A DNA stretch of 45,525 bases, taken from an uncultured Clostridia bacterium (GTDB taxonomy: Bacteria; Bacillota; Clostridia; Christensenellales; Aristaeellaceae). Shown here piece by piece: positions 1 through 45,525 of the stretch. Where the stretch lies: contig CAMVFE010000018.1 of assembly GCA_947166705.1 (NCBI GenBank), positions 1-45,525 of the forward strand, in the 5' to 3' direction. The notes beneath the pieces were generated by a model. The model had not been told where the DNA came from and did not search any database. It was given only the letters and a program-made list of their open reading frames with translations. Within the stretch, counting starts at the first letter, position 1, and each line of letters starts with the position of its first letter. A program made the translations under genes and the position numbers.

Positions 1-112
1 TCGCCAGCGTCATGGTGATCGCCGCGGTCAGCGTGGTCTTGCCGTGGTCAACGTGGCCGATCGTTCCGATGTTAACATGGGGTTTAGTCCGCTCGTACTT
101 TCCTTTAGCCAT
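1..112 (-). CDS. tuf: Elongation factor Tu, N-terminal fragment
   Basis: The gene runs off the left edge; only the first 37 codons are present. The translation starts [20 protein letters not shown] and continues with the G1 P-loop GHVDHGKT, which is diagnostic of EF-Tu, the GTPase that carries aminoacyl-tRNA to the ribosome. The ATG at 110-112 is preceded by a strong AAGGAGGA ribosome binding site. tRNA-Gly lies 67 bases upstream with no promoter visible between, so the two are probably co-transcribed from the promoter at 296-324. Confidence 0.97.
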
Positions 113-179
113 GGGAATCTCCTCCTTAAATGTCTCGCTCAAAAGCGAAGGTTTTGCTTCCGAGCCGTTGATGCGGAAA

Positions 180-253
180 TGGAGCAGGTGATGGGAATCG
201 AACCCACGTGACCAGCTTGGGAAGCTGGAGCTCTGCCATTGAGCTACACCTGC
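180..253 (-). tRNA. tRNA-Gly, anticodon CCC
   Basis: A full cloverleaf folds: acceptor GCAGGTG/CACCTGC, D stem GCTC/GAGC, anticodon stem CCAGC/GCTGG with loop TTCCCAA (anticodon CCC, reading GGG glycine codons), T stem GTGGG/CCCAT with loop TTCGATT. The discriminator base is T and the 3' CCA is encoded at 180-182. It lies directly upstream of tuf. Confidence 0.96.
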
Positions 254-295
254 GCGGCCGCACCACAAGCCCCTGAAGACTTGCGAACAAATTGT

Positions 296-324
296 ATTTT
301 ATCCGCTTTTCCTTTTCCTGTCAA
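296..324 (-). promoter_or_regulatory. Promoter of tRNA-Gly and tuf
   Basis: Reading the minus strand, a consensus -35 TTGACA (319-324) and a -10 TAAAAT (296-301) are separated by exactly 17 bases. It lies about 45 bases upstream of the tRNA and is the best sigma-A match in the window, as expected for a translation operon. Confidence 0.85.
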
Positions 325-358
325 GCTTTTTTCAGTACAGAAGAAAAACATTCCCGTT

Positions 359-1609
359 TCAGGTTCCCGTTTCCCCGCCGCGGGCCCAGGTACCGTTACG
401 GAAGATCGCCTCGATGCTTCCGTCCGGGCGGATCCCGTCGATCGACAGGTCGTCCGCGCCGATCATGAAATCCACGTGGATGATGCTGTCGTTGATGCCC
501 CGCTTCCGGGCTTCCTCCATGGTCATATCGTCCCCGCCGGGAAGGACCTCCTTGAAGCCCATGCCCAGGGCGGCGTGGCAGCAGGCGTTCTCGTCAAACA
601 GCGTCTCATAGAAGAGGAACCCGCACTGGTTGACCGGGCTTTCCTTCGGCACCAGGGCAACCTCTCCCAGCATGCACGCCCCTTCGTCCATGCGGATCAT
701 CCGCTCCAGCAGTTCCTGTCCCTTCCGGGCTGTGCAGGAAACAGCCCGGCCGTTTTCGAAGCGGATGGAGAAATCCTCGATCAGCTGGCTGTTCCAGCTC
801 AGCGGCTTCACGGCCGTCAGCGTCCCTTCACATTTCCCTGCGGCGGGAGAGGTGAAGATTTCCTCCGTCGGCATGTTGGGAATATAGAATGCCCCGTTGA
901 CGGAATTGGTTGCTCCCGCGCCTTCCCACCGGGCCCCGGGAATCAGCTCCACCGTGAAATCCGTCCCGTTGGCGCTGCGGTAGCGCAGGGATGAAAAGCC
1001 CTGGGCGTTCAGCCACGCGGCTTTGCTTTCGATGAAGTCCGTGTGCTCCTTCCAGGCCTGGACCGGGTCGTTGTCCTCCGTCACCCGCACGGTTTTGAGG
1101 ATCGCCTCCCACAGCCGGTCCACCGCGTCCTCCGTGTCCGGGAAGCATTTCCGCGCCCATTTTTCGGAAGGATAGGCCGCGATCACCCACTGATGCTTTC
1201 CTTCAATCGCGTTCCGGTAGGGCTTCAGCACCCTGGCCCGGCTCTGCATGACGTCGGAGAGCTTCTGCGGAGCGATCCCGCGCATGGCGTCCGGATCATC
1301 GGAGGCGATAAAGATCCTGCAGGGCAGGTCCTTCACGCCCTGCTTCGCCTTTTCCTCCTCCCAGGGCAGCACCATGCCCAGCGTCTCCGTATCGGCGTAC
1401 TGAAAATGCAGCCGGGACGCCGTGTCGCTGTTCCAGTCGACATTGACCTTCCTTGCGCCCGCCCGGTAGCAGGCTTCAATCACCATATCCGCGAACGCGT
1501 GCTGCTCCACGGAGATGTTCAGCTGCACCACCTGGCCCTTCTGCACGTTCGCGCCCGTGCGCACAATCAGCTCCGCGTACTTCCGCAGCATTTTGTCCGA
1601 AATCTTCAT
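359..1609 (-). CDS. Aminopeptidase, peptidase family M29
   Basis: Metal-dependent cytosolic aminopeptidase of the AmpS/AmpT/PepS type (M29), which removes N-terminal residues from peptides. The length, 416 residues, is typical. The family's metal ligands can be placed: Glu250 in PTEEIFTSP, Glu316 in GEVALV, Glu335 and His345 in FYETLFDENACCHAALG, and His378/Asp380 in HVDFMIG. The ATG follows a GGGAGGA site by 7 bases, and a promoter lies at 1645-1673, so it is probably a single-gene unit. Peptide turnover is the likely role; the specific substrates cannot be told. Confidence 0.93.
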   Translation of the reverse strand: MKISDKMLRKYAELIVRTGANVQKGQVVQLNISVEQHAFADMVIEACYRAGARKVNVDWNSDTASRLHFQYADTETLGMVLPWEEEKAKQGVKDLPCRIFIASDDPDAMRGIAPQKLSDVMQSRARVLKPYRNAIEGKHQWVIAAYPSEKWARKCFPDTEDAVDRLWEAILKTVRVTEDNDPVQAWKEHTDFIESKAAWLNAQGFSSLRYRSANGTDFTVELIPGARWEGAGATNSVNGAFYIPNMPTEEIFTSPAAGKCEGTLTAVKPLSWNSQLIEDFSIRFENGRAVSCTARKGQELLERMIRMDEGACMLGEVALVPKESPVNQCGFLFYETLFDENACCHAALGMGFKEVLPGGDDMTMEEARKRGINDSIIHVDFMIGADDLSIDGIRPDGSIEAIFRNGTWARGGETGT

Positions 1610-1644
1610 GTCCGTTCCTCCCGGGTCTCCGTCCGTTTTTCCCT

Positions 1645-1673
1645 ATTATACCTCCCGGGCTTTCGGAAGTCCA
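1645..1673 (-). promoter_or_regulatory. Promoter of the M29 aminopeptidase
   Basis: A perfect -10 TATAAT (1645-1650) lies 17 bases downstream of TGGACT (1668-1673, 4 of 6 matches to the consensus -35). It ends about 35 bases before the start codon. Confidence 0.6.
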
Positions 1674-1683
1674 TCGGAAAATG

Positions 1684-1773
1684 AAGGGGCCCGCGCCTGT
1701 TCGGCGCGGACTTCACTGTTTCCGCGGTGATTCCCGCCGCATTGAAAGGGGCCCGCGCCTGTTCGGCGCGGAC
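1684..1773. repeat. Duplicated 28-base GC-rich hairpin element
   Basis: An identical 28-base sequence beginning AAGGGGCCCGCGCC occurs at 1684-1711 and again at 1746-1773, 62 bases apart, between clpC and the aminopeptidase. Each copy contains the GCGCC/GGCGC arms of a hairpin. The clpC-proximal copy is extended into a full terminator stem. Confidence 0.85.
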
Positions 1774-1777
1774 CCCT
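1747..1777 (-). terminator. Terminator of clpC
   Basis: A 13-base stem (one mismatch) with a 5-base loop is followed on the minus strand by TTTCAAT, 10 bases after the clpC stop codon. The U tract is short, but the stem is very GC-rich. Confidence 0.7.
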
Positions 1778-1787
1778 CCGCTTTTTC

Positions 1788-4583
1788 TCAGGATTTGATT
1801 CTGGCTCCCTCCGGCGCCCCCGCCGGGCCTTCCGGTTTTTTCTTCGGCGCCGTCGGGCTTTCCGACGGTTTCTTCGGCGCCGGGCTTTCCGCGGGCTTCT
1901 TCTGCTCCCGCAGCACGATCTCCCCGCCGCGCACGCCGAGGCGGATCGGTTCGCCCAGGGCGATTTTCCCCTCCAGCAGGGCCTCGCTCAGGGTGTCCTC
2001 CACCGTCCGCTGGATCAGCCGTCGCAGCGGACGGGCTCCGTACTTGGGATCGTAGCCCTCCCGGGCCAGCTTCTCCCGCACGGTCTTGTCCCAGGTCAGC
2101 CGGATGTCCCTCTCCTTCAGCCTTTCGGCCACCTGCCGGAGCATCATCTCGGTAATCTGCAGGATATCCTCCTCCGTCAGCGCGTGGAAGACGATCAGCT
2201 CATCCACCCGGTTCAGGAATTCAGGCCGGAAAAGATCCTTGACCTCTTTCATCACCGCGTCCTTCATGGCCTCGTAGTCCTTCAGGCTCTTCGGCCCCTC
2301 GGCCCCGAACCCCATGGTCTTGCTGGTGGCGATTGTATGCGCGCCGGCGTTGGAGGTCATGACCACGATGGTATTCTGGAAGGAAACCGCGCGTCCCGTG
2401 TTGTCCGTCAGCCTTCCGTCCTCCAGGATCTGCAGCAGGATATTGAACACGTCCGGATGCGCCTTCTCCACCTCATCCAGCAGCACGACGCTGTATGGCT
2501 TGCGGCGCACGGCTTCGGTCAGCTGGCCGCCCTCCTCGTATCCGACGTATCCCGGAGGGGAGCCCACCAGCCTGGACACGGTGTGCTTCTCCATATACTC
2601 GCTCATATCCAGGCGGATCACCGCGTCCTCGTCCCCGAACATCGCCTCGCCCAGCGCGCGGCACAGCTCGGTTTTGCCCACACCGGTGGGGCCCAGGAAG
2701 ATGAAGCTTCCGATCGGCCGCTTCGGATCCTTCAGGCCGGCCCGCGCCCGCCGGATCGCCCGGGCCACGGCGGAGATCGCCTCCTCCTGGCCGACCACCC
2801 GCCTGTGCAGCGTTTCCTCCAGATGCATGAGACGGTGGGCTTCCTTCTCGGTCATCTTCTGCACCGGAATGCCCGTCCACAGCGAGACCACCTGGGCGAT
2901 GTCCTCCTCGGTCACCACGTCCCGCGCCGTCGTCTGGGACTTGTTCCAGGCGTTCCGCTTCTTCTGGATTTCGTGGGTCAGGTTCCGCTCCTGATCCCTC
3001 AGGGACGCCGCCTTCTCGAAATCCTGGTGGGCGACGGCCTCCTTCTTTTCGATCTGCACGGCCTCCAGCTTCTTCTCCTGCTCCCGTACGTCGGGGGGCG
3101 TCGTGCATGCCTGGATGCGCACGCGGCTGGCCGCTTCGTCCATCAGGTCCACCGCCTTGTCCGGCAGGAAGCGGTCCGGAATGTAGCGGTCGCTCAGCTT
3201 CACCGCCGCCGCCAGCGCCTCGTCCGTGATCCGGACCCGGTGATGGGCTTCGTAGCGGTCCCGCAGGCCGTAGAGAATGCTCAGGGCTTCCTCCGCCGTC
3301 GGCTCGCCCACGGTCACAGGCTGGAATCTCCGCTCCAGCGCCGCGTCCTTCTCGATATGCTTCCGGTACTCCTCGAGGGTCGTCGCGCCGATGCACTGGA
3401 TCTCGCCCCGGCTCAGGGCGGGCTTGAGCATGTTCGCCGCGTCCAGGCTGCCCTCGCTGCCTCCGGCCCCGATGATCGTATGCAGCTCGTCCATGAACAG
3501 CAGCACGTTTCCGGCTTTTTTCAGCTCGTCCATCACGTTCTTCAGCCGTTCCTCGAATTCGCCCCGGTACTTGGTGCCCGCCACGAGGGAACCCATATCC
3601 AGGCTCAGCACCCGCTTCCCGGCCAGCATATCCGGCACGTTCCCCTGGGCGATCCGCTGGGCCAACCCCTCCACCACGGCGCTCTTGCCCACGCCGGGCT
3701 CGCCGATCAGCACGGGATTATTCTTCGTCCGCCGGATCAGGATCTGGATGATGCGCTGGATCTCGGCGTCCCTGCCGATCACGGGATCCAGCTCGTTCTT
3801 TTCCGCCGCAGCGGTCAGGTCCCGGCAGAACTGGTCCAGCACCGGCTTCTGCCCGCCGCGGTTTCCGCCGTCGGGCCGCGCCTGGGCCGCGAAGGGAACG
3901 AAGCCCTGCAGGGGCTGCTGTTCCCCGCCCCCGGCCGCGTTCTCCCGCATCTGCTGAAGCAGCTCCTCGCGGGCGGCGGACAGATCGACCCCCATCTTCC
4001 GCAGCAGGGCGCCTGCCACGCCGTCGTCGCTGCCAAGCAGTGCCAGCCAGAAATGCTCCACCGTCACATAGCTCTGTCCCAGGCGGCGGGATTCCAGTAC
4101 GCTGGTCTCCAGCAGCTTCTTCGCCCGGGGACTCAGCTCAATCCGCGCGCCCTGCCCGGCAAGATCCTCCTCCTTCAGCTGCTCCCGGATCTCCTCCAGG
4201 GCGCTGTCAAAGCTCATCCGGGAAGAAACCGCCTGGGGCACGGAAGCGTCGGCCTTCAGCAGGGCCAGCAGCAGGTGCTCCGTTCCGACGTAGGGCATCT
4301 GAAGCTCCGAGGCCATCCGCTGGGCCAGCTGCAGCGTCTGCTGCGCCTTCTGGGTAAAACGTCCGAAAATCGGCATGGAAAATTCCTTTCTGTCTTCGCT
4401 TTTCCGCCCGGCCTGCAGCGCGCCGAGCATCGTGGTCAGGAAACTGCGCAGGTTTCCCTTCATCAGATCCGCGTTCATGCGGCTCATGCAGTCCGCGCAG
4501 AGATGCCGGACGCTGTTCTCCTCACCCGTGATCACGGAAACCGTAAAATTGGCCTCGTTTTTCTGGCATTCATCGCAGAGCAT
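1788..4583 (-). CDS. clpC: ClpC-type AAA+ unfoldase with N-terminal zinc finger
   Basis: Hexameric ATP-dependent unfoldase that feeds substrates to ClpP. From the ATG at 4583 (AAGGAGG 9 bases upstream; an earlier in-frame ATG would overlap ctsR and lacks this site) it has 931 residues. Order: a four-cysteine finger (C3, C6, C29, C32) like those of McsA and ClpE; two Clp_N repeats (about 75-215); AAA-1 with Walker A GEPGVGKS (294-301); a UVR segment (about 504-541); AAA-2 with Walker A GPTGVGKT (631-638). A TMGFG loop could dock on ClpP. The tail of about 45 residues is rich in Pro, Lys and Glu. It follows ctsR by 40 bases. It mixes ClpC (full Clp_N and UVR) and ClpE (zinc finger) traits; mcsA and mcsB are absent from this locus. 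Confidence 0.93.
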   Translation of the reverse strand: MLCDECQKNEANFTVSVITGEENSVRHLCADCMSRMNADLMKGNLRSFLTTMLGALQAGRKSEDRKEFSMPIFGRFTQKAQQTLQLAQRMASELQMPYVGTEHLLLALLKADASVPQAVSSRMSFDSALEEIREQLKEEDLAGQGARIELSPRAKKLLETSVLESRRLGQSYVTVEHFWLALLGSDDGVAGALLRKMGVDLSAAREELLQQMRENAAGGGEQQPLQGFVPFAAQARPDGGNRGGQKPVLDQFCRDLTAAAEKNELDPVIGRDAEIQRIIQILIRRTKNNPVLIGEPGVGKSAVVEGLAQRIAQGNVPDMLAGKRVLSLDMGSLVAGTKYRGEFEERLKNVMDELKKAGNVLLFMDELHTIIGAGGSEGSLDAANMLKPALSRGEIQCIGATTLEEYRKHIEKDAALERRFQPVTVGEPTAEEALSILYGLRDRYEAHHRVRITDEALAAAVKLSDRYIPDRFLPDKAVDLMDEAASRVRIQACTTPPDVREQEKKLEAVQIEKKEAVAHQDFEKAASLRDQERNLTHEIQKKRNAWNKSQTTARDVVTEEDIAQVVSLWTGIPVQKMTEKEAHRLMHLEETLHRRVVGQEEAISAVARAIRRARAGLKDPKRPIGSFIFLGPTGVGKTELCRALGEAMFGDEDAVIRLDMSEYMEKHTVSRLVGSPPGYVGYEEGGQLTEAVRRKPYSVVLLDEVEKAHPDVFNILLQILEDGRLTDNTGRAVSFQNTIVVMTSNAGAHTIATSKTMGFGAEGPKSLKDYEAMKDAVMKEVKDLFRPEFLNRVDELIVFHALTEEDILQITEMMLRQVAERLKERDIRLTWDKTVREKLAREGYDPKYGARPLRRLIQRTVEDTLSEALLEGKIALGEPIRLGVRGGEIVLREQKKPAESPAPKKPSESPTAPKKKPEGPAGAPEGARIKS

Positions 4584-4623
4584 CCGCTTCCCGCCTCCTT
4601 TTTCCCCGTCCGCCTTTCCGGCC

Positions 4624-5091
4624 TCAGGGGTTCTTGTTCGCAAGCGCCAGGAGCATGGATTTCAGCATCCTCGCCCGCAGCGCCGCCTTCATCTCCGGGC
4701 TCAGGGGAACCGACAGCGCCCTCGCGCCCAGCGCGGCGCTCATCAGGTCCGCCTCTCCGTCCGTGGCCATACCGGTGTCCCGCAGGTGGGTGATAATCCG
4801 CTGGGCCTGCTCCTCGCTGAGGCTGTCCCCGATTCGGTCCCGGACCAGATAGGCCAGCTTCTGGGGACCCGTCTCCATCACCCGGACGATGCGGATATAC
4901 CCGCCGCCGCCCCGCCGGCTCTCCGTCAGGTATCCCTGGGACGGTGAAAAGCGGGTGGCCAGCACATAATTAATCTGGCTGGGGGCGCATCCGAAGTATT
5001 CCGCCAGCTCGTTCCGCTTCAGCTCCACCTCGGGGCTGTCCTCCCCCAGCATCTCCTTGATAAAATGCTCTATAGAATCGCTGATTCTCAT
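4624..5091 (-). CDS. ctsR: Transcriptional repressor CtsR
   Basis: Class III heat-shock repressor controlling clp genes. The protein begins MRISDSIEHFIKEML and contains the winged-helix segment around CAPSQINYVLATRF and the glycine-rich wing ESRRGGGGYIRI, both hallmarks of CtsR. The start at 5091 follows AAAGGCGG; an in-frame ATG at 5112 is possible but lies inside that site. The length of 155 residues is normal. It heads the ctsR-clpC operon, whose promoter carries the CtsR operator, so it should repress itself and clpC. Where McsB is absent, release of repression would have to come from CtsR's own heat sensing or another route (inference). Confidence 0.95.
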   Translation of the reverse strand: MRISDSIEHFIKEMLGEDSPEVELKRNELAEYFGCAPSQINYVLATRFSPSQGYLTESRRGGGGYIRIVRVMETGPQKLAYLVRDRIGDSLSEEQAQRIITHLRDTGMATDGEADLMSAALGARALSVPLSPEMKAALRARMLKSMLLALANKNP

Positions 5092-5122
5092 GCTCTCGCC
5101 GCCTTTCGTCAAATCAGCCTCT

Positions 5123-5139
5123 CTTGACTTTCTTTGACT
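5123..5139 (-). promoter_or_regulatory. CtsR operator
   Basis: On the minus strand this reads AGTCAAA-GAA-AGTCAAG, matching the tandem heptamer (A/G)GTCAAA-NAN-(A/G)GTCAAA bound by CtsR with one mismatch at the last base. It starts 5 bases after the -10 hexamer and so covers the transcription start, a position that blocks RNA polymerase. Confidence 0.9.
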
Positions 5140-5144
5140 TTAGC

Positions 5145-5173
5145 ATTCTACCATATCTTTTTCCGTTTTGCAA
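5145..5173 (-). promoter_or_regulatory. Promoter of ctsR-clpC
   Basis: -35 TTGCAA (5168-5173), a 17-base spacer and -10 TAGAAT (5145-5150) on the minus strand, immediately upstream of the CtsR operator. Confidence 0.8.
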
Positions 5174-5314
5174 GAGACGGGCCGGAATCTTTCTTCTTTA
5201 CGCAGCCCGGAAGCCTTCCGCCTTCCCTCCGCGGCGCGTTCCCGGGTCCTTCCGCCGCCGGTCCGGAGGCGTTCTGCCTCGGGAAGCGCTTCGTGCTCCG
5301 GGCGGGTTCGTCTG

Positions 5315-6142
5315 CTAATCCCGAAGGCCGATCCGGGTGCATGGAACGCGGCCCTCCGTCAGGTCGGAAATCCTGTGCCGCGCGTGCCCGATGATCACCG
5401 TCGTTCCTTCCCGGGCGCATTCGAGCGCGTACTCCAGCTTCGCCCGGGCGCCGTTCGCCCCGGCGCGGCTAGCGCCGACGCAGCTCTCCTGCAGCGCGCG
5501 CACCTGGCTTTCAAGCTCCTCCGGATCCCGGCCGATCACGTCCCGCACCAGCGTTGACGGATCTCCGGGCACCCGGTAGATGCCCTCGGTGGAGGTCATC
5601 AGCACCAGCGTCTTCGCCCGGACGAGCCTCGCGATGACCGAGGCCGTCTCGTCGTTGTCGACGCACTCATGCACTTCCTCCCCCTGCTTCCGGCGGGCGG
5701 ACAGCTCCATCTTCCGGTTTTCCTCATCGGAGACCGGGTCATTGTAATTCACGATGGGAATCGTCTTCTGTCTCGCCGCCCGCTCCAGAAGTGTCCGGAT
5801 ATGCTCCCGCTTCTCCGGATCGTTGAAGTGGGTATGCTCGACCAGGATCTGCCGGATCCCGTATTCCGGCGGAACGAACTGGCGGTAGGTCTGCATCAGG
5901 ACCGCCTGTCCCTGGGCGGAATAATCCGCCTTGTCCTGCTCCGGATCCCCGCAAAGCTCGCAGCCGGTCCGCTTCATGTAATCCAGCCGCCCGATTTCCG
6001 TCGCGCCGCTGGTGACCCAGATCATGCCCGGCTTCAGCTCCGTCCCGAGCCTGGAAAAGATATTGTAGTTCATGTCCTGATCCTCCGGACGGATCAGCGC
6101 CATGGACCCGATTTTGCCCACCAGTTCAAAACGATAGCCCAT
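5315..6142 (-). CDS. Amino acid kinase family protein, ProB-like
   Basis: A 275-residue protein with the landmarks of the glutamate 5-kinase catalytic domain: VGKIGSMAL near the N-terminus, VTSGATEIG, SAQGQAVLMQTYRQF, TIPIVNYNDPV, DNDETASVIARLV and LVLMTSTEGIYRV. Glutamate 5-kinase makes glutamyl-5-phosphate, the first step of proline synthesis. Unlike most ProB proteins it has no C-terminal PUA domain, several consensus positions differ, and no proA is nearby. It follows aroK by 57 bases and probably shares its promoter. Glutamate 5-kinase is the closest call, but another amino-acid-kinase substrate is possible. Confidence 0.7.
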   Translation of the reverse strand: MGYRFELVGKIGSMALIRPEDQDMNYNIFSRLGTELKPGMIWVTSGATEIGRLDYMKRTGCELCGDPEQDKADYSAQGQAVLMQTYRQFVPPEYGIRQILVEHTHFNDPEKREHIRTLLERAARQKTIPIVNYNDPVSDEENRKMELSARRKQGEEVHECVDNDETASVIARLVRAKTLVLMTSTEGIYRVPGDPSTLVRDVIGRDPEELESQVRALQESCVGASRAGANGARAKLEYALECAREGTTVIIGHARHRISDLTEGRVPCTRIGLRD

Positions 6143-6199
6143 TTTCCTTTTCCCCTCTCCTGCAAAAGAGCCCTCCCATCCCCGGAAGGCTCCCTGCCC

Positions 6200-6715
6200 T
6201 TATGCGTGATACCTTTCTCTCAGGACCCGGACGATCATCGTCACGGCCGTCTGCAGGTCCCCGTCGTTCCGAACCGTCGCATCCGCCAGCGCCCGGTACA
6301 CCGGCATGCGCTCCTCGTACAGCGCACGCAGCCTGTTTTCCGGATCATCCTTCAGCAGCGGGCGTTTCTCCGGCCTCAGATCCTCAAGGATCCTTTCCAG
6401 GGGCCGGTCCAGCAGGATGATGCTTCCGTAGTTCCGCATGATTTTCGCGTTCACGGGATTCATGGCCGCTCCGCCTCCGGGGGAGATGATCCCGGGCTTC
6501 AGCCGCGTCATCTCCGCCAGGGCTCCCGTTTCCGCCCGGCGGAAGCCGGCCTCGCCGTACCGCTCGAAGATTTCGGAAACGGTCATCCCGGCCAGCTCCT
6601 CGATCCACGCGTCCAGATCCAGGAACGAAATGCCCGTCTCCCGGGCGGCGCGCCTGCCAAGAGAGCTTTTTCCGCTTCCCGGCAGGCCGATCAGAAAGAT
6701 CTGTCTGTTCAGCAT
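6200..6715 (-). CDS. aroK: Shikimate kinase
   Basis: Phosphorylates shikimate at the 3-hydroxyl with ATP, the fifth step of the chorismate pathway. The 171-residue protein has Walker A GLPGSGKS (10-17), the shikimate-binding DLD (33-35) and FRR around Arg59, the PGGG loop (79-82) and the lid Arg in KRPLL (about 118). The start at 6715 has AAGGAGGA 8 bases upstream; a longer in-frame form would begin within the promoter. It lies alone among the aro genes here, followed by the ProB-like kinase. Confidence 0.93.
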   Translation of the reverse strand: MLNRQIFLIGLPGSGKSSLGRRAARETGISFLDLDAWIEELAGMTVSEIFERYGEAGFRRAETGALAEMTRLKPGIISPGGGAAMNPVNAKIMRNYGSIILLDRPLERILEDLRPEKRPLLKDDPENRLRALYEERMPVYRALADATVRNDGDLQTAVTMIVRVLRERYHA

Positions 6716-6759
6716 TTTCTGCTTCCTCCTTGTCAGATCTCCTCCCTCTCTCCGGAAGC

Positions 6760-6788
6760 AGTATAGCATATCTGTTCCATTTTGTCAG
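6760..6788 (-). promoter_or_regulatory. Promoter of aroK
   Basis: CTGACA (6783-6788), a 17-base spacer and TATACT (6760-6765) on the minus strand, about 45 bases before the aroK start. Confidence 0.75.
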
Positions 6789-6808
6789 CGCATCTCTTCC
6801 GGAACCGT

Positions 6809-8293
6809 TCAGCCCTCCGGCGCGCTCGCTTTTTCCCGCTGCCGCCCCGCAGCCGCCTCCCCCGGCGGGGTCAGGTCCAGCGTGAACCGGAAGGCCGTTC
6901 CTTCCTTCGTTTCCGGCAGCCAGATCCGCTTCCCGTGCATCTCCAGAATCCGCTGGCAGATGCTGAGTCCCAGCCCGGTCCCCTTGCCGGCGGTATGCGC
7001 GCGGTCGGAGGTGAAGAACCGGTCGAACACCTTCTCCCGGTCGTCCTCCGGGATGGCGGCGCCGTCATCCCATACGGTGATCTCCGCCTCCGGCCCCTCC
7101 GCCTTCGTGGTCAGGACGATTTTTCCGCCCTCGCCCGTGAACTTGATGGCGTTGTCCAGCAGATTGATGACCACCTGCTCGATCCGCTCGCTGTCCGCGC
7201 GGACCATGCAGGGATCCGCCCGGAAGTCGCACTCCACGTCCAGTTTTTTCGCGTCCAGGTCGTTCATCCGCCGGATGACGGCCCGCCTGAGCATCTCGTC
7301 CATGTCGAAGTCGGTCTTCTCAGGCGCCACGTCCTCGCGCTCCAGCCGGCTCAGCTGCAGAAGGTCCTCCACCAGGCGGCTCAGCCTGTTGCTCTCATCC
7401 GCCACCAGGCGCAGATATTTCGGATGGTCCTCCTCCGGAATCACGCCTTCCGCCATGCCCTCCGCGAAGCCCCGGATGCTCGTGATGGGGCTGCGCAGCT
7501 CATGGCTTACGTTGGCCACGAATTCCCGCCGGCTATTCTCCACATCCCGGAGGCGTCCGCTCATGCTGTTGAAGGTCCGGGCCGCCTGCCGCAGCTCCCG
7601 GTCTCCCCGCGTCTCGTCCAGCCGCCTGCTGAAGTCGCCCTCGCCCATGGCCCTCGTGGCCTCCGTCAGCTCGCTCAGGGGCTTCATGATGGACCGCACG
7701 ATGACCGCCACGGCGGCGGCTCCCAGCGCCGCGGCGGCGATGGCCGCGAGGACGATCTGTCCCAGCAGGTCCTCCATCCCGCCCTGGATCCGCTGCGCCC
7801 GCGTCTGGATGAACACGGCGCCGGCCACGGATCCGTACCGCAGAAAGGGCACCCCCACCGTGAAGGTGGCGTCCGCGCCGGTCATGCTTCTCACCCGGAT
7901 CGTCTCCCCGGCCAGCACCTTTTTCAGCGCGCCGGTGATCTCCTCGCTGCTGAGGCTGGCCACGAAATCCGGGTCCTCGCTGTAGGCTGTCCGGATGTTG
8001 GTCATCACGTTGCCCCAACGGTCCACCACTGCGATGTAGGCGCCGAATTCATCGTTCACCTTCTGCGCCATGTGGTTCAGATACTGCCGGGAGCTCTGGA
8101 ACGGGTAAAAGCCGCTGCCGTCCAGATCCGCGGCAAGGTAGGCGATCTCCTCCGCCTCCTCGGCCAGGTAGTCCAGCCGGGAGGAGATCCGCTGGTCCCG
8201 GATACTGAAGTAGGCCAGCACGCTCAGTGCGACGGTCAGCGCCAGGATCACGCTCAGCACCACCGCCATGATCCGCGCAAACAGGCTGTTCAA
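6809..8293 (-). CDS. Membrane sensor histidine kinase
   Basis: A two-component sensor of 494 residues: TM1 at about 7-30, an extracytoplasmic sensor region (31-176) with a PAS/Cache-like feel (GAYIAVVDRWGNVMTN), TM2 at about 178-200, HAMP (about 200-250), the HisKA H-box VSHELRSPITSI with phospho-acceptor His264, then the HATPase_c N-box NLLDNAIKFT and G-box GTGLGLSI. The start is TTG, two bases after the hydrolase stop, with AGGAGG 10 bases upstream inside the preceding gene, implying coupled translation. Its partner is the response regulator at 9531-10223. The inserted hydrolase suggests a link to the cell envelope or a small-molecule signal, but the ligand is unknown. Confidence 0.93.
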   Translation of the reverse strand: MNSLFARIMAVVLSVILALTVALSVLAYFSIRDQRISSRLDYLAEEAEEIAYLAADLDGSGFYPFQSSRQYLNHMAQKVNDEFGAYIAVVDRWGNVMTNIRTAYSEDPDFVASLSSEEITGALKKVLAGETIRVRSMTGADATFTVGVPFLRYGSVAGAVFIQTRAQRIQGGMEDLLGQIVLAAIAAAALGAAAVAVIVRSIMKPLSELTEATRAMGEGDFSRRLDETRGDRELRQAARTFNSMSGRLRDVENSRREFVANVSHELRSPITSIRGFAEGMAEGVIPEEDHPKYLRLVADESNRLSRLVEDLLQLSRLEREDVAPEKTDFDMDEMLRRAVIRRMNDLDAKKLDVECDFRADPCMVRADSERIEQVVINLLDNAIKFTGEGGKIVLTTKAEGPEAEITVWDDGAAIPEDDREKVFDRFFTSDRAHTAGKGTGLGLSICQRILEMHGKRIWLPETKEGTAFRFTLDLTPPGEAAAGRQREKASAPEG

Positions 8294-8295
8294 GT

Positions 8296-9498
8296 TCAGG
8301 CATCCTCCTCGTTCTGCTCCGGCAGGCTCCGGAGCGCTTCCTCAACCGCCGCGTGCAGATGTTCGTCCTTCTGGTGCACATAGTCCACGGAGGAGGGCAG
8401 CTCCGTCCCGTCCTCCCAGCGCAGCGTTCCGCTTCCGTCCGCCCGCAGCCCGTAGTCCGTCCGGTTCTTCCCGGCCTCCGGAACCAGCACCGTCAGCCTG
8501 CCCCGGACCCGGTTCCCCAGGAACAGGGTATATCGGCCCGCCGCCGGATCCACGCTGAAATGATTCCCCGTGAAGCCGCCGATGCCGAAGGCGGCGCGGC
8601 TCATCCCGGCAGGGATCTCCGAAAAATACTGGTCCGGATGCTTCAGATAGCAGCAGTATCCGAGATACTGGGTATAGGTCCCGTCCCGGAGCCTCCGCCC
8701 GGTCCGGTTCACCGCCATCCTGCGAAGGCTCTCCGGCGATACGATCCGTCCTGCGAGGATCGCTCGGGCAAGCTTCTCCATATCCCCCAGGGTGGAAAAA
8801 AGCCCCGCGTGCCCGCACAGGTCCCCGGTGTCCCCCTGCAGGACCCGCGCCTTCGGATCATGGGGAACTCCCGCCTCCGGCGCCTCCCTCCGGATCCGCT
8901 TCCCGCCTTCGATCCGGTACTCCGGGCCGTAGGCCAGGCAGTCTCCCCGCCGGTCCTCCGGAACCCGCGCCCAGGTTTCCCGCATGCCCGCCGGCTTCAG
9001 GATCAGCTCCTCCGCGCACGCGGCCAGCGGCAGGCCGGACGCCTTTTCGGCGACGTATTTCAGGATCATCGCCGGGATGTCGGAGTAGGCGCGCCTGCCC
9101 GGCGTCCCCGTCGGCGCGGCCTTCCGCAGGCAGCGGAGCGCCCGCTCCCGGTCCGCCTGCGTATCAATGCGCTCCGGGGTGCTGACCTGCACCTGAAAGC
9201 CCATCAGCTGCTCCGCCGTCACCGTCCCGAGGCCGGTGAACTCCGGACAGTACCACGTAACCCGTCGGAAAGGGTCCAGCGCCCCGTCCTCCCACAGGCG
9301 CATCAGAATGAGGCCCGTAAAGATCTTGGTGACCGAAGCCAGGTCGAAGACCGTCCGCTCTCCGATATTCCGGCCGTCCCATGCCCGGATGTGCCTTCCG
9401 CCCATTCCGCAGGCCAGCGCCATGCCGTCCATGATCCGGGTCTCCCGGGTGAAGTAGCGCAGGGCCTCCTCCAGCCTCTCCCGTGCCGTCGTTCCCAT
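8296..9498 (-). CDS. Beta-lactamase-fold serine hydrolase
   Basis: A 400-residue serine hydrolase of the class C beta-lactamase / EstB / DD-peptidase superfamily. It has the SxxK motif SVTK (nucleophile Ser55, Lys58) in the usual FDLASVTK setting and YSD (138-140) in place of the usual YxN tyrosine motif. No signal peptide is visible, so it probably acts in the cytoplasm, which argues against a classical beta-lactamase or penicillin-binding protein and suits an esterase or amidase. It lies between a response regulator (32-base gap) and a histidine kinase (2-base gap) in one transcription unit. A role in making, removing or sensing the signal is an inference from position. Confidence 0.82.
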   Translation of the reverse strand: MGTTARERLEEALRYFTRETRIMDGMALACGMGGRHIRAWDGRNIGERTVFDLASVTKIFTGLILMRLWEDGALDPFRRVTWYCPEFTGLGTVTAEQLMGFQVQVSTPERIDTQADRERALRCLRKAAPTGTPGRRAYSDIPAMILKYVAEKASGLPLAACAEELILKPAGMRETWARVPEDRRGDCLAYGPEYRIEGGKRIRREAPEAGVPHDPKARVLQGDTGDLCGHAGLFSTLGDMEKLARAILAGRIVSPESLRRMAVNRTGRRLRDGTYTQYLGYCCYLKHPDQYFSEIPAGMSRAAFGIGGFTGNHFSVDPAAGRYTLFLGNRVRGRLTVLVPEAGKNRTDYGLRADGSGTLRWEDGTELPSSVDYVHQKDEHLHAAVEEALRSLPEQNEEDA

Positions 9499-9530
9499 GT
9501 TCCGATGTTTCCTCCGCGTCCCCCGCCGGA

Positions 9531-10223
9531 TCAGTTCAGTTCAAACTTGTAGCCCACGCCCCGCACGGTGTGGATGCTCCATCCGTACTTTTCGCTGTCC
9601 GGCAGTTTTTCCCGCAGCCGCTTGATATGCACGTCCACGGTCCGGCTGTCTCCGAAGAAGTCGAACCCCCAGACCTGTTTCAGCAGCTGTTCCCGGGTGA
9701 AGACCTGGTTCGGCGAGGAGGCCAAGAAATACAGCACCTCCAGTTCCTTCGGCGGCATGTCCAGCCGCCTGCCTTCGTAGTAGGCTGCGTATTCCGCGAT
9801 GCTCACCGTCAGTCCCGGGAAGGACAGGTCGGTCTTCTTCTCCTCCTCCCCGCCCTGGCTCCGGCGGAGCACGGCCTTGACCCGCGCCACCAGCTCCTTG
9901 GTATCGAAGGGCTTGGTGATATAGTCGTCCGCCCCCAGCTCGAGCCCCAGCACCTTGTCGAAGGTCTCGTCCCGCGCCGTCAGCATGATGACCGGAATGG
10001 CGCTGCTCTTTCGAACGCTCCGGAGCACCTGGTATCCGTCCATGCCGGGCAGCATCACATCCAGCAGCATCAGATCCGGGGGCAGGCGCGTGAACTCGTT
10101 GACCGCGTCGTCCCCCCGCTGCGCCGTGCGCACCTCGTATCCTTCCTTCTCCAGATACAGCTTCACCAGCTGGGAAATGTTCGGATCGTCATCCACCACC
10201 AGGATATAGGGCTTCTCCTTCAT
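9531..10223 (-). CDS. Response regulator, OmpR/PhoB family
   Basis: A 230-residue two-domain regulator. The receiver has the acidic pocket VVDDD (9-13), phospho-acceptor Asp55 in LLDVMLPGMDG, the LTARDE switch region and Lys104 in ITKPFD. The C-terminal winged helix has the typical FTREQLLKQVWG and RTVDVHIKRLREKL recognition segments. It starts with AAAGGAGG upstream, 61 bases after mutS2; no promoter is visible in the gap, so it is probably read from the mutS2 transcript or from a promoter inside mutS2. It is the cognate regulator for the kinase encoded two genes on. Confidence 0.94.
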   Translation of the reverse strand: MKEKPYILVVDDDPNISQLVKLYLEKEGYEVRTAQRGDDAVNEFTRLPPDLMLLDVMLPGMDGYQVLRSVRKSSAIPVIMLTARDETFDKVLGLELGADDYITKPFDTKELVARVKAVLRRSQGGEEEKKTDLSFPGLTVSIAEYAAYYEGRRLDMPPKELEVLYFLASSPNQVFTREQLLKQVWGFDFFGDSRTVDVHIKRLREKLPDSEKYGWSIHTVRGVGYKFELN

Positions 10224-10284
10224 GAAGCATCCTCCTTTCTCCGGTTTCCCCGGCGCCGTCCGGCCGCGGGTCCGGTCCTGCCCG

Positions 10285-12669
10285 TCATTTCAGCGTCACC
10301 ACGGTCACGCCGTCCTCGCCCTCCCCGTACATGCCGGGGCGGCAGCTTTTGACATGCCGGTTCCTCCGAAGCTCCTGCCGGATGCCGCTGCGCAGCACGC
10401 CGGTTCCCTTTCCGTGAATCACGCTCACCTCGTGAAGACCGGCCATCACAGCCTCGTCCAGGTAGATTTCCACGGCGCTCAGCGCCTCCTCCAGGTTCAT
10501 TCCCCGGACGTCGCATTCCATGGGCACGGTCCGCGCCATGGCGCCGGTCTTCGCCTTCACGACGCTCTTCTCCTTCGCCGGGGGCGCCCGCAGGATCCGG
10601 AGATCGGCCAGGCGCGCCTTGAACTTCATGTTCCCGCTGGCCAGCTCCACCTCGCCCTTCGCGCCCGGCTCCGACAGCACCGTGGCCTCGGTTCCGAAGG
10701 TCAGCACCTTCACCCGGTCCCCGGGGTGTACGGTTTCCGGCGCTTCGCCCTCCTCCGCGGCCGGCGCGGCAAGGCCCTCGCTCATCTCGTCGATGTCCCG
10801 GTCCAGCCGGTGCCTCAGGGCGTTCACGTCCGCGGCGCTGCCGGCCTCCTTTTTCATCCGCTTCAGGTCGCTGATGACGGCCTCGCTCTCCCGGCGGGCG
10901 TCCTGCAGGATGCGCCGGGCTTCCTCTCTGGCCTTCCGCACGCTCTGCTCCCGCTTTTCCTCCATCTCCCGGCGCAGCTTCTCCGCCTCGTCCCGAAGCC
11001 TCAGCGTCTCCCGGCTGGCCTCCTGGGCCAGCTCGCGCTCCCGCTCCGCGATCTGCCGGTGGTATTCCGCGTTCGCGATCACGTCCTCGAACCGCACTTC
11101 GTCGCTGCTCAGCAGCTTCCGCGCCCCTTCGATCAGGTTCTCCGGAAGCCCGAGCCGCCTGCTGATCTCAAAGGCGTTGCTCTTTCCCGGAACGCCGATG
11201 CTCAGCCGGTACGTCGGGCGAAGGGTCTCCACATTGAACTCCACGCTGGCGTTCTCGACCCCCGCGGTCGTCAGGGCAAATACCTTCAGCTCGCTGTAAT
11301 GCGTCGTCGCCACGGTGCGCACGCGGATATGCAGCAGCCGCGTCAGGATGCTCTGGGCCAGCGCCGCGCCCTCCGTCGGATCCGTACCGGCTCCCAGCTC
11401 GTCAAAGAGCACCAGGTCCCGGGGCGTCACCTCCCGCATGATGCCGACGATGTTGGTCATGTGCCCGCTGAAGGTGCTCAGGCTCTGCTCGATGGACTGC
11501 TCGTCCCCGATGTCCGCCCACACCTGCTCAAAAACGGCCAGCTCGGTGCCCAGCTCCGCCGGCACCTGAAGCCCTGCCTGGGCCATCAGGGTCAAAAGCC
11601 CGATGGTCTTCAGCGTCACGGTTTTCCCGCCGGTGTTCGGCCCGGTGATCACCAGGGTGTTGAAGCCGGCCGCCTCCCCTTCGGGCTTTCCCGGCTGATA
11701 TCCCAGCAGGATGTCGCTGGGCACGACCTTCTCCGGGTCGATCAGCGGGTGGCGCCCCCGGATGATGTGCACAAAGCCCTGCTCGTTCATCTTCGGCGCC
11801 GTGCACCGAAGCCTCCGGCTCAGCAGCCCCTTGGCAAAGATGAAATCCAGCTCTCCCAGCCCTTCCACGTTTCCCCGGAGCGCCTCCGCGTACGGCGCGA
11901 CCCCGGCGCTCAGCGCCGCCAGAATCCGGTCGATCTCCCTCGCCTCCCGGATTTCCCACTCCCGGATCTCGTTCCCCATCTCCACCGCGGCCATGGGCTC
12001 GATGAACAGCGTCGCCCCGGAGGTGCTCTGGTCGTGCACCAGGCCGGGCACCTGGGCGCGGTATTCCGCCCGCACCGGAATCACGTACCGGTCGTTCCTT
12101 ACGGTGATGATGCTTTCCTGGAGATATTTCTGCATGCCGGCGGACCGGATCATCTGGTTCAGCCGCTCCTTGATCCGCTCCTGCGCGCCGCGCAGATGCC
12201 GCCGGATGTTCATCAGCTCGGAGGACGCGCGGTCCGCGATTTCATCCTCGCTGAGAATGGCGTCGGTGATATCCCGCTCCACGTTCCGCGCTTCCGTCAG
12301 CAGTTCCGCCCTCTCCCGGAGCAGGGGCGTGTTTTCCCGGTCCGTAATCAGCGCGTCCCTCGCCGTCCGGCTGGCCCGCAGCAGCGCCGCAATGCTCAGC
12401 AGCATCCCGGGGCTCAGCGTGCCTCCCTTCTCGCAGACCGTCAGCGCGGGCCTCGCGTCCGGGAACTCCGTCAGCGGATGCCCGCCGGTGTACTGCAGGA
12501 TCACCGCGGCCTCCTCCGTCTCCCGCTGGGCCAAGCCGATATCAAACAGGGTATCCGAGGGCGTCAGCGCCATGCACTTTTCCCTGCCGAGCGCCGTCAG
12601 CGCCCCCTCGGCCAGCATCTCCCGGATTCGCGGGAATTCCAGCACCCGCAGCGTCTTTTCCGTCATCAT
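10285..12669 (-). CDS. mutS2: MutS2 (mismatch-like ATPase with Smr domain)
   Basis: A 794-residue MutS2 (RqcU). The core and clamp regions are followed by the ABC-type ATPase with Walker A GPNTGGKT, a long charged coiled coil (about 510-640), a KOW-like segment around VHPGDRVKVLTFG, and a C-terminal Smr domain with DVRGMNLEEA and HGKGTGVLR. Members suppress recombination and, in Bacillus, split collided ribosomes ahead of RqcH rescue; rqcH is encoded in the same window at 18210-19952. The ATG at 12669 follows GGGAGG by about 9 bases. It is divergent from htpG. Confidence 0.95.
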   Translation of the reverse strand: MMTEKTLRVLEFPRIREMLAEGALTALGREKCMALTPSDTLFDIGLAQRETEEAAVILQYTGGHPLTEFPDARPALTVCEKGGTLSPGMLLSIAALLRASRTARDALITDRENTPLLRERAELLTEARNVERDITDAILSEDEIADRASSELMNIRRHLRGAQERIKERLNQMIRSAGMQKYLQESIITVRNDRYVIPVRAEYRAQVPGLVHDQSTSGATLFIEPMAAVEMGNEIREWEIREAREIDRILAALSAGVAPYAEALRGNVEGLGELDFIFAKGLLSRRLRCTAPKMNEQGFVHIIRGRHPLIDPEKVVPSDILLGYQPGKPEGEAAGFNTLVITGPNTGGKTVTLKTIGLLTLMAQAGLQVPAELGTELAVFEQVWADIGDEQSIEQSLSTFSGHMTNIVGIMREVTPRDLVLFDELGAGTDPTEGAALAQSILTRLLHIRVRTVATTHYSELKVFALTTAGVENASVEFNVETLRPTYRLSIGVPGKSNAFEISRRLGLPENLIEGARKLLSSDEVRFEDVIANAEYHRQIAERERELAQEASRETLRLRDEAEKLRREMEEKREQSVRKAREEARRILQDARRESEAVISDLKRMKKEAGSAADVNALRHRLDRDIDEMSEGLAAPAAEEGEAPETVHPGDRVKVLTFGTEATVLSEPGAKGEVELASGNMKFKARLADLRILRAPPAKEKSVVKAKTGAMARTVPMECDVRGMNLEEALSAVEIYLDEAVMAGLHEVSVIHGKGTGVLRSGIRQELRRNRHVKSCRPGMYGEGEDGVTVVTLK

Positions 12670-12813
12670 GCTTCTCTTCCTCCCGCCGCGTTAGCGCGGC
12701 AGTCCATTCCATCTTATTGTTTCGACGGGCTCCCTTCCTCTTCCTCTCTCCCGGAAAGCATCGCCGCCGTTTTTCGCGGATTTCTTTCCCTTCCGTTGCC
12801 CACGCCTGTTCTG

Positions 12814-12840
12814 TTAGCACTCTCTTTTGCTGAGTGCTAA
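12814..12840. promoter_or_regulatory. CIRCE element (HrcA operator)
   Basis: A perfect inverted repeat TTAGCACTC-N9-GAGTGCTAA, identical to the CIRCE consensus recognised by the HrcA heat-shock repressor. It sits 7 bases upstream of the -35 of the htpG promoter and 144 bases from the mutS2 start on the other strand. Because it is symmetric it could influence either divergent gene; htpG is the sensible target. Confidence 0.95.
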
Positions 12841-12847
12841 ATTTTTC

Positions 12848-12876
12848 TTGCAATTCGCTTCCCGGGGTGCTACAAT
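12848..12876 (+). promoter_or_regulatory. Promoter of htpG
   Basis: -35 TTGCAA (12848-12853), a 17-base spacer and -10 TACAAT (12871-12876), about 50 bases before the htpG start. Confidence 0.82.
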
Positions 12877-12932
12877 ACCCTGCGGAAAAAAGTATCGGCG
12901 CCCCTGCGGGCGCTTCGGGAGGTTGATTTTTT

Positions 12933-14837
12933 TTGGCCATTCAGAAGGAAAACGGCAGCGTCTCCATCGACGCGCAGAATATTATGCCGGTCATCAAGCG
13001 CTGGCTCTATTCGGATCAGGACATCTTCCTGCGGGAGACCGTCTCCAACGCCTGCGACGCGATTACGAAGTTCCGCATGCTCCATCCCGATACGGAGGAG
13101 GAGATGCGCGTGCAGGTGACGGTGGATTCGAAGAAGAAGGAGATCCGCATCTCCGACACCGGAATCGGCATGACGGCCGAAGAGGTAAAGAAATACATCA
13201 ACCAGGTGGCCTTCTCCGGCGCCACGGAGTTCATGAAGCAGTTCGAGGGGGAGGAAGGAAAGGAAAAAAGCGACATCATCGGCCACTTCGGCCTGGGCTT
13301 CTATTCCGTCTTCATGGTCTCCGACCGGGTGGAGATCGAAACCCTTTCCTGCGCGGAGGGCGCGGAACCGGTCCGCTGGGTGTCGGAGGACGGCATGGGC
13401 TTTGAGCTCACGGACGGTTCCCGGCAGGCGCACGGCACGGACATCATCCTGCATATCACGAAGGAAGCGAAGGAATTCCTGGAGCCCTGGAAGGTGCGGG
13501 AAGTGCTGAAGCGGTACTGCGGCTACATGGCGTACCCGATTTTCCTCGAGGACGCGAACGCGAAGCCCGTGGAAAAGGAAGTACCCGTGGGCGATGAAAA
13601 AAATGAGGACGGCACGCCCAAAACCGAAAAGATCATGGAGCTGCCGAAGCCGGAGAAGATCAACGACACGGATCCCCTCTGGCTGCGCAAGCCGAAGGAC
13701 TGCAAGGATGAGGAATACCGGGAGTTCTATCACCGGGTCTTCATGGATTTTGAGGATCCCCTCTTCTGGATCCACCTGAACGTGGATTATCCCTTCAACC
13801 TGAAGGGCATCCTCTTCTTCCCGAAGCTGAAGAACGACTTCGGGACCCACGAGGGGCAGATCAAGCTCTTCGCCGGCCAGGTCTTCGTCGCCGACAACAT
13901 CAAGGAAGTCATTCCCGAGTTCCTGATGCTGCTCAAGGGCGTCATCGACTGCCCGGACCTGCCCCTGAACGTCAGCCGCTCCTTCCTGCAGAACGACGGC
14001 TATGTGAAGAAAATTTCCGCGCATATCACGAAGAAGGTAGCCGATAAGCTGAATTCCCTTATGAATAAGGAGCGGGAAACCTACGAGGGCTACTGGGACG
14101 ACATCGCTCCCTTCGTCAAGTACGGCTGCATCAAGGATGAGAAGTTCTACACCCAGGTGAAGGGCTCTCTGCTGATGAAGCTCACCGACGGGAAATACGT
14201 CACCCTGGAGGAATACAAGGCGGCCTACTTTGACCGGACGGAGAAAAAGATCTATTACACCAACGATGAAAAGCGCCAGGCCGCCTCGGTCAAGCTGTAC
14301 ACCGACAGGGGCATCGGCGTGGCGGTGCTCAATACCCTGATTGACGGCAATTTCATGTCCTTCCTCGAGTATTCGGGCAAGGAGGAGGATCGGGTGGCCT
14401 TCGCCCGGGTGGATGCGGATATCGACGGCCTGAAGGAGGAATCCGAGGAGGGGAAGGATCTGGATCCGGAGAAGCTCCAGTCCCTCTTCCGCGCTGCCCT
14501 GGGCCGGGACGATCTGGAGGTCAGGCTGGAATCCCTTGGCGATCCGGAGATGGCGGCCATGGTCACCGAGGACGAGCAGATGCGCCGTTACAAGGAAATG
14601 AGCCGCATCTACGGCGAGCGTTTCCCGCTGCCGGACCGGTTCACCCTGGTGCTGAACCGCCGCAGCGAAACGGTGCGTGCCCTGGCCGGGCGGGATCCGG
14701 AGGACGAAACCACAAAGCTTCTCTGCCGGCAGACCTATGACCTGGCCCGCATGGCGGCCCAGCCTCTGGAAGCGGAGGAAATCACCGCCTTCCTGGAGCG
14801 CAGCCGAAAGCTGGTCGAGATGGCCGCGAAGCAGTAA
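12933..14837 (+). CDS. htpG: Molecular chaperone HtpG (Hsp90)
   Basis: Bacterial Hsp90, a dimeric ATP-dependent chaperone, 634 residues (normal length). The N-terminal GHKL ATPase shows the Hsp90 signature YSDQDIFLRETVSNACDA, the ATP-lid motif DTGIGM and GHFGLGFYSVF. The middle domain has the conserved LNVSRSFLQND and a catalytic-loop region, followed by the C-terminal dimerisation domain. The start is TTG, with GGGAGG about 10 bases upstream; no ATG or GTG fits better. It is a monocistronic heat-shock gene with CIRCE upstream and paired terminators downstream. Confidence 0.96.
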   Translation: MAIQKENGSVSIDAQNIMPVIKRWLYSDQDIFLRETVSNACDAITKFRMLHPDTEEEMRVQVTVDSKKKEIRISDTGIGMTAEEVKKYINQVAFSGATEFMKQFEGEEGKEKSDIIGHFGLGFYSVFMVSDRVEIETLSCAEGAEPVRWVSEDGMGFELTDGSRQAHGTDIILHITKEAKEFLEPWKVREVLKRYCGYMAYPIFLEDANAKPVEKEVPVGDEKNEDGTPKTEKIMELPKPEKINDTDPLWLRKPKDCKDEEYREFYHRVFMDFEDPLFWIHLNVDYPFNLKGILFFPKLKNDFGTHEGQIKLFAGQVFVADNIKEVIPEFLMLLKGVIDCPDLPLNVSRSFLQNDGYVKKISAHITKKVADKLNSLMNKERETYEGYWDDIAPFVKYGCIKDEKFYTQVKGSLLMKLTDGKYVTLEEYKAAYFDRTEKKIYYTNDEKRQAASVKLYTDRGIGVAVLNTLIDGNFMSFLEYSGKEEDRVAFARVDADIDGLKEESEEGKDLDPEKLQSLFRAALGRDDLEVRLESLGDPEMAAMVTEDEQMRRYKEMSRIYGERFPLPDRFTLVLNRRSETVRALAGRDPEDETTKLLCRQTYDLARMAAQPLEAEEITAFLERSRKLVEMAAKQ

Positions 14838-14842
14838 AAAAC

Positions 14843-14897
14843 CGCCCCGGTTTCCCGGGGCGCAAAGGATCAGCCCGCCTGTCCAGGCGGGCTGATC
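14843..14897. terminator. Double hairpin between htpG and recA
   Basis: Two perfect hairpins in series: CGCCCCGG-TTTC-CCGGGGCG (14843-14862) and a 13-base stem with a 4-base loop (14868-14897) followed on the plus strand by TGTTTCTGTC. They end the convergent htpG and recA transcripts; the U tract favours the plus strand. Confidence 0.8.
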
Positions 14898-14944
14898 TGT
14901 TTCTGTCTCTGTCCCGGCGCCGGGCTCATCCAGCGCTTTTTTTA

Positions 14945-16087
14945 TCAGATTTCCTCCAGGTCCTCCTCCAGCAGGGCCAGGTCGTCCTCTTCCTCCTCCG
15001 GCAGGGCGGCCGGCGCCGCCGCGTCGTCCGCGGCCCCGGAAGCGGGCCTCGCAAACAGCTCCTCCCGAAGCCGGCGGTCGATCTCCGCCGTCAGCTCCGG
15101 ATGCTCCTTCAGGTACATGCGCGCGTTGTCGCGCCCCTGCGCCAGACGCATGTCGCCGTAGCTGAAGAAAGCGCCGCTCTTGTGGATAATGTCCTTCTCC
15201 ACCGCCAGGTCCAGCAGCGTTCCCTCCGTGCTGATTCCCTCGCCGTAGATGATGTCGAACTCCGCAACCCGGAAGGGCGGAGCGACCTTGTTCTTGACCA
15301 CCTTGACCTTCGTGCGGTTCCCGATCACCTCGGACCCGTTCTTCAGCGGCTCTCCCTTCCGGACATCCAGCCGGACGGAGGCATAGAATTTCAGCGCTCG
15401 GCCGCCGGGCGTCGTCTCCGGGTTGCCGTACATGACGCCGACCTTCTCCCGCAGCTGGTTGATGAACACCGCAACGCACCCGGTCTTGTTGATCACGCCC
15501 GTCAGCTTCCGCAGCGCCTGGCTCATGAGCCGGGCCTGCAGGCCGACGAAGGAATCCCCCATCTCGCCGTCGATTTCCGCCTTCGGCACGAGGGCGGCCA
15601 CCGAGTCAATAACGACCACGTCCAGCGCGCCGGACCGCACCAGCGCCTCGGCAATCTCCAGCGCCTGTTCCCCTGTATCCGGCTGGGACACGTAGAGATC
15701 CTCGATATTCACGCCCAGCTTCCTGGCGTAAAGGGGATCCAGCGCGTGCTCCGCGTCCACGAAGGCGGCGATTCCGCCGGCCTTCTGCGCCTCCGCCACA
15801 ATATGCAGCGCGACCGTCGTCTTACCGGAGGATTCCGGCCCGTAGATCTCCACGATCCGGCCCCGGGGAATGCCCCCCACGCCCAGCGCGGCATCCAGCG
15901 TCAGGCAGCCCGTCGGAATCACGGGAATATCCCGGCTGACGGAATCAGCGCCCAGCTTCATGACCGAGCCCTTGCCGAACTGCTTGTCCAGATCCGCGAG
16001 CGCGTGCTCCAGCGCCTTCAGTTTCTCTTCCTGTACATCGGTTGTCACGACGGTCTTTTCCGCCTTTGCCGCTTTCTTCGCCGCCAT
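14945..16087 (-). CDS. recA: Recombinase RecA
   Basis: Strand-exchange ATPase for homologous recombination and SOS co-protease, 380 residues. Walker A GPESSGKT is at 83-90, followed by the RecA signature [13 protein letters not shown], the L1/L2 DNA-binding loops and an acidic C-terminal tail ([17 protein letters not shown]). The ATG at 16087 gives [11 protein letters not shown] and has GAGGGA 10 bases upstream; an in-frame start 18 codons earlier overlaps the -10 region and is rejected. It has its own promoter at 16126-16154. No SOS box was found near the promoter. Confidence 0.97.
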
Positions 16088-16125
16088 CTTTCTTCCCTCA
16101 TTTCTCTTCATCTGCCGGTGGAATG

Positions 16126-16154
16126 ATTTTATCAGATTCAAGAATGCTTTTCAA
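16126..16154 (-). promoter_or_regulatory. Promoter of recA
   Basis: TTGAAA (16149-16154), a 17-base spacer and TAAAAT (16126-16131) on the minus strand, inside an A/T-rich gap (16142-16210) that is otherwise empty. No inverted GAAC/GTTC SOS box overlaps it. Confidence 0.8.
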
Positions 16155-16277
16155 GAGGAAAAGCACAATATTTTTGTGTTTTTTGAAGTTTTTTTTGCTT
16201 TTTTTGGGCTTTGCGGCCGTTTCAGCTCAGCAGGGCAAGAAGCTCCTCGCCGCTCAGGCTCATCAGGGATTCGCCGT

Positions 16278-16772
16278 TTAACCGCCCAGCCGCTTCCGCA
16301 GCGTCCTGAGCTCCTCCTGTTCCTCCGCCAGCCGAAGGAGGAAGGCCTTCTGCGCCGGATCCGCCGCCAGCGTCTCTCCCGCCTGCTTCACCGCTCCGGC
16401 GAACGCCGGGTCCATGCCCCGCTTTCCCTGCCTGGCCAGCGGGCACACCGCACGGCTCCGCTCGTCCGTCCGCACCCGGATGCCGTCCTCCCCGGGCACG
16501 GGCAGCAGCGGGAACATCCGGCAGGCCAGCGGCCGATCCTCCCGCCTGCATTTTCCCGGGCAGATGATCAGCATCTCGCGGCCCGCCGGCACCATCCGCC
16601 AGCCGTCAGCCGTCTCGTAGAGATCCTCTTCCCCGGGGAACAGCAGCATGCCCGTCTCCTCCCCCTCAAGGGAGGCGCAGCACCGCGCGCCGCAGATCCG
16701 GCCGCAGTCCCGCTTCAGCGGCGTCACCTCCGCCAGCAGCTCCCGGGCCTTCAGAATGCTTTCCATGCCCAT
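16278..16772 (-). CDS. Cysteine-rich protein, possible metal-binding (YkgJ-like)
   Basis: A 164-residue protein of unknown function. It carries eight cysteines: C23, C27, C31 and C32 in RDCGRICGARCC, C71 and C75 in ICPGKC, C84 in LACRMFPL and C110 in AVCPL. The spacing resembles YkgJ/CxxCxxCC-type proteins thought to bind zinc or an iron-sulfur cluster. There is no signal peptide or membrane segment. The start at 16772 has GGGAGG upstream. It lies 117 bases after the methyltransferase gene and just before recA; no promoter is obvious, so it may be the last gene of the gpsA-rqcH-methyltransferase run. Confidence 0.7.
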   Translation of the reverse strand: MGMESILKARELLAEVTPLKRDCGRICGARCCASLEGEETGMLLFPGEEDLYETADGWRMVPAGREMLIICPGKCRREDRPLACRMFPLLPVPGEDGIRVRTDERSRAVCPLARQGKRGMDPAFAGAVKQAGETLAADPAQKAFLLRLAEEQEELRTLRKRLGG

Positions 16773-16889
16773 ACGTTTTTCCTCCCATCCTGCTCCCGGT
16801 CTCTTCCGTCCGCCGCGCCGTCCCCGGCGGCGGTTCCTGTCTCTGCCCTTCCGGCGGGCTCCCGCCTGCTTCCCCTGTCCGCTCCGCCT

Positions 16890-18119
16890 TCAGGGCCTGT
16901 CCGGACTCCACCGGTACGCGCGCCGTTTTCCCGCCGCGTCAGTCACCAGCAGGTCGGGCATTTTTCCCCCGGAAATCCCCAGGGAATCGATCAGCGCGGG
17001 ATACCGGAAGGAGCGGGCGTACCGCTTCTCCGCCGTGAACACGCCTGCTTCCGCCCTGCCCGTCTCCCAGGCCTCGGTCAGCTCCTCCGGCGTCGCTTTT
17101 TCCGGGTAGGGCGCCCCCTCGGGCGCTTTTCCGCCCATCCTCAGCCTGCCCGCCTCCGCGTCGTATTCCGCCAGCACCGGCACGCCGTCCATCTCCGTCG
17201 GGGCGATCACCGTCAGATTTTCCGCCTTCAGCCGTCCCTGGCAGACCGCGATGCTCTCCGGGCAGGCGTCCATGCCGGCGTATCTGCATCCGAGCCGTTC
17301 CGCCGCTGCCAGCGCCGTCCCGCTTCCGCAGCAGAGATCCGCCACCAGATCACCCGGCTGCACCACCGGCCTGAGGAGGCGCTCCAGCAGCTTCAGGGGC
17401 TTTTGGGTCGGATAGCCCGTGCGCTCCGGATCCTTCTGCTGAAGAAAACCGATATCCGTCCATACGTCTCCCGGATACACCGGCTCGTCGTCATAGTAGC
17501 GGTATTCCTTTCCGCCGGCCGTGATGCTGGAGTAGCTCCGGCCGTTCTCGTCCACCTTCCGGGCCATATGGTTTTTCCGGTGCTCTCCCCGGGGCAGGGG
17601 CACCTGCGTCAGATCGAAACGGTATTCCCCGCTCCGGGCATACAGCAGGATCGTGTCATGCTTCCGGGGAAAGCACTTCCTGCTCCGCCCGCCGCTCTCA
17701 TAGCTCCAGATGATTTCGTTGAGGAAAAGGTCCTTTCCGAAGATTTTGTCGCACAGGATCCGCGCCTGCGCGGACATCCGCCAGTCCAGATGCAGGCAGA
17801 AGACGCCCTCCGGCTTCAGCAGGTCCCTTCCTGCCGTAATCATCCGCCGCAGGAAACGCAGGTAGGCCTTCTCATCCGCGAACCGGTCCTCGAACCCCGG
17901 CAGGTCCAGGCTCGGGCTTCCCCGCCGCCATCCCTTCTCCCCGTAGACGCGCTTTCTCCGGAAGCGTTCCCCCGTCATGAAGGGCGGATCCAGGTAGACG
18001 CACTGGGCCTGTCCCCGCAGCTGCCGGATCTCCGGCGGCAGCTTCTGGATGCTGCCGAGGATCAGAAGGTTCTCTCCCCCGCCGTACACGGTGTGGTGAA
18101 TCTGCACCTGCTCGTACAT
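16890..18119 (-). CDS. Site-specific DNA methyltransferase, beta class
   Basis: A 409-residue AdoMet-dependent DNA methyltransferase. The catalytic motif IV DPPF (44-47) precedes the AdoMet motif I DLCCGSGT (261-268), the circular order that defines the beta (Mod-like) class; GYPTQKPLKLLERLL before motif I is also typical. DPPF/DPPY points to an amino-methyltransferase, most likely N6-adenine. The last 100 residues form an extension that I do not recognise. No restriction endonuclease or specificity subunit is next to it, so it looks like an orphan enzyme. It starts with AAAGGAG upstream, 90 bases after rqcH. Confidence 0.88.
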   Translation of the reverse strand: MYEQVQIHHTVYGGGENLLILGSIQKLPPEIRQLRGQAQCVYLDPPFMTGERFRRKRVYGEKGWRRGSPSLDLPGFEDRFADEKAYLRFLRRMITAGRDLLKPEGVFCLHLDWRMSAQARILCDKIFGKDLFLNEIIWSYESGGRSRKCFPRKHDTILLYARSGEYRFDLTQVPLPRGEHRKNHMARKVDENGRSYSSITAGGKEYRYYDDEPVYPGDVWTDIGFLQQKDPERTGYPTQKPLKLLERLLRPVVQPGDLVADLCCGSGTALAAAERLGCRYAGMDACPESIAVCQGRLKAENLTVIAPTEMDGVPVLAEYDAEAGRLRMGGKAPEGAPYPEKATPEELTEAWETGRAEAGVFTAEKRYARSFRYPALIDSLGISGGKMPDLLVTDAAGKRRAYRWSPDRP

Positions 18120-18209
18120 GTGCCGCGCTCCTTTCCGCTTCGCGCCGCAGCGCCCTTTTCCCCCTGCGCTCCGGATTGTTCCGCCCGGCGCGCCGTCCGT
18201 CTCCGTTTC

Positions 18210-19952
18210 TCAGGATTCCGCCAGCTGAATGCTCCGGATGTCCGCCTCCGTCACGGTCATGTAGGCAGTCTTCTGGTGCGTGTAGATCACCTTCCCCGGC
18301 GCCGCGCCGGAGGGCTTCCGGACGTATTTTCTCCGGGTATAGTCGATCGGCACCATGGAGCTCCGCTGTCCCTTGCTGTACCACGCGGCGAGCATCGCCG
18401 CCTGCTTCATGGTCTCCCGGGGAATCTCCCCCTCCGCCCGGATGATGACATGGCTTCCGGGCATGTCCTTCGCGTGGAGCCACATGGCGTCCGGCTCCGC
18501 GCCCTGGGTCAGCCGGTCGTTCTGCACCGCGTTCTTCCCGACCAGGATCTCGATCCCGTCCGCTGAAAGGTAGCGGTACGGCCGGCTCTGGGGCAGCGCC
18601 CGCTGCTGGCGCCTGCTGGCGTTTCTTTTCATGTATCCCGTCCGGATCAGCTCGCCCCGGATTTCCTCCAGCTCGCTTTCCCCGACGCATTTTCCGGTAT
18701 CCAGCAGCATGCCCTCCAGGTATTCCAGCTCCTGCAGGGTCTTCTCCTTCTGTTCGGAGGCGATCTGCCTGGCGGACCGGGCCTTCTGGTATTTCTTAAA
18801 ATACTTCTGCGCGTTCTGGCTGGGGGTCAGCCGGACGTCCAGCGGGATGGTCAGGCTTCCGCCCTCCGGGTCGTACCAGTTGGGCAGGCTGACCTCCTCC
18901 GCCCCCTTCTTCAGCTGGAAGAGGTTGGCGTTCAGCACCTCCCCCATGATCCGGTACTCCTCCATCCTGGCCGCTCCGGCCAGCTCCTCCTCCTGGAGCG
19001 CGAGCTTCTTCTCGCACCGCTCGATCTGGGTCTTCAGCAGCCTCACCATGGAGGCGCTCCGCTGCCGCAGCCTGTCCTGCTGGTCCCGGGTTCCGTAATA
19101 GGCCTCCAGCGCCCGGCTCAGCGACGGAAAGGCCTTCTGCCTTCCGGTATTTCCGCTCAGGAAGGGAAAGGGATAGACGTCCGCCGCTTCCCCGTCCTCG
19201 GTGTACTCAACCCGGGGATCCTTCATCTCCGGCATGCGCCGCATCCATTCCGCGATTCTCCGGGCAGCCTCCTCCGTATTCTCCGGCCAGTCCTCCCCCG
19301 GCGCCAGCGTCCGGAAGGCGATTTCCGCGGCCGTGGCGGCGCTCAGCCCGCGGACCGAGCCGGCCAGTGCCTTCGCAAAGGGCTGTTCCCGCCGCTCCTC
19401 CAGCTTTTCCCTCAGCGCCTCCCAGGCCATCTTTTCCGGATCCAGCCGGTCCTGCGCCGGCGGCGCCGCGTAGGCCATCCCCGGCTGGATCTGGCGCACC
19501 CGGCTCATCTCCGCGTTCACATGGTGGGCGGATTCGAGGATCCGCCCCTCCCCGTTCAGCAGCATCAGGTTGGAGTGCCGTCCCATGATCTCCAGCACCA
19601 GGCGGCGCTTCTCCCGGTCCCCCATTTCCCCGAGGACGTCCACGTCCACATGGATGATGCGGTCTCCCTCCACCTGGCGGATTCCTTCGATCCGTCCGCC
19701 GGTCAGCTGCTTGCGCATCAGCATGCAGAGGGCCGGCGGCTCCAGCGGGTTGGAAAAGCGCTGGGTGGTCAGGTGAATCCGGGCATTGTTCGCCGAGGCG
19801 CACATCAGCAGGCTCCGGTTCTCGTTCCCCGCCCGGATGGTGAGGATCACCGTGTCCCGCTCCGGCTGGGTAATCCGGTCGATCCGTCCCCCCGCCAGCT
19901 CCCCGTCCAGCTCCCGGGCGATAAAGCCGGCCGTCAATCCGTCCATCGGCAT
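18210..19952 (-). CDS. rqcH: Ribosome quality control protein RqcH (NFACT family)
   Basis: NFACT protein (formerly annotated fibronectin-binding FbpA) that binds obstructed 50S subunits and adds alanine tails to stalled chains. It has 580 residues: NFACT-N (1 to about 200) with the tRNA-contacting pair Asp97-Arg98 in QVEGDRII at the same numbers as in Bacillus, a coiled-coil middle (about 290-430), and NFACT-R with MWLHAKDMPGSHVIIR near 480-500. The first ATG (19952) and a second two codons later (19946) both have GGAGG or AAGGA in range. It follows gpsA by 46 bases. MutS2, its functional partner in Bacillus, is also in this window. Confidence 0.95.
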   Translation of the reverse strand: MPMDGLTAGFIARELDGELAGGRIDRITQPERDTVILTIRAGNENRSLLMCASANNARIHLTTQRFSNPLEPPALCMLMRKQLTGGRIEGIRQVEGDRIIHVDVDVLGEMGDREKRRLVLEIMGRHSNLMLLNGEGRILESAHHVNAEMSRVRQIQPGMAYAAPPAQDRLDPEKMAWEALREKLEERREQPFAKALAGSVRGLSAATAAEIAFRTLAPGEDWPENTEEAARRIAEWMRRMPEMKDPRVEYTEDGEAADVYPFPFLSGNTGRQKAFPSLSRALEAYYGTRDQQDRLRQRSASMVRLLKTQIERCEKKLALQEEELAGAARMEEYRIMGEVLNANLFQLKKGAEEVSLPNWYDPEGGSLTIPLDVRLTPSQNAQKYFKKYQKARSARQIASEQKEKTLQELEYLEGMLLDTGKCVGESELEEIRGELIRTGYMKRNASRRQQRALPQSRPYRYLSADGIEILVGKNAVQNDRLTQGAEPDAMWLHAKDMPGSHVIIRAEGEIPRETMKQAAMLAAWYSKGQRSSMVPIDYTRRKYVRKPSGAAPGKVIYTHQKTAYMTVTEADIRSIQLAES

Positions 19953-19998
19953 ATCCTTCCATCCTCCATGCAGTTCATTTTCCAGCGTTCTTTATGGC

Positions 19999-21015
19999 TC
20001 AGAGGCCGCCGGCCTCCGCCTTGTATTCCCGTCCCATCAGCTCCGTGACCGTTTCCCGGGGATCCTTGCCCCGGTTGATGACGGCGTCCGCCGCCGCGGC
20101 GATCGGCATCTCCGCGCCGTACTTCCCGGCCAGCGCCATGGCAGCCGGAAGCGCGTTGATGCCTTCCACCACCATGCCCACCTCCCGCACGGCCGCTTCC
20201 GGGCTGTATCCCTGCCCGATCAGCATGCCGCAGCGGTTGTTCCGGCTGTGCCGGCTGGTGGCCGTAACAATCAGGTCGCCCATGCCCGCCAGTCCCGAAA
20301 AGGTCTCCGGCCTGCAGCCCATCTTCAAGCCGAGGCGCGTGATTTCCGCCAGTCCCCTCGTGATGATGGCCGCCTTCGTGTTGTCGCCGAAACCCAGCCC
20401 CGCCGAGATGCCCGCCGCCAGCGCGATGATATTCTTCAGCGCGCCGCACAGTTCGACGCCCCGGATATCCGGATTCGTGTAGACCCGGAGGCAGGTGTTC
20501 CGGAAAGCCTCCTGCACCTGCCGCGCGGCGTCCGCGTCCGCCGAAGCGGAGACGATGGTGGTCGGAAGGTCCAGCGCGACCTCCTCCGCGTGGGTCGGTC
20601 CCGAGAGCGCTGCAGTCCGGATACCCCCGTGCTCCCCGTCCCGATTCAGCTCCTCCCGGATCACCTCCGACAGCGTCATCAGCGTCCCCGCCTCCATGCC
20701 CTTGGCCGCGTCGGCGATCAGCTGGCGCGGAGGAATGTACGGCCGGGCCTTCTCCATGGTGGAGCGCACGTAAACCGACGGAACGGCGCAGATCAGAATC
20801 TCCCGTCCGGCGCAGGCCTCCCGGATGTCCGCCGTGAACCGGATGTCCTCCGGAATCACCGCTCCGGGCAGATTCCGGTGCCGCCGGGTCTCGGAAAGGC
20901 TGCGGACCTCCTCCGGATCGACGGACCACACTGCCACCTCATGCCCGGCGCGGCTCAGAACCCGGGCCAGCGCCGTGCCCCACGATCCGGCTCCCAGTAC
21001 GCCGATCGAACTCAT
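19999..21015 (-). CDS. gpsA: Glycerol-3-phosphate dehydrogenase [NAD(P)+]
   Basis: Reduces dihydroxyacetone phosphate to sn-glycerol 3-phosphate for phospholipid synthesis. The 338-residue protein has the N-terminal Rossmann motif GVLGAGSWGTA, the ICAVPS and AAKGME segments with the catalytic lysine region, and the C-terminal all-helical domain with SGLAGMGDLIVTATS. ATG at 21015 is chosen over a GTG one codon upstream. It is the first gene of a minus-strand run with rqcH, divergent from carA. Confidence 0.95.
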   Translation of the reverse strand: MSSIGVLGAGSWGTALARVLSRAGHEVAVWSVDPEEVRSLSETRRHRNLPGAVIPEDIRFTADIREACAGREILICAVPSVYVRSTMEKARPYIPPRQLIADAAKGMEAGTLMTLSEVIREELNRDGEHGGIRTAALSGPTHAEEVALDLPTTIVSASADADAARQVQEAFRNTCLRVYTNPDIRGVELCGALKNIIALAAGISAGLGFGDNTKAAIITRGLAEITRLGLKMGCRPETFSGLAGMGDLIVTATSRHSRNNRCGMLIGQGYSPEAAVREVGMVVEGINALPAAMALAGKYGAEMPIAAAADAVINRGKDPRETVTELMGREYKAEAGGL

Positions 21016-21051
21016 CACGCCTCATCCTCTTTCCTGTTTGCTTCTGCCCTG

Positions 21052-21080
21052 ATTTTATCCCAATTCGGTCCAAAAGGAAA
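21052..21080 (-). promoter_or_regulatory. Possible promoter of gpsA
   Basis: TAAAAT (21052-21057) is a good -10, but the hexamer 17 bases upstream (TTTCCT, 21075-21080) matches the -35 consensus poorly. The position, 37 bases before the start codon, is right. Confidence 0.4.
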
Positions 21081-21138
21081 GTAGCCCCGGGGAAGAATTC
21101 GGAGTGCCCCGGAAAACGGAAAAAAAGCAATTCCCGCC

Positions 21139-21167
21139 TTGCAATCGCTTCCTTTTTATGCTACGAT
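21139..21167 (+). promoter_or_regulatory. Promoter of the carA-carB operon
   Basis: -35 TTGCAA (21139-21144), a 17-base spacer and -10 TACGAT (21162-21167), giving a leader of about 90 bases before carA. Confidence 0.75.
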
Positions 21168-21181
21168 CAGAAGGCTTGAAA

Positions 21182-21230
21182 AGCGCCTGCAGGGCTCCCT
21201 CCGGAGCTGCGAGGGCAGGCGCTGTTTTTA
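21182..21230 (+). terminator. Leader hairpin with U tract before carA (possible attenuator)
   Basis: Arms AGCGCCTGC (21182-21190) and GCAGGCGCT (21215-21223) pair perfectly over 9 bases and are followed by GTTTTTA, an intrinsic-terminator layout. A smaller stem GCTCC/GGAGC lies in the loop (21194-21198 with 21203-21207). It begins roughly 10 bases after the expected transcription start and lies inside the carA leader, so it would stop most transcripts unless regulated. I do not see a convincing PyrR-binding loop or a T-box. Confidence 0.65.
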
Positions 21231-21264
21231 TGCCGGGCGAGGCGGAACTGCAGAGGTGAATCGG

Positions 21265-22338
21265 ATGAAAAAAGCCTATCTGGTGCTGGCGGACGGTACG
21301 GTTTTTGCCGGGGAAAGCGTCGGCGCGGAGGTTGATTCCATCGGCGAACTGGTTTTCACCACGGGGGTCGTCGGCTATCTGGAGACGCTGACGGATCCCA
21401 GTTACGCCGGGCAGATCGTGATGCAGACCTTTCCGCTGATCGGCAATTACGGCACCATTCCCGCCGATTTTGAGGGCCGGAGCGCCGTGCGGGGATACGT
21501 CGCCCGCGAGATCTGTGCCCATCCCTCCAATTTCCGGAGCGAAGGCGCCCTGCGGGATTTCCTGGTATCCCAGGGTATTCCCGCGCTCACCGGGGTGGAT
21601 ACCCGGGCGCTGACCCGTCTCATCCGGCAGCAGGGGGTCGTCAACGCGAAGATCTGCCGGGAGGTTCCCGCGGACCTGAAGGATATTCGGGAATATACGG
21701 TCTCCGGCGTCGTCCCTCAGGTCACCTGCGCCGCCCCGGAGGTTTTTCCCGCGGCGGGGGAGCGACGCTTCTCGGTCGTGCTGGTCGACTACGGCGCGAA
21801 GCGGAACATCATCCGGGAGCTGAACCGGCGCGGATGCGAGGTCACCGCGGTGCCCGCCGGCGCCTCCGCGGAAGAGATCCTCGCCCGGAAGCCTGACGGG
21901 GTCATGCTCTCCAACGGTCCCGGGGATCCGGCGGAAAATACGTTCTGCATTGATCAGATCCGGAAGCTGCTCGGCCGGGTTCCGCTCTTCGGCATCTGCC
22001 TGGGGCACCAGCTGACGGCGCTGGCCGCGGGCGGGCGCACGGAAAAGATGAAGTTCGGGCACCGGGGCGCCAATCAGCCCGTGAAGGACCTGCGGACGGG
22101 GCGCACCTGGATCACCAGCCAGAACCACGGCTACGCGGTGGTGTCCGATTCCCTTCCTCTCGGGGAGATCCGCTTTGTCAACGCCAACGACGGCACCTGC
22201 GAGGGCGTCGATTATCCCGGGTGCAGGGCCTTTACCACCCAGTTTCATCCCGAAGCCTGCGCCGGCCCGAAGGACACCGGGTTCCTCTTTGACCGATTCT
22301 GCCGCCTGATGGAGGGGATTGACGATGCCGAAGGATGA
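21265..22338 (+). CDS. carA: Carbamoyl-phosphate synthase small subunit
   Basis: The glutaminase subunit that supplies ammonia to CarB for carbamoyl phosphate, a precursor of pyrimidines and arginine. It has 357 residues: the CarA N-terminal domain (FTTGVVGYLETLTDPSYAGQ) and a class I glutamine amidotransferase domain with nucleophile Cys in FGICLGHQL and His/Glu in FHPEA. The ATG at 21265 follows AGAGGTGA. It overlaps the start of carB by 14 bases, indicating coupled translation of the two subunits. Confidence 0.96.
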   Translation: MKKAYLVLADGTVFAGESVGAEVDSIGELVFTTGVVGYLETLTDPSYAGQIVMQTFPLIGNYGTIPADFEGRSAVRGYVAREICAHPSNFRSEGALRDFLVSQGIPALTGVDTRALTRLIRQQGVVNAKICREVPADLKDIREYTVSGVVPQVTCAAPEVFPAAGERRFSVVLVDYGAKRNIIRELNRRGCEVTAVPAGASAEEILARKPDGVMLSNGPGDPAENTFCIDQIRKLLGRVPLFGICLGHQLTALAAGGRTEKMKFGHRGANQPVKDLRTGRTWITSQNHGYAVVSDSLPLGEIRFVNANDGTCEGVDYPGCRAFTTQFHPEACAGPKDTGFLFDRFCRLMEGIDDAEG

Positions 22339-25300
22339 ACGGATCCGCAAGGTACTGATGATCGGCTCCGGGCCCATCGTCATCGGCCAGGCGGCTGAGT
22401 TTGACTACGCCGGGGCCCAGGCCTGCCGCGTGCTGCGCCAGGAGGGCATCCGGGTGGCGCTGGTGAACTCGAACCCCGCCACCATCATGACGGATCAGGC
22501 CCTGGCGGACGAAATCTATCTGGAGCCCCTGACGGTGCCTACCCTGAAGCGCATCATCCGCCGGGAGAAGCCGGACAGCCTGCTGGCCGGCCTGGGCGGC
22601 CAGACGGCGCTGACCCTGGCCATGCAGCTGCAGGCCGAGGGCTTTCTGGAGCGGGAGGGCGTCCGCCTGATCGGCGTCAATACGGACGCGATTGAGAAGG
22701 CTGAAGACCGGAAGCTGTTCAAGGAAACCATGGAAGCCATCGGCCAGCCGGTCATTCCCTCCGGGATCGCCACCACTGTGGAAGAGGCCCTTTCCGTCGC
22801 GGAGGAGATCGGATATCCCGTCATCGTCCGCCCCGCCTACACGCTGGGCGGAGCCGGCGGCGGCAGCGCCGCGGACGAGGCCGCCCTGCGGGAAATCGCC
22901 GCGAACGGCCTGACGCTCTCCCCCATCACCCAGGTGCTGATCGAAAAGTCGGTCGCGGGCTGGAAGGAAATCGAGTTCGAAGTCATGCGGGACGGCATCG
23001 GCAACGTCATCGCCGTCTGCAGCATGGAAAACGTGGATCCTGTGGGCGTGCACACGGGCGACAGCGTGGTCGTCGCCCCGGCGCTGACCCTTTCCGACCG
23101 GGAGTATCAGATGCTCCGCTCCGCCTCGCTGGACATCATCTCCGCCCTGGGCATCGTCGGCGGCTGTAACTGCCAGTTCGCGCTTCACCCGGAGAGCTTC
23201 GAGTACGCGGTGATCGAGGTCAACCCCCGGGTTTCCCGCTCTTCGGCGCTGGCCTCCAAGGCCACGGGATATCCCATCGCGAAGGTGGCGACCCGCATCG
23301 CCCTGGGCTATACCCTGGACGAGATCCGAAACGAAGTAACCGGGCGGACCTGCGCCTGCTTCGAGCCGACGCTGGATTACGTCGTCGTCAAGATGCCGAA
23401 ATGGCCCTTCGACAAGTTTGTCTCCGCATCCCGGACGCTGGGAACCCAGATGAAGGCCACCGGCGAGGTCATGGCCATCGGGCCTTCCTTTGAAATGGCC
23501 CTGATGAAGGCCGTTCGCGGCGCGGAAATCGGCCAGGACACCCTGAACCGGGACGCGAGGGATCCCGCCCCCCTCCGGGAGCGTCTGCTCCGGATCGACG
23601 ATCACCGGCTTTTCACGGTGTTCGAGGCGCTGAAGGCCGGCGTGTCCGTGGAGGAGATCCACGGCATCACGAAGATTGACGAATTCTTCCTGTGGAAGCT
23701 GAAGGGACTGGCGGAATTTGAAAAGAGCATCGCCGGCGGCCTGACGGACGCGCAGTATTTTGAGGGAAAGCGCCTGGGCTATCCGGACGCCGCCCTGCGC
23801 CGCCTGTCCGGGCGGCAGGAGCTTCCGCGGTCGGAGACGGTATACCGCATGGTCGATACCTGCGCCGCGGAGTTCGACGCGGAAACGCCCTATTTCTACG
23901 CGGTGCCGTCCGAGCCTTCGGCGCTTTCCGTCTGTGAATCCCGCTCCCATCCGCGCAGCGGCCGGCCCGTCCTGCTGGTGCTTGGCTCCGGCCCGATCCG
24001 GATCGGGCAGGGCATCGAGTTTGACTATTCCAGCGTGCACTGCGTCTGGACCCTGCGGGAGCTGGGTTATGACGTGGTCATTGTCAACAATAACCCCGAG
24101 ACCGTCTCCACGGACTACGACACCGCCGACCGGCTGTATTTTGAGCCGCTGACGGAGGAGGACGTCCTGCGGATCATCGGGGTGGAAAAGCCCGAGGGCG
24201 TCGTGGTCGCCTTCGGCGGACAGACGGCGATCCGCCTTGTCCAGGCGCTGGACCGCCACGGCATCCCGATCCTGGGCACCTCGGCGGACGGCATCGACCT
24301 GGCGGAGGACCGGTCCCGCTTCGACGCCCTGCTGGAGCGCTTCGGCATCCGCCGTCCCCAGGGCGCGTCGGTCCTGACGCTGGAGGAGGCGCTGGAGGCC
24401 GCCCACCGGCTGGGTTTCCCGGTGCTTCTGCGCCCGAGCTACGTAATCGGCGGGCAGAATATGACCATCGCCCGCCGGGATGAGGACGTCGTGACCTATA
24501 TGCGGCGCATCCTGGCCCACGGCATCGAAAACCCGGTGCTGGTGGATCAGTACATGCCCGGCACGGAGCTGGAGGTGGACGTCATTTCCGACGGGAAGGA
24601 CGTCCTGATTCCCGGCATCATGCAGCACGTGGAGCGCGCCGGCGTCCATTCCGGGGATTCCATCGCGGTCTATCCTCCCTACACCCTGGATGACCATATG
24701 ATGGACACCGTCGTCGCCGCCAGCCGTCGGCTCGCCCTCGCCCTGGGCACAAAGGGGCTTGTGAATATCCAGTACCTCGTCTTCCGCGGCGAGCTTTACG
24801 TGATTGAGGTGAATCCCCGCGCCTCCCGGACCGTCCCCTACATCAGCAAGGTGACGGGCGTGCCCATGGTGGACCTGGCCGCGCGCGTTATGCTGGGGCA
24901 GCCCCTGGCGCGACTGGGCTTCGGTACGGGGCTCCGGACGCCCCCGCCCTATTCCGCCGTCAAGGTTCCGGTGTTCTCCTTTGAGAAGCTGACCGACGCG
25001 AACGCGTACCTCGGTCCGGAGATGAAGTCCACCGGAGAGGTGCTGGGCATCGGCAAGAACGTCTCCGAAGCCCTGTTTAAGGGCCTGACGGCCGCCGGCA
25101 TGCGCGTCACCGGCGCGGAGGAGGAGGCCGGCGTGCTCCTGAGCGTCGCGGATTACGACTATCCGGAGATCATCAACCTGGCCCGGCGCTTCCACGACCT
25201 GCACTGCCGGCTGTACGCCACCGCGGGCACCGCTGAAACAATCGCGAAGCTCGGCATCCCGGTCCGCCCGGTCGCCGGCATCCGGGAGAGCGATCACGCC

Positions 25301-26392
25301 TTCGACCTGCTGGCCAGCGGGGAGATTCAGTACATCGTGTATACCGGCGCGCTGCTGGATGACACGGTACAGGACTACATTGCCCTGCACCGCCGCGCGC
25401 TGGCGCTGGGCATCCCCTGCTTCACCAGCCTGGATACGGCCCGCGCGCTGACGACGACCCTGCTCTCCCGCTATTCGGAGGAGAACACGGAGCTGGTGGA
25501 TCTGAACCGGATGCGCTCCGCGCGCCAGAAGCTCCGCTTCGTCAAGATGCAGGCCACGGGCAACGACTATATCCTGATCGACGACCGCGAGGAAAAGGTC
25601 GAAGGGATGGAAAGCCTCTGCGTCCGCCTCTGCGAGAATCATTTCGGCGCCGGCGCGGAAGGGCTCGCCGTCCTGCGGCCGAGCAGCCGGGCGGATATCC
25701 GGATGCTCCTGTTCAACCGGGACGGTACCCGTGGCGCCACCGGCGGAAACGCGCTGCGGTGCGTCGCCAAGTACCTCCGGGACCGCGCTCTGGTCTCCGG
25801 GGAGGAAATCACCGTGGAAACCGACGGCGGCATCCGGACCCTCTGGCCGGTGACCCGCTTCGGCCAGGTCAGCTCCGTCACGATCGACATGGGGCCGGTC
25901 TCCTTCGAGCCTGCCCGGGTGCCCGTGAAGCTGGACTGTGAGCAGGCCATTGACGTCCCGCTCCGGATCCCCGTCCCGGGACGGGAGCACGGGACGGATC
26001 CGCTGGAGTTCCGGGCGACCTGCGTCTCCGTCGGCAATCCCCACTGCGTCGTCTTCACCGATGAAATCGACCTGCTGGACATTCCCCGCCTGGGGCCGCT
26101 CTTCGAGCATGCGGAGATCTTCCCGGACCGCGTGAACACGGAGTTCGTCCGCGTCGTGAATTCCACCACCCTGCGCATGCGGATCTGGGAGCGCGGCAGC
26201 GGGGAAACCACCGCCTGCGGAACGGGCGCCTGCGCCGCGGCCTGCGCCGCGGTGGTCAACGGATACGCCCTGGAAGGGACGGATATCCAGGTCCAGGTGC
26301 CCGGCGGAAGCCTGTATGTACGCTACGAGGGCGGCCGCGTCACCCTTCGGGGCAGCGTGGATCAGGTCTACGAGGCCGAGGCGGAATACTGA
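22325..26392 (+). CDS. carB-dapF: Fusion: carbamoyl-phosphate synthase large subunit + diaminopimelate epimerase
   Basis: One uninterrupted 1355-codon frame. Residues 1 to about 1065 are a full CarB: two ATP-grasp halves (first from VLMIGSGPIVIGQ, second from VLGSGPIRIGQGIEFDYSS near 547) and an MGS-like allosteric domain (about 930-1065). From about residue 1070 (LRFVKMQATGNDYILID) a complete DapF of about 286 residues follows. Both catalytic cysteines are kept: Cys1146 in GGNALRC and Cys1298 in ETTACGTGAC. DapF turns LL- into meso-diaminopimelate for lysine and peptidoglycan. The ATG at 22325 has GGAGGGG upstream and overlaps carA. The joint at residues about 1060-1070 has no stop, frameshift or clear internal ribosome site. 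That both activities survive is inferred from intact motifs. Confidence 0.95.
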   Translation: MPKDERIRKVLMIGSGPIVIGQAAEFDYAGAQACRVLRQEGIRVALVNSNPATIMTDQALADEIYLEPLTVPTLKRIIRREKPDSLLAGLGGQTALTLAMQLQAEGFLEREGVRLIGVNTDAIEKAEDRKLFKETMEAIGQPVIPSGIATTVEEALSVAEEIGYPVIVRPAYTLGGAGGGSAADEAALREIAANGLTLSPITQVLIEKSVAGWKEIEFEVMRDGIGNVIAVCSMENVDPVGVHTGDSVVVAPALTLSDREYQMLRSASLDIISALGIVGGCNCQFALHPESFEYAVIEVNPRVSRSSALASKATGYPIAKVATRIALGYTLDEIRNEVTGRTCACFEPTLDYVVVKMPKWPFDKFVSASRTLGTQMKATGEVMAIGPSFEMALMKAVRGAEIGQDTLNRDARDPAPLRERLLRIDDHRLFTVFEALKAGVSVEEIHGITKIDEFFLWKLKGLAEFEKSIAGGLTDAQYFEGKRLGYPDAALRRLSGRQELPRSETVYRMVDTCAAEFDAETPYFYAVPSEPSALSVCESRSHPRSGRPVLLVLGSGPIRIGQGIEFDYSSVHCVWTLRELGYDVVIVNNNPETVSTDYDTADRLYFEPLTEEDVLRIIGVEKPEGVVVAFGGQTAIRLVQALDRHGIPILGTSADGIDLAEDRSRFDALLERFGIRRPQGASVLTLEEALEAAHRLGFPVLLRPSYVIGGQNMTIARRDEDVVTYMRRILAHGIENPVLVDQYMPGTELEVDVISDGKDVLIPGIMQHVERAGVHSGDSIAVYPPYTLDDHMMDTVVAASRRLALALGTKGLVNIQYLVFRGELYVIEVNPRASRTVPYISKVTGVPMVDLAARVMLGQPLARLGFGTGLRTPPPYSAVKVPVFSFEKLTDANAYLGPEMKSTGEVLGIGKNVSEALFKGLTAAGMRVTGAEEEAGVLLSVADYDYPEIINLARRFHDLHCRLYATAGTAETIAKLGIPVRPVAGIRESDHAFDLLASGEIQYIVYTGALLDDTVQDYIALHRRALALGIPCFTSLDTARALTTTLLSRYSEENTELVDLNRMRSARQKLRFVKMQATGNDYILIDDREEKVEGMESLCVRLCENHFGAGAEGLAVLRPSSRADIRMLLFNRDGTRGATGGNALRCVAKYLRDRALVSGEEITVETDGGIRTLWPVTRFGQVSSVTIDMGPVSFEPARVPVKLDCEQAIDVPLRIPVPGREHGTDPLEFRATCVSVGNPHCVVFTDEIDLLDIPRLGPLFEHAEIFPDRVNTEFVRVVNSTTLRMRIWERGSGETTACGTGACAAACAAVVNGYALEGTDIQVQVPGGSLYVRYEGGRVTLRGSVDQVYEAEAEY

Positions 26393-26538
26393 GCGTCCCG
26401 ACGCTCTCCGGTACATAACGGCGGGCGGAACCGCTTCCTGTGGAAAACGGAGGCCGGAGGAAAAAGGAAAACAGCAGCGCGGCCGCAAACGCCGCGTCCG
26501 GAAAAAACGGATCAATGTCAGAAAGGAACGGAAGGAAA

Positions 26539-27816
26539 ATGGGCAACTGCGCGATTGTTGGGATCAACTGGGGAGACGAGGGCAAGGGCCGCATGGTCGA
26601 TCTGCTGACGGAGAAATACGATGTCGTCATCCGCTATCAGGGCGGGGGCAACGCCGGGCATACCGTGATCAATGAATACGGGAAGTTCGCCCTGCATCTG
26701 CTGCCCTCCGGCATCTTCCGCAGGGGGGTTGTCAACATCCTGGGCAACGGCGTGGCTCTGGACCTCGAAAACCTCTGGACGGAGATGGAGCAGGTGCGCT
26801 CCCAGGGCGTGGAGATTACGCCGGAAAGCCTCAGGATCTCCGACCGCGCCTCCCTGCTCCTGCCCTGGCACCGCCAGCTGGACGGGCTGGAGGAAGCCCG
26901 CCTGAAGGACCGCGCCTACGGCTCCACGAAGCAGGGCATCGCGCCGTTCTACTCCGATAAATATCAGAAGAAGACCCTGCTTGCCGGCGAGCTGTTCGAC
27001 CGGGAAGCGCTGAAGGCCCACGCGGCGCAGCTGCTGGAATGGAAGAATCTGACGCTGACCGGCGTCTACGGCGCGGAACCGGCGAAGCTGGAGGACCTGA
27101 TGGCCTGGCTGGACGACTTCGGCGGAAAGCTGAAGCCCTTCATCTGCAATACCACAAAGGTGCTGAGGGACGCCCGCGCCGCGGGGAAGTCCTTCCTGTT
27201 CGAGGCGCAGCTCGGCGCCCTGCGGGATCTGGATTTCGGCATCGTTCCTTACACCACCTCCTCCAATCCCATCGCCTCCTATGCCCCGGTGGGTTCCGGC
27301 TTGCCCGGCGTAGCCATCGATGAAGTGATCGGCGTCGTCAAGGCCTACTCCACCTGCGTGGGCGAAGGTCCCTTCGTCTGCGAAATGTTCGGCGAGGAAG
27401 CGGAGCGCCTGCGCAAGGCCGGCGCGGAATACGGCGCGAAGACCGGGCGGCCCCGCCGGGTCGGCCCGATCGACCTGGTCGCCACCCGCTACGGCGTGGA
27501 AATGCAGGCCGCCACGGTCATCGCGCTGACCAAGCTGGACGTCCTCAGCGACCTGGCGGAGATCCCGGTCTGCGCGCGCTATGAGCTGGACGGGAAGGAA
27601 ATCGACGAATTCCCCTTCCCCACCCTGCTGGACCGCTGCAGGCCCGTCCTGACCTCCGTGCCCGGCTGGCAGCAGGATATCTCCGCCGTCCGCCGCTGGG
27701 AGGATCTGCCGGAGAACGCCCGCAGCTATGTCGCCATGATCGAGAAAGCCATCGGCTGCCCCATCACCTACGTCTCTGTCGGTCCCGAGCGCGACGCGTA
27801 TATCTACAGGGGGTAA
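26539..27816 (+). CDS. purA: Adenylosuccinate synthetase
   Basis: Joins IMP and aspartate with GTP, the first committed step to AMP. The 425-residue protein begins MGNCAIVGINWGDEGKGRMV with the family P-loop WGDEGKG, then GGGNAGHTV and the GIAPFYSDK/YTTSSNP segments. The ATG at 26539 follows AAAGGAACGGAAGGAAA; in-frame starts further upstream would add a basic, low-complexity leader not seen in the family. It is 146 bases after carB-dapF with no promoter or terminator visible between, so probably the same operon. Confidence 0.95.
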   Translation: MGNCAIVGINWGDEGKGRMVDLLTEKYDVVIRYQGGGNAGHTVINEYGKFALHLLPSGIFRRGVVNILGNGVALDLENLWTEMEQVRSQGVEITPESLRISDRASLLLPWHRQLDGLEEARLKDRAYGSTKQGIAPFYSDKYQKKTLLAGELFDREALKAHAAQLLEWKNLTLTGVYGAEPAKLEDLMAWLDDFGGKLKPFICNTTKVLRDARAAGKSFLFEAQLGALRDLDFGIVPYTTSSNPIASYAPVGSGLPGVAIDEVIGVVKAYSTCVGEGPFVCEMFGEEAERLRKAGAEYGAKTGRPRRVGPIDLVATRYGVEMQAATVIALTKLDVLSDLAEIPVCARYELDGKEIDEFPFPTLLDRCRPVLTSVPGWQQDISAVRRWEDLPENARSYVAMIEKAIGCPITYVSVGPERDAYIYRG

Positions 27817-27866
27817 GCCGGAAAGACTCCCCGACGGGATTCTGCCTGCCCGAATACCCCCTGACG

Positions 27867-27891
27867 CGGCGCCGGCCGGCGGCCGGCGCCG
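27867..27891. repeat. GC-only hairpin between purA and purB
   Basis: Arms of 11 bases (CGGCGCCGGCC and its complement) around a 3-base loop form a very stable hairpin 20 bases before the purB ribosome binding site. There is no U tract on either strand, so it is probably not a terminator; it may be an mRNA processing or stability element. Confidence 0.75.
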
Positions 27892-27922
27892 ACACCCAAC
27901 CGATCAGTCTGTGAGGATCAGC

Positions 27923-29338
27923 ATGTACGATCAGTATGAGTCTCCCCTTTCCTCCCGCTATGCCAGCCCTTTCATGCTGGAGCTTTTCTCTGCCCGTACC
28001 CGGATCCGGACGTGGCGGAGGCTCTGGACGGAGCTGGCCCGCGCCGAGAGCGCGCTGGGGCTTCCCATCTCGGAAAGCCAGGTGAAGGCCCTGGAGCAGC
28101 ATCAGGATGATATCGATTTTGAGGCCGCCGCCGCCCGGGAAAAGGAAGTACGCCATGATGTCATGGCCCACGTGCACACCTATGGGCTGGCCGCGCCGGA
28201 GGCTGCCGGCATCATTCATCTGGGCGCCACCTCCTGCTATGTAACGGATAACGGGGATCTGATCCTTTACCGCGAGGCCCTGCGGTATCTCCGGGGCGAG
28301 CTCCTGAAGGTGATGAAAAACCTGGCCGCCTTCGCGGACCGGTACAAATCCCTCCCCACCCTGGGCTATACGCACTATCAGCCCGCCCAGCTGGTCACGG
28401 TCGGAAAGCGGGCGGCCCTCTGGCTGCAGGATTTTGCCTCCGACCTGGAGGAGCTGGATTTTGTCCTTTCTTCTATACCGTTTCTGGGCTGCCGCGGCGC
28501 CACGGGCACCGAAGCCAGCCTGCTGGAGCTTTTTGACGGGGATCAGGAAAAGGTGCGGGAGCTGAACCGCCGGCTCATGGCCAGCTTCGGCTTTGAGCGG
28601 CTGTGGTCCGTCTCCGGCCAGACCTATCCGCGGAAGCTGGACAGCCGGATCCTCTCCTGCCTGAGCGCCGTCGCCCAGAGCGCTTACCGCTTCGCGAACG
28701 ACCTCCGGCTTCTGCAGCACGACCGCCAGGTGGAGGAACCCTTTGAACAGCACCAGATCGGGTCCTCCGCCATGCCCTATAAGCGCAATCCCATGCGCTG
28801 CGAGCGCATCTGCTCCCTGAGCCGGTACCTGATGGCGGACGCGCTGAATCCCGCCATGACCGCCTCCACCCAGTGGCTGGAGCGGACGCTGGATGATTCC
28901 GCCAACCGCCGCATCTCCCTTCCGGAGGGCTTTCTCTGCGCAGATGCCGTCCTGCGGCTGATGCAGAATGTCACCGCCGGCCTTCATGTCAATGAAAAAA
29001 TCATTGCCCGCGCGGTGGAGGAATATCTTCCCTTCATTGCCACCGAAAACCTGATGATGGAGGCTGTCAAGCAGGGTGCGGACCGCCAGCAGGCCCATGA
29101 GGCAATCCGCCGCTGCTCCATGGAGGCCACGGCCCGCATGAAGAACGGCGAACCCTGCAACCTGCCGGAGCTTCTGGCCGCCGATCCGGAGTTCCATCTC
29201 TCCGAGGCGGAAATCCGCGCCGGGCTGCAGCCGGAAAAATATATCGGCCGCTGCGCGGAGCAGGTGGAAGAGTTCCTGGCCGTCCTTCGGCCCCTGCTGG
29301 ATCCGGTGGCGGTCTCCGGGGTGGACATCAGCGTCTGA
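27923..29338 (+). CDS. purB: Adenylosuccinate lyase
   Basis: Acts twice in purine synthesis, cleaving SAICAR and adenylosuccinate with release of fumarate. The 471-residue member of the fumarase/aspartase superfamily has the signature loop GSSAMPYKRNP, the conserved GYTHYQPAQ segment with a catalytic His, and HLGATSCYVTDN. The ATG at 27923 follows TGAGGA by 6 bases. It lies 106 bases after purA, giving the complete IMP-to-AMP branch in two adjacent genes. Confidence 0.96.
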   Translation: MYDQYESPLSSRYASPFMLELFSARTRIRTWRRLWTELARAESALGLPISESQVKALEQHQDDIDFEAAAAREKEVRHDVMAHVHTYGLAAPEAAGIIHLGATSCYVTDNGDLILYREALRYLRGELLKVMKNLAAFADRYKSLPTLGYTHYQPAQLVTVGKRAALWLQDFASDLEELDFVLSSIPFLGCRGATGTEASLLELFDGDQEKVRELNRRLMASFGFERLWSVSGQTYPRKLDSRILSCLSAVAQSAYRFANDLRLLQHDRQVEEPFEQHQIGSSAMPYKRNPMRCERICSLSRYLMADALNPAMTASTQWLERTLDDSANRRISLPEGFLCADAVLRLMQNVTAGLHVNEKIIARAVEEYLPFIATENLMMEAVKQGADRQQAHEAIRRCSMEATARMKNGEPCNLPELLAADPEFHLSEAEIRAGLQPEKYIGRCAEQVEEFLAVLRPLLDPVAVSGVDISV

Positions 29339-29458
29339 GACGTTTTTTCCCGGCGGTTTATTCCGTCGGTTTCTTATTCCGGGCGTCCGTCGGCTGCCCG
29401 GATATGATTCATGATCCGTTTTCCGCGGAAGAATTTCAATCGTTGAGGTGCACTTCCT

Positions 29459-30022
29459 ATGTCTTTGGGGGATGTTCTGCTGATTGCCTTCGGTCTGGCC
29501 ATGGACGCTTTCGCCGTTTCCGTCTGCAAGGGACTGGCGATGGCACGGCTGGACTGGAAAAAGGCCCTGATCATCGCGTCCTGGTTCGCTTTTTTTCAGA
29601 TGCTCATGCCCGCGGCTGGCTATCTGGCCGGATCCCGGTTCAGCGCCTTCGTCGCCAGCGTGGACCATTGGATCGCCTTTGTCCTCCTGTCGCTGATCGG
29701 CGGCAACATGATCCGGGAATTCTTTCATCCCGACGAGGAGAAGGCCAATGACGACGTCTCCTTCGGGATCATGCTGCCCCTGGCTGTCGCGACGAGCATC
29801 GACGCCCTGGTCACGGGCATCACCTTCGCGTTCCTCTCGGTAAATCTCTGGATCTCCATCCTGCTGATCGGTCTGATCACCTTCGCACTCTGTGTCGCGG
29901 GGGTCCTGCTCGGCAGGCAGGCAGGCCGCCGTCTTGAAAAATACGCCTCCATGCTGGGAGGCGCGGTCCTGATCCTGATCGGCCTGAAAATACTGATCGA
30001 ACATCTCTCCGGCCTGGCCTGA
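29459..30022 (+). CDS. mntP: Manganese efflux pump MntP
   Basis: An integral membrane exporter of Mn(II), 187 residues with about six hydrophobic helices in two similar halves. The conserved acidic motifs are GLAMDAFAVSVCKG in helix 1 and VATSIDALVTG in the second half, as in MntP/YebN. The GAGG at 29443-29446 is the likely ribosome site. The 120-base gap after purB was inspected for a yybP-ykoY manganese riboswitch; none was recognised. A strong hairpin follows at 30036. Confidence 0.92.
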   Translation: MSLGDVLLIAFGLAMDAFAVSVCKGLAMARLDWKKALIIASWFAFFQMLMPAAGYLAGSRFSAFVASVDHWIAFVLLSLIGGNMIREFFHPDEEKANDDVSFGIMLPLAVATSIDALVTGITFAFLSVNLWISILLIGLITFALCVAGVLLGRQAGRRLEKYASMLGGAVLILIGLKILIEHLSGLA

Positions 30023-30035
30023 CCGGTACAGAAAT

Positions 30036-30063
30036 CCCCGGCAGTCCCGATGGACTGCCGGGG
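30036..30063. terminator. Hairpin after mntP
   Basis: A perfect 12-base stem CCCCGGCAGTCC / GGACTGCCGGGG with loop CGAT, 13 bases after the mntP stop, followed by TATATTTA on the plus strand. It lies between the convergent mntP and PspC-domain genes and could serve both. The rest of the gap to 30175 shows nothing. Confidence 0.75.
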
Positions 30064-30175
30064 TATATTTACAGGCTGCCTGCCGTTTCCGTTATTGCGG
30101 CCATGGTCGTCATGTCTGTTCTGAACCGTCCCGTATGCCGCGGAAGTCAGCGCAATGGTGCTGCTTGTGCAGGAA

Positions 30176-30442
30176 TCATTCCTCCGGCAGAACAAACGAG
30201 CAGATGAAGTACAGCAGAATGCCGGTTCCCCAGCCGAAAGCCAGCACGGCCCAGGCGATCCGGATGATCGTCGGATCAACCCCCAGATACTCCGCAAGCC
30301 CTCCGCACACGCCGGCGATCTTCTTGTCCGAAGCGCTCTTGTGCAGGCGTCCCTGCGTCGTCCCCCTGTTGTTGCTGACGAAATACTGGTAAATGAAATA
30401 CCCGATGGCTAAACCCGCTGCGATGGACATAATTCTGGTCAT
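30176..30442 (-). CDS. Small PspC-domain membrane protein
   Basis: An 88-residue protein. The start MTRIMSIAAGLAIGYFIYQY at 30442 has GGAGGAGGT 9 bases upstream, which decides against longer in-frame starts. An N-terminal membrane helix (about 4-22) is followed by a PspC domain with the typical KKIAGVCGGLAEYLGVDPTI and a second hydrophobic helix (IAWAVLAFGWGTGILLYFIC). PspC-domain proteins sense or stabilise the membrane under envelope stress; no other psp genes are present. A long leader with a hairpin separates it from its probable promoter. Confidence 0.88.
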   Translation of the reverse strand: MTRIMSIAAGLAIGYFIYQYFVSNNRGTTQGRLHKSASDKKIAGVCGGLAEYLGVDPTIIRIAWAVLAFGWGTGILLYFICSFVLPEE

Positions 30443-30499
30443 GGTCGTATACCTCCTCCATAAGTTGCCTGGCATTCTTCCCGCGGAAAATGCAAAGCC

Positions 30500-30532
30500 A
30501 TCCTGCCGGGCGGTCATGCTGCCCGGCAGGAT
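30500..30532. repeat. Inverted repeat in the leader of the PspC-domain gene
   Basis: Perfect 12-base arms ATCCTGCCGGGC / GCCCGGCAGGAT around a 9-base loop, about 60 bases upstream of the start codon and downstream of the likely promoter. It has no U tract on the minus strand. It could be an operator or an RNA structure controlling the gene. The rest of the 338-base gap 30443-30780 holds only the possible promoter at 30622-30630. Confidence 0.7.
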
Positions 30533-30621
30533 CCCCGCGCCGGAAGAAACACCGGCGGTCTGAAAACTCATTCCGCTTCGCTGGCTGTTCGGCCAGGGCT
30601 TGTTCCCCTGACCATGAGCGA

Positions 30622-30630
30622 AGTATATCA
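30622..30630 (-). promoter_or_regulatory. Possible extended -10 promoter of the PspC-domain gene
   Basis: On the minus strand TGATATACT gives an extended -10 (TG-n-TATACT). No good -35 hexamer lies 16-18 bases upstream. Confidence 0.45.
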
Positions 30631-30780
30631 CCCGCGGGAAGGGAAAAACAGGGTAAAGGAAGAAAAATAAGGATCGTTATTTCTCCGCTGATAAGAAAAA
30701 CCGAATGCGCTGCGCCGTTCTCCTTCCCGGTATCTTTCCGAAGAAGCCCCATATCTGATCCTTGCGGCGCAGCCGCCTTC

Positions 30781-31776
30781 TCAGAACAGGTCCAGGGAGC
30801 TGTCCAGGTAGATTTCCTCCCGAACCTGCAGCTGGTATTCCGGCCGGGTCAAATAGTACAGCAGGAACTCCAGAATCATCGCGCTGCCCAGGCTCCGCCC
30901 CTCGATCTTAAAGTGGGAAAACCCGCCCGGCAGATAAACTTCCTGTATTTCCCGGATTCCGATGAAGCCGGGATTCCGCATCGCGTCGGAGAAGCGGTAT
31001 CCCCGCCGGGCATCGGGAGAAACGCAGAGATGGTCTTCGCAATCCTCCCCCAGGTTTTTCCGGCAGACGTTCTCATAGCACGCCTTCCGGTCGGGGCAGT
31101 CAAACCAGCAGGCCTCATTGCAGAGGAATTCCACCTTCCCCTTCCATTCCCGCGGCAGGGAGCGAAGCCGCTCCGTCTCCCTGTTCAGCCGGAAGTCCGG
31201 CACCACATAGTGGAACGCCGGCCGCGCGAGCTCCGCCTCCAGCTGCCGGAACTCCCTCAGCACTTTGGTGGTGGAGGAAACAAAATAAAACCCGGGATAT
31301 TTATCCTGAAGGTAATCCAGCAGCAGATCCGAGCTGAGGATCACGCCGGAAGGAACGGGACCGGTCTTTTCAAACAGGGTGCACAGCCGGTTGCAGCCGG
31401 GGTCGGAAAGATCCTCCTTCCGAAGCAGGGAATTGCTGAAGGTCAGCCGGGCGGATATGCCGTATTCCCGCATCAGCGCCGCTGCTATCTCCGGATCCGT
31501 CTGTCCGAAACCGGCTCTTCCCCCGTCCCATCGGCAGCCCGCGGGCGCGCCGTAAATTGATCCGATGGTGCACCAGTCGTAAAACCATTCCCTGCGGGCC
31601 CGGAAAATCGGCAGGAATCGCTGATACAGCTCACAGAATTCAAACAGTCCCGGAAGATGGTATACAGCCTGCATCCGCGGCAGCTCGGTCTCCCGCCTGC
31701 CCGTGGTTTCAGCCGGTCCGCGAAGGTCTTCGGCGCTGATCCCGTCATCGTTTGTGGCCAGGATTCTTTTGCTCAT
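30781..31776 (-). CDS. Cysteine-cluster protein, peptidase U32-like; SurE-like N-terminus
   Basis: A 331-residue protein that I cannot name with certainty. The C-terminal half has a seven-cysteine cluster (C219, C223, C227, C233, C238, C246, C251) starting LCNEACWFDCP and then FKIEGRS (289-295), both reminiscent of U32-family proteins, which use such cysteines for an iron-sulfur cluster. The preceding part could be the TIM-barrel core (SGVILSSDLLLDYLQ, GFYFVSSTTKVL). Oddly, the first residues MSKRILATNDDGISAEDL look like the metal-binding N-terminus of SurE, but nothing else of SurE follows. The start at 31776 has GGAGG 6 bases upstream. It lies 38 bases after the GNAT gene, so the two probably form an operon. 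Confidence 0.55.
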   Translation of the reverse strand: MSKRILATNDDGISAEDLRGPAETTGRRETELPRMQAVYHLPGLFEFCELYQRFLPIFRARREWFYDWCTIGSIYGAPAGCRWDGGRAGFGQTDPEIAAALMREYGISARLTFSNSLLRKEDLSDPGCNRLCTLFEKTGPVPSGVILSSDLLLDYLQDKYPGFYFVSSTTKVLREFRQLEAELARPAFHYVVPDFRLNRETERLRSLPREWKGKVEFLCNEACWFDCPDRKACYENVCRKNLGEDCEDHLCVSPDARRGYRFSDAMRNPGFIGIREIQEVYLPGGFSHFKIEGRSLGSAMILEFLLYYLTRPEYQLQVREEIYLDSSLDLF

Positions 31777-31814
31777 TTTTTCCTCCGCCGCATCTCGTTT
31801 CTTTCCGATCAAAA

Positions 31815-32351
31815 TCAGCAGTCAAACGTATACACATCCGCGATGGAAAATGTGCCGCGGCCCCAGTCTTCAGCCTTTGTGAGAAGATATTCGAAGCCGT
31901 TTTTGATCAGGCACCGCGCTGAAGCTTTGTTTTCGGGAAGCACATGGGCCGTGACCAGCTCAACCTCCGTTTCCTTTTGAATAAACTCCAGCAAAGCCTG
32001 TACGCAGCAGGTCGCAAGGCCCCTCCCCCAGTATTCGGATCGAAGCCTGTACCCGATTGAGATCACTTTTCCGGAGGGCTTGTAATCATAGAGCTCCGCC
32101 AGACCGACCATCACGGACGGATCCGCTTTTTCATATACCCCTGAAATGCACTGCCTGTCCGCGTCAAGGTTCATCCTCCGAAGGGATTCCAGCGCCGTCC
32201 CGGGGGAGCCCTGGCGCTCCGCAAGAAATGCCGGTTCGCAGCGATAGACCAGTGGGTCGGATCTCAGGGCGTTCAGGCTGTTCAGGTCCTGCTTTTCCAG
32301 GCGGTGAATCAGCAGCCGCTCATTTTCAATGAATATAGGATTTCGGCTCAT
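31815..32351 (-). CDS. GNAT family acetyltransferase, RimJ/RimL type
   Basis: A 178-residue N-acetyltransferase. It begins MSRNPIFIENERLLIHRLEK, the usual RimL-like first strand (ERLLIRxL), and has the acetyl-CoA loop YWGRGLAT in GYRLRSEYWGRGLATCC, then HVLPENKASARCLIKNGFE, typical of motif A/B. The start at 32351 follows GGAAGGTG; the in-frame extension upstream covers the promoter and is rejected. The substrate (a protein alpha-amine or a small amine) cannot be told. Confidence 0.88.
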   Translation of the reverse strand: MSRNPIFIENERLLIHRLEKQDLNSLNALRSDPLVYRCEPAFLAERQGSPGTALESLRRMNLDADRQCISGVYEKADPSVMVGLAELYDYKPSGKVISIGYRLRSEYWGRGLATCCVQALLEFIQKETEVELVTAHVLPENKASARCLIKNGFEYLLTKAEDWGRGTFSIADVYTFDC

Positions 32352-32433
32352 TGCACCTTCCCACCCGACAGCGCCGGACCGGGATTCCGCCCGATCCCCT
32401 TCCGCGCCTTTCCTTTCATCCTGTTTCAGGGAC

Positions 32434-32462
32434 AGTATACAGGGCAATTCGCTTTCACGCAA
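32434..32462 (-). promoter_or_regulatory. Promoter of the GNAT gene
   Basis: TTGCGT (32457-32462), a 17-base spacer and TATACT (32434-32439) on the minus strand, giving a leader of about 75 bases. The remainder of the 304-base gap 32352-32655 contains only the terminator at 32568-32609. Confidence 0.55.
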
Positions 32463-32567
32463 CCCGAGCGGTTTTCCATCCGGCAGGCCGGTAAACACGA
32501 TGCGGGCGATGCGGCGCCTGCCCGGTGCGTTCCGTCCGTTCCCGGACGCAGTTTCTGACCCGTTCAT

Positions 32568-32609
32568 AAAAAACAGCCGGAGCAGGAGAGATGCTTCCCC
32601 TGCCCCGGC
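32568..32609 (-). terminator. Terminator of the MBG/MucBP surface-protein gene
   Basis: On the minus strand GCCGG-G-GCAGG...CCTGC-T-CCGGC forms a long stem (32576-32609) followed by TGTTTTTTAT, a classical intrinsic terminator about 45 bases after the stop codon. Confidence 0.88.
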
Positions 32610-32655
32610 CGCCGGGTCAACAGGATTTCAGGCCCGGCTCCTTAAATCCGCCGGA

Positions 32656-35600
32656 TTACTCAATGGCTTCGCCGAATCCGCGGTTCACGTTTCCGATACC
32701 CATAGGCGTCAGATATTCGTCAATGGTCAGGTTGGAAACCTTCCGATCGTCTTCCGTTTCTTCCTCCCGGACGTAGTAGACAATCACCTCTTTGTTCGTC
32801 CCGGGCATCGTGCCTTCCACCACGCCGGTCAGCGCCGTATATCTCTCAACGGCGGGCGACTCGATACGGTACGCGTCGCCGGACTTCAGCGTTCTGACGA
32901 CCTCGTCCGCCAGCCTGTTTCCATTCAGATCCAGATATCTGACGGTCAGCGTGACGTCGTTCCTGGTGTAATACACATCGATGACGGTATCTTCCGTAAT
33001 GGTCCCGCTCACCAGGCTCCGGTCAACCTGATATCCGGCCTTCACGGGGCTGGTTACGCTGTAGGAAGCGCCCGCGGTATAGGTTCCCCTGAAATCAGGC
33101 GCGGCGGTCTGTCCGTCCGCCCAGTAACGGATGGTCAGGGTGTACTTCTGGGGTTCCGGCGCGGGCGTGATGGTGAAGGTGCCCGGCGCATAGGTCACTT
33201 CGTAGTTCCCCTGATTCACGTCTCCGGTCGGGGTAATGGGATAGGTACCGACCTCCTGCGCGCCCGTGCGGCTCAGCTGGTAGCTGACCGTTTCTCCCTC
33301 CAGCACGCCATCCACCACGGCCGTCAGCTCGGGATCGGTCTTCGGATCATTGTCATAGACTTTCGTCTTGTTTTCCGCCGTCACCGTCACGGCCTTCGGA
33401 AGGATGGTCAGTTTGCCGGCCACGGTGGTGATGGTATAGTTCGCCGTCACGTCCGTATCGCCGTGCATGATCCGGTAGCCCTTGGCCACCGGGTTGTTCC
33501 CGTCGGCCGTATCCGCCACATTCCTCACGCTGCCGGATGCCGTCGCATCCAGCCGGTCGCCCTCAAGCAGCGCACCCGCCGTGAGCGTGACTCCGGTGTT
33601 CTGGTGTCCTGCTCCGTCGTAGGTCCATTCCTCGCTCGCCGCCGTGATGGTGATCGCCTGCGAGGCCGTCGTCATGGTCAGCTCGCCATTTGCTGTTGTG
33701 ACTGTGTAGTTTCCGGGTGTTCCGGTCGTGAATTTGTAGCTCGTCACCACATTCGTCACCGGGCTCTCACTCGGGAACGTAATGCTGCCCGTGACCACTG
33801 CGCTGATCACGTCGTCTCCCACCAGGCCGGCTACGTCATACCCTGCATTGCTGTGCGCGGTTCCGTCGTAGGTGAATTCTTCGCTCTTCGCCGTCACCGT
33901 CACGGCCTTCGGAAGGATGGTCAGTTTGCCGGCCACGGTGGTGATGGCGTAGTTCGCCGTCACGTCCTCTGTGCCGTGCATAATCTTGTAACCTGCCGCG
34001 ATCGGGTTGTTCCCCGCCGCCGTGTCAGACACGTTCCTCACGCTGCCCGTTGCCGTTGCCACCAGCGTATCGCCCGTCAGCAGGCTGCCTTCGCTTACCG
34101 TCACAGCCGTGTTGCTGTGGGGCAGTCCGTCGTAGGTCCACTCGTCGTCAGCCGCCTTGATCGTGATCGCCACGGACGCCTTCTTCATCGTCAGGCTGCC
34201 GTTCGCAGTCGTTACTTTGTAGTTCCCCGACGTGCCCTTCGTGAACTCGTAGCTCGTCAGTACGTTCGTTACCGGGCTCTCTCTCGGGAACGTGATGCTG
34301 CCCGTTACCACCGCGCTGATCGCGTCGTCGCCCACCAGGCCGTCCACATCATATTCCGGCCAGCTTTGCGCTGTTCCGTTGTAGGTGAATTTCTTGTCCT
34401 GGGCTGTAATCGTCACAGCCTTCGGATCAATCGTCAGCTTGCCGGGAACGACCTCGGTGATAATGTACTTCTTTCCGTTGTCAGCCTTGGTTTCATTAAG
34501 TACATATCCCGTAAAGTCAACCGTATAGTCGCCCGCGTCGGTTTCCTGAGCAATTGCGGTTACTCCGGAGAATGTTACATTAGTAAGCTTCTTCTCGCCC
34601 TGGTATACCTCATACCCGGACACGGTCTTAAGCTTTCCGTCATAAGTGTAGGTACCGTTGTTTGCTACCAGCTTTACTCCAATATACTGCGGATCATGCA
34701 GCGTTGCGAAGTAGTCCCTGTGGAAAGCAATAACCCCATTGGTGTCAGTCGGATACTCTTCCTTCCTGACGTCAAGCCATCCGCTTTCTTCCTTAAACCA
34801 GGTGGGATCTTCATGGATCCTGTCCAGTCTGCGGACTCTGGTCTTGGAGTAATCAATGCTGTACCACGCATCCAGTTCGCCGGTCAGCGGTGTCTGGCTG
34901 TACACATACGTGATGCCGTCAAGTTTCAGTGCTACATTGCTGAAATTGTATTCGCCTTCAGGATTCAGAGTGTACATGCTGGAAGGAATATCTTCGTTAA
35001 CCTTGAATTCCTTGATATCCTTGGTAATGATCTCACCGGTCTTGAGGCGGTAATACTTATTGTTCCTGTCAACGTTGAGGAAGTTGTACAGTGTCTGTCC
35101 GCTGACGTCATGCAGATAGATCTTGAAGTTCCGCTTGAAGCAGTCGATCGCGTTATTGTCTTCGAAATAATCTGTAGCCTCGTTCAGCCAGCGGGCCTTT
35201 TTATCGACCATTCCGCCGATCTTCAGGTGTGCTGCGACAACTCTAACCTTATTGGAAACAGTGTAGTAATTGCCCGTGGGAGGAACGGCCCCGGAATTCT
35301 CATCATAGTAGGAGTATGTCTTTCCGTCGTATTTAAATGTAAACCCTGCGAAATCATACTCTGCGATGAAGGAATAGTCTTTGTCCTTTTCGAGTGTATC
35401 AGGCTTATCCCTGTCGCTGGGCCGTTCTTTTTCTTTGCCCAGGCCTTCTACCCATTTTTCCAGAGGTTTGTTGGTCAGAATGCCCTCTTCCTGCTTCTTA
35501 AGGCGATACCAGCCCTTGCTTGCCCACTGGTTTCTGCCATTGTCGTAAACATACAATTCTGTCAGGTTGAACAGCGGATCCGTTGCGTCGGTGATGGTCA

Positions 35601-36144
35601 GCGTTCCGGGAACGAATGTGATAATGTAATTCACGCTGTCCGAAAAATCCAGGCTGACGGGATCGTCCGCCGCGCTCATGGACGCGGTAAAGGTCACGTC
35701 AAAGGAGCCAGGCATGTCCTGCCCGTCGCCCAGCTTCAGGCGAATCACGCCGTTCCCGGAGCCCGCGTCGCTCAGCGCCGGGGAGCTTACGGAGACCCCG
35801 CCGGCCGCGTCCATCTGAAGCGCTTCGGGGAGCCTGTATACAAGCTCCGTCTCCGCGAGCTCGGGGAATTCGTTTCCCCCGAAGCTCAGCTTAATCTGGA
35901 ATGGAGTCTCCGCGGACACGGTCCACGCGGAGCCCGCTCCGCCGCTGGCGCCCGTTCCGGACACCGCTGCCCCGGTCAGCGTCCCTTTCAGATCGTATTC
36001 CTCAACCAGGACGCCGGAACTTGACGCCGGAGGCGCGTTTCCCTGAACGTCCACCTCCCCGGCCACGGCACTGAGAGGAGAAATATTCAGCATCATCAAC
36101 AGCGCCAGAATCAGCGCCGTTATTTTCTTCCATCCATTCTTCAT
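32656..36144 (-). CDS. Secreted surface protein with MBG and MucBP domains (module A)
   Basis: A putative adhesin of 1162 residues. An N-terminal signal peptide (MKNGWKKITALILALLMMLN, cleavage near AVAG) is followed by a region of about 160 residues rich in beta structure, two copies of an unrecognised block (each ending in a CFKRNFKIYLHD or AFHRDYFATLHD pattern, within about 189-450), MBG-type Ig-like repeats including a 171-residue unit duplicated in tandem (about 578-919), two MucBP domains (YTLTIRYWADGQ from about 997 and VTLTVRYLDLNG from about 1064) and the tail IDEYLTPMGIGNVNRGFGE. There is no LPXTG motif or C-terminal membrane helix. ATG at 36144 is chosen for its signal peptide; an in-frame ATG 8 codons earlier lacks a ribosome site. 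It lies 43 bases after its partner gene. Confidence 0.85.
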   Translation of the reverse strand: MKNGWKKITALILALLMMLNISPLSAVAGEVDVQGNAPPASSSGVLVEEYDLKGTLTGAAVSGTGASGGAGSAWTVSAETPFQIKLSFGGNEFPELAETELVYRLPEALQMDAAGGVSVSSPALSDAGSGNGVIRLKLGDGQDMPGSFDVTFTASMSAADDPVSLDFSDSVNYIITFVPGTLTITDATDPLFNLTELYVYDNGRNQWASKGWYRLKKQEEGILTNKPLEKWVEGLGKEKERPSDRDKPDTLEKDKDYSFIAEYDFAGFTFKYDGKTYSYYDENSGAVPPTGNYYTVSNKVRVVAAHLKIGGMVDKKARWLNEATDYFEDNNAIDCFKRNFKIYLHDVSGQTLYNFLNVDRNNKYYRLKTGEIITKDIKEFKVNEDIPSSMYTLNPEGEYNFSNVALKLDGITYVYSQTPLTGELDAWYSIDYSKTRVRRLDRIHEDPTWFKEESGWLDVRKEEYPTDTNGVIAFHRDYFATLHDPQYIGVKLVANNGTYTYDGKLKTVSGYEVYQGEKKLTNVTFSGVTAIAQETDAGDYTVDFTGYVLNETKADNGKKYIITEVVPGKLTIDPKAVTITAQDKKFTYNGTAQSWPEYDVDGLVGDDAISAVVTGSITFPRESPVTNVLTSYEFTKGTSGNYKVTTANGSLTMKKASVAITIKAADDEWTYDGLPHSNTAVTVSEGSLLTGDTLVATATGSVRNVSDTAAGNNPIAAGYKIMHGTEDVTANYAITTVAGKLTILPKAVTVTAKSEEFTYDGTAHSNAGYDVAGLVGDDVISAVVTGSITFPSESPVTNVVTSYKFTTGTPGNYTVTTANGELTMTTASQAITITAASEEWTYDGAGHQNTGVTLTAGALLEGDRLDATASGSVRNVADTADGNNPVAKGYRIMHGDTDVTANYTITTVAGKLTILPKAVTVTAENKTKVYDNDPKTDPELTAVVDGVLEGETVSYQLSRTGAQEVGTYPITPTGDVNQGNYEVTYAPGTFTITPAPEPQKYTLTIRYWADGQTAAPDFRGTYTAGASYSVTSPVKAGYQVDRSLVSGTITEDTVIDVYYTRNDVTLTVRYLDLNGNRLADEVVRTLKSGDAYRIESPAVERYTALTGVVEGTMPGTNKEVIVYYVREEETEDDRKVSNLTIDEYLTPMGIGNVNRGFGEAIE
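33388..34413 (-). repeat. Tandem duplication, 2 x 513 bases, within the MBG region
   Basis: The sequence beginning CACGGCCTTCGGAAGG at 33388 recurs at 33901, and a diverged form starts the next segment at 34414, a period of 513 bases (171 codons). Each unit encodes one pair of MBG repeats (TILPKAVTVTA ... TITAASEEWTYDG type). The units are highly similar but not identical. Confidence 0.85.
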
Positions 36145-36187
36145 CTTGGATCCGATCCTCTCTTCCATTCAATTCCGTAAGGTCAGG

Positions 36188-38002
36188 TCAGTCTGTTTCC
36201 GGCGTCTGTCCTTCGCTGAGGGTAAACTCGGTGATTGAAGCGCCGAGATGATACGTGTTGTTGTAGGTTTCCTTCGTCACCTTGTACACATAGGTGTCGC
36301 CTGTCGCGCCGTCAATCCTGATCAGGTCCCCGGCGCCGTCCTTCCTGTAATACCACTGCAGGGTATACTCCGCCCCTTCGAAGCCGATCAGCTCCCCGGT
36401 CAGGGTAACCTCCGTGCCGGCGTAGATGATTCCGCCCTCTGGCAGGCTGGAGTGCACGATAATCTTCCTCTCCGGGGCGGGCGGGTCTTCCTTCTCCGCG
36501 GGCTCTTCACCGGTGGGGTCCCCTTCCTCCGCGGGCTCTTCGCCGGTCAGTTCCCCTTCCCCGGTCTCCTCGTCGGTCAGTTCCCCTTCCGCTTCGGGAT
36601 CCGCTTCCGGGTTCTCGCCGTCTTCGGCGTCCTCTTCCGTTCCGTCCCCGGTTTCATCCCCGGTTTCTTCGCCGATTTCTTCCCCGGTCTCTTCCCCGGC
36701 GGGAACCTCGTCCTCCGCCCCTTCGGGATTCTCTCCGTCTTTCCGCTCATCCCCGGCCGGCTCTCCGGGTTCTTCCTCGCCGGCGCCCGGGGCTTCCGCT
36801 TCGTTTCCTTCCGTTCCGGGCAGGCCTTCGCCCTCATCCCCGGCAGGTTCTTCCGCCGGTTCCCCGGCCGTCGTCTCCGCGGGTTCCTCCTCCGGCTCCC
36901 CGGTCTCCTCCTCCGCGTCCTCATCGACGATGACGCTTTCGACGATATTCTCGTTTTCCTCGATCCAGAAGTCCTCGATTTCAGGCATCTCATAGGGGCT
37001 GGAGCTGACGCACTGCCCGTCCGCCGCCTTTACGGTTACGCGGTACTGAAGGGCAGCGGATTCCTCCGTGATATAGATCTGCAGCTGAAGGCCGGTCCCG
37101 ATTTCCCGCCAGACCTGGTCCTGGGAATGGGGATCCAGGCTTTCCCAGATCACGGTATAGGGCTGCGTCGCGCGGATAACCTGCGCTTCCAGCTTCATGG
37201 TATCCCCGTAGCAGAACTGGCCGCGGGATTTCTGATAGACCTTCGCGTCCGCGTCAAAATTCAGCTCCATATCCCGAAGCTCCTGCACCACTTCTCCGGG
37301 TTCCTTATCCGTGCCGGCTTCCTGCGCCGCCTTGCGGGCAGCTTCCTCCGCGGCAGCCTGCTCAGCGCCCTGGCGTGCGGCTTCCTCCGCGGCGGCCTGG
37401 CGGGCAGCTTCTTCTTCCTCAGCCTTCCGCGCTGCCTCTTCCTCGGCTGCCTTATGCGCGGCTTCTTCCTCCGCGGCCTTCTTTGCAGCCTCTTCCTCGG
37501 CGGCCTTCCGGGCAGCTTCTTCCTCGGCGGCCTTCTTCGCAGCCTCTTCCTCCGCGGCCTTCCGGGCAGCTTCTTCCTCAGCAGCCTTCCGCGCTGCTTC
37601 TTCCTCGGCGGCCTTCCGCTCCGCTTCTTCCTTTGCCTTGCGCTCGGCCTCTTCCTTGGCCTTGCGCTCTTCTTCGGCCTTCCGCGCGGCCTCTTCCTTG
37701 GCCTTGCGCTCTTCCTCGGCCTTCCGTTCGGCCTCTTCCTTGGCCTTGCGCTCTTCTTCGGCCTTCCGCTCGGCCTCTTCCTTCGCCTTGCGCTCTTCTT
37801 CGGCCTTCCGCGCGGCTTCCTCCTCGGCAGCCTTCCGGGCAGCCTCCTCCGCGGCCTGCTGCTCGGCAATACGCTGCGCCTCCGCGGCGGCTGCCGCCGC
37901 GGCGTCAGAATCCTCGCCCATGGCGGCGATGGACAGCAGAATCAGGATCGCGGCCAGCGCCATGGCCAGGATCTTCTTCAGACTGTTCTTGTTATTCTTC
38001 AT
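36188..38002 (-). CDS. Secreted charged-helix protein with acidic stalk and Ig-like domains (module A partner)
   Basis: 604 residues, unknown function. A signal peptide ([20 protein letters not shown], ending near SIAAMG) leads to a Glu/Lys/Arg/Ala-only helix (about 40-229) predicted to be a single straight alpha helix or coiled coil. Next come an Ig-like segment (about 255-335, [14 protein letters not shown]), an acidic stalk of about 170 residues (mostly Glu, Pro, Gly, Asp, Thr), and a C-terminal Ig-like domain (about 520-600, [17 protein letters not shown]). The last domain resembles that of the partner protein at 44669-45525. The ATG has GGAGGAGA upstream. It is the first gene of a two-gene unit with the MBG/MucBP protein; the promoter is at 38133-38161. 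Confidence 0.85.
37370..37615 (-). repeat. 27-base coding repeats, about nine units
   Basis: Residues about 130-211 of the charged helix are nine near-identical 9-residue units of the form KAAEEEAAR (last base of variation: Arg, Lys or His), encoded by 27-base tandem repeats. Confidence 0.9.
37616..37807 (-). repeat. 42-base coding repeats, about four to five units
   Basis: Residues about 66-129 repeat a 14-residue unit ([14 protein letters not shown]), encoded by 42-base tandem repeats directly before the 27-base block. Confidence 0.9.
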
Positions 38003-38132
38003 CTATCTTCTCCTCCGTTGCTCTGATACACCTTTTCAGGGGAGCTTTAGTCCTCAATTTCTTCCCGGGCGTTCGTCCGGGGGTCCGTCGTATAGTCAAG
38101 CAGAAGCTACCATCCTGTAGTGAGACAACTTT

Positions 38133-38161
38133 ATTCTATCCGATAATCCGCGTATTGTAAA
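38133..38161 (-). promoter_or_regulatory. Promoter of surface module A
   Basis: TTTACA (38156-38161), a 17-base spacer and TAGAAT (38133-38138) on the minus strand. The leader is about 125 bases and contains a short CCCCCGG...CCGGG inverted repeat; no known riboswitch was recognised in it. Confidence 0.75.
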
Positions 38162-38426
38162 GTGTTTTGGGGAATCCCGCAAATGAATTCTGTGTGAATT
38201 TTATCCTCTCCGCGACGCTCCGGCCGGGATTTTTCCCTCCCTTTTCTCATCTCTTGTATCACATGGTTATTTTATAGCTTGTATACTCTCCGGCGCTGAA
38301 AGCCCCGCATCCCGCCGTCTTCCTGCTTCTTCCGGCCGTGTTTCTCCTCTTTTTTCCTGAAAATTGCGCACCTTTGCTCACTTTTTGCCCTTTTGGGCTG
38401 TTCTTTTTATGTTTTCGCTATTTATC
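38162..38426. other. Gene-free stretch upstream of module A
   Basis: Together with 38003-38161 and the terminator at 38427 this makes a 484-base gap. Beyond the promoter and terminator, the sequence is pyrimidine-rich on the plus strand, and I see no gene, RNA structure or repeat in it. Confidence 0.6.
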
Positions 38427-38457
38427 AAAAAAAGAGGAACCGCTTCTGCGGTTCCTC
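38427..38457 (-). terminator. Terminator of the solute-binding protein gene
   Basis: A perfect 10-base stem GAGGAACCGC / GCGGTTCCTC with a 4-base loop, followed on the minus strand by seven Ts. It is 29 bases after the stop codon. Confidence 0.95.
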
Positions 38458-38486
38458 CGGCTGATACCCGTTTTCGCTCTTCCGGA

Positions 38487-40454
38487 TTAATCCTCGAAAT
38501 GCTCTTCGCCCGTTTTCGGGGTTTCCTCCGCCATATCCTCCATATCGCTCAGATAGGCCGCAAGCACGGCCTCGCTCCAGGTCGCGGTGGAGGAAGGATA
38601 GTAATTGTGCAGGATCCTCGGGAAGAAATCGAAGTACACATTGGAATAAAGCGGAATCATCGGCTCCACCTCGGCGAAGCGGATCTGGAACTCAAGCCAT
38701 TTCTGGCAGTAGCCCAGCAGATCTCCGGGCTCCGTCCGACGCATTGACAGGGCCAGCCGGTACAGCTCCTCATCCTTGGCTTCCGTGTAGTTCCAGGCGG
38801 GAGCCCCGGTTTCTTCGCTCTGGAAATGAGCCGCCGGATCGAACAGCATATCGAAATTGCTGCCCAGATACAGCATGTCCGCCGTGCGCTCGCTCCGGTG
38901 GTAGAACTGATCCAGCAGCGCTTCCATCCCCAGGGGTTCGAGGCTCAGCGCGATTCCCGCTTCCTTCAGGTAGGGGATAAAATGGACTTCGAAGCTGTCC
39001 GCGATCGCATTGCCCTCCGGATAAGCCAGCTTCAGGCTCAGCTTTACGCCGTCCTTCTCCCTGATGCCGTCCGCTCCGATGCTCCATCCGTCCGCTTCCA
39101 GCAGGCGGACAGCCTCGGCGGTGTCCTTCTGATATTTCGGAATGGATTCCAGGCTCAGCGCCTGCCATGCCGCCATCTGCTCATCGTGCTCCGCCTGGGT
39201 GATCGAGCTTCCCTCTCCGGGTTCCTCCACGGGGAACATCAGCGTCCCGCTCAGCAGCTGATACATCCACTGCCCCAGGCCATAGTAGCCGTCCACCCGC
39301 ACGCCGTAGTAGCCGGTATAGTCCGTCATCAGCTGATCCTTGTCCATGCAGAAGGCGATGGCCCGGCGGACTTCAGCGCTGCTGACGGCCGGCTTCTCGC
39401 AGTTGAAGCTGATGAAGGTCAGTCCGAGCCGCGGATAGGTCGCGTTCCCGTAGGTCCCGGTAGCCGTCAGCGCTCCGGCCTCCGCGATGACATCCGCCCG
39501 CGTCACCTTGTTCAGCAGGCCGATCTCGCCCCTGCCGAGCTGGCTGACCATGGTCTCATTCTCCACCGGCACCAGCTTCAGCTTCCGGATCATGGGCTTG
39601 ACGCCCTCCGAATCCCCTTTGAAGAAGTGATTCAGCTCGAATTCGCACACGGTTCCGTCGAAAGCCGTCAGCGTATACGGCCCGCTGACCACGCTGGGAT
39701 GGCTCCTGTAGCCTGTTTCCGGATCCAGCACGGTTTTCCGGAGCAGCTCCGCCGTAAACGGGCCGTCGATATATACGCCTTCCCCGTCATCCTTCACGCT
39801 GCAGCCGGGCGCGATCACCCCGATGGGATAGGGCAGGCAGTCCAGCAGACCCAGTTCGTAGAAGAAGGGCAGATATTCATGGCGAACGGTGATCGTCAGC
39901 TGGTTCTCCCCCAGCAGCCTGACGCCGCTCAGCACGGGATTCCCGGCGGCATAATCCTCGTATCCCATAATATAGTCCTGCCGGAGGGGCGCTCCCCCCA
40001 GCGTCGCGACCACGGGGCTCATCTGGAGCAGCAGGGAAAAGGCGTAATCCCGGGCGGTGATCGGCGTCCCGTCGGAATACTTCAGATCGCTGTACAGCGT
40101 CAGCAGATAGGTCCGGTCGCCGATGCTGTCGTCCAGCACGACCGCGCCGCCCTCAGCCACAACGGTCGGATTCAGGATATACATCCCGTTCTCCGCGTCC
40201 CAGCTCACCAGGTTGTATCCGTGCAGCAGCATCCGGACATCCAGGTCGCTCGTATTGTTCCCCCACAGATCGGTGAAGAAGTTCCCCTCCACCGGAGTCG
40301 GATTTCCGACAACGAGCTCCTCGTAGCTGTAGGGCGGGAAAACGAATTCCTCTCCGTCCTCCGCCTCCAATGCGCCCTCAGCCCCGGCCAGGGCAGGAAG
40401 CAGCGCACCGCAGGCCAGCAGCGCGGCCAATATGATGCTCAGCAGTTTTTTCAT
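38487..40454 (-). CDS. Extracellular solute-binding protein, family 5
   Basis: A 655-residue ABC-importer binding protein of the peptide/nickel (SBP_bac_5) class. Family landmarks are LYSDLKYSDGTPITARDYAFSL in the first lobe, VSGPYTLTAFD, AEVRRAIAFCMDKDQL, and EVEPMIPLYSN near the C-terminus. The N-terminus MKKLLSIILAALLACGALLP is a signal peptide; either Cys15 is lipid-modified or cleavage falls after ALAGA. The ligand is probably an oligopeptide. No permease or ATPase gene is adjacent, so it must use transporter parts encoded elsewhere or have another role. It lies between the two surface modules on the same strand. Confidence 0.9.
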   Translation of the reverse strand: MKKLLSIILAALLACGALLPALAGAEGALEAEDGEEFVFPPYSYEELVVGNPTPVEGNFFTDLWGNNTSDLDVRMLLHGYNLVSWDAENGMYILNPTVVAEGGAVVLDDSIGDRTYLLTLYSDLKYSDGTPITARDYAFSLLLQMSPVVATLGGAPLRQDYIMGYEDYAAGNPVLSGVRLLGENQLTITVRHEYLPFFYELGLLDCLPYPIGVIAPGCSVKDDGEGVYIDGPFTAELLRKTVLDPETGYRSHPSVVSGPYTLTAFDGTVCEFELNHFFKGDSEGVKPMIRKLKLVPVENETMVSQLGRGEIGLLNKVTRADVIAEAGALTATGTYGNATYPRLGLTFISFNCEKPAVSSAEVRRAIAFCMDKDQLMTDYTGYYGVRVDGYYGLGQWMYQLLSGTLMFPVEEPGEGSSITQAEHDEQMAAWQALSLESIPKYQKDTAEAVRLLEADGWSIGADGIREKDGVKLSLKLAYPEGNAIADSFEVHFIPYLKEAGIALSLEPLGMEALLDQFYHRSERTADMLYLGSNFDMLFDPAAHFQSEETGAPAWNYTEAKDEELYRLALSMRRTEPGDLLGYCQKWLEFQIRFAEVEPMIPLYSNVYFDFFPRILHNYYPSSTATWSEAVLAAYLSDMEDMAEETPKTGEEHFED

Positions 40455-40474
40455 TCTTCAACCATCCTTTTCGG

Positions 40475-40498
40475 AAGAAACCCCTTCCGGGGTTTCTT
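40475..40498. terminator. Hairpin between module B and the solute-binding protein gene
   Basis: A perfect 10-base stem AAGAAACCCC / GGGGTTTCTT with a 4-base loop. The U-rich arm gives a terminator-like form on either strand. It lies 21-44 bases before the solute-binding protein start, and there is no clear promoter after it, so it may partly terminate module B transcripts while allowing read-through. Confidence 0.55.
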
Positions 40499-40577
40499 CT
40501 TTATGTCTCGTTCAGAAAACGCTGCATGGAATATCCATCTCTGTTGATTTCTTTCCGGAAACCGGAAAATCCTTTTT

Positions 40578-43500
40578 TTATTCGACCGTTTCGCCGCTGT
40601 TCCGGTTGACGGTCCCCACGCCCAGCGGCACTCCGTACTCATCGATGAAGTTGTAGCCGGGGACGCGCTTCAGTCCGGTTTCCGGATCGTCTTCCATCGG
40701 CAGGTACCATACGACAAACTCCGCGTCGCGGTTCGGCATGATGCCGTCCACCCGCGCCCGCGTCGCCGTGTAGCCTTCAATCACCGGGCTCGCGACGTCA
40801 TAGGCGTCTCCAGGCCAGTGCGTCGCGGTATAGGTGTTCGCGGCGGTGGTTCCGTCCATGAACTGGTAGTAGATCGTCAGATGAACCGGCCTGCGCGTGT
40901 AGTAGACGTCGATGACCGTATCCTCAATGATGACTCCTGCCGCAACGGGCAGGTCCACCGTGTATCCGGGCTTCTCGGGGCTGACGACATTGTAGGCATC
41001 CCCGTAATGATGGGTCGCGTGATGGTCCGGGAAGGCCTTCTGACCGTCCGCCCAGTAGCGCACGGTCAGCGTATAAAGCTGCGGGTCGGGGACTTCACTC
41101 TCGTGAATATTGTAGATGTCATATCCGGTGATCGTGGTTTCGTACCCCTCCACCGGATCCTCGGTCACCGTGTAGGTAATCGCGCGTCCGTCCCTGTACC
41201 CCGGCAGATCGCTGAAGCTGAAGCTCCATTTGTTTCCGGATCCGGTCACCGTCGCGGAAGCAGTTTCCACGCCGTCCGCCAGCAGGCGCACGGTGATGCT
41301 CTCCGGCCGGATGCCGTCCGCGTCGTCATGGTCGCCCCAGGTCTTGGTTCCGCTGATGTTGACGCGTTCCGGTACGTGGGTGTTGATCAGATCGTATCCG
41401 CTGGTTTCCGCCGTGTAGCCCGCCACCTCGTCCTCGGTGACCGAATACACGATCTCCCGGCCGTTGACATATTTCGACAGGCCGCTGAAGCTGTACGTCC
41501 AGTCGGTGACGACGGCGCTGCTCACCGTCCGCCCGTCCGCCAGCAGGTTCACCGTGATGCTGGCCGGCCGGATGCCGTCCGCGTCGTTCTCATCGTTCCA
41601 GGTCTTGGTGCCGGAGATGGTGATCACCTCAGGCGTATGGGTGTTGGTGATGGTGAATCCGTCCGTCACGTTTCCGGTCACCGCGGTGGTGTAGCCCGCC
41701 ACTGCGTTTTCCGTCACGGTGTAGGTGATTTCCTCCCCCTCCGCGTACCTGGGCAGGTTGGTGAAGGTATAATTCCAGCGGTTTCCCGTTCCGTTCTGCA
41801 CGCGGTTCCTGACCGGGGTACCGTTGGCCAGCAGGTTAATGGTGATGTTCGCCGGGCGCAGGCCGTCCTGGTTGTTCCCGTCCTGCCAGATCTTGGTCAC
41901 CGGAATATCGATCGTCTCCGGCGTATGGGTGTTGGTGATGACAAAGCCGTTCGCCGCGTTCCCGGTGATTTCGGCGGTATAGCCGGTCACCTCGTCCTCC
42001 GTGACCGTATAGACGATAGCCTTTCCGTCCTCACGGGCCTTCGGCAGGTTCGTGAATTCAAAGGCCCAGGCTCCGTTCGCGTCCGCGGTAACGGCAGCGC
42101 TGGCGGCTTCCTTTCCGTCCGCCAGCAGGCGCACGGTGATGCGGGCCGGCCGGATCCCGTCCTGGTTGTCTCCGTCCTCCCAGACCTTGGTTCCCCTGAC
42201 GGCCGTCACGGACGGGCCGAAGGTATTGATCACGGTCACCTGGTCCGACCAGGCGGTTTCGGAGATCACGCCCGTATTGTCATCCCCGGACGCGCTGTGG
42301 CTGTCCCTCGTCTCGATGCTCTTCAGCTCAACGGTTCCGAACATCGTCCCCGTGTTCAGCCGGCCGCCCTTTCCGTCGGTCTCGATGATGCTGTAGCTAC
42401 CCTCGGGAACATTCACGAAGTAAACCTTGTTCTGCGCTTTTCCGTCCTTCACGGTGATGGACTTTTCATCCATCACGTAGCTGTCCTTCCCCTTTTCCTT
42501 CAGGCGGAACCAGAAGGTGCCGTTCACGCCGGAAGCCGGCTGGCCGCCTTCGATCTCCACTTCCTTTTCCACGGCGATGGTTTTCACCGGATAGAGGAAG
42601 AAATTGTCGCTCAGCTTTCCGCTTTCAACCTTCAGCTGAACCTTTTCACTGTTCTTGTTGGCCGGAGCGGTTCCCTCCTCGGAGGAGGCGCTGAAATAGG
42701 CGCCGTTCCCGGAGGCGATCCCGGAATCATCCGTGTAGATGGTGTAGTCCCCGGCTCCGGCCACGTTCGTGGCAAAGGAGCGGTACCCGTCCGGCATACG
42801 GGTCAGCTCTTTGCTCTCGCCCGTTCCGTCGTTCGTGACGGTGATCGGGTTCAGGCCTTCGCCGTCCTGCGTGCCGCTGCTCGCGTTATACGGGAGCATG
42901 AAGGTGCCCTGCAGTACCGTTTTCTCGGTCGTATTTATCGCCAGCGTGCTGCCGTTCCCGTCCCGGGTGTCCAGCGCGAACTTCGTCCCGTCGGAGTAGG
43001 CCTGCAGCGTTCCGCCGCTCACCTCCACGGCGGCGCGCTTATTTTCCGCACCGGACCCGACGCCCGCGGCGCCCCACCCGCCGATGGCGGTCACATTGCC
43101 GCCGGTGATGGAGACGGTAGTGGCGGAATCCACCATATACTTGTATTCGCCGGATTCATTCACGGCATTATATCCTGAGCCGATGCCGGCGCCGCCCTTC
43201 TTGTCGCCCCGGGAGGATTTGGATCCCGTGGCGTTCACGGTGCCGTTGCTGATGATCACCTGGACGGTGTCCGCGCCGTTGCTTCCGCCGATGCCGGCGC
43301 CGCCGCGTGCTCCCGCTGTGGCCGTCACGCTGCCCGCGCTGATGGTGACGGTCGTCTGTGTCAGCTTCGCGCCGCTTCCCCGTCCGGTGTTTTCTCTCTC
43401 CGCCTTTCCGTTCGGAGAGCCGCCGGACCCGATGCCCGCCGCGGTTCCCCCGCCGGTCGCGTTGATCACGCCGCCGGAAATCGTCACCCTGGCATGCCCT

Positions 43501-44615
43501 TCGTAACCGCCGCCGATTCCGGCACCGCCGTGATGGTAATTTGCGTTCCCGGCCCCGCCCGTGGCAGTAATCGTTCCGCCCGTGATGTTGATGATGGCGT
43601 CCCCGTACATGCCTCCGCCGATGCCGGCGGCGTTATAGGATCCACCCTTCGCTACAATTGTTCCGCCGTTGATCTCAATATCGACAAAATAATACCCTGG
43701 ACCTTTATCACCCTGATCGCCTTTGTCCTTGCTGCTTCCTATGGAGTTGCCGATGCCCGCTCCGCCGCTGCTCCCTCCAATAGCTTCAATATCGCCGCCA
43801 TTGATAACAACCTTAGCATCAGCGTGGTTTCCTCCGCCGATTCCTGCTCCGGCGTTGCCGCCGTTCCCACCTCTGGCTTTGACTGTACCGCCGTTGATGG
43901 TAATGCACCCGAACTCGCTGATTGGCGCTTTGTATGATCCGTTCTTATAAGGTGTATTGGCGCTGCCGATTCCTGCCGCATTATCAGCGCCCTGAGCAAT
44001 AACCGTTCCTGACTCGATGACAATATCGCCGTAATATTTGCCGTTCCTGTCGCTGCCTCCGATGCCGGCGGAATTGGAACCGCCTGTCGCGTCAAGCGAG
44101 CCCGAGCCGTTGATGGTCAGTTTGGACAGGTTTGAGGTTCCTCCCCTGTCCCAGTCGACCTCCACGCCGGCGTATCCGCCGGCTCCCGTAACGGTGTTGG
44201 ATGCGCCATCCGCCAGGGTGAGCGTCGCTTTCGTTCCGGGTGTAATTCTCAATGCCGCTCCGCCCGCCGCTGCGATGTTCACGCCGGCCAGGGTAACCGT
44301 CGCGTCGCCGTCGATGACGATGCGGTGCGATGTGGTGGCCTTGTCGGCCTTGTTCTTCACTGTCAGGGATCCGCCGGTGATCGTGAGAACTCCGTCCGCA
44401 AACGTGAAGTTGTCCCCGTCCGCGGGTTCCACCTCAAAGTCTCCCGTGTCCACGGTCCCCTTCGCGAAAAGGCGTCCCGCCGTGGGATACTGCGTATCCG
44501 AAGTGATCTGCTGACTCTCTCCGCCATCCTCGGCCGTGCCGGGCAGGATCCCGAGGATCATCATGACGGCTGTCAGGACCGCAAGGATCCTTCTGGCCCG
44601 ATTATTCTTCATCAT
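40578..44615 (-). CDS. Giant secreted adhesin: glycine-rich beta-helix, Cna_B and MucBP domains (module B)
   Basis: 1345 residues. A signal peptide (1 to about 28, ending near GTAEDGG) leads to a long region (about 60-560) of repeats such as INGGTIVAKGG...AAGIGGG, typical of a right-handed beta-helix. A SpaA-like segment (about 660-795) follows, then four Cna_B repeats (about 800-1165), each with a GTKxW-type lysine and YTVTE, residues that form intramolecular isopeptide bonds in this family. Two MucBP domains come next (from about 1177, YTLTVRYWADGQ), and the tail IDEYGVPLGVGTVNRNSGE. No LPXTG motif or membrane anchor is present. GGAGGAAG precedes the ATG. It lies 53 bases after its partner gene. 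Host or polysaccharide adhesion is inferred. Confidence 0.87.
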   Translation of the reverse strand: MMKNNRARRILAVLTAVMMILGILPGTAEDGGESQQITSDTQYPTAGRLFAKGTVDTGDFEVEPADGDNFTFADGVLTITGGSLTVKNKADKATTSHRIVIDGDATVTLAGVNIAAAGGAALRITPGTKATLTLADGASNTVTGAGGYAGVEVDWDRGGTSNLSKLTINGSGSLDATGGSNSAGIGGSDRNGKYYGDIVIESGTVIAQGADNAAGIGSANTPYKNGSYKAPISEFGCITINGGTVKARGGNGGNAGAGIGGGNHADAKVVINGGDIEAIGGSSGGAGIGNSIGSSKDKGDQGDKGPGYYFVDIEINGGTIVAKGGSYNAAGIGGGMYGDAIINITGGTITATGGAGNANYHHGGAGIGGGYEGHARVTISGGVINATGGGTAAGIGSGGSPNGKAERENTGRGSGAKLTQTTVTISAGSVTATAGARGGAGIGGSNGADTVQVIISNGTVNATGSKSSRGDKKGGAGIGSGYNAVNESGEYKYMVDSATTVSITGGNVTAIGGWGAAGVGSGAENKRAAVEVSGGTLQAYSDGTKFALDTRDGNGSTLAINTTEKTVLQGTFMLPYNASSGTQDGEGLNPITVTNDGTGESKELTRMPDGYRSFATNVAGAGDYTIYTDDSGIASGNGAYFSASSEEGTAPANKNSEKVQLKVESGKLSDNFFLYPVKTIAVEKEVEIEGGQPASGVNGTFWFRLKEKGKDSYVMDEKSITVKDGKAQNKVYFVNVPEGSYSIIETDGKGGRLNTGTMFGTVELKSIETRDSHSASGDDNTGVISETAWSDQVTVINTFGPSVTAVRGTKVWEDGDNQDGIRPARITVRLLADGKEAASAAVTADANGAWAFEFTNLPKAREDGKAIVYTVTEDEVTGYTAEITGNAANGFVITNTHTPETIDIPVTKIWQDGNNQDGLRPANITINLLANGTPVRNRVQNGTGNRWNYTFTNLPRYAEGEEITYTVTENAVAGYTTAVTGNVTDGFTITNTHTPEVITISGTKTWNDENDADGIRPASITVNLLADGRTVSSAVVTDWTYSFSGLSKYVNGREIVYSVTEDEVAGYTAETSGYDLINTHVPERVNISGTKTWGDHDDADGIRPESITVRLLADGVETASATVTGSGNKWSFSFSDLPGYRDGRAITYTVTEDPVEGYETTITGYDIYNIHESEVPDPQLYTLTVRYWADGQKAFPDHHATHHYGDAYNVVSPEKPGYTVDLPVAAGVIIEDTVIDVYYTRRPVHLTIYYQFMDGTTAANTYTATHWPGDAYDVASPVIEGYTATRARVDGIMPNRDAEFVVWYLPMEDDPETGLKRVPGYNFIDEYGVPLGVGTVNRNSGETVE

Positions 44616-44668
44616 CTGTATCTTCCTCCGTTCAGGAAACCTTCCTCATTCTTCGGGTTCCGGCCGGC

Positions 44669-45525
44669 TTATTCAGCGGTTTCTTCGCCGGACGCTTCCG
44701 CCGCGGCGGTTTCCTCCGCCGGGGTTTCCTCCGTCGGCGCAGGCTCTTCAGCCGGCTCCTCCTCCGCGGGTTCGGGAGCCTTCAGGGTGATCATGACGCG
44801 ATAGCCGTAGGTGAAGGTTTCCTCATCGATCACATAGCGGCAGGTCATCTCGTTTCCGTTTTCAACATTCCGGAAGGTTGCGCCCTCATCCGCCGTATAC
44901 TGCCACTGGACCGTATACACATCGGAATCCAGGAACCCTTCCAGCACAGCCGTCAGCACGACTTCCGTTCCTTCGTAGACCGTTTTCTCATCCCCCAGAG
45001 AAGAGGTAATCCGAACGGTCCGGATCGGCAGCGGCTCTTCCGGTTCCTCCTCCACATAAGCAGCCAGATCCTCCAGCTTCACAAAACCGGCGACGACGTT
45101 TCCTTCTTCGGTTGTAAGCTGAATCTGCCCCCAGATTTCATCCACGGGCTTCAGCCAGAGCTGCGCGCCGGCTTCCAGTACGGCCGCAGGCTCCGCAGCG
45201 TCGTCCATGTCCGCATAAAGAGCGGTGCCGTCCTCGCGGATCACATTCGCCTGGATGTATCCCTGTTCCTGAAGCTCTTCCTCCGTCAGCACGACGGCCT
45301 GCTCTTCTTCCGGTTCGCCATCCTCCGCCGCGGGTTTCACTTCTTCATCGGATCCGTCCCCTTCGGTCTCGGCTCCGTCCTCCGCAGGCTCACCCTCTTC
45401 CGCCGCGGGTTCCGTTCCTTCATCGGATCCGTCCCCTTCGGTTTCGGCTCCATCCTCCGCGGGCTCTCCGTCTTCCGCCGCGGGTTCCGTTCCTTCATCG
45501 GATCCGTCCCCTTCGGTTTCGGCTC
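44669..45525 (-). CDS. Acidic repeat protein with SH3-like and Ig-like domains (module B partner), 5' end missing
   Basis: The frame stays open to the right edge, so the N-terminus is outside the window; 285 codons are visible. From the edge inward: tandem 25-residue acidic repeats (AETEGDGSDEGTEPAAEDG type), a segment resembling a bacterial SH3 domain (GYIQANVIREDGTALYADMD ... VAGFVKLEDL), an Ig-like domain (YEGTEVVLTAVLEGF ... YTVQWQYTADEG), and a short Glu/Pro/Ala-rich tail. The Ig-like domain matches the C-terminal domain of the protein at 36188-38002 in pattern (YxGTEVxLTxxLxGF, YTxQWxY). It precedes the module B adhesin in the same transcription unit. Confidence 0.8.
   Translation of the reverse strand, partial: AETEGDGSDEGTEPAAEDGEPAEDGAETEGDGSDEGTEPAAEEGEPAEDGAETEGDGSDEEVKPAAEDGEPEEEQAVVLTEEELQEQGYIQANVIREDGTALYADMDDAAEPAAVLEAGAQLWLKPVDEIWGQIQLTTEEGNVVAGFVKLEDLAAYVEEEPEEPLPIRTVRITSSLGDEKTVYEGTEVVLTAVLEGFLDSDVYTVQWQYTADEGATFRNVENGNEMTCRYVIDEETFTYGYRVMITLKAPEPAEEEPAEEPAPTEETPAEETAAAEASGEETAE
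45346..45525 (-). repeat. 75-base tandem repeats
   Basis: The sequence CATCGGATCCGTCCCCTTCG starts at 45346, 45421 and 45496, an exact 75-base period, with near identity between copies. It encodes a 25-residue acidic unit and continues past the window edge. Confidence 0.92.

What the first reader, a model, noticed from the sequence alone, without database searches (positions are those of the whole stretch)
32656..40650. Shared C-terminal tail on two giant secreted proteins, a candidate unknown sorting or anchoring signal
The proteins at 32656-36144 and 40578-44615 differ over most of their length but both end, after MucBP domains, in the pattern IDEYxxPxGxGxVNRxxGExxE, which runs to the last residue. 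Both have signal peptides, and neither has LPXTG, a C-terminal membrane helix, SLH or a choline-binding repeat. An exact match ending at the stop codon is the hallmark of a sorting or secretion tag. I have an impression that similar P-L-G-x-G ... N-x-G tails occur on other Firmicutes surface proteins, but I cannot verify it.
Basis: partly seen in the sequence, partly recalled or inferred. Interest (0 to 1): 0.8.

Follow-up and report, generated by a model that had tools for sequence, protein, structure and literature searches.

The report
Tail tag paired with peptide receptor
In a group of gut Clostridia, many large surface proteins end in the same kind of short peptide, and the gene next door usually encodes a peptide-binding protein of transporter origin whose sequence varies together with that peptide, which suggests a tag-and-receptor system on the cell surface.

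Summary
The shared tail is real: both window proteins match IDEYxxPxGxGxVNRxxGExxE up to the stop codon, outside the MucBP fold. Profile searches find it at the exact C-terminus of many surface proteins (MucBP, Cna_B, FctA, MBG, even sortases) of this bacterial family, and hardly in a sample of its class. The regular partner is not a protease or transpeptidase but an SBP_bac_5 gene (OppA/AppA fold) directly downstream; in the window 38487-40454, between the two tail genes. Searching 150 family genomes with the SBP itself gave 90 strong members: 83 of the 86 with readable upstream DNA directly follow a tail gene. The last ten tail residues track SBP sequence (Mantel r 0.64); the preceding twelve do not (a split made after a weak result on all 22). 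The nearest SBPs outside the family are lipobox-type with a permease gene next (10 of 11); none of 80 tail-type SBPs has one in the downstream DNA held. Best reading: the tail is a C-terminal docking peptide bound by its cognate exported OppA-like protein. Binding is inferred, not shown. Whether the pair anchors the surface protein or tethers the SBP is open; sortases carrying the tail favour tethering. Eight open-access searches showed no earlier description.

The parts
32656..36168 (-). Gene A: secreted MBG_2/MucBP protein (1162-1170 aa) ending in the tail
32659..32724 (-). Tail A, 22 residues IDEYLTPMGIGNVNRGFGEAIE at the C-terminus
32659..32688 (-). Last ten residues of tail A (the part whose equivalents vary together with the SBP)
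40578..44615 (-). Gene B: secreted beta-helix / Cna_B x4 / MucBP protein (1345 aa) ending in the tail
40581..40646 (-). Tail B, 22 residues IDEYGVPLGVGTVNRNSGETVE at the C-terminus, predicted disordered and outside MucBP
40581..40610 (-). Last ten residues of tail B
38487..40454 (-). SBP_bac_5 (OppA/AppA-fold) protein, 655 aa, next gene after B; proposed receptor of tails A and B
36188..38002 (-). Secreted K/E-rich coiled-coil protein between the SBP and gene A; a similar-looking protein lies beside the corresponding SBP in genome G017
   Evidence: by eye
44669..45523 (-). Acidic protein upstream of gene B, cut at the contig end; possible cluster member
   Evidence: inference

Best explanation
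The tail is a C-terminal docking peptide. A dedicated, exported OppA-fold protein, encoded by the next gene or in trans for some orphan tail genes, binds the last 8-10 residues of the surface protein in its peptide cleft. The upstream half (I-[DE]-[DE]-Y-x-T-P-L-G-L-G) is a more constant spacer. The last ten residues are the address, with several types in one genome (for example NHVGDCFD, HVGVCFE, NVGICFE and NxGETIE in G002). In the window one SBP (38487-40454) would serve both A and B, which would explain why those two tails are alike. SHOWN by computation: strict C-terminal position, modularity, adjacency to the SBP in both directions, shared variation of the last ten residues and the SBP, a fold like peptide-binding proteins, and relatedness to transporter receptors. 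INFERRED: physical binding, occupancy of the cleft, and the consequence, which I take to be non-covalent assembly of the SBP with adhesins, pilus-type proteins and sortases at the cell surface.
For: Tail to SBP: 66 of 86 tail matches in 150 family genomes are followed by the SBP on the same strand, gaps 16-299 bp, median 90; 52 of 63 tails in window plus L080-L138, duplicates included. SBP to tail, found by the SBP search: 90 matches of 690 bits or more in 150 genomes; 61 directly follow a profile tail, 22 more follow a gene with a divergent tail (my tally), 4 had no readable upstream DNA, 3 do not: L226 has a tail gene 570 bp upstream, L142 a gene-A-like tail gene in its cluster across a contig break, L221 none. 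Pooled over all loci fetched by either route: 73 of 77 strict. Co-occurrence: both 45, tail only 4, SBP only 15, neither 86 of 150 genomes, Fisher p 1.4e-20. Shared variation in 46 pairs: last ten residues r 0.64 (0 of 1000 permutations as high), first twelve r -0.005, preceding 126 residues 0.43. In more divergent members only the last ~8 residues (NxGDCxE) remain. SBP model pLDDT 88; best PDB match AppA with a nonapeptide, then OppA-peptide complexes. Nearest relatives outside the family: permease gene next in 10 of 11, lipobox-type N-terminus by eye in 10 of 11; none of 80 subfamily SBPs with 1 kb or more of downstream DNA (duplicates included) has a permease-like match within up to 5 kb of it, and the in-family SBP L156 that has no tail does have one. 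Unlinked, type-matched NHVGDCFD orphans in G002 and G044.
Against: No binding was measured or modelled as a complex. The SBP profile was built from SBPs beside tails. Tail types follow the SBP tree closely (NH type one change, shuffled mean 15.7), so linked inheritance explains part of the correlation; the preceding 126 residues correlate too, and the first-12/last-10 split was made after a weak result on 22 residues (rho 0.20). 20 of 86 tail matches have no SBP directly downstream. In G018 two NHVGDCFD-type orphans have no matching SBP found; its third orphan (C42) is cut by a contig end. Of 15 distinct weaker SBPs 7 have a strict tail upstream, 2 a near-variant, 1 no room, 5 none. Fifteen genomes have the SBP but no profile tail, though divergent tails were read in many of them. 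A tail-Cys disulfide is not supported: 8 of 14 SBPs with Cys-less tails keep the best candidate Cys. The conserved Lys and Arg could not be placed in the cleft because no coordinates were available.
Confidence: 0.72

Rival explanations
1. Linked inheritance only: the tail and the SBP travel as one cassette and vary together without touching; the SBP is an ordinary peptide-uptake receptor.
For: Tail types map closely on the SBP tree; the preceding 126 residues also correlate, r 0.27-0.43.
Against: The first 12 tail residues, equally linked, do not correlate. Unlinked NHVGDCFD orphans match an SBP type in the same near-complete genome, and in G044 the nearest SBP (7 kb) is of another type. No permease-like gene downstream of any of 80 subfamily SBPs checked.
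Confidence: 0.15
2. A sortase or other transpeptidase signal without a hydrophobic helix, like streptococcal AbpA (LPKTS plus a 3-residue tail, cleaved by SrtB).
For: Precedent AbpA/SrtB (passages of PMC4974636); 66 of 100 relatives have a sortase and some sit in the same operon.
Against: No sortase found in the window's genome (71% complete). The SBP, not a sortase, is the regular neighbour. Sortases themselves carry the tail. No LPXTG-like motif.
Confidence: 0.06
3. Peptide signal: the tail is cut off and sensed by the SBP, as Opp-type receptors sense peptide pheromones (recalled).
For: OppA/AppA-type proteins bind peptides of about nine residues (titles of PDB entries).
Against: No permease beside these SBPs and mostly no lipobox by eye; the tail also sits on membrane-anchored sortases and on very large frames.
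Confidence: 0.04
4. Docking with the direction reversed (a sub-question of the best reading, not exclusive of it): the SBP anchors or chaperones the surface protein rather than being tethered by it.
For: Window A and B lack any known anchor; the ordinary SBP_5 proteins of these genomes also mostly lack a lipobox, so another retention route may exist that could serve as the anchor.
Against: Sortase-type tail proteins have their own N-terminal membrane segment. The SBPs show no anchor of their own.
Confidence: 0.35
5. DNA or RNA level element for expression of the next gene, or the last strand of MucBP.
For: Position just before the SBP gene; the window tails follow MucBP.
Against: Conserved residues use several synonymous codons among 62 distinct tails; gaps vary; orphans exist; tails follow Cna_B, FctA, MBG and others; the tail is disordered outside MucBP in the model.
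Confidence: 0.01

Closest known systems
Oligopeptide-binding proteins AppA/OppA (SBP_bac_5, PF00496)
   Same: Fold and Pfam family; best PDB matches are peptide complexes including a nonapeptide.
   Different: No permease gene downstream in the members checked, mostly no lipobox; paired with a surface-protein gene; one to five paralogues per genome.
AbpA/SrtB short sorting signal of oral streptococci (PMC4974636, passages seen)
   Same: Short C-terminal signal without hydrophobic helix, partner encoded next door.
   Different: Partner is a sortase and the signal is LPKTS; here the partner is an OppA-fold protein and there is no such motif.
Cohesin-dockerin pairing of cellulosomes (recalled)
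   Same: C-terminal module recognised non-covalently by a dedicated partner, with specificity types.
   Different: Here the tag is a short disordered peptide and the partner resembles a transport receptor; no Pfam match to dockerin or cohesin in the proteins scanned.
LPXTG cell-wall sorting signals
   Same: C-terminal, on Cna_B/MucBP surface proteins.
   Different: No LPXTG, no helix, no basic tail; ends in an acidic residue in nearly all cases.

Membership tests
LPXTG sortase substrate | LPXTG-like motif plus hydrophobic helix plus charged tail | tested here: not met
   Sequences
Named C-terminal sorting signals in NCBIfam | Match above curated cut-off | tested here: not met
   only Por_Secre_tail for gene A, 9.9 bits against 23, and not at the C-terminus
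MucBP domain (tail as its last strand) | Tail part of the domain fold | tested here: not met
   domain ends before the tail; pLDDT under 50 for residues 167-190
SBP_bac_5 (partner protein) | Pfam match above cut-off and OppA fold | tested here: met
   104.8 bits against 32.4
Opp/Dpp ABC transport receptor (partner protein) | Lipobox anchor | tested here: inconclusive
   N-termini read by eye: mostly SPase-I-like with no lipobox; a few, among them the window's, have a Cys near the expected site that also fits AxA cleavage. Outside the family 10 of 11 look lipobox-type; the N-terminus of L206 was not seen that far
Opp/Dpp ABC transport receptor (partner protein) | Permease gene next in the operon | tested here: not met
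   none of 80 subfamily SBPs with 1 kb or more of downstream DNA has a permease-like match within up to 5 kb; outgroup 10 of 11 do. A permease elsewhere in the genome is not excluded
Opp/Dpp receptor (partner protein) | Binds a peptide in the cleft | not testable with these tools
   No complex modelling and no coordinates available
AbpA-type short sortase signal | Sortase encoded next to the gene and LP motif | tested here: not met
   tail sequences

The most novel reading that the evidence does not exclude
A peptide-address system on the bacterial surface: a transporter receptor was recruited into a set of paralogous, mutually specific receptors that read the last ten residues of adhesins, pilus-type proteins and sortases, several address types working side by side in one cell, some serving several giant proteins in trans.
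Probability: 0.55. Interest if true: 0.9.

Novelty: categorically new. Interest (0 to 1): 0.8.

Why it matters
Surface display in Gram-positive bacteria is usually explained by covalent sortase anchoring, lipid anchoring or wall-binding repeats (general knowledge). A C-terminal peptide read by a dedicated OppA-fold protein would be a further principle, show how a nutrient receptor becomes a structural partner, give a function to SBP genes that annotation calls transporters, and supply natural short tags with matched binders. It is directly testable with a synthetic peptide and one purified protein.

Tried and rejected
MucBP strand: rejected. Sortase signal: not favoured. DNA-level element: rejected by synonymous codon variety. 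Tail-Cys to SBP disulfide: not supported (the strongest association, column 583, runs the other way). Lipid on the tail Cys: considered because the genus has several Lgt-like paralogues, not favoured because 14 of 83 paired tails lack Cys, window B among them. Charge complementarity of tail residue -4 with SBP Arg 523/572: strong in counts, but the V/I types look like few clades, so not used as independent evidence. The rank correlation on all 22 tail residues was weak (rho 0.20, 32 of 2000 permutations as high); the contrast of last 10 with first 12 came afterwards. G017 was first noted as an unlinked pair; one search showed that its two contig ends carry the same stretch of the gene-A-like gene, so that claim was withdrawn. 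The permease scan had little downstream DNA for most loci; one search replaced it. Lipobox absence is not diagnostic, since ordinary SBP_5 proteins of these genomes mostly lack it too.

Counts: the strong-SBP genome class used 560 bits or more plus six named lower rows; the 86 tail places and the SBP places were copied by hand from the tables, and one search scored at most 7 candidates per genome. In one search, 6 of 52 pairs were dropped as duplicates or fragments. The strict tail pattern was run on 2417 closed six-frame ORFs of 150 aa or more in the fetched loci (duplicates included): 182 match, 27 of them not SBP-adjacent; by my reading five of the 27 are no tails (one is an SBP's own end).
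Full report
OBSERVATION. The two minus-strand genes end exactly as reported: IDEYLTPMGIGNVNRGFGEAIE (A, 32656-36168 or 36144) and IDEYGVPLGVGTVNRNSGETVE (B, 40578-44615). A carries MBG_2 and MucBP domains; B carries beta-helix, Cna_B and MucBP. No NCBIfam sorting signal matches above its cut-off. In a model of the last 190 residues of B the tail is disordered and follows the last MucBP strand.

DISTRIBUTION. A two-tail profile found C-terminal matches in relatives; most weak matches were partial and not inspected. A 16-tail profile hit 3 of 392 genomes of the class at E<=0.01: the window's own and two with partial matches of 13 and 15 positions, one internal to its frame, one not inspected. 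It hit 49 of 150 genomes of the family. The phylum was not searched. Named relatives (37 loci) are mostly gut and rumen MAGs labelled Clostridia or Clostridiales, with a few labelled Christensenella, Christensenellaceae, Lachnospiraceae or Flexilinea; a more exact family name would be recall and was not tested. The element ends at the last residue in 56 of 62 matches in L082-L138. It follows MucBP, Cna_B, FctA, MBG, DUF7507 or DUF7601/5979 domains, so it is modular; several short tail proteins have no Pfam match. In six loci (L084, L088, L107, L119, L144, L145) the tail protein has a sortase domain near its N-terminus, followed by Cna_B, MBG or MucBP domains. 42 of 48 tail ORFs with complete 5' ends show an N-terminal signal or membrane segment by a crude rule.

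THE PARTNER. Next to B lies an SBP_bac_5 gene (38487-40454). The arrangement recurs: 52 of 63 tails in window plus L080-L138 and 66 of 86 tail matches in 150 family genomes. The fair converse starts from the SBP: in nine genomes 30 of 31 subfamily SBPs follow a tail gene directly (my count), and of 90 matches of 690 bits or more in 150 genomes 61 follow a profile tail and 22 a divergent tail read; 4 have no readable upstream DNA; 3 do not. Of these 3, L226 has its tail gene 570 bp upstream, L142 has a gene-A-like tail gene in its cluster beyond a contig break, and L221 has none. In the most divergent members only the last eight or so residues (NxGDCxE) are kept. Fifteen distinct weaker SBPs have 7 strict tails, 2 near-variants, 1 contig edge and 5 without; one of the five, L156, has a permease gene next instead. 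Across 150 genomes tail and SBP agree: 45 both, 4 tail only, 15 SBP only, 86 neither.

SHARED VARIATION. In 46 pairs SBP identity correlates with similarity of the last ten tail residues (Mantel r 0.64, none of 1000 permutations as high), not with the first twelve (r -0.005), and less with the preceding 126 residues (0.43, or 0.27 without close pairs). The split was chosen after a weak result on all 22 residues. On a tree of 83 SBPs the NH tail type changes once (shuffled mean 15.7) and the class of residue -4 five times (31.4); Cys at -3 changes nine times (13.3) and residue -6 hardly beats chance (27 against 31.1). This is what a receptor-ligand pair would show, but linked inheritance shows it too. 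Evidence beyond linkage: in G002 and G044 (two contigs each), NHVGDCFD orphans at 187,726 and 1,645,474, and at 678,951 and about 3,030,350, lie from 20 kb to about 1.5 Mb from the SBP of that type (1,681,894 and 698,661), and the SBP nearest to the last of them is of another type. Against: G018 has two NHVGDCFD-type orphans without such an SBP found.

NATURE OF THE SBP. The window SBP is predicted with mean pLDDT 88. Its best PDB match is AppA with a nonapeptide (1xoc), followed by OppA-peptide complexes. In the class sample, 11 of 391 genomes other than the window's hold the nearest relatives at E<=1e-60; 10 of these 11 have a permease-like gene next and 10 of 11 a lipobox-type N-terminus by eye. 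None of 80 subfamily SBPs with at least 1 kb of downstream DNA (duplicates included) has a permease-like match within up to 5 kb. Lys316 is 99% conserved in 91 in-group sequences and not among the four commonest outgroup residues; Arg342 and Arg363 are invariant in both groups. That these line the cleft is a guess.

MECHANISM. I infer that the SBP holds the C-terminal ten residues of its surface protein in the peptide cleft. In the window one SBP would serve both A and B, which would explain why their tails are alike. In sortase-type tail proteins, which have their own membrane segment, the tail would more likely tether the SBP; for the others the SBP might instead retain or escort the surface protein. 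Several loci also hold signal peptidase I, sortase and pilin-like genes, pointing to surface assembly.

COMPARISON AND NOVELTY. AbpA/SrtB is the nearest precedent for a short helix-free C-terminal signal (passages of PMC4974636), but its partner is a sortase. Eight searches of the open-access library (listings only, except the AbpA passages) showed no description of the tail or of an SBP reading surface-protein tails. Most subscription papers are not in that library.

Noticed in passing
L084, L088, L107, L119, L144, L145: Sortase domain fused to Cna_B, MBG or MucBP domains and ending in the tail: sortases with a stalk and a docking tail.
   Followed up: partly
L097, L100, L103, L108, L120, L121, L123, L138, L146, L149, L151: Recurrent genes around the pair: sortase-like, tail protein, SBP, a small protein (121-204 aa) and one or two signal peptidase I genes; an LPXTG-type pilin gene nearby in L120, L121 and L123.
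   Followed up: partly
L161-L190 (G000, G002, G044, G493): Ordinary SBP_5 proteins of this family also mostly lack a lipobox although Lgt is present; how they are kept at the membrane is unclear.
   Followed up: no
G001, G002, G022, G035, G044: Six to seven Lgt-like matches per genome in this genus (four in the incomplete window genome), against one in G493 of the same family.
   Followed up: no
window 36188-38002 and 44669-45523; L193:7305-8999: Secreted K/E-rich coiled-coil protein and an acidic protein with a similar-looking C-terminal stretch; G017 has a similar coiled-coil protein beside its window-type SBP (by eye).
   Followed up: partly
L131:298-2904, L117:9380-9814, L124:4577-7891: First half of the tail (I-[DE]-[DE]-Y-x-T-P-L-G) found away from the C-terminus without the last ten residues.
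   Followed up: no
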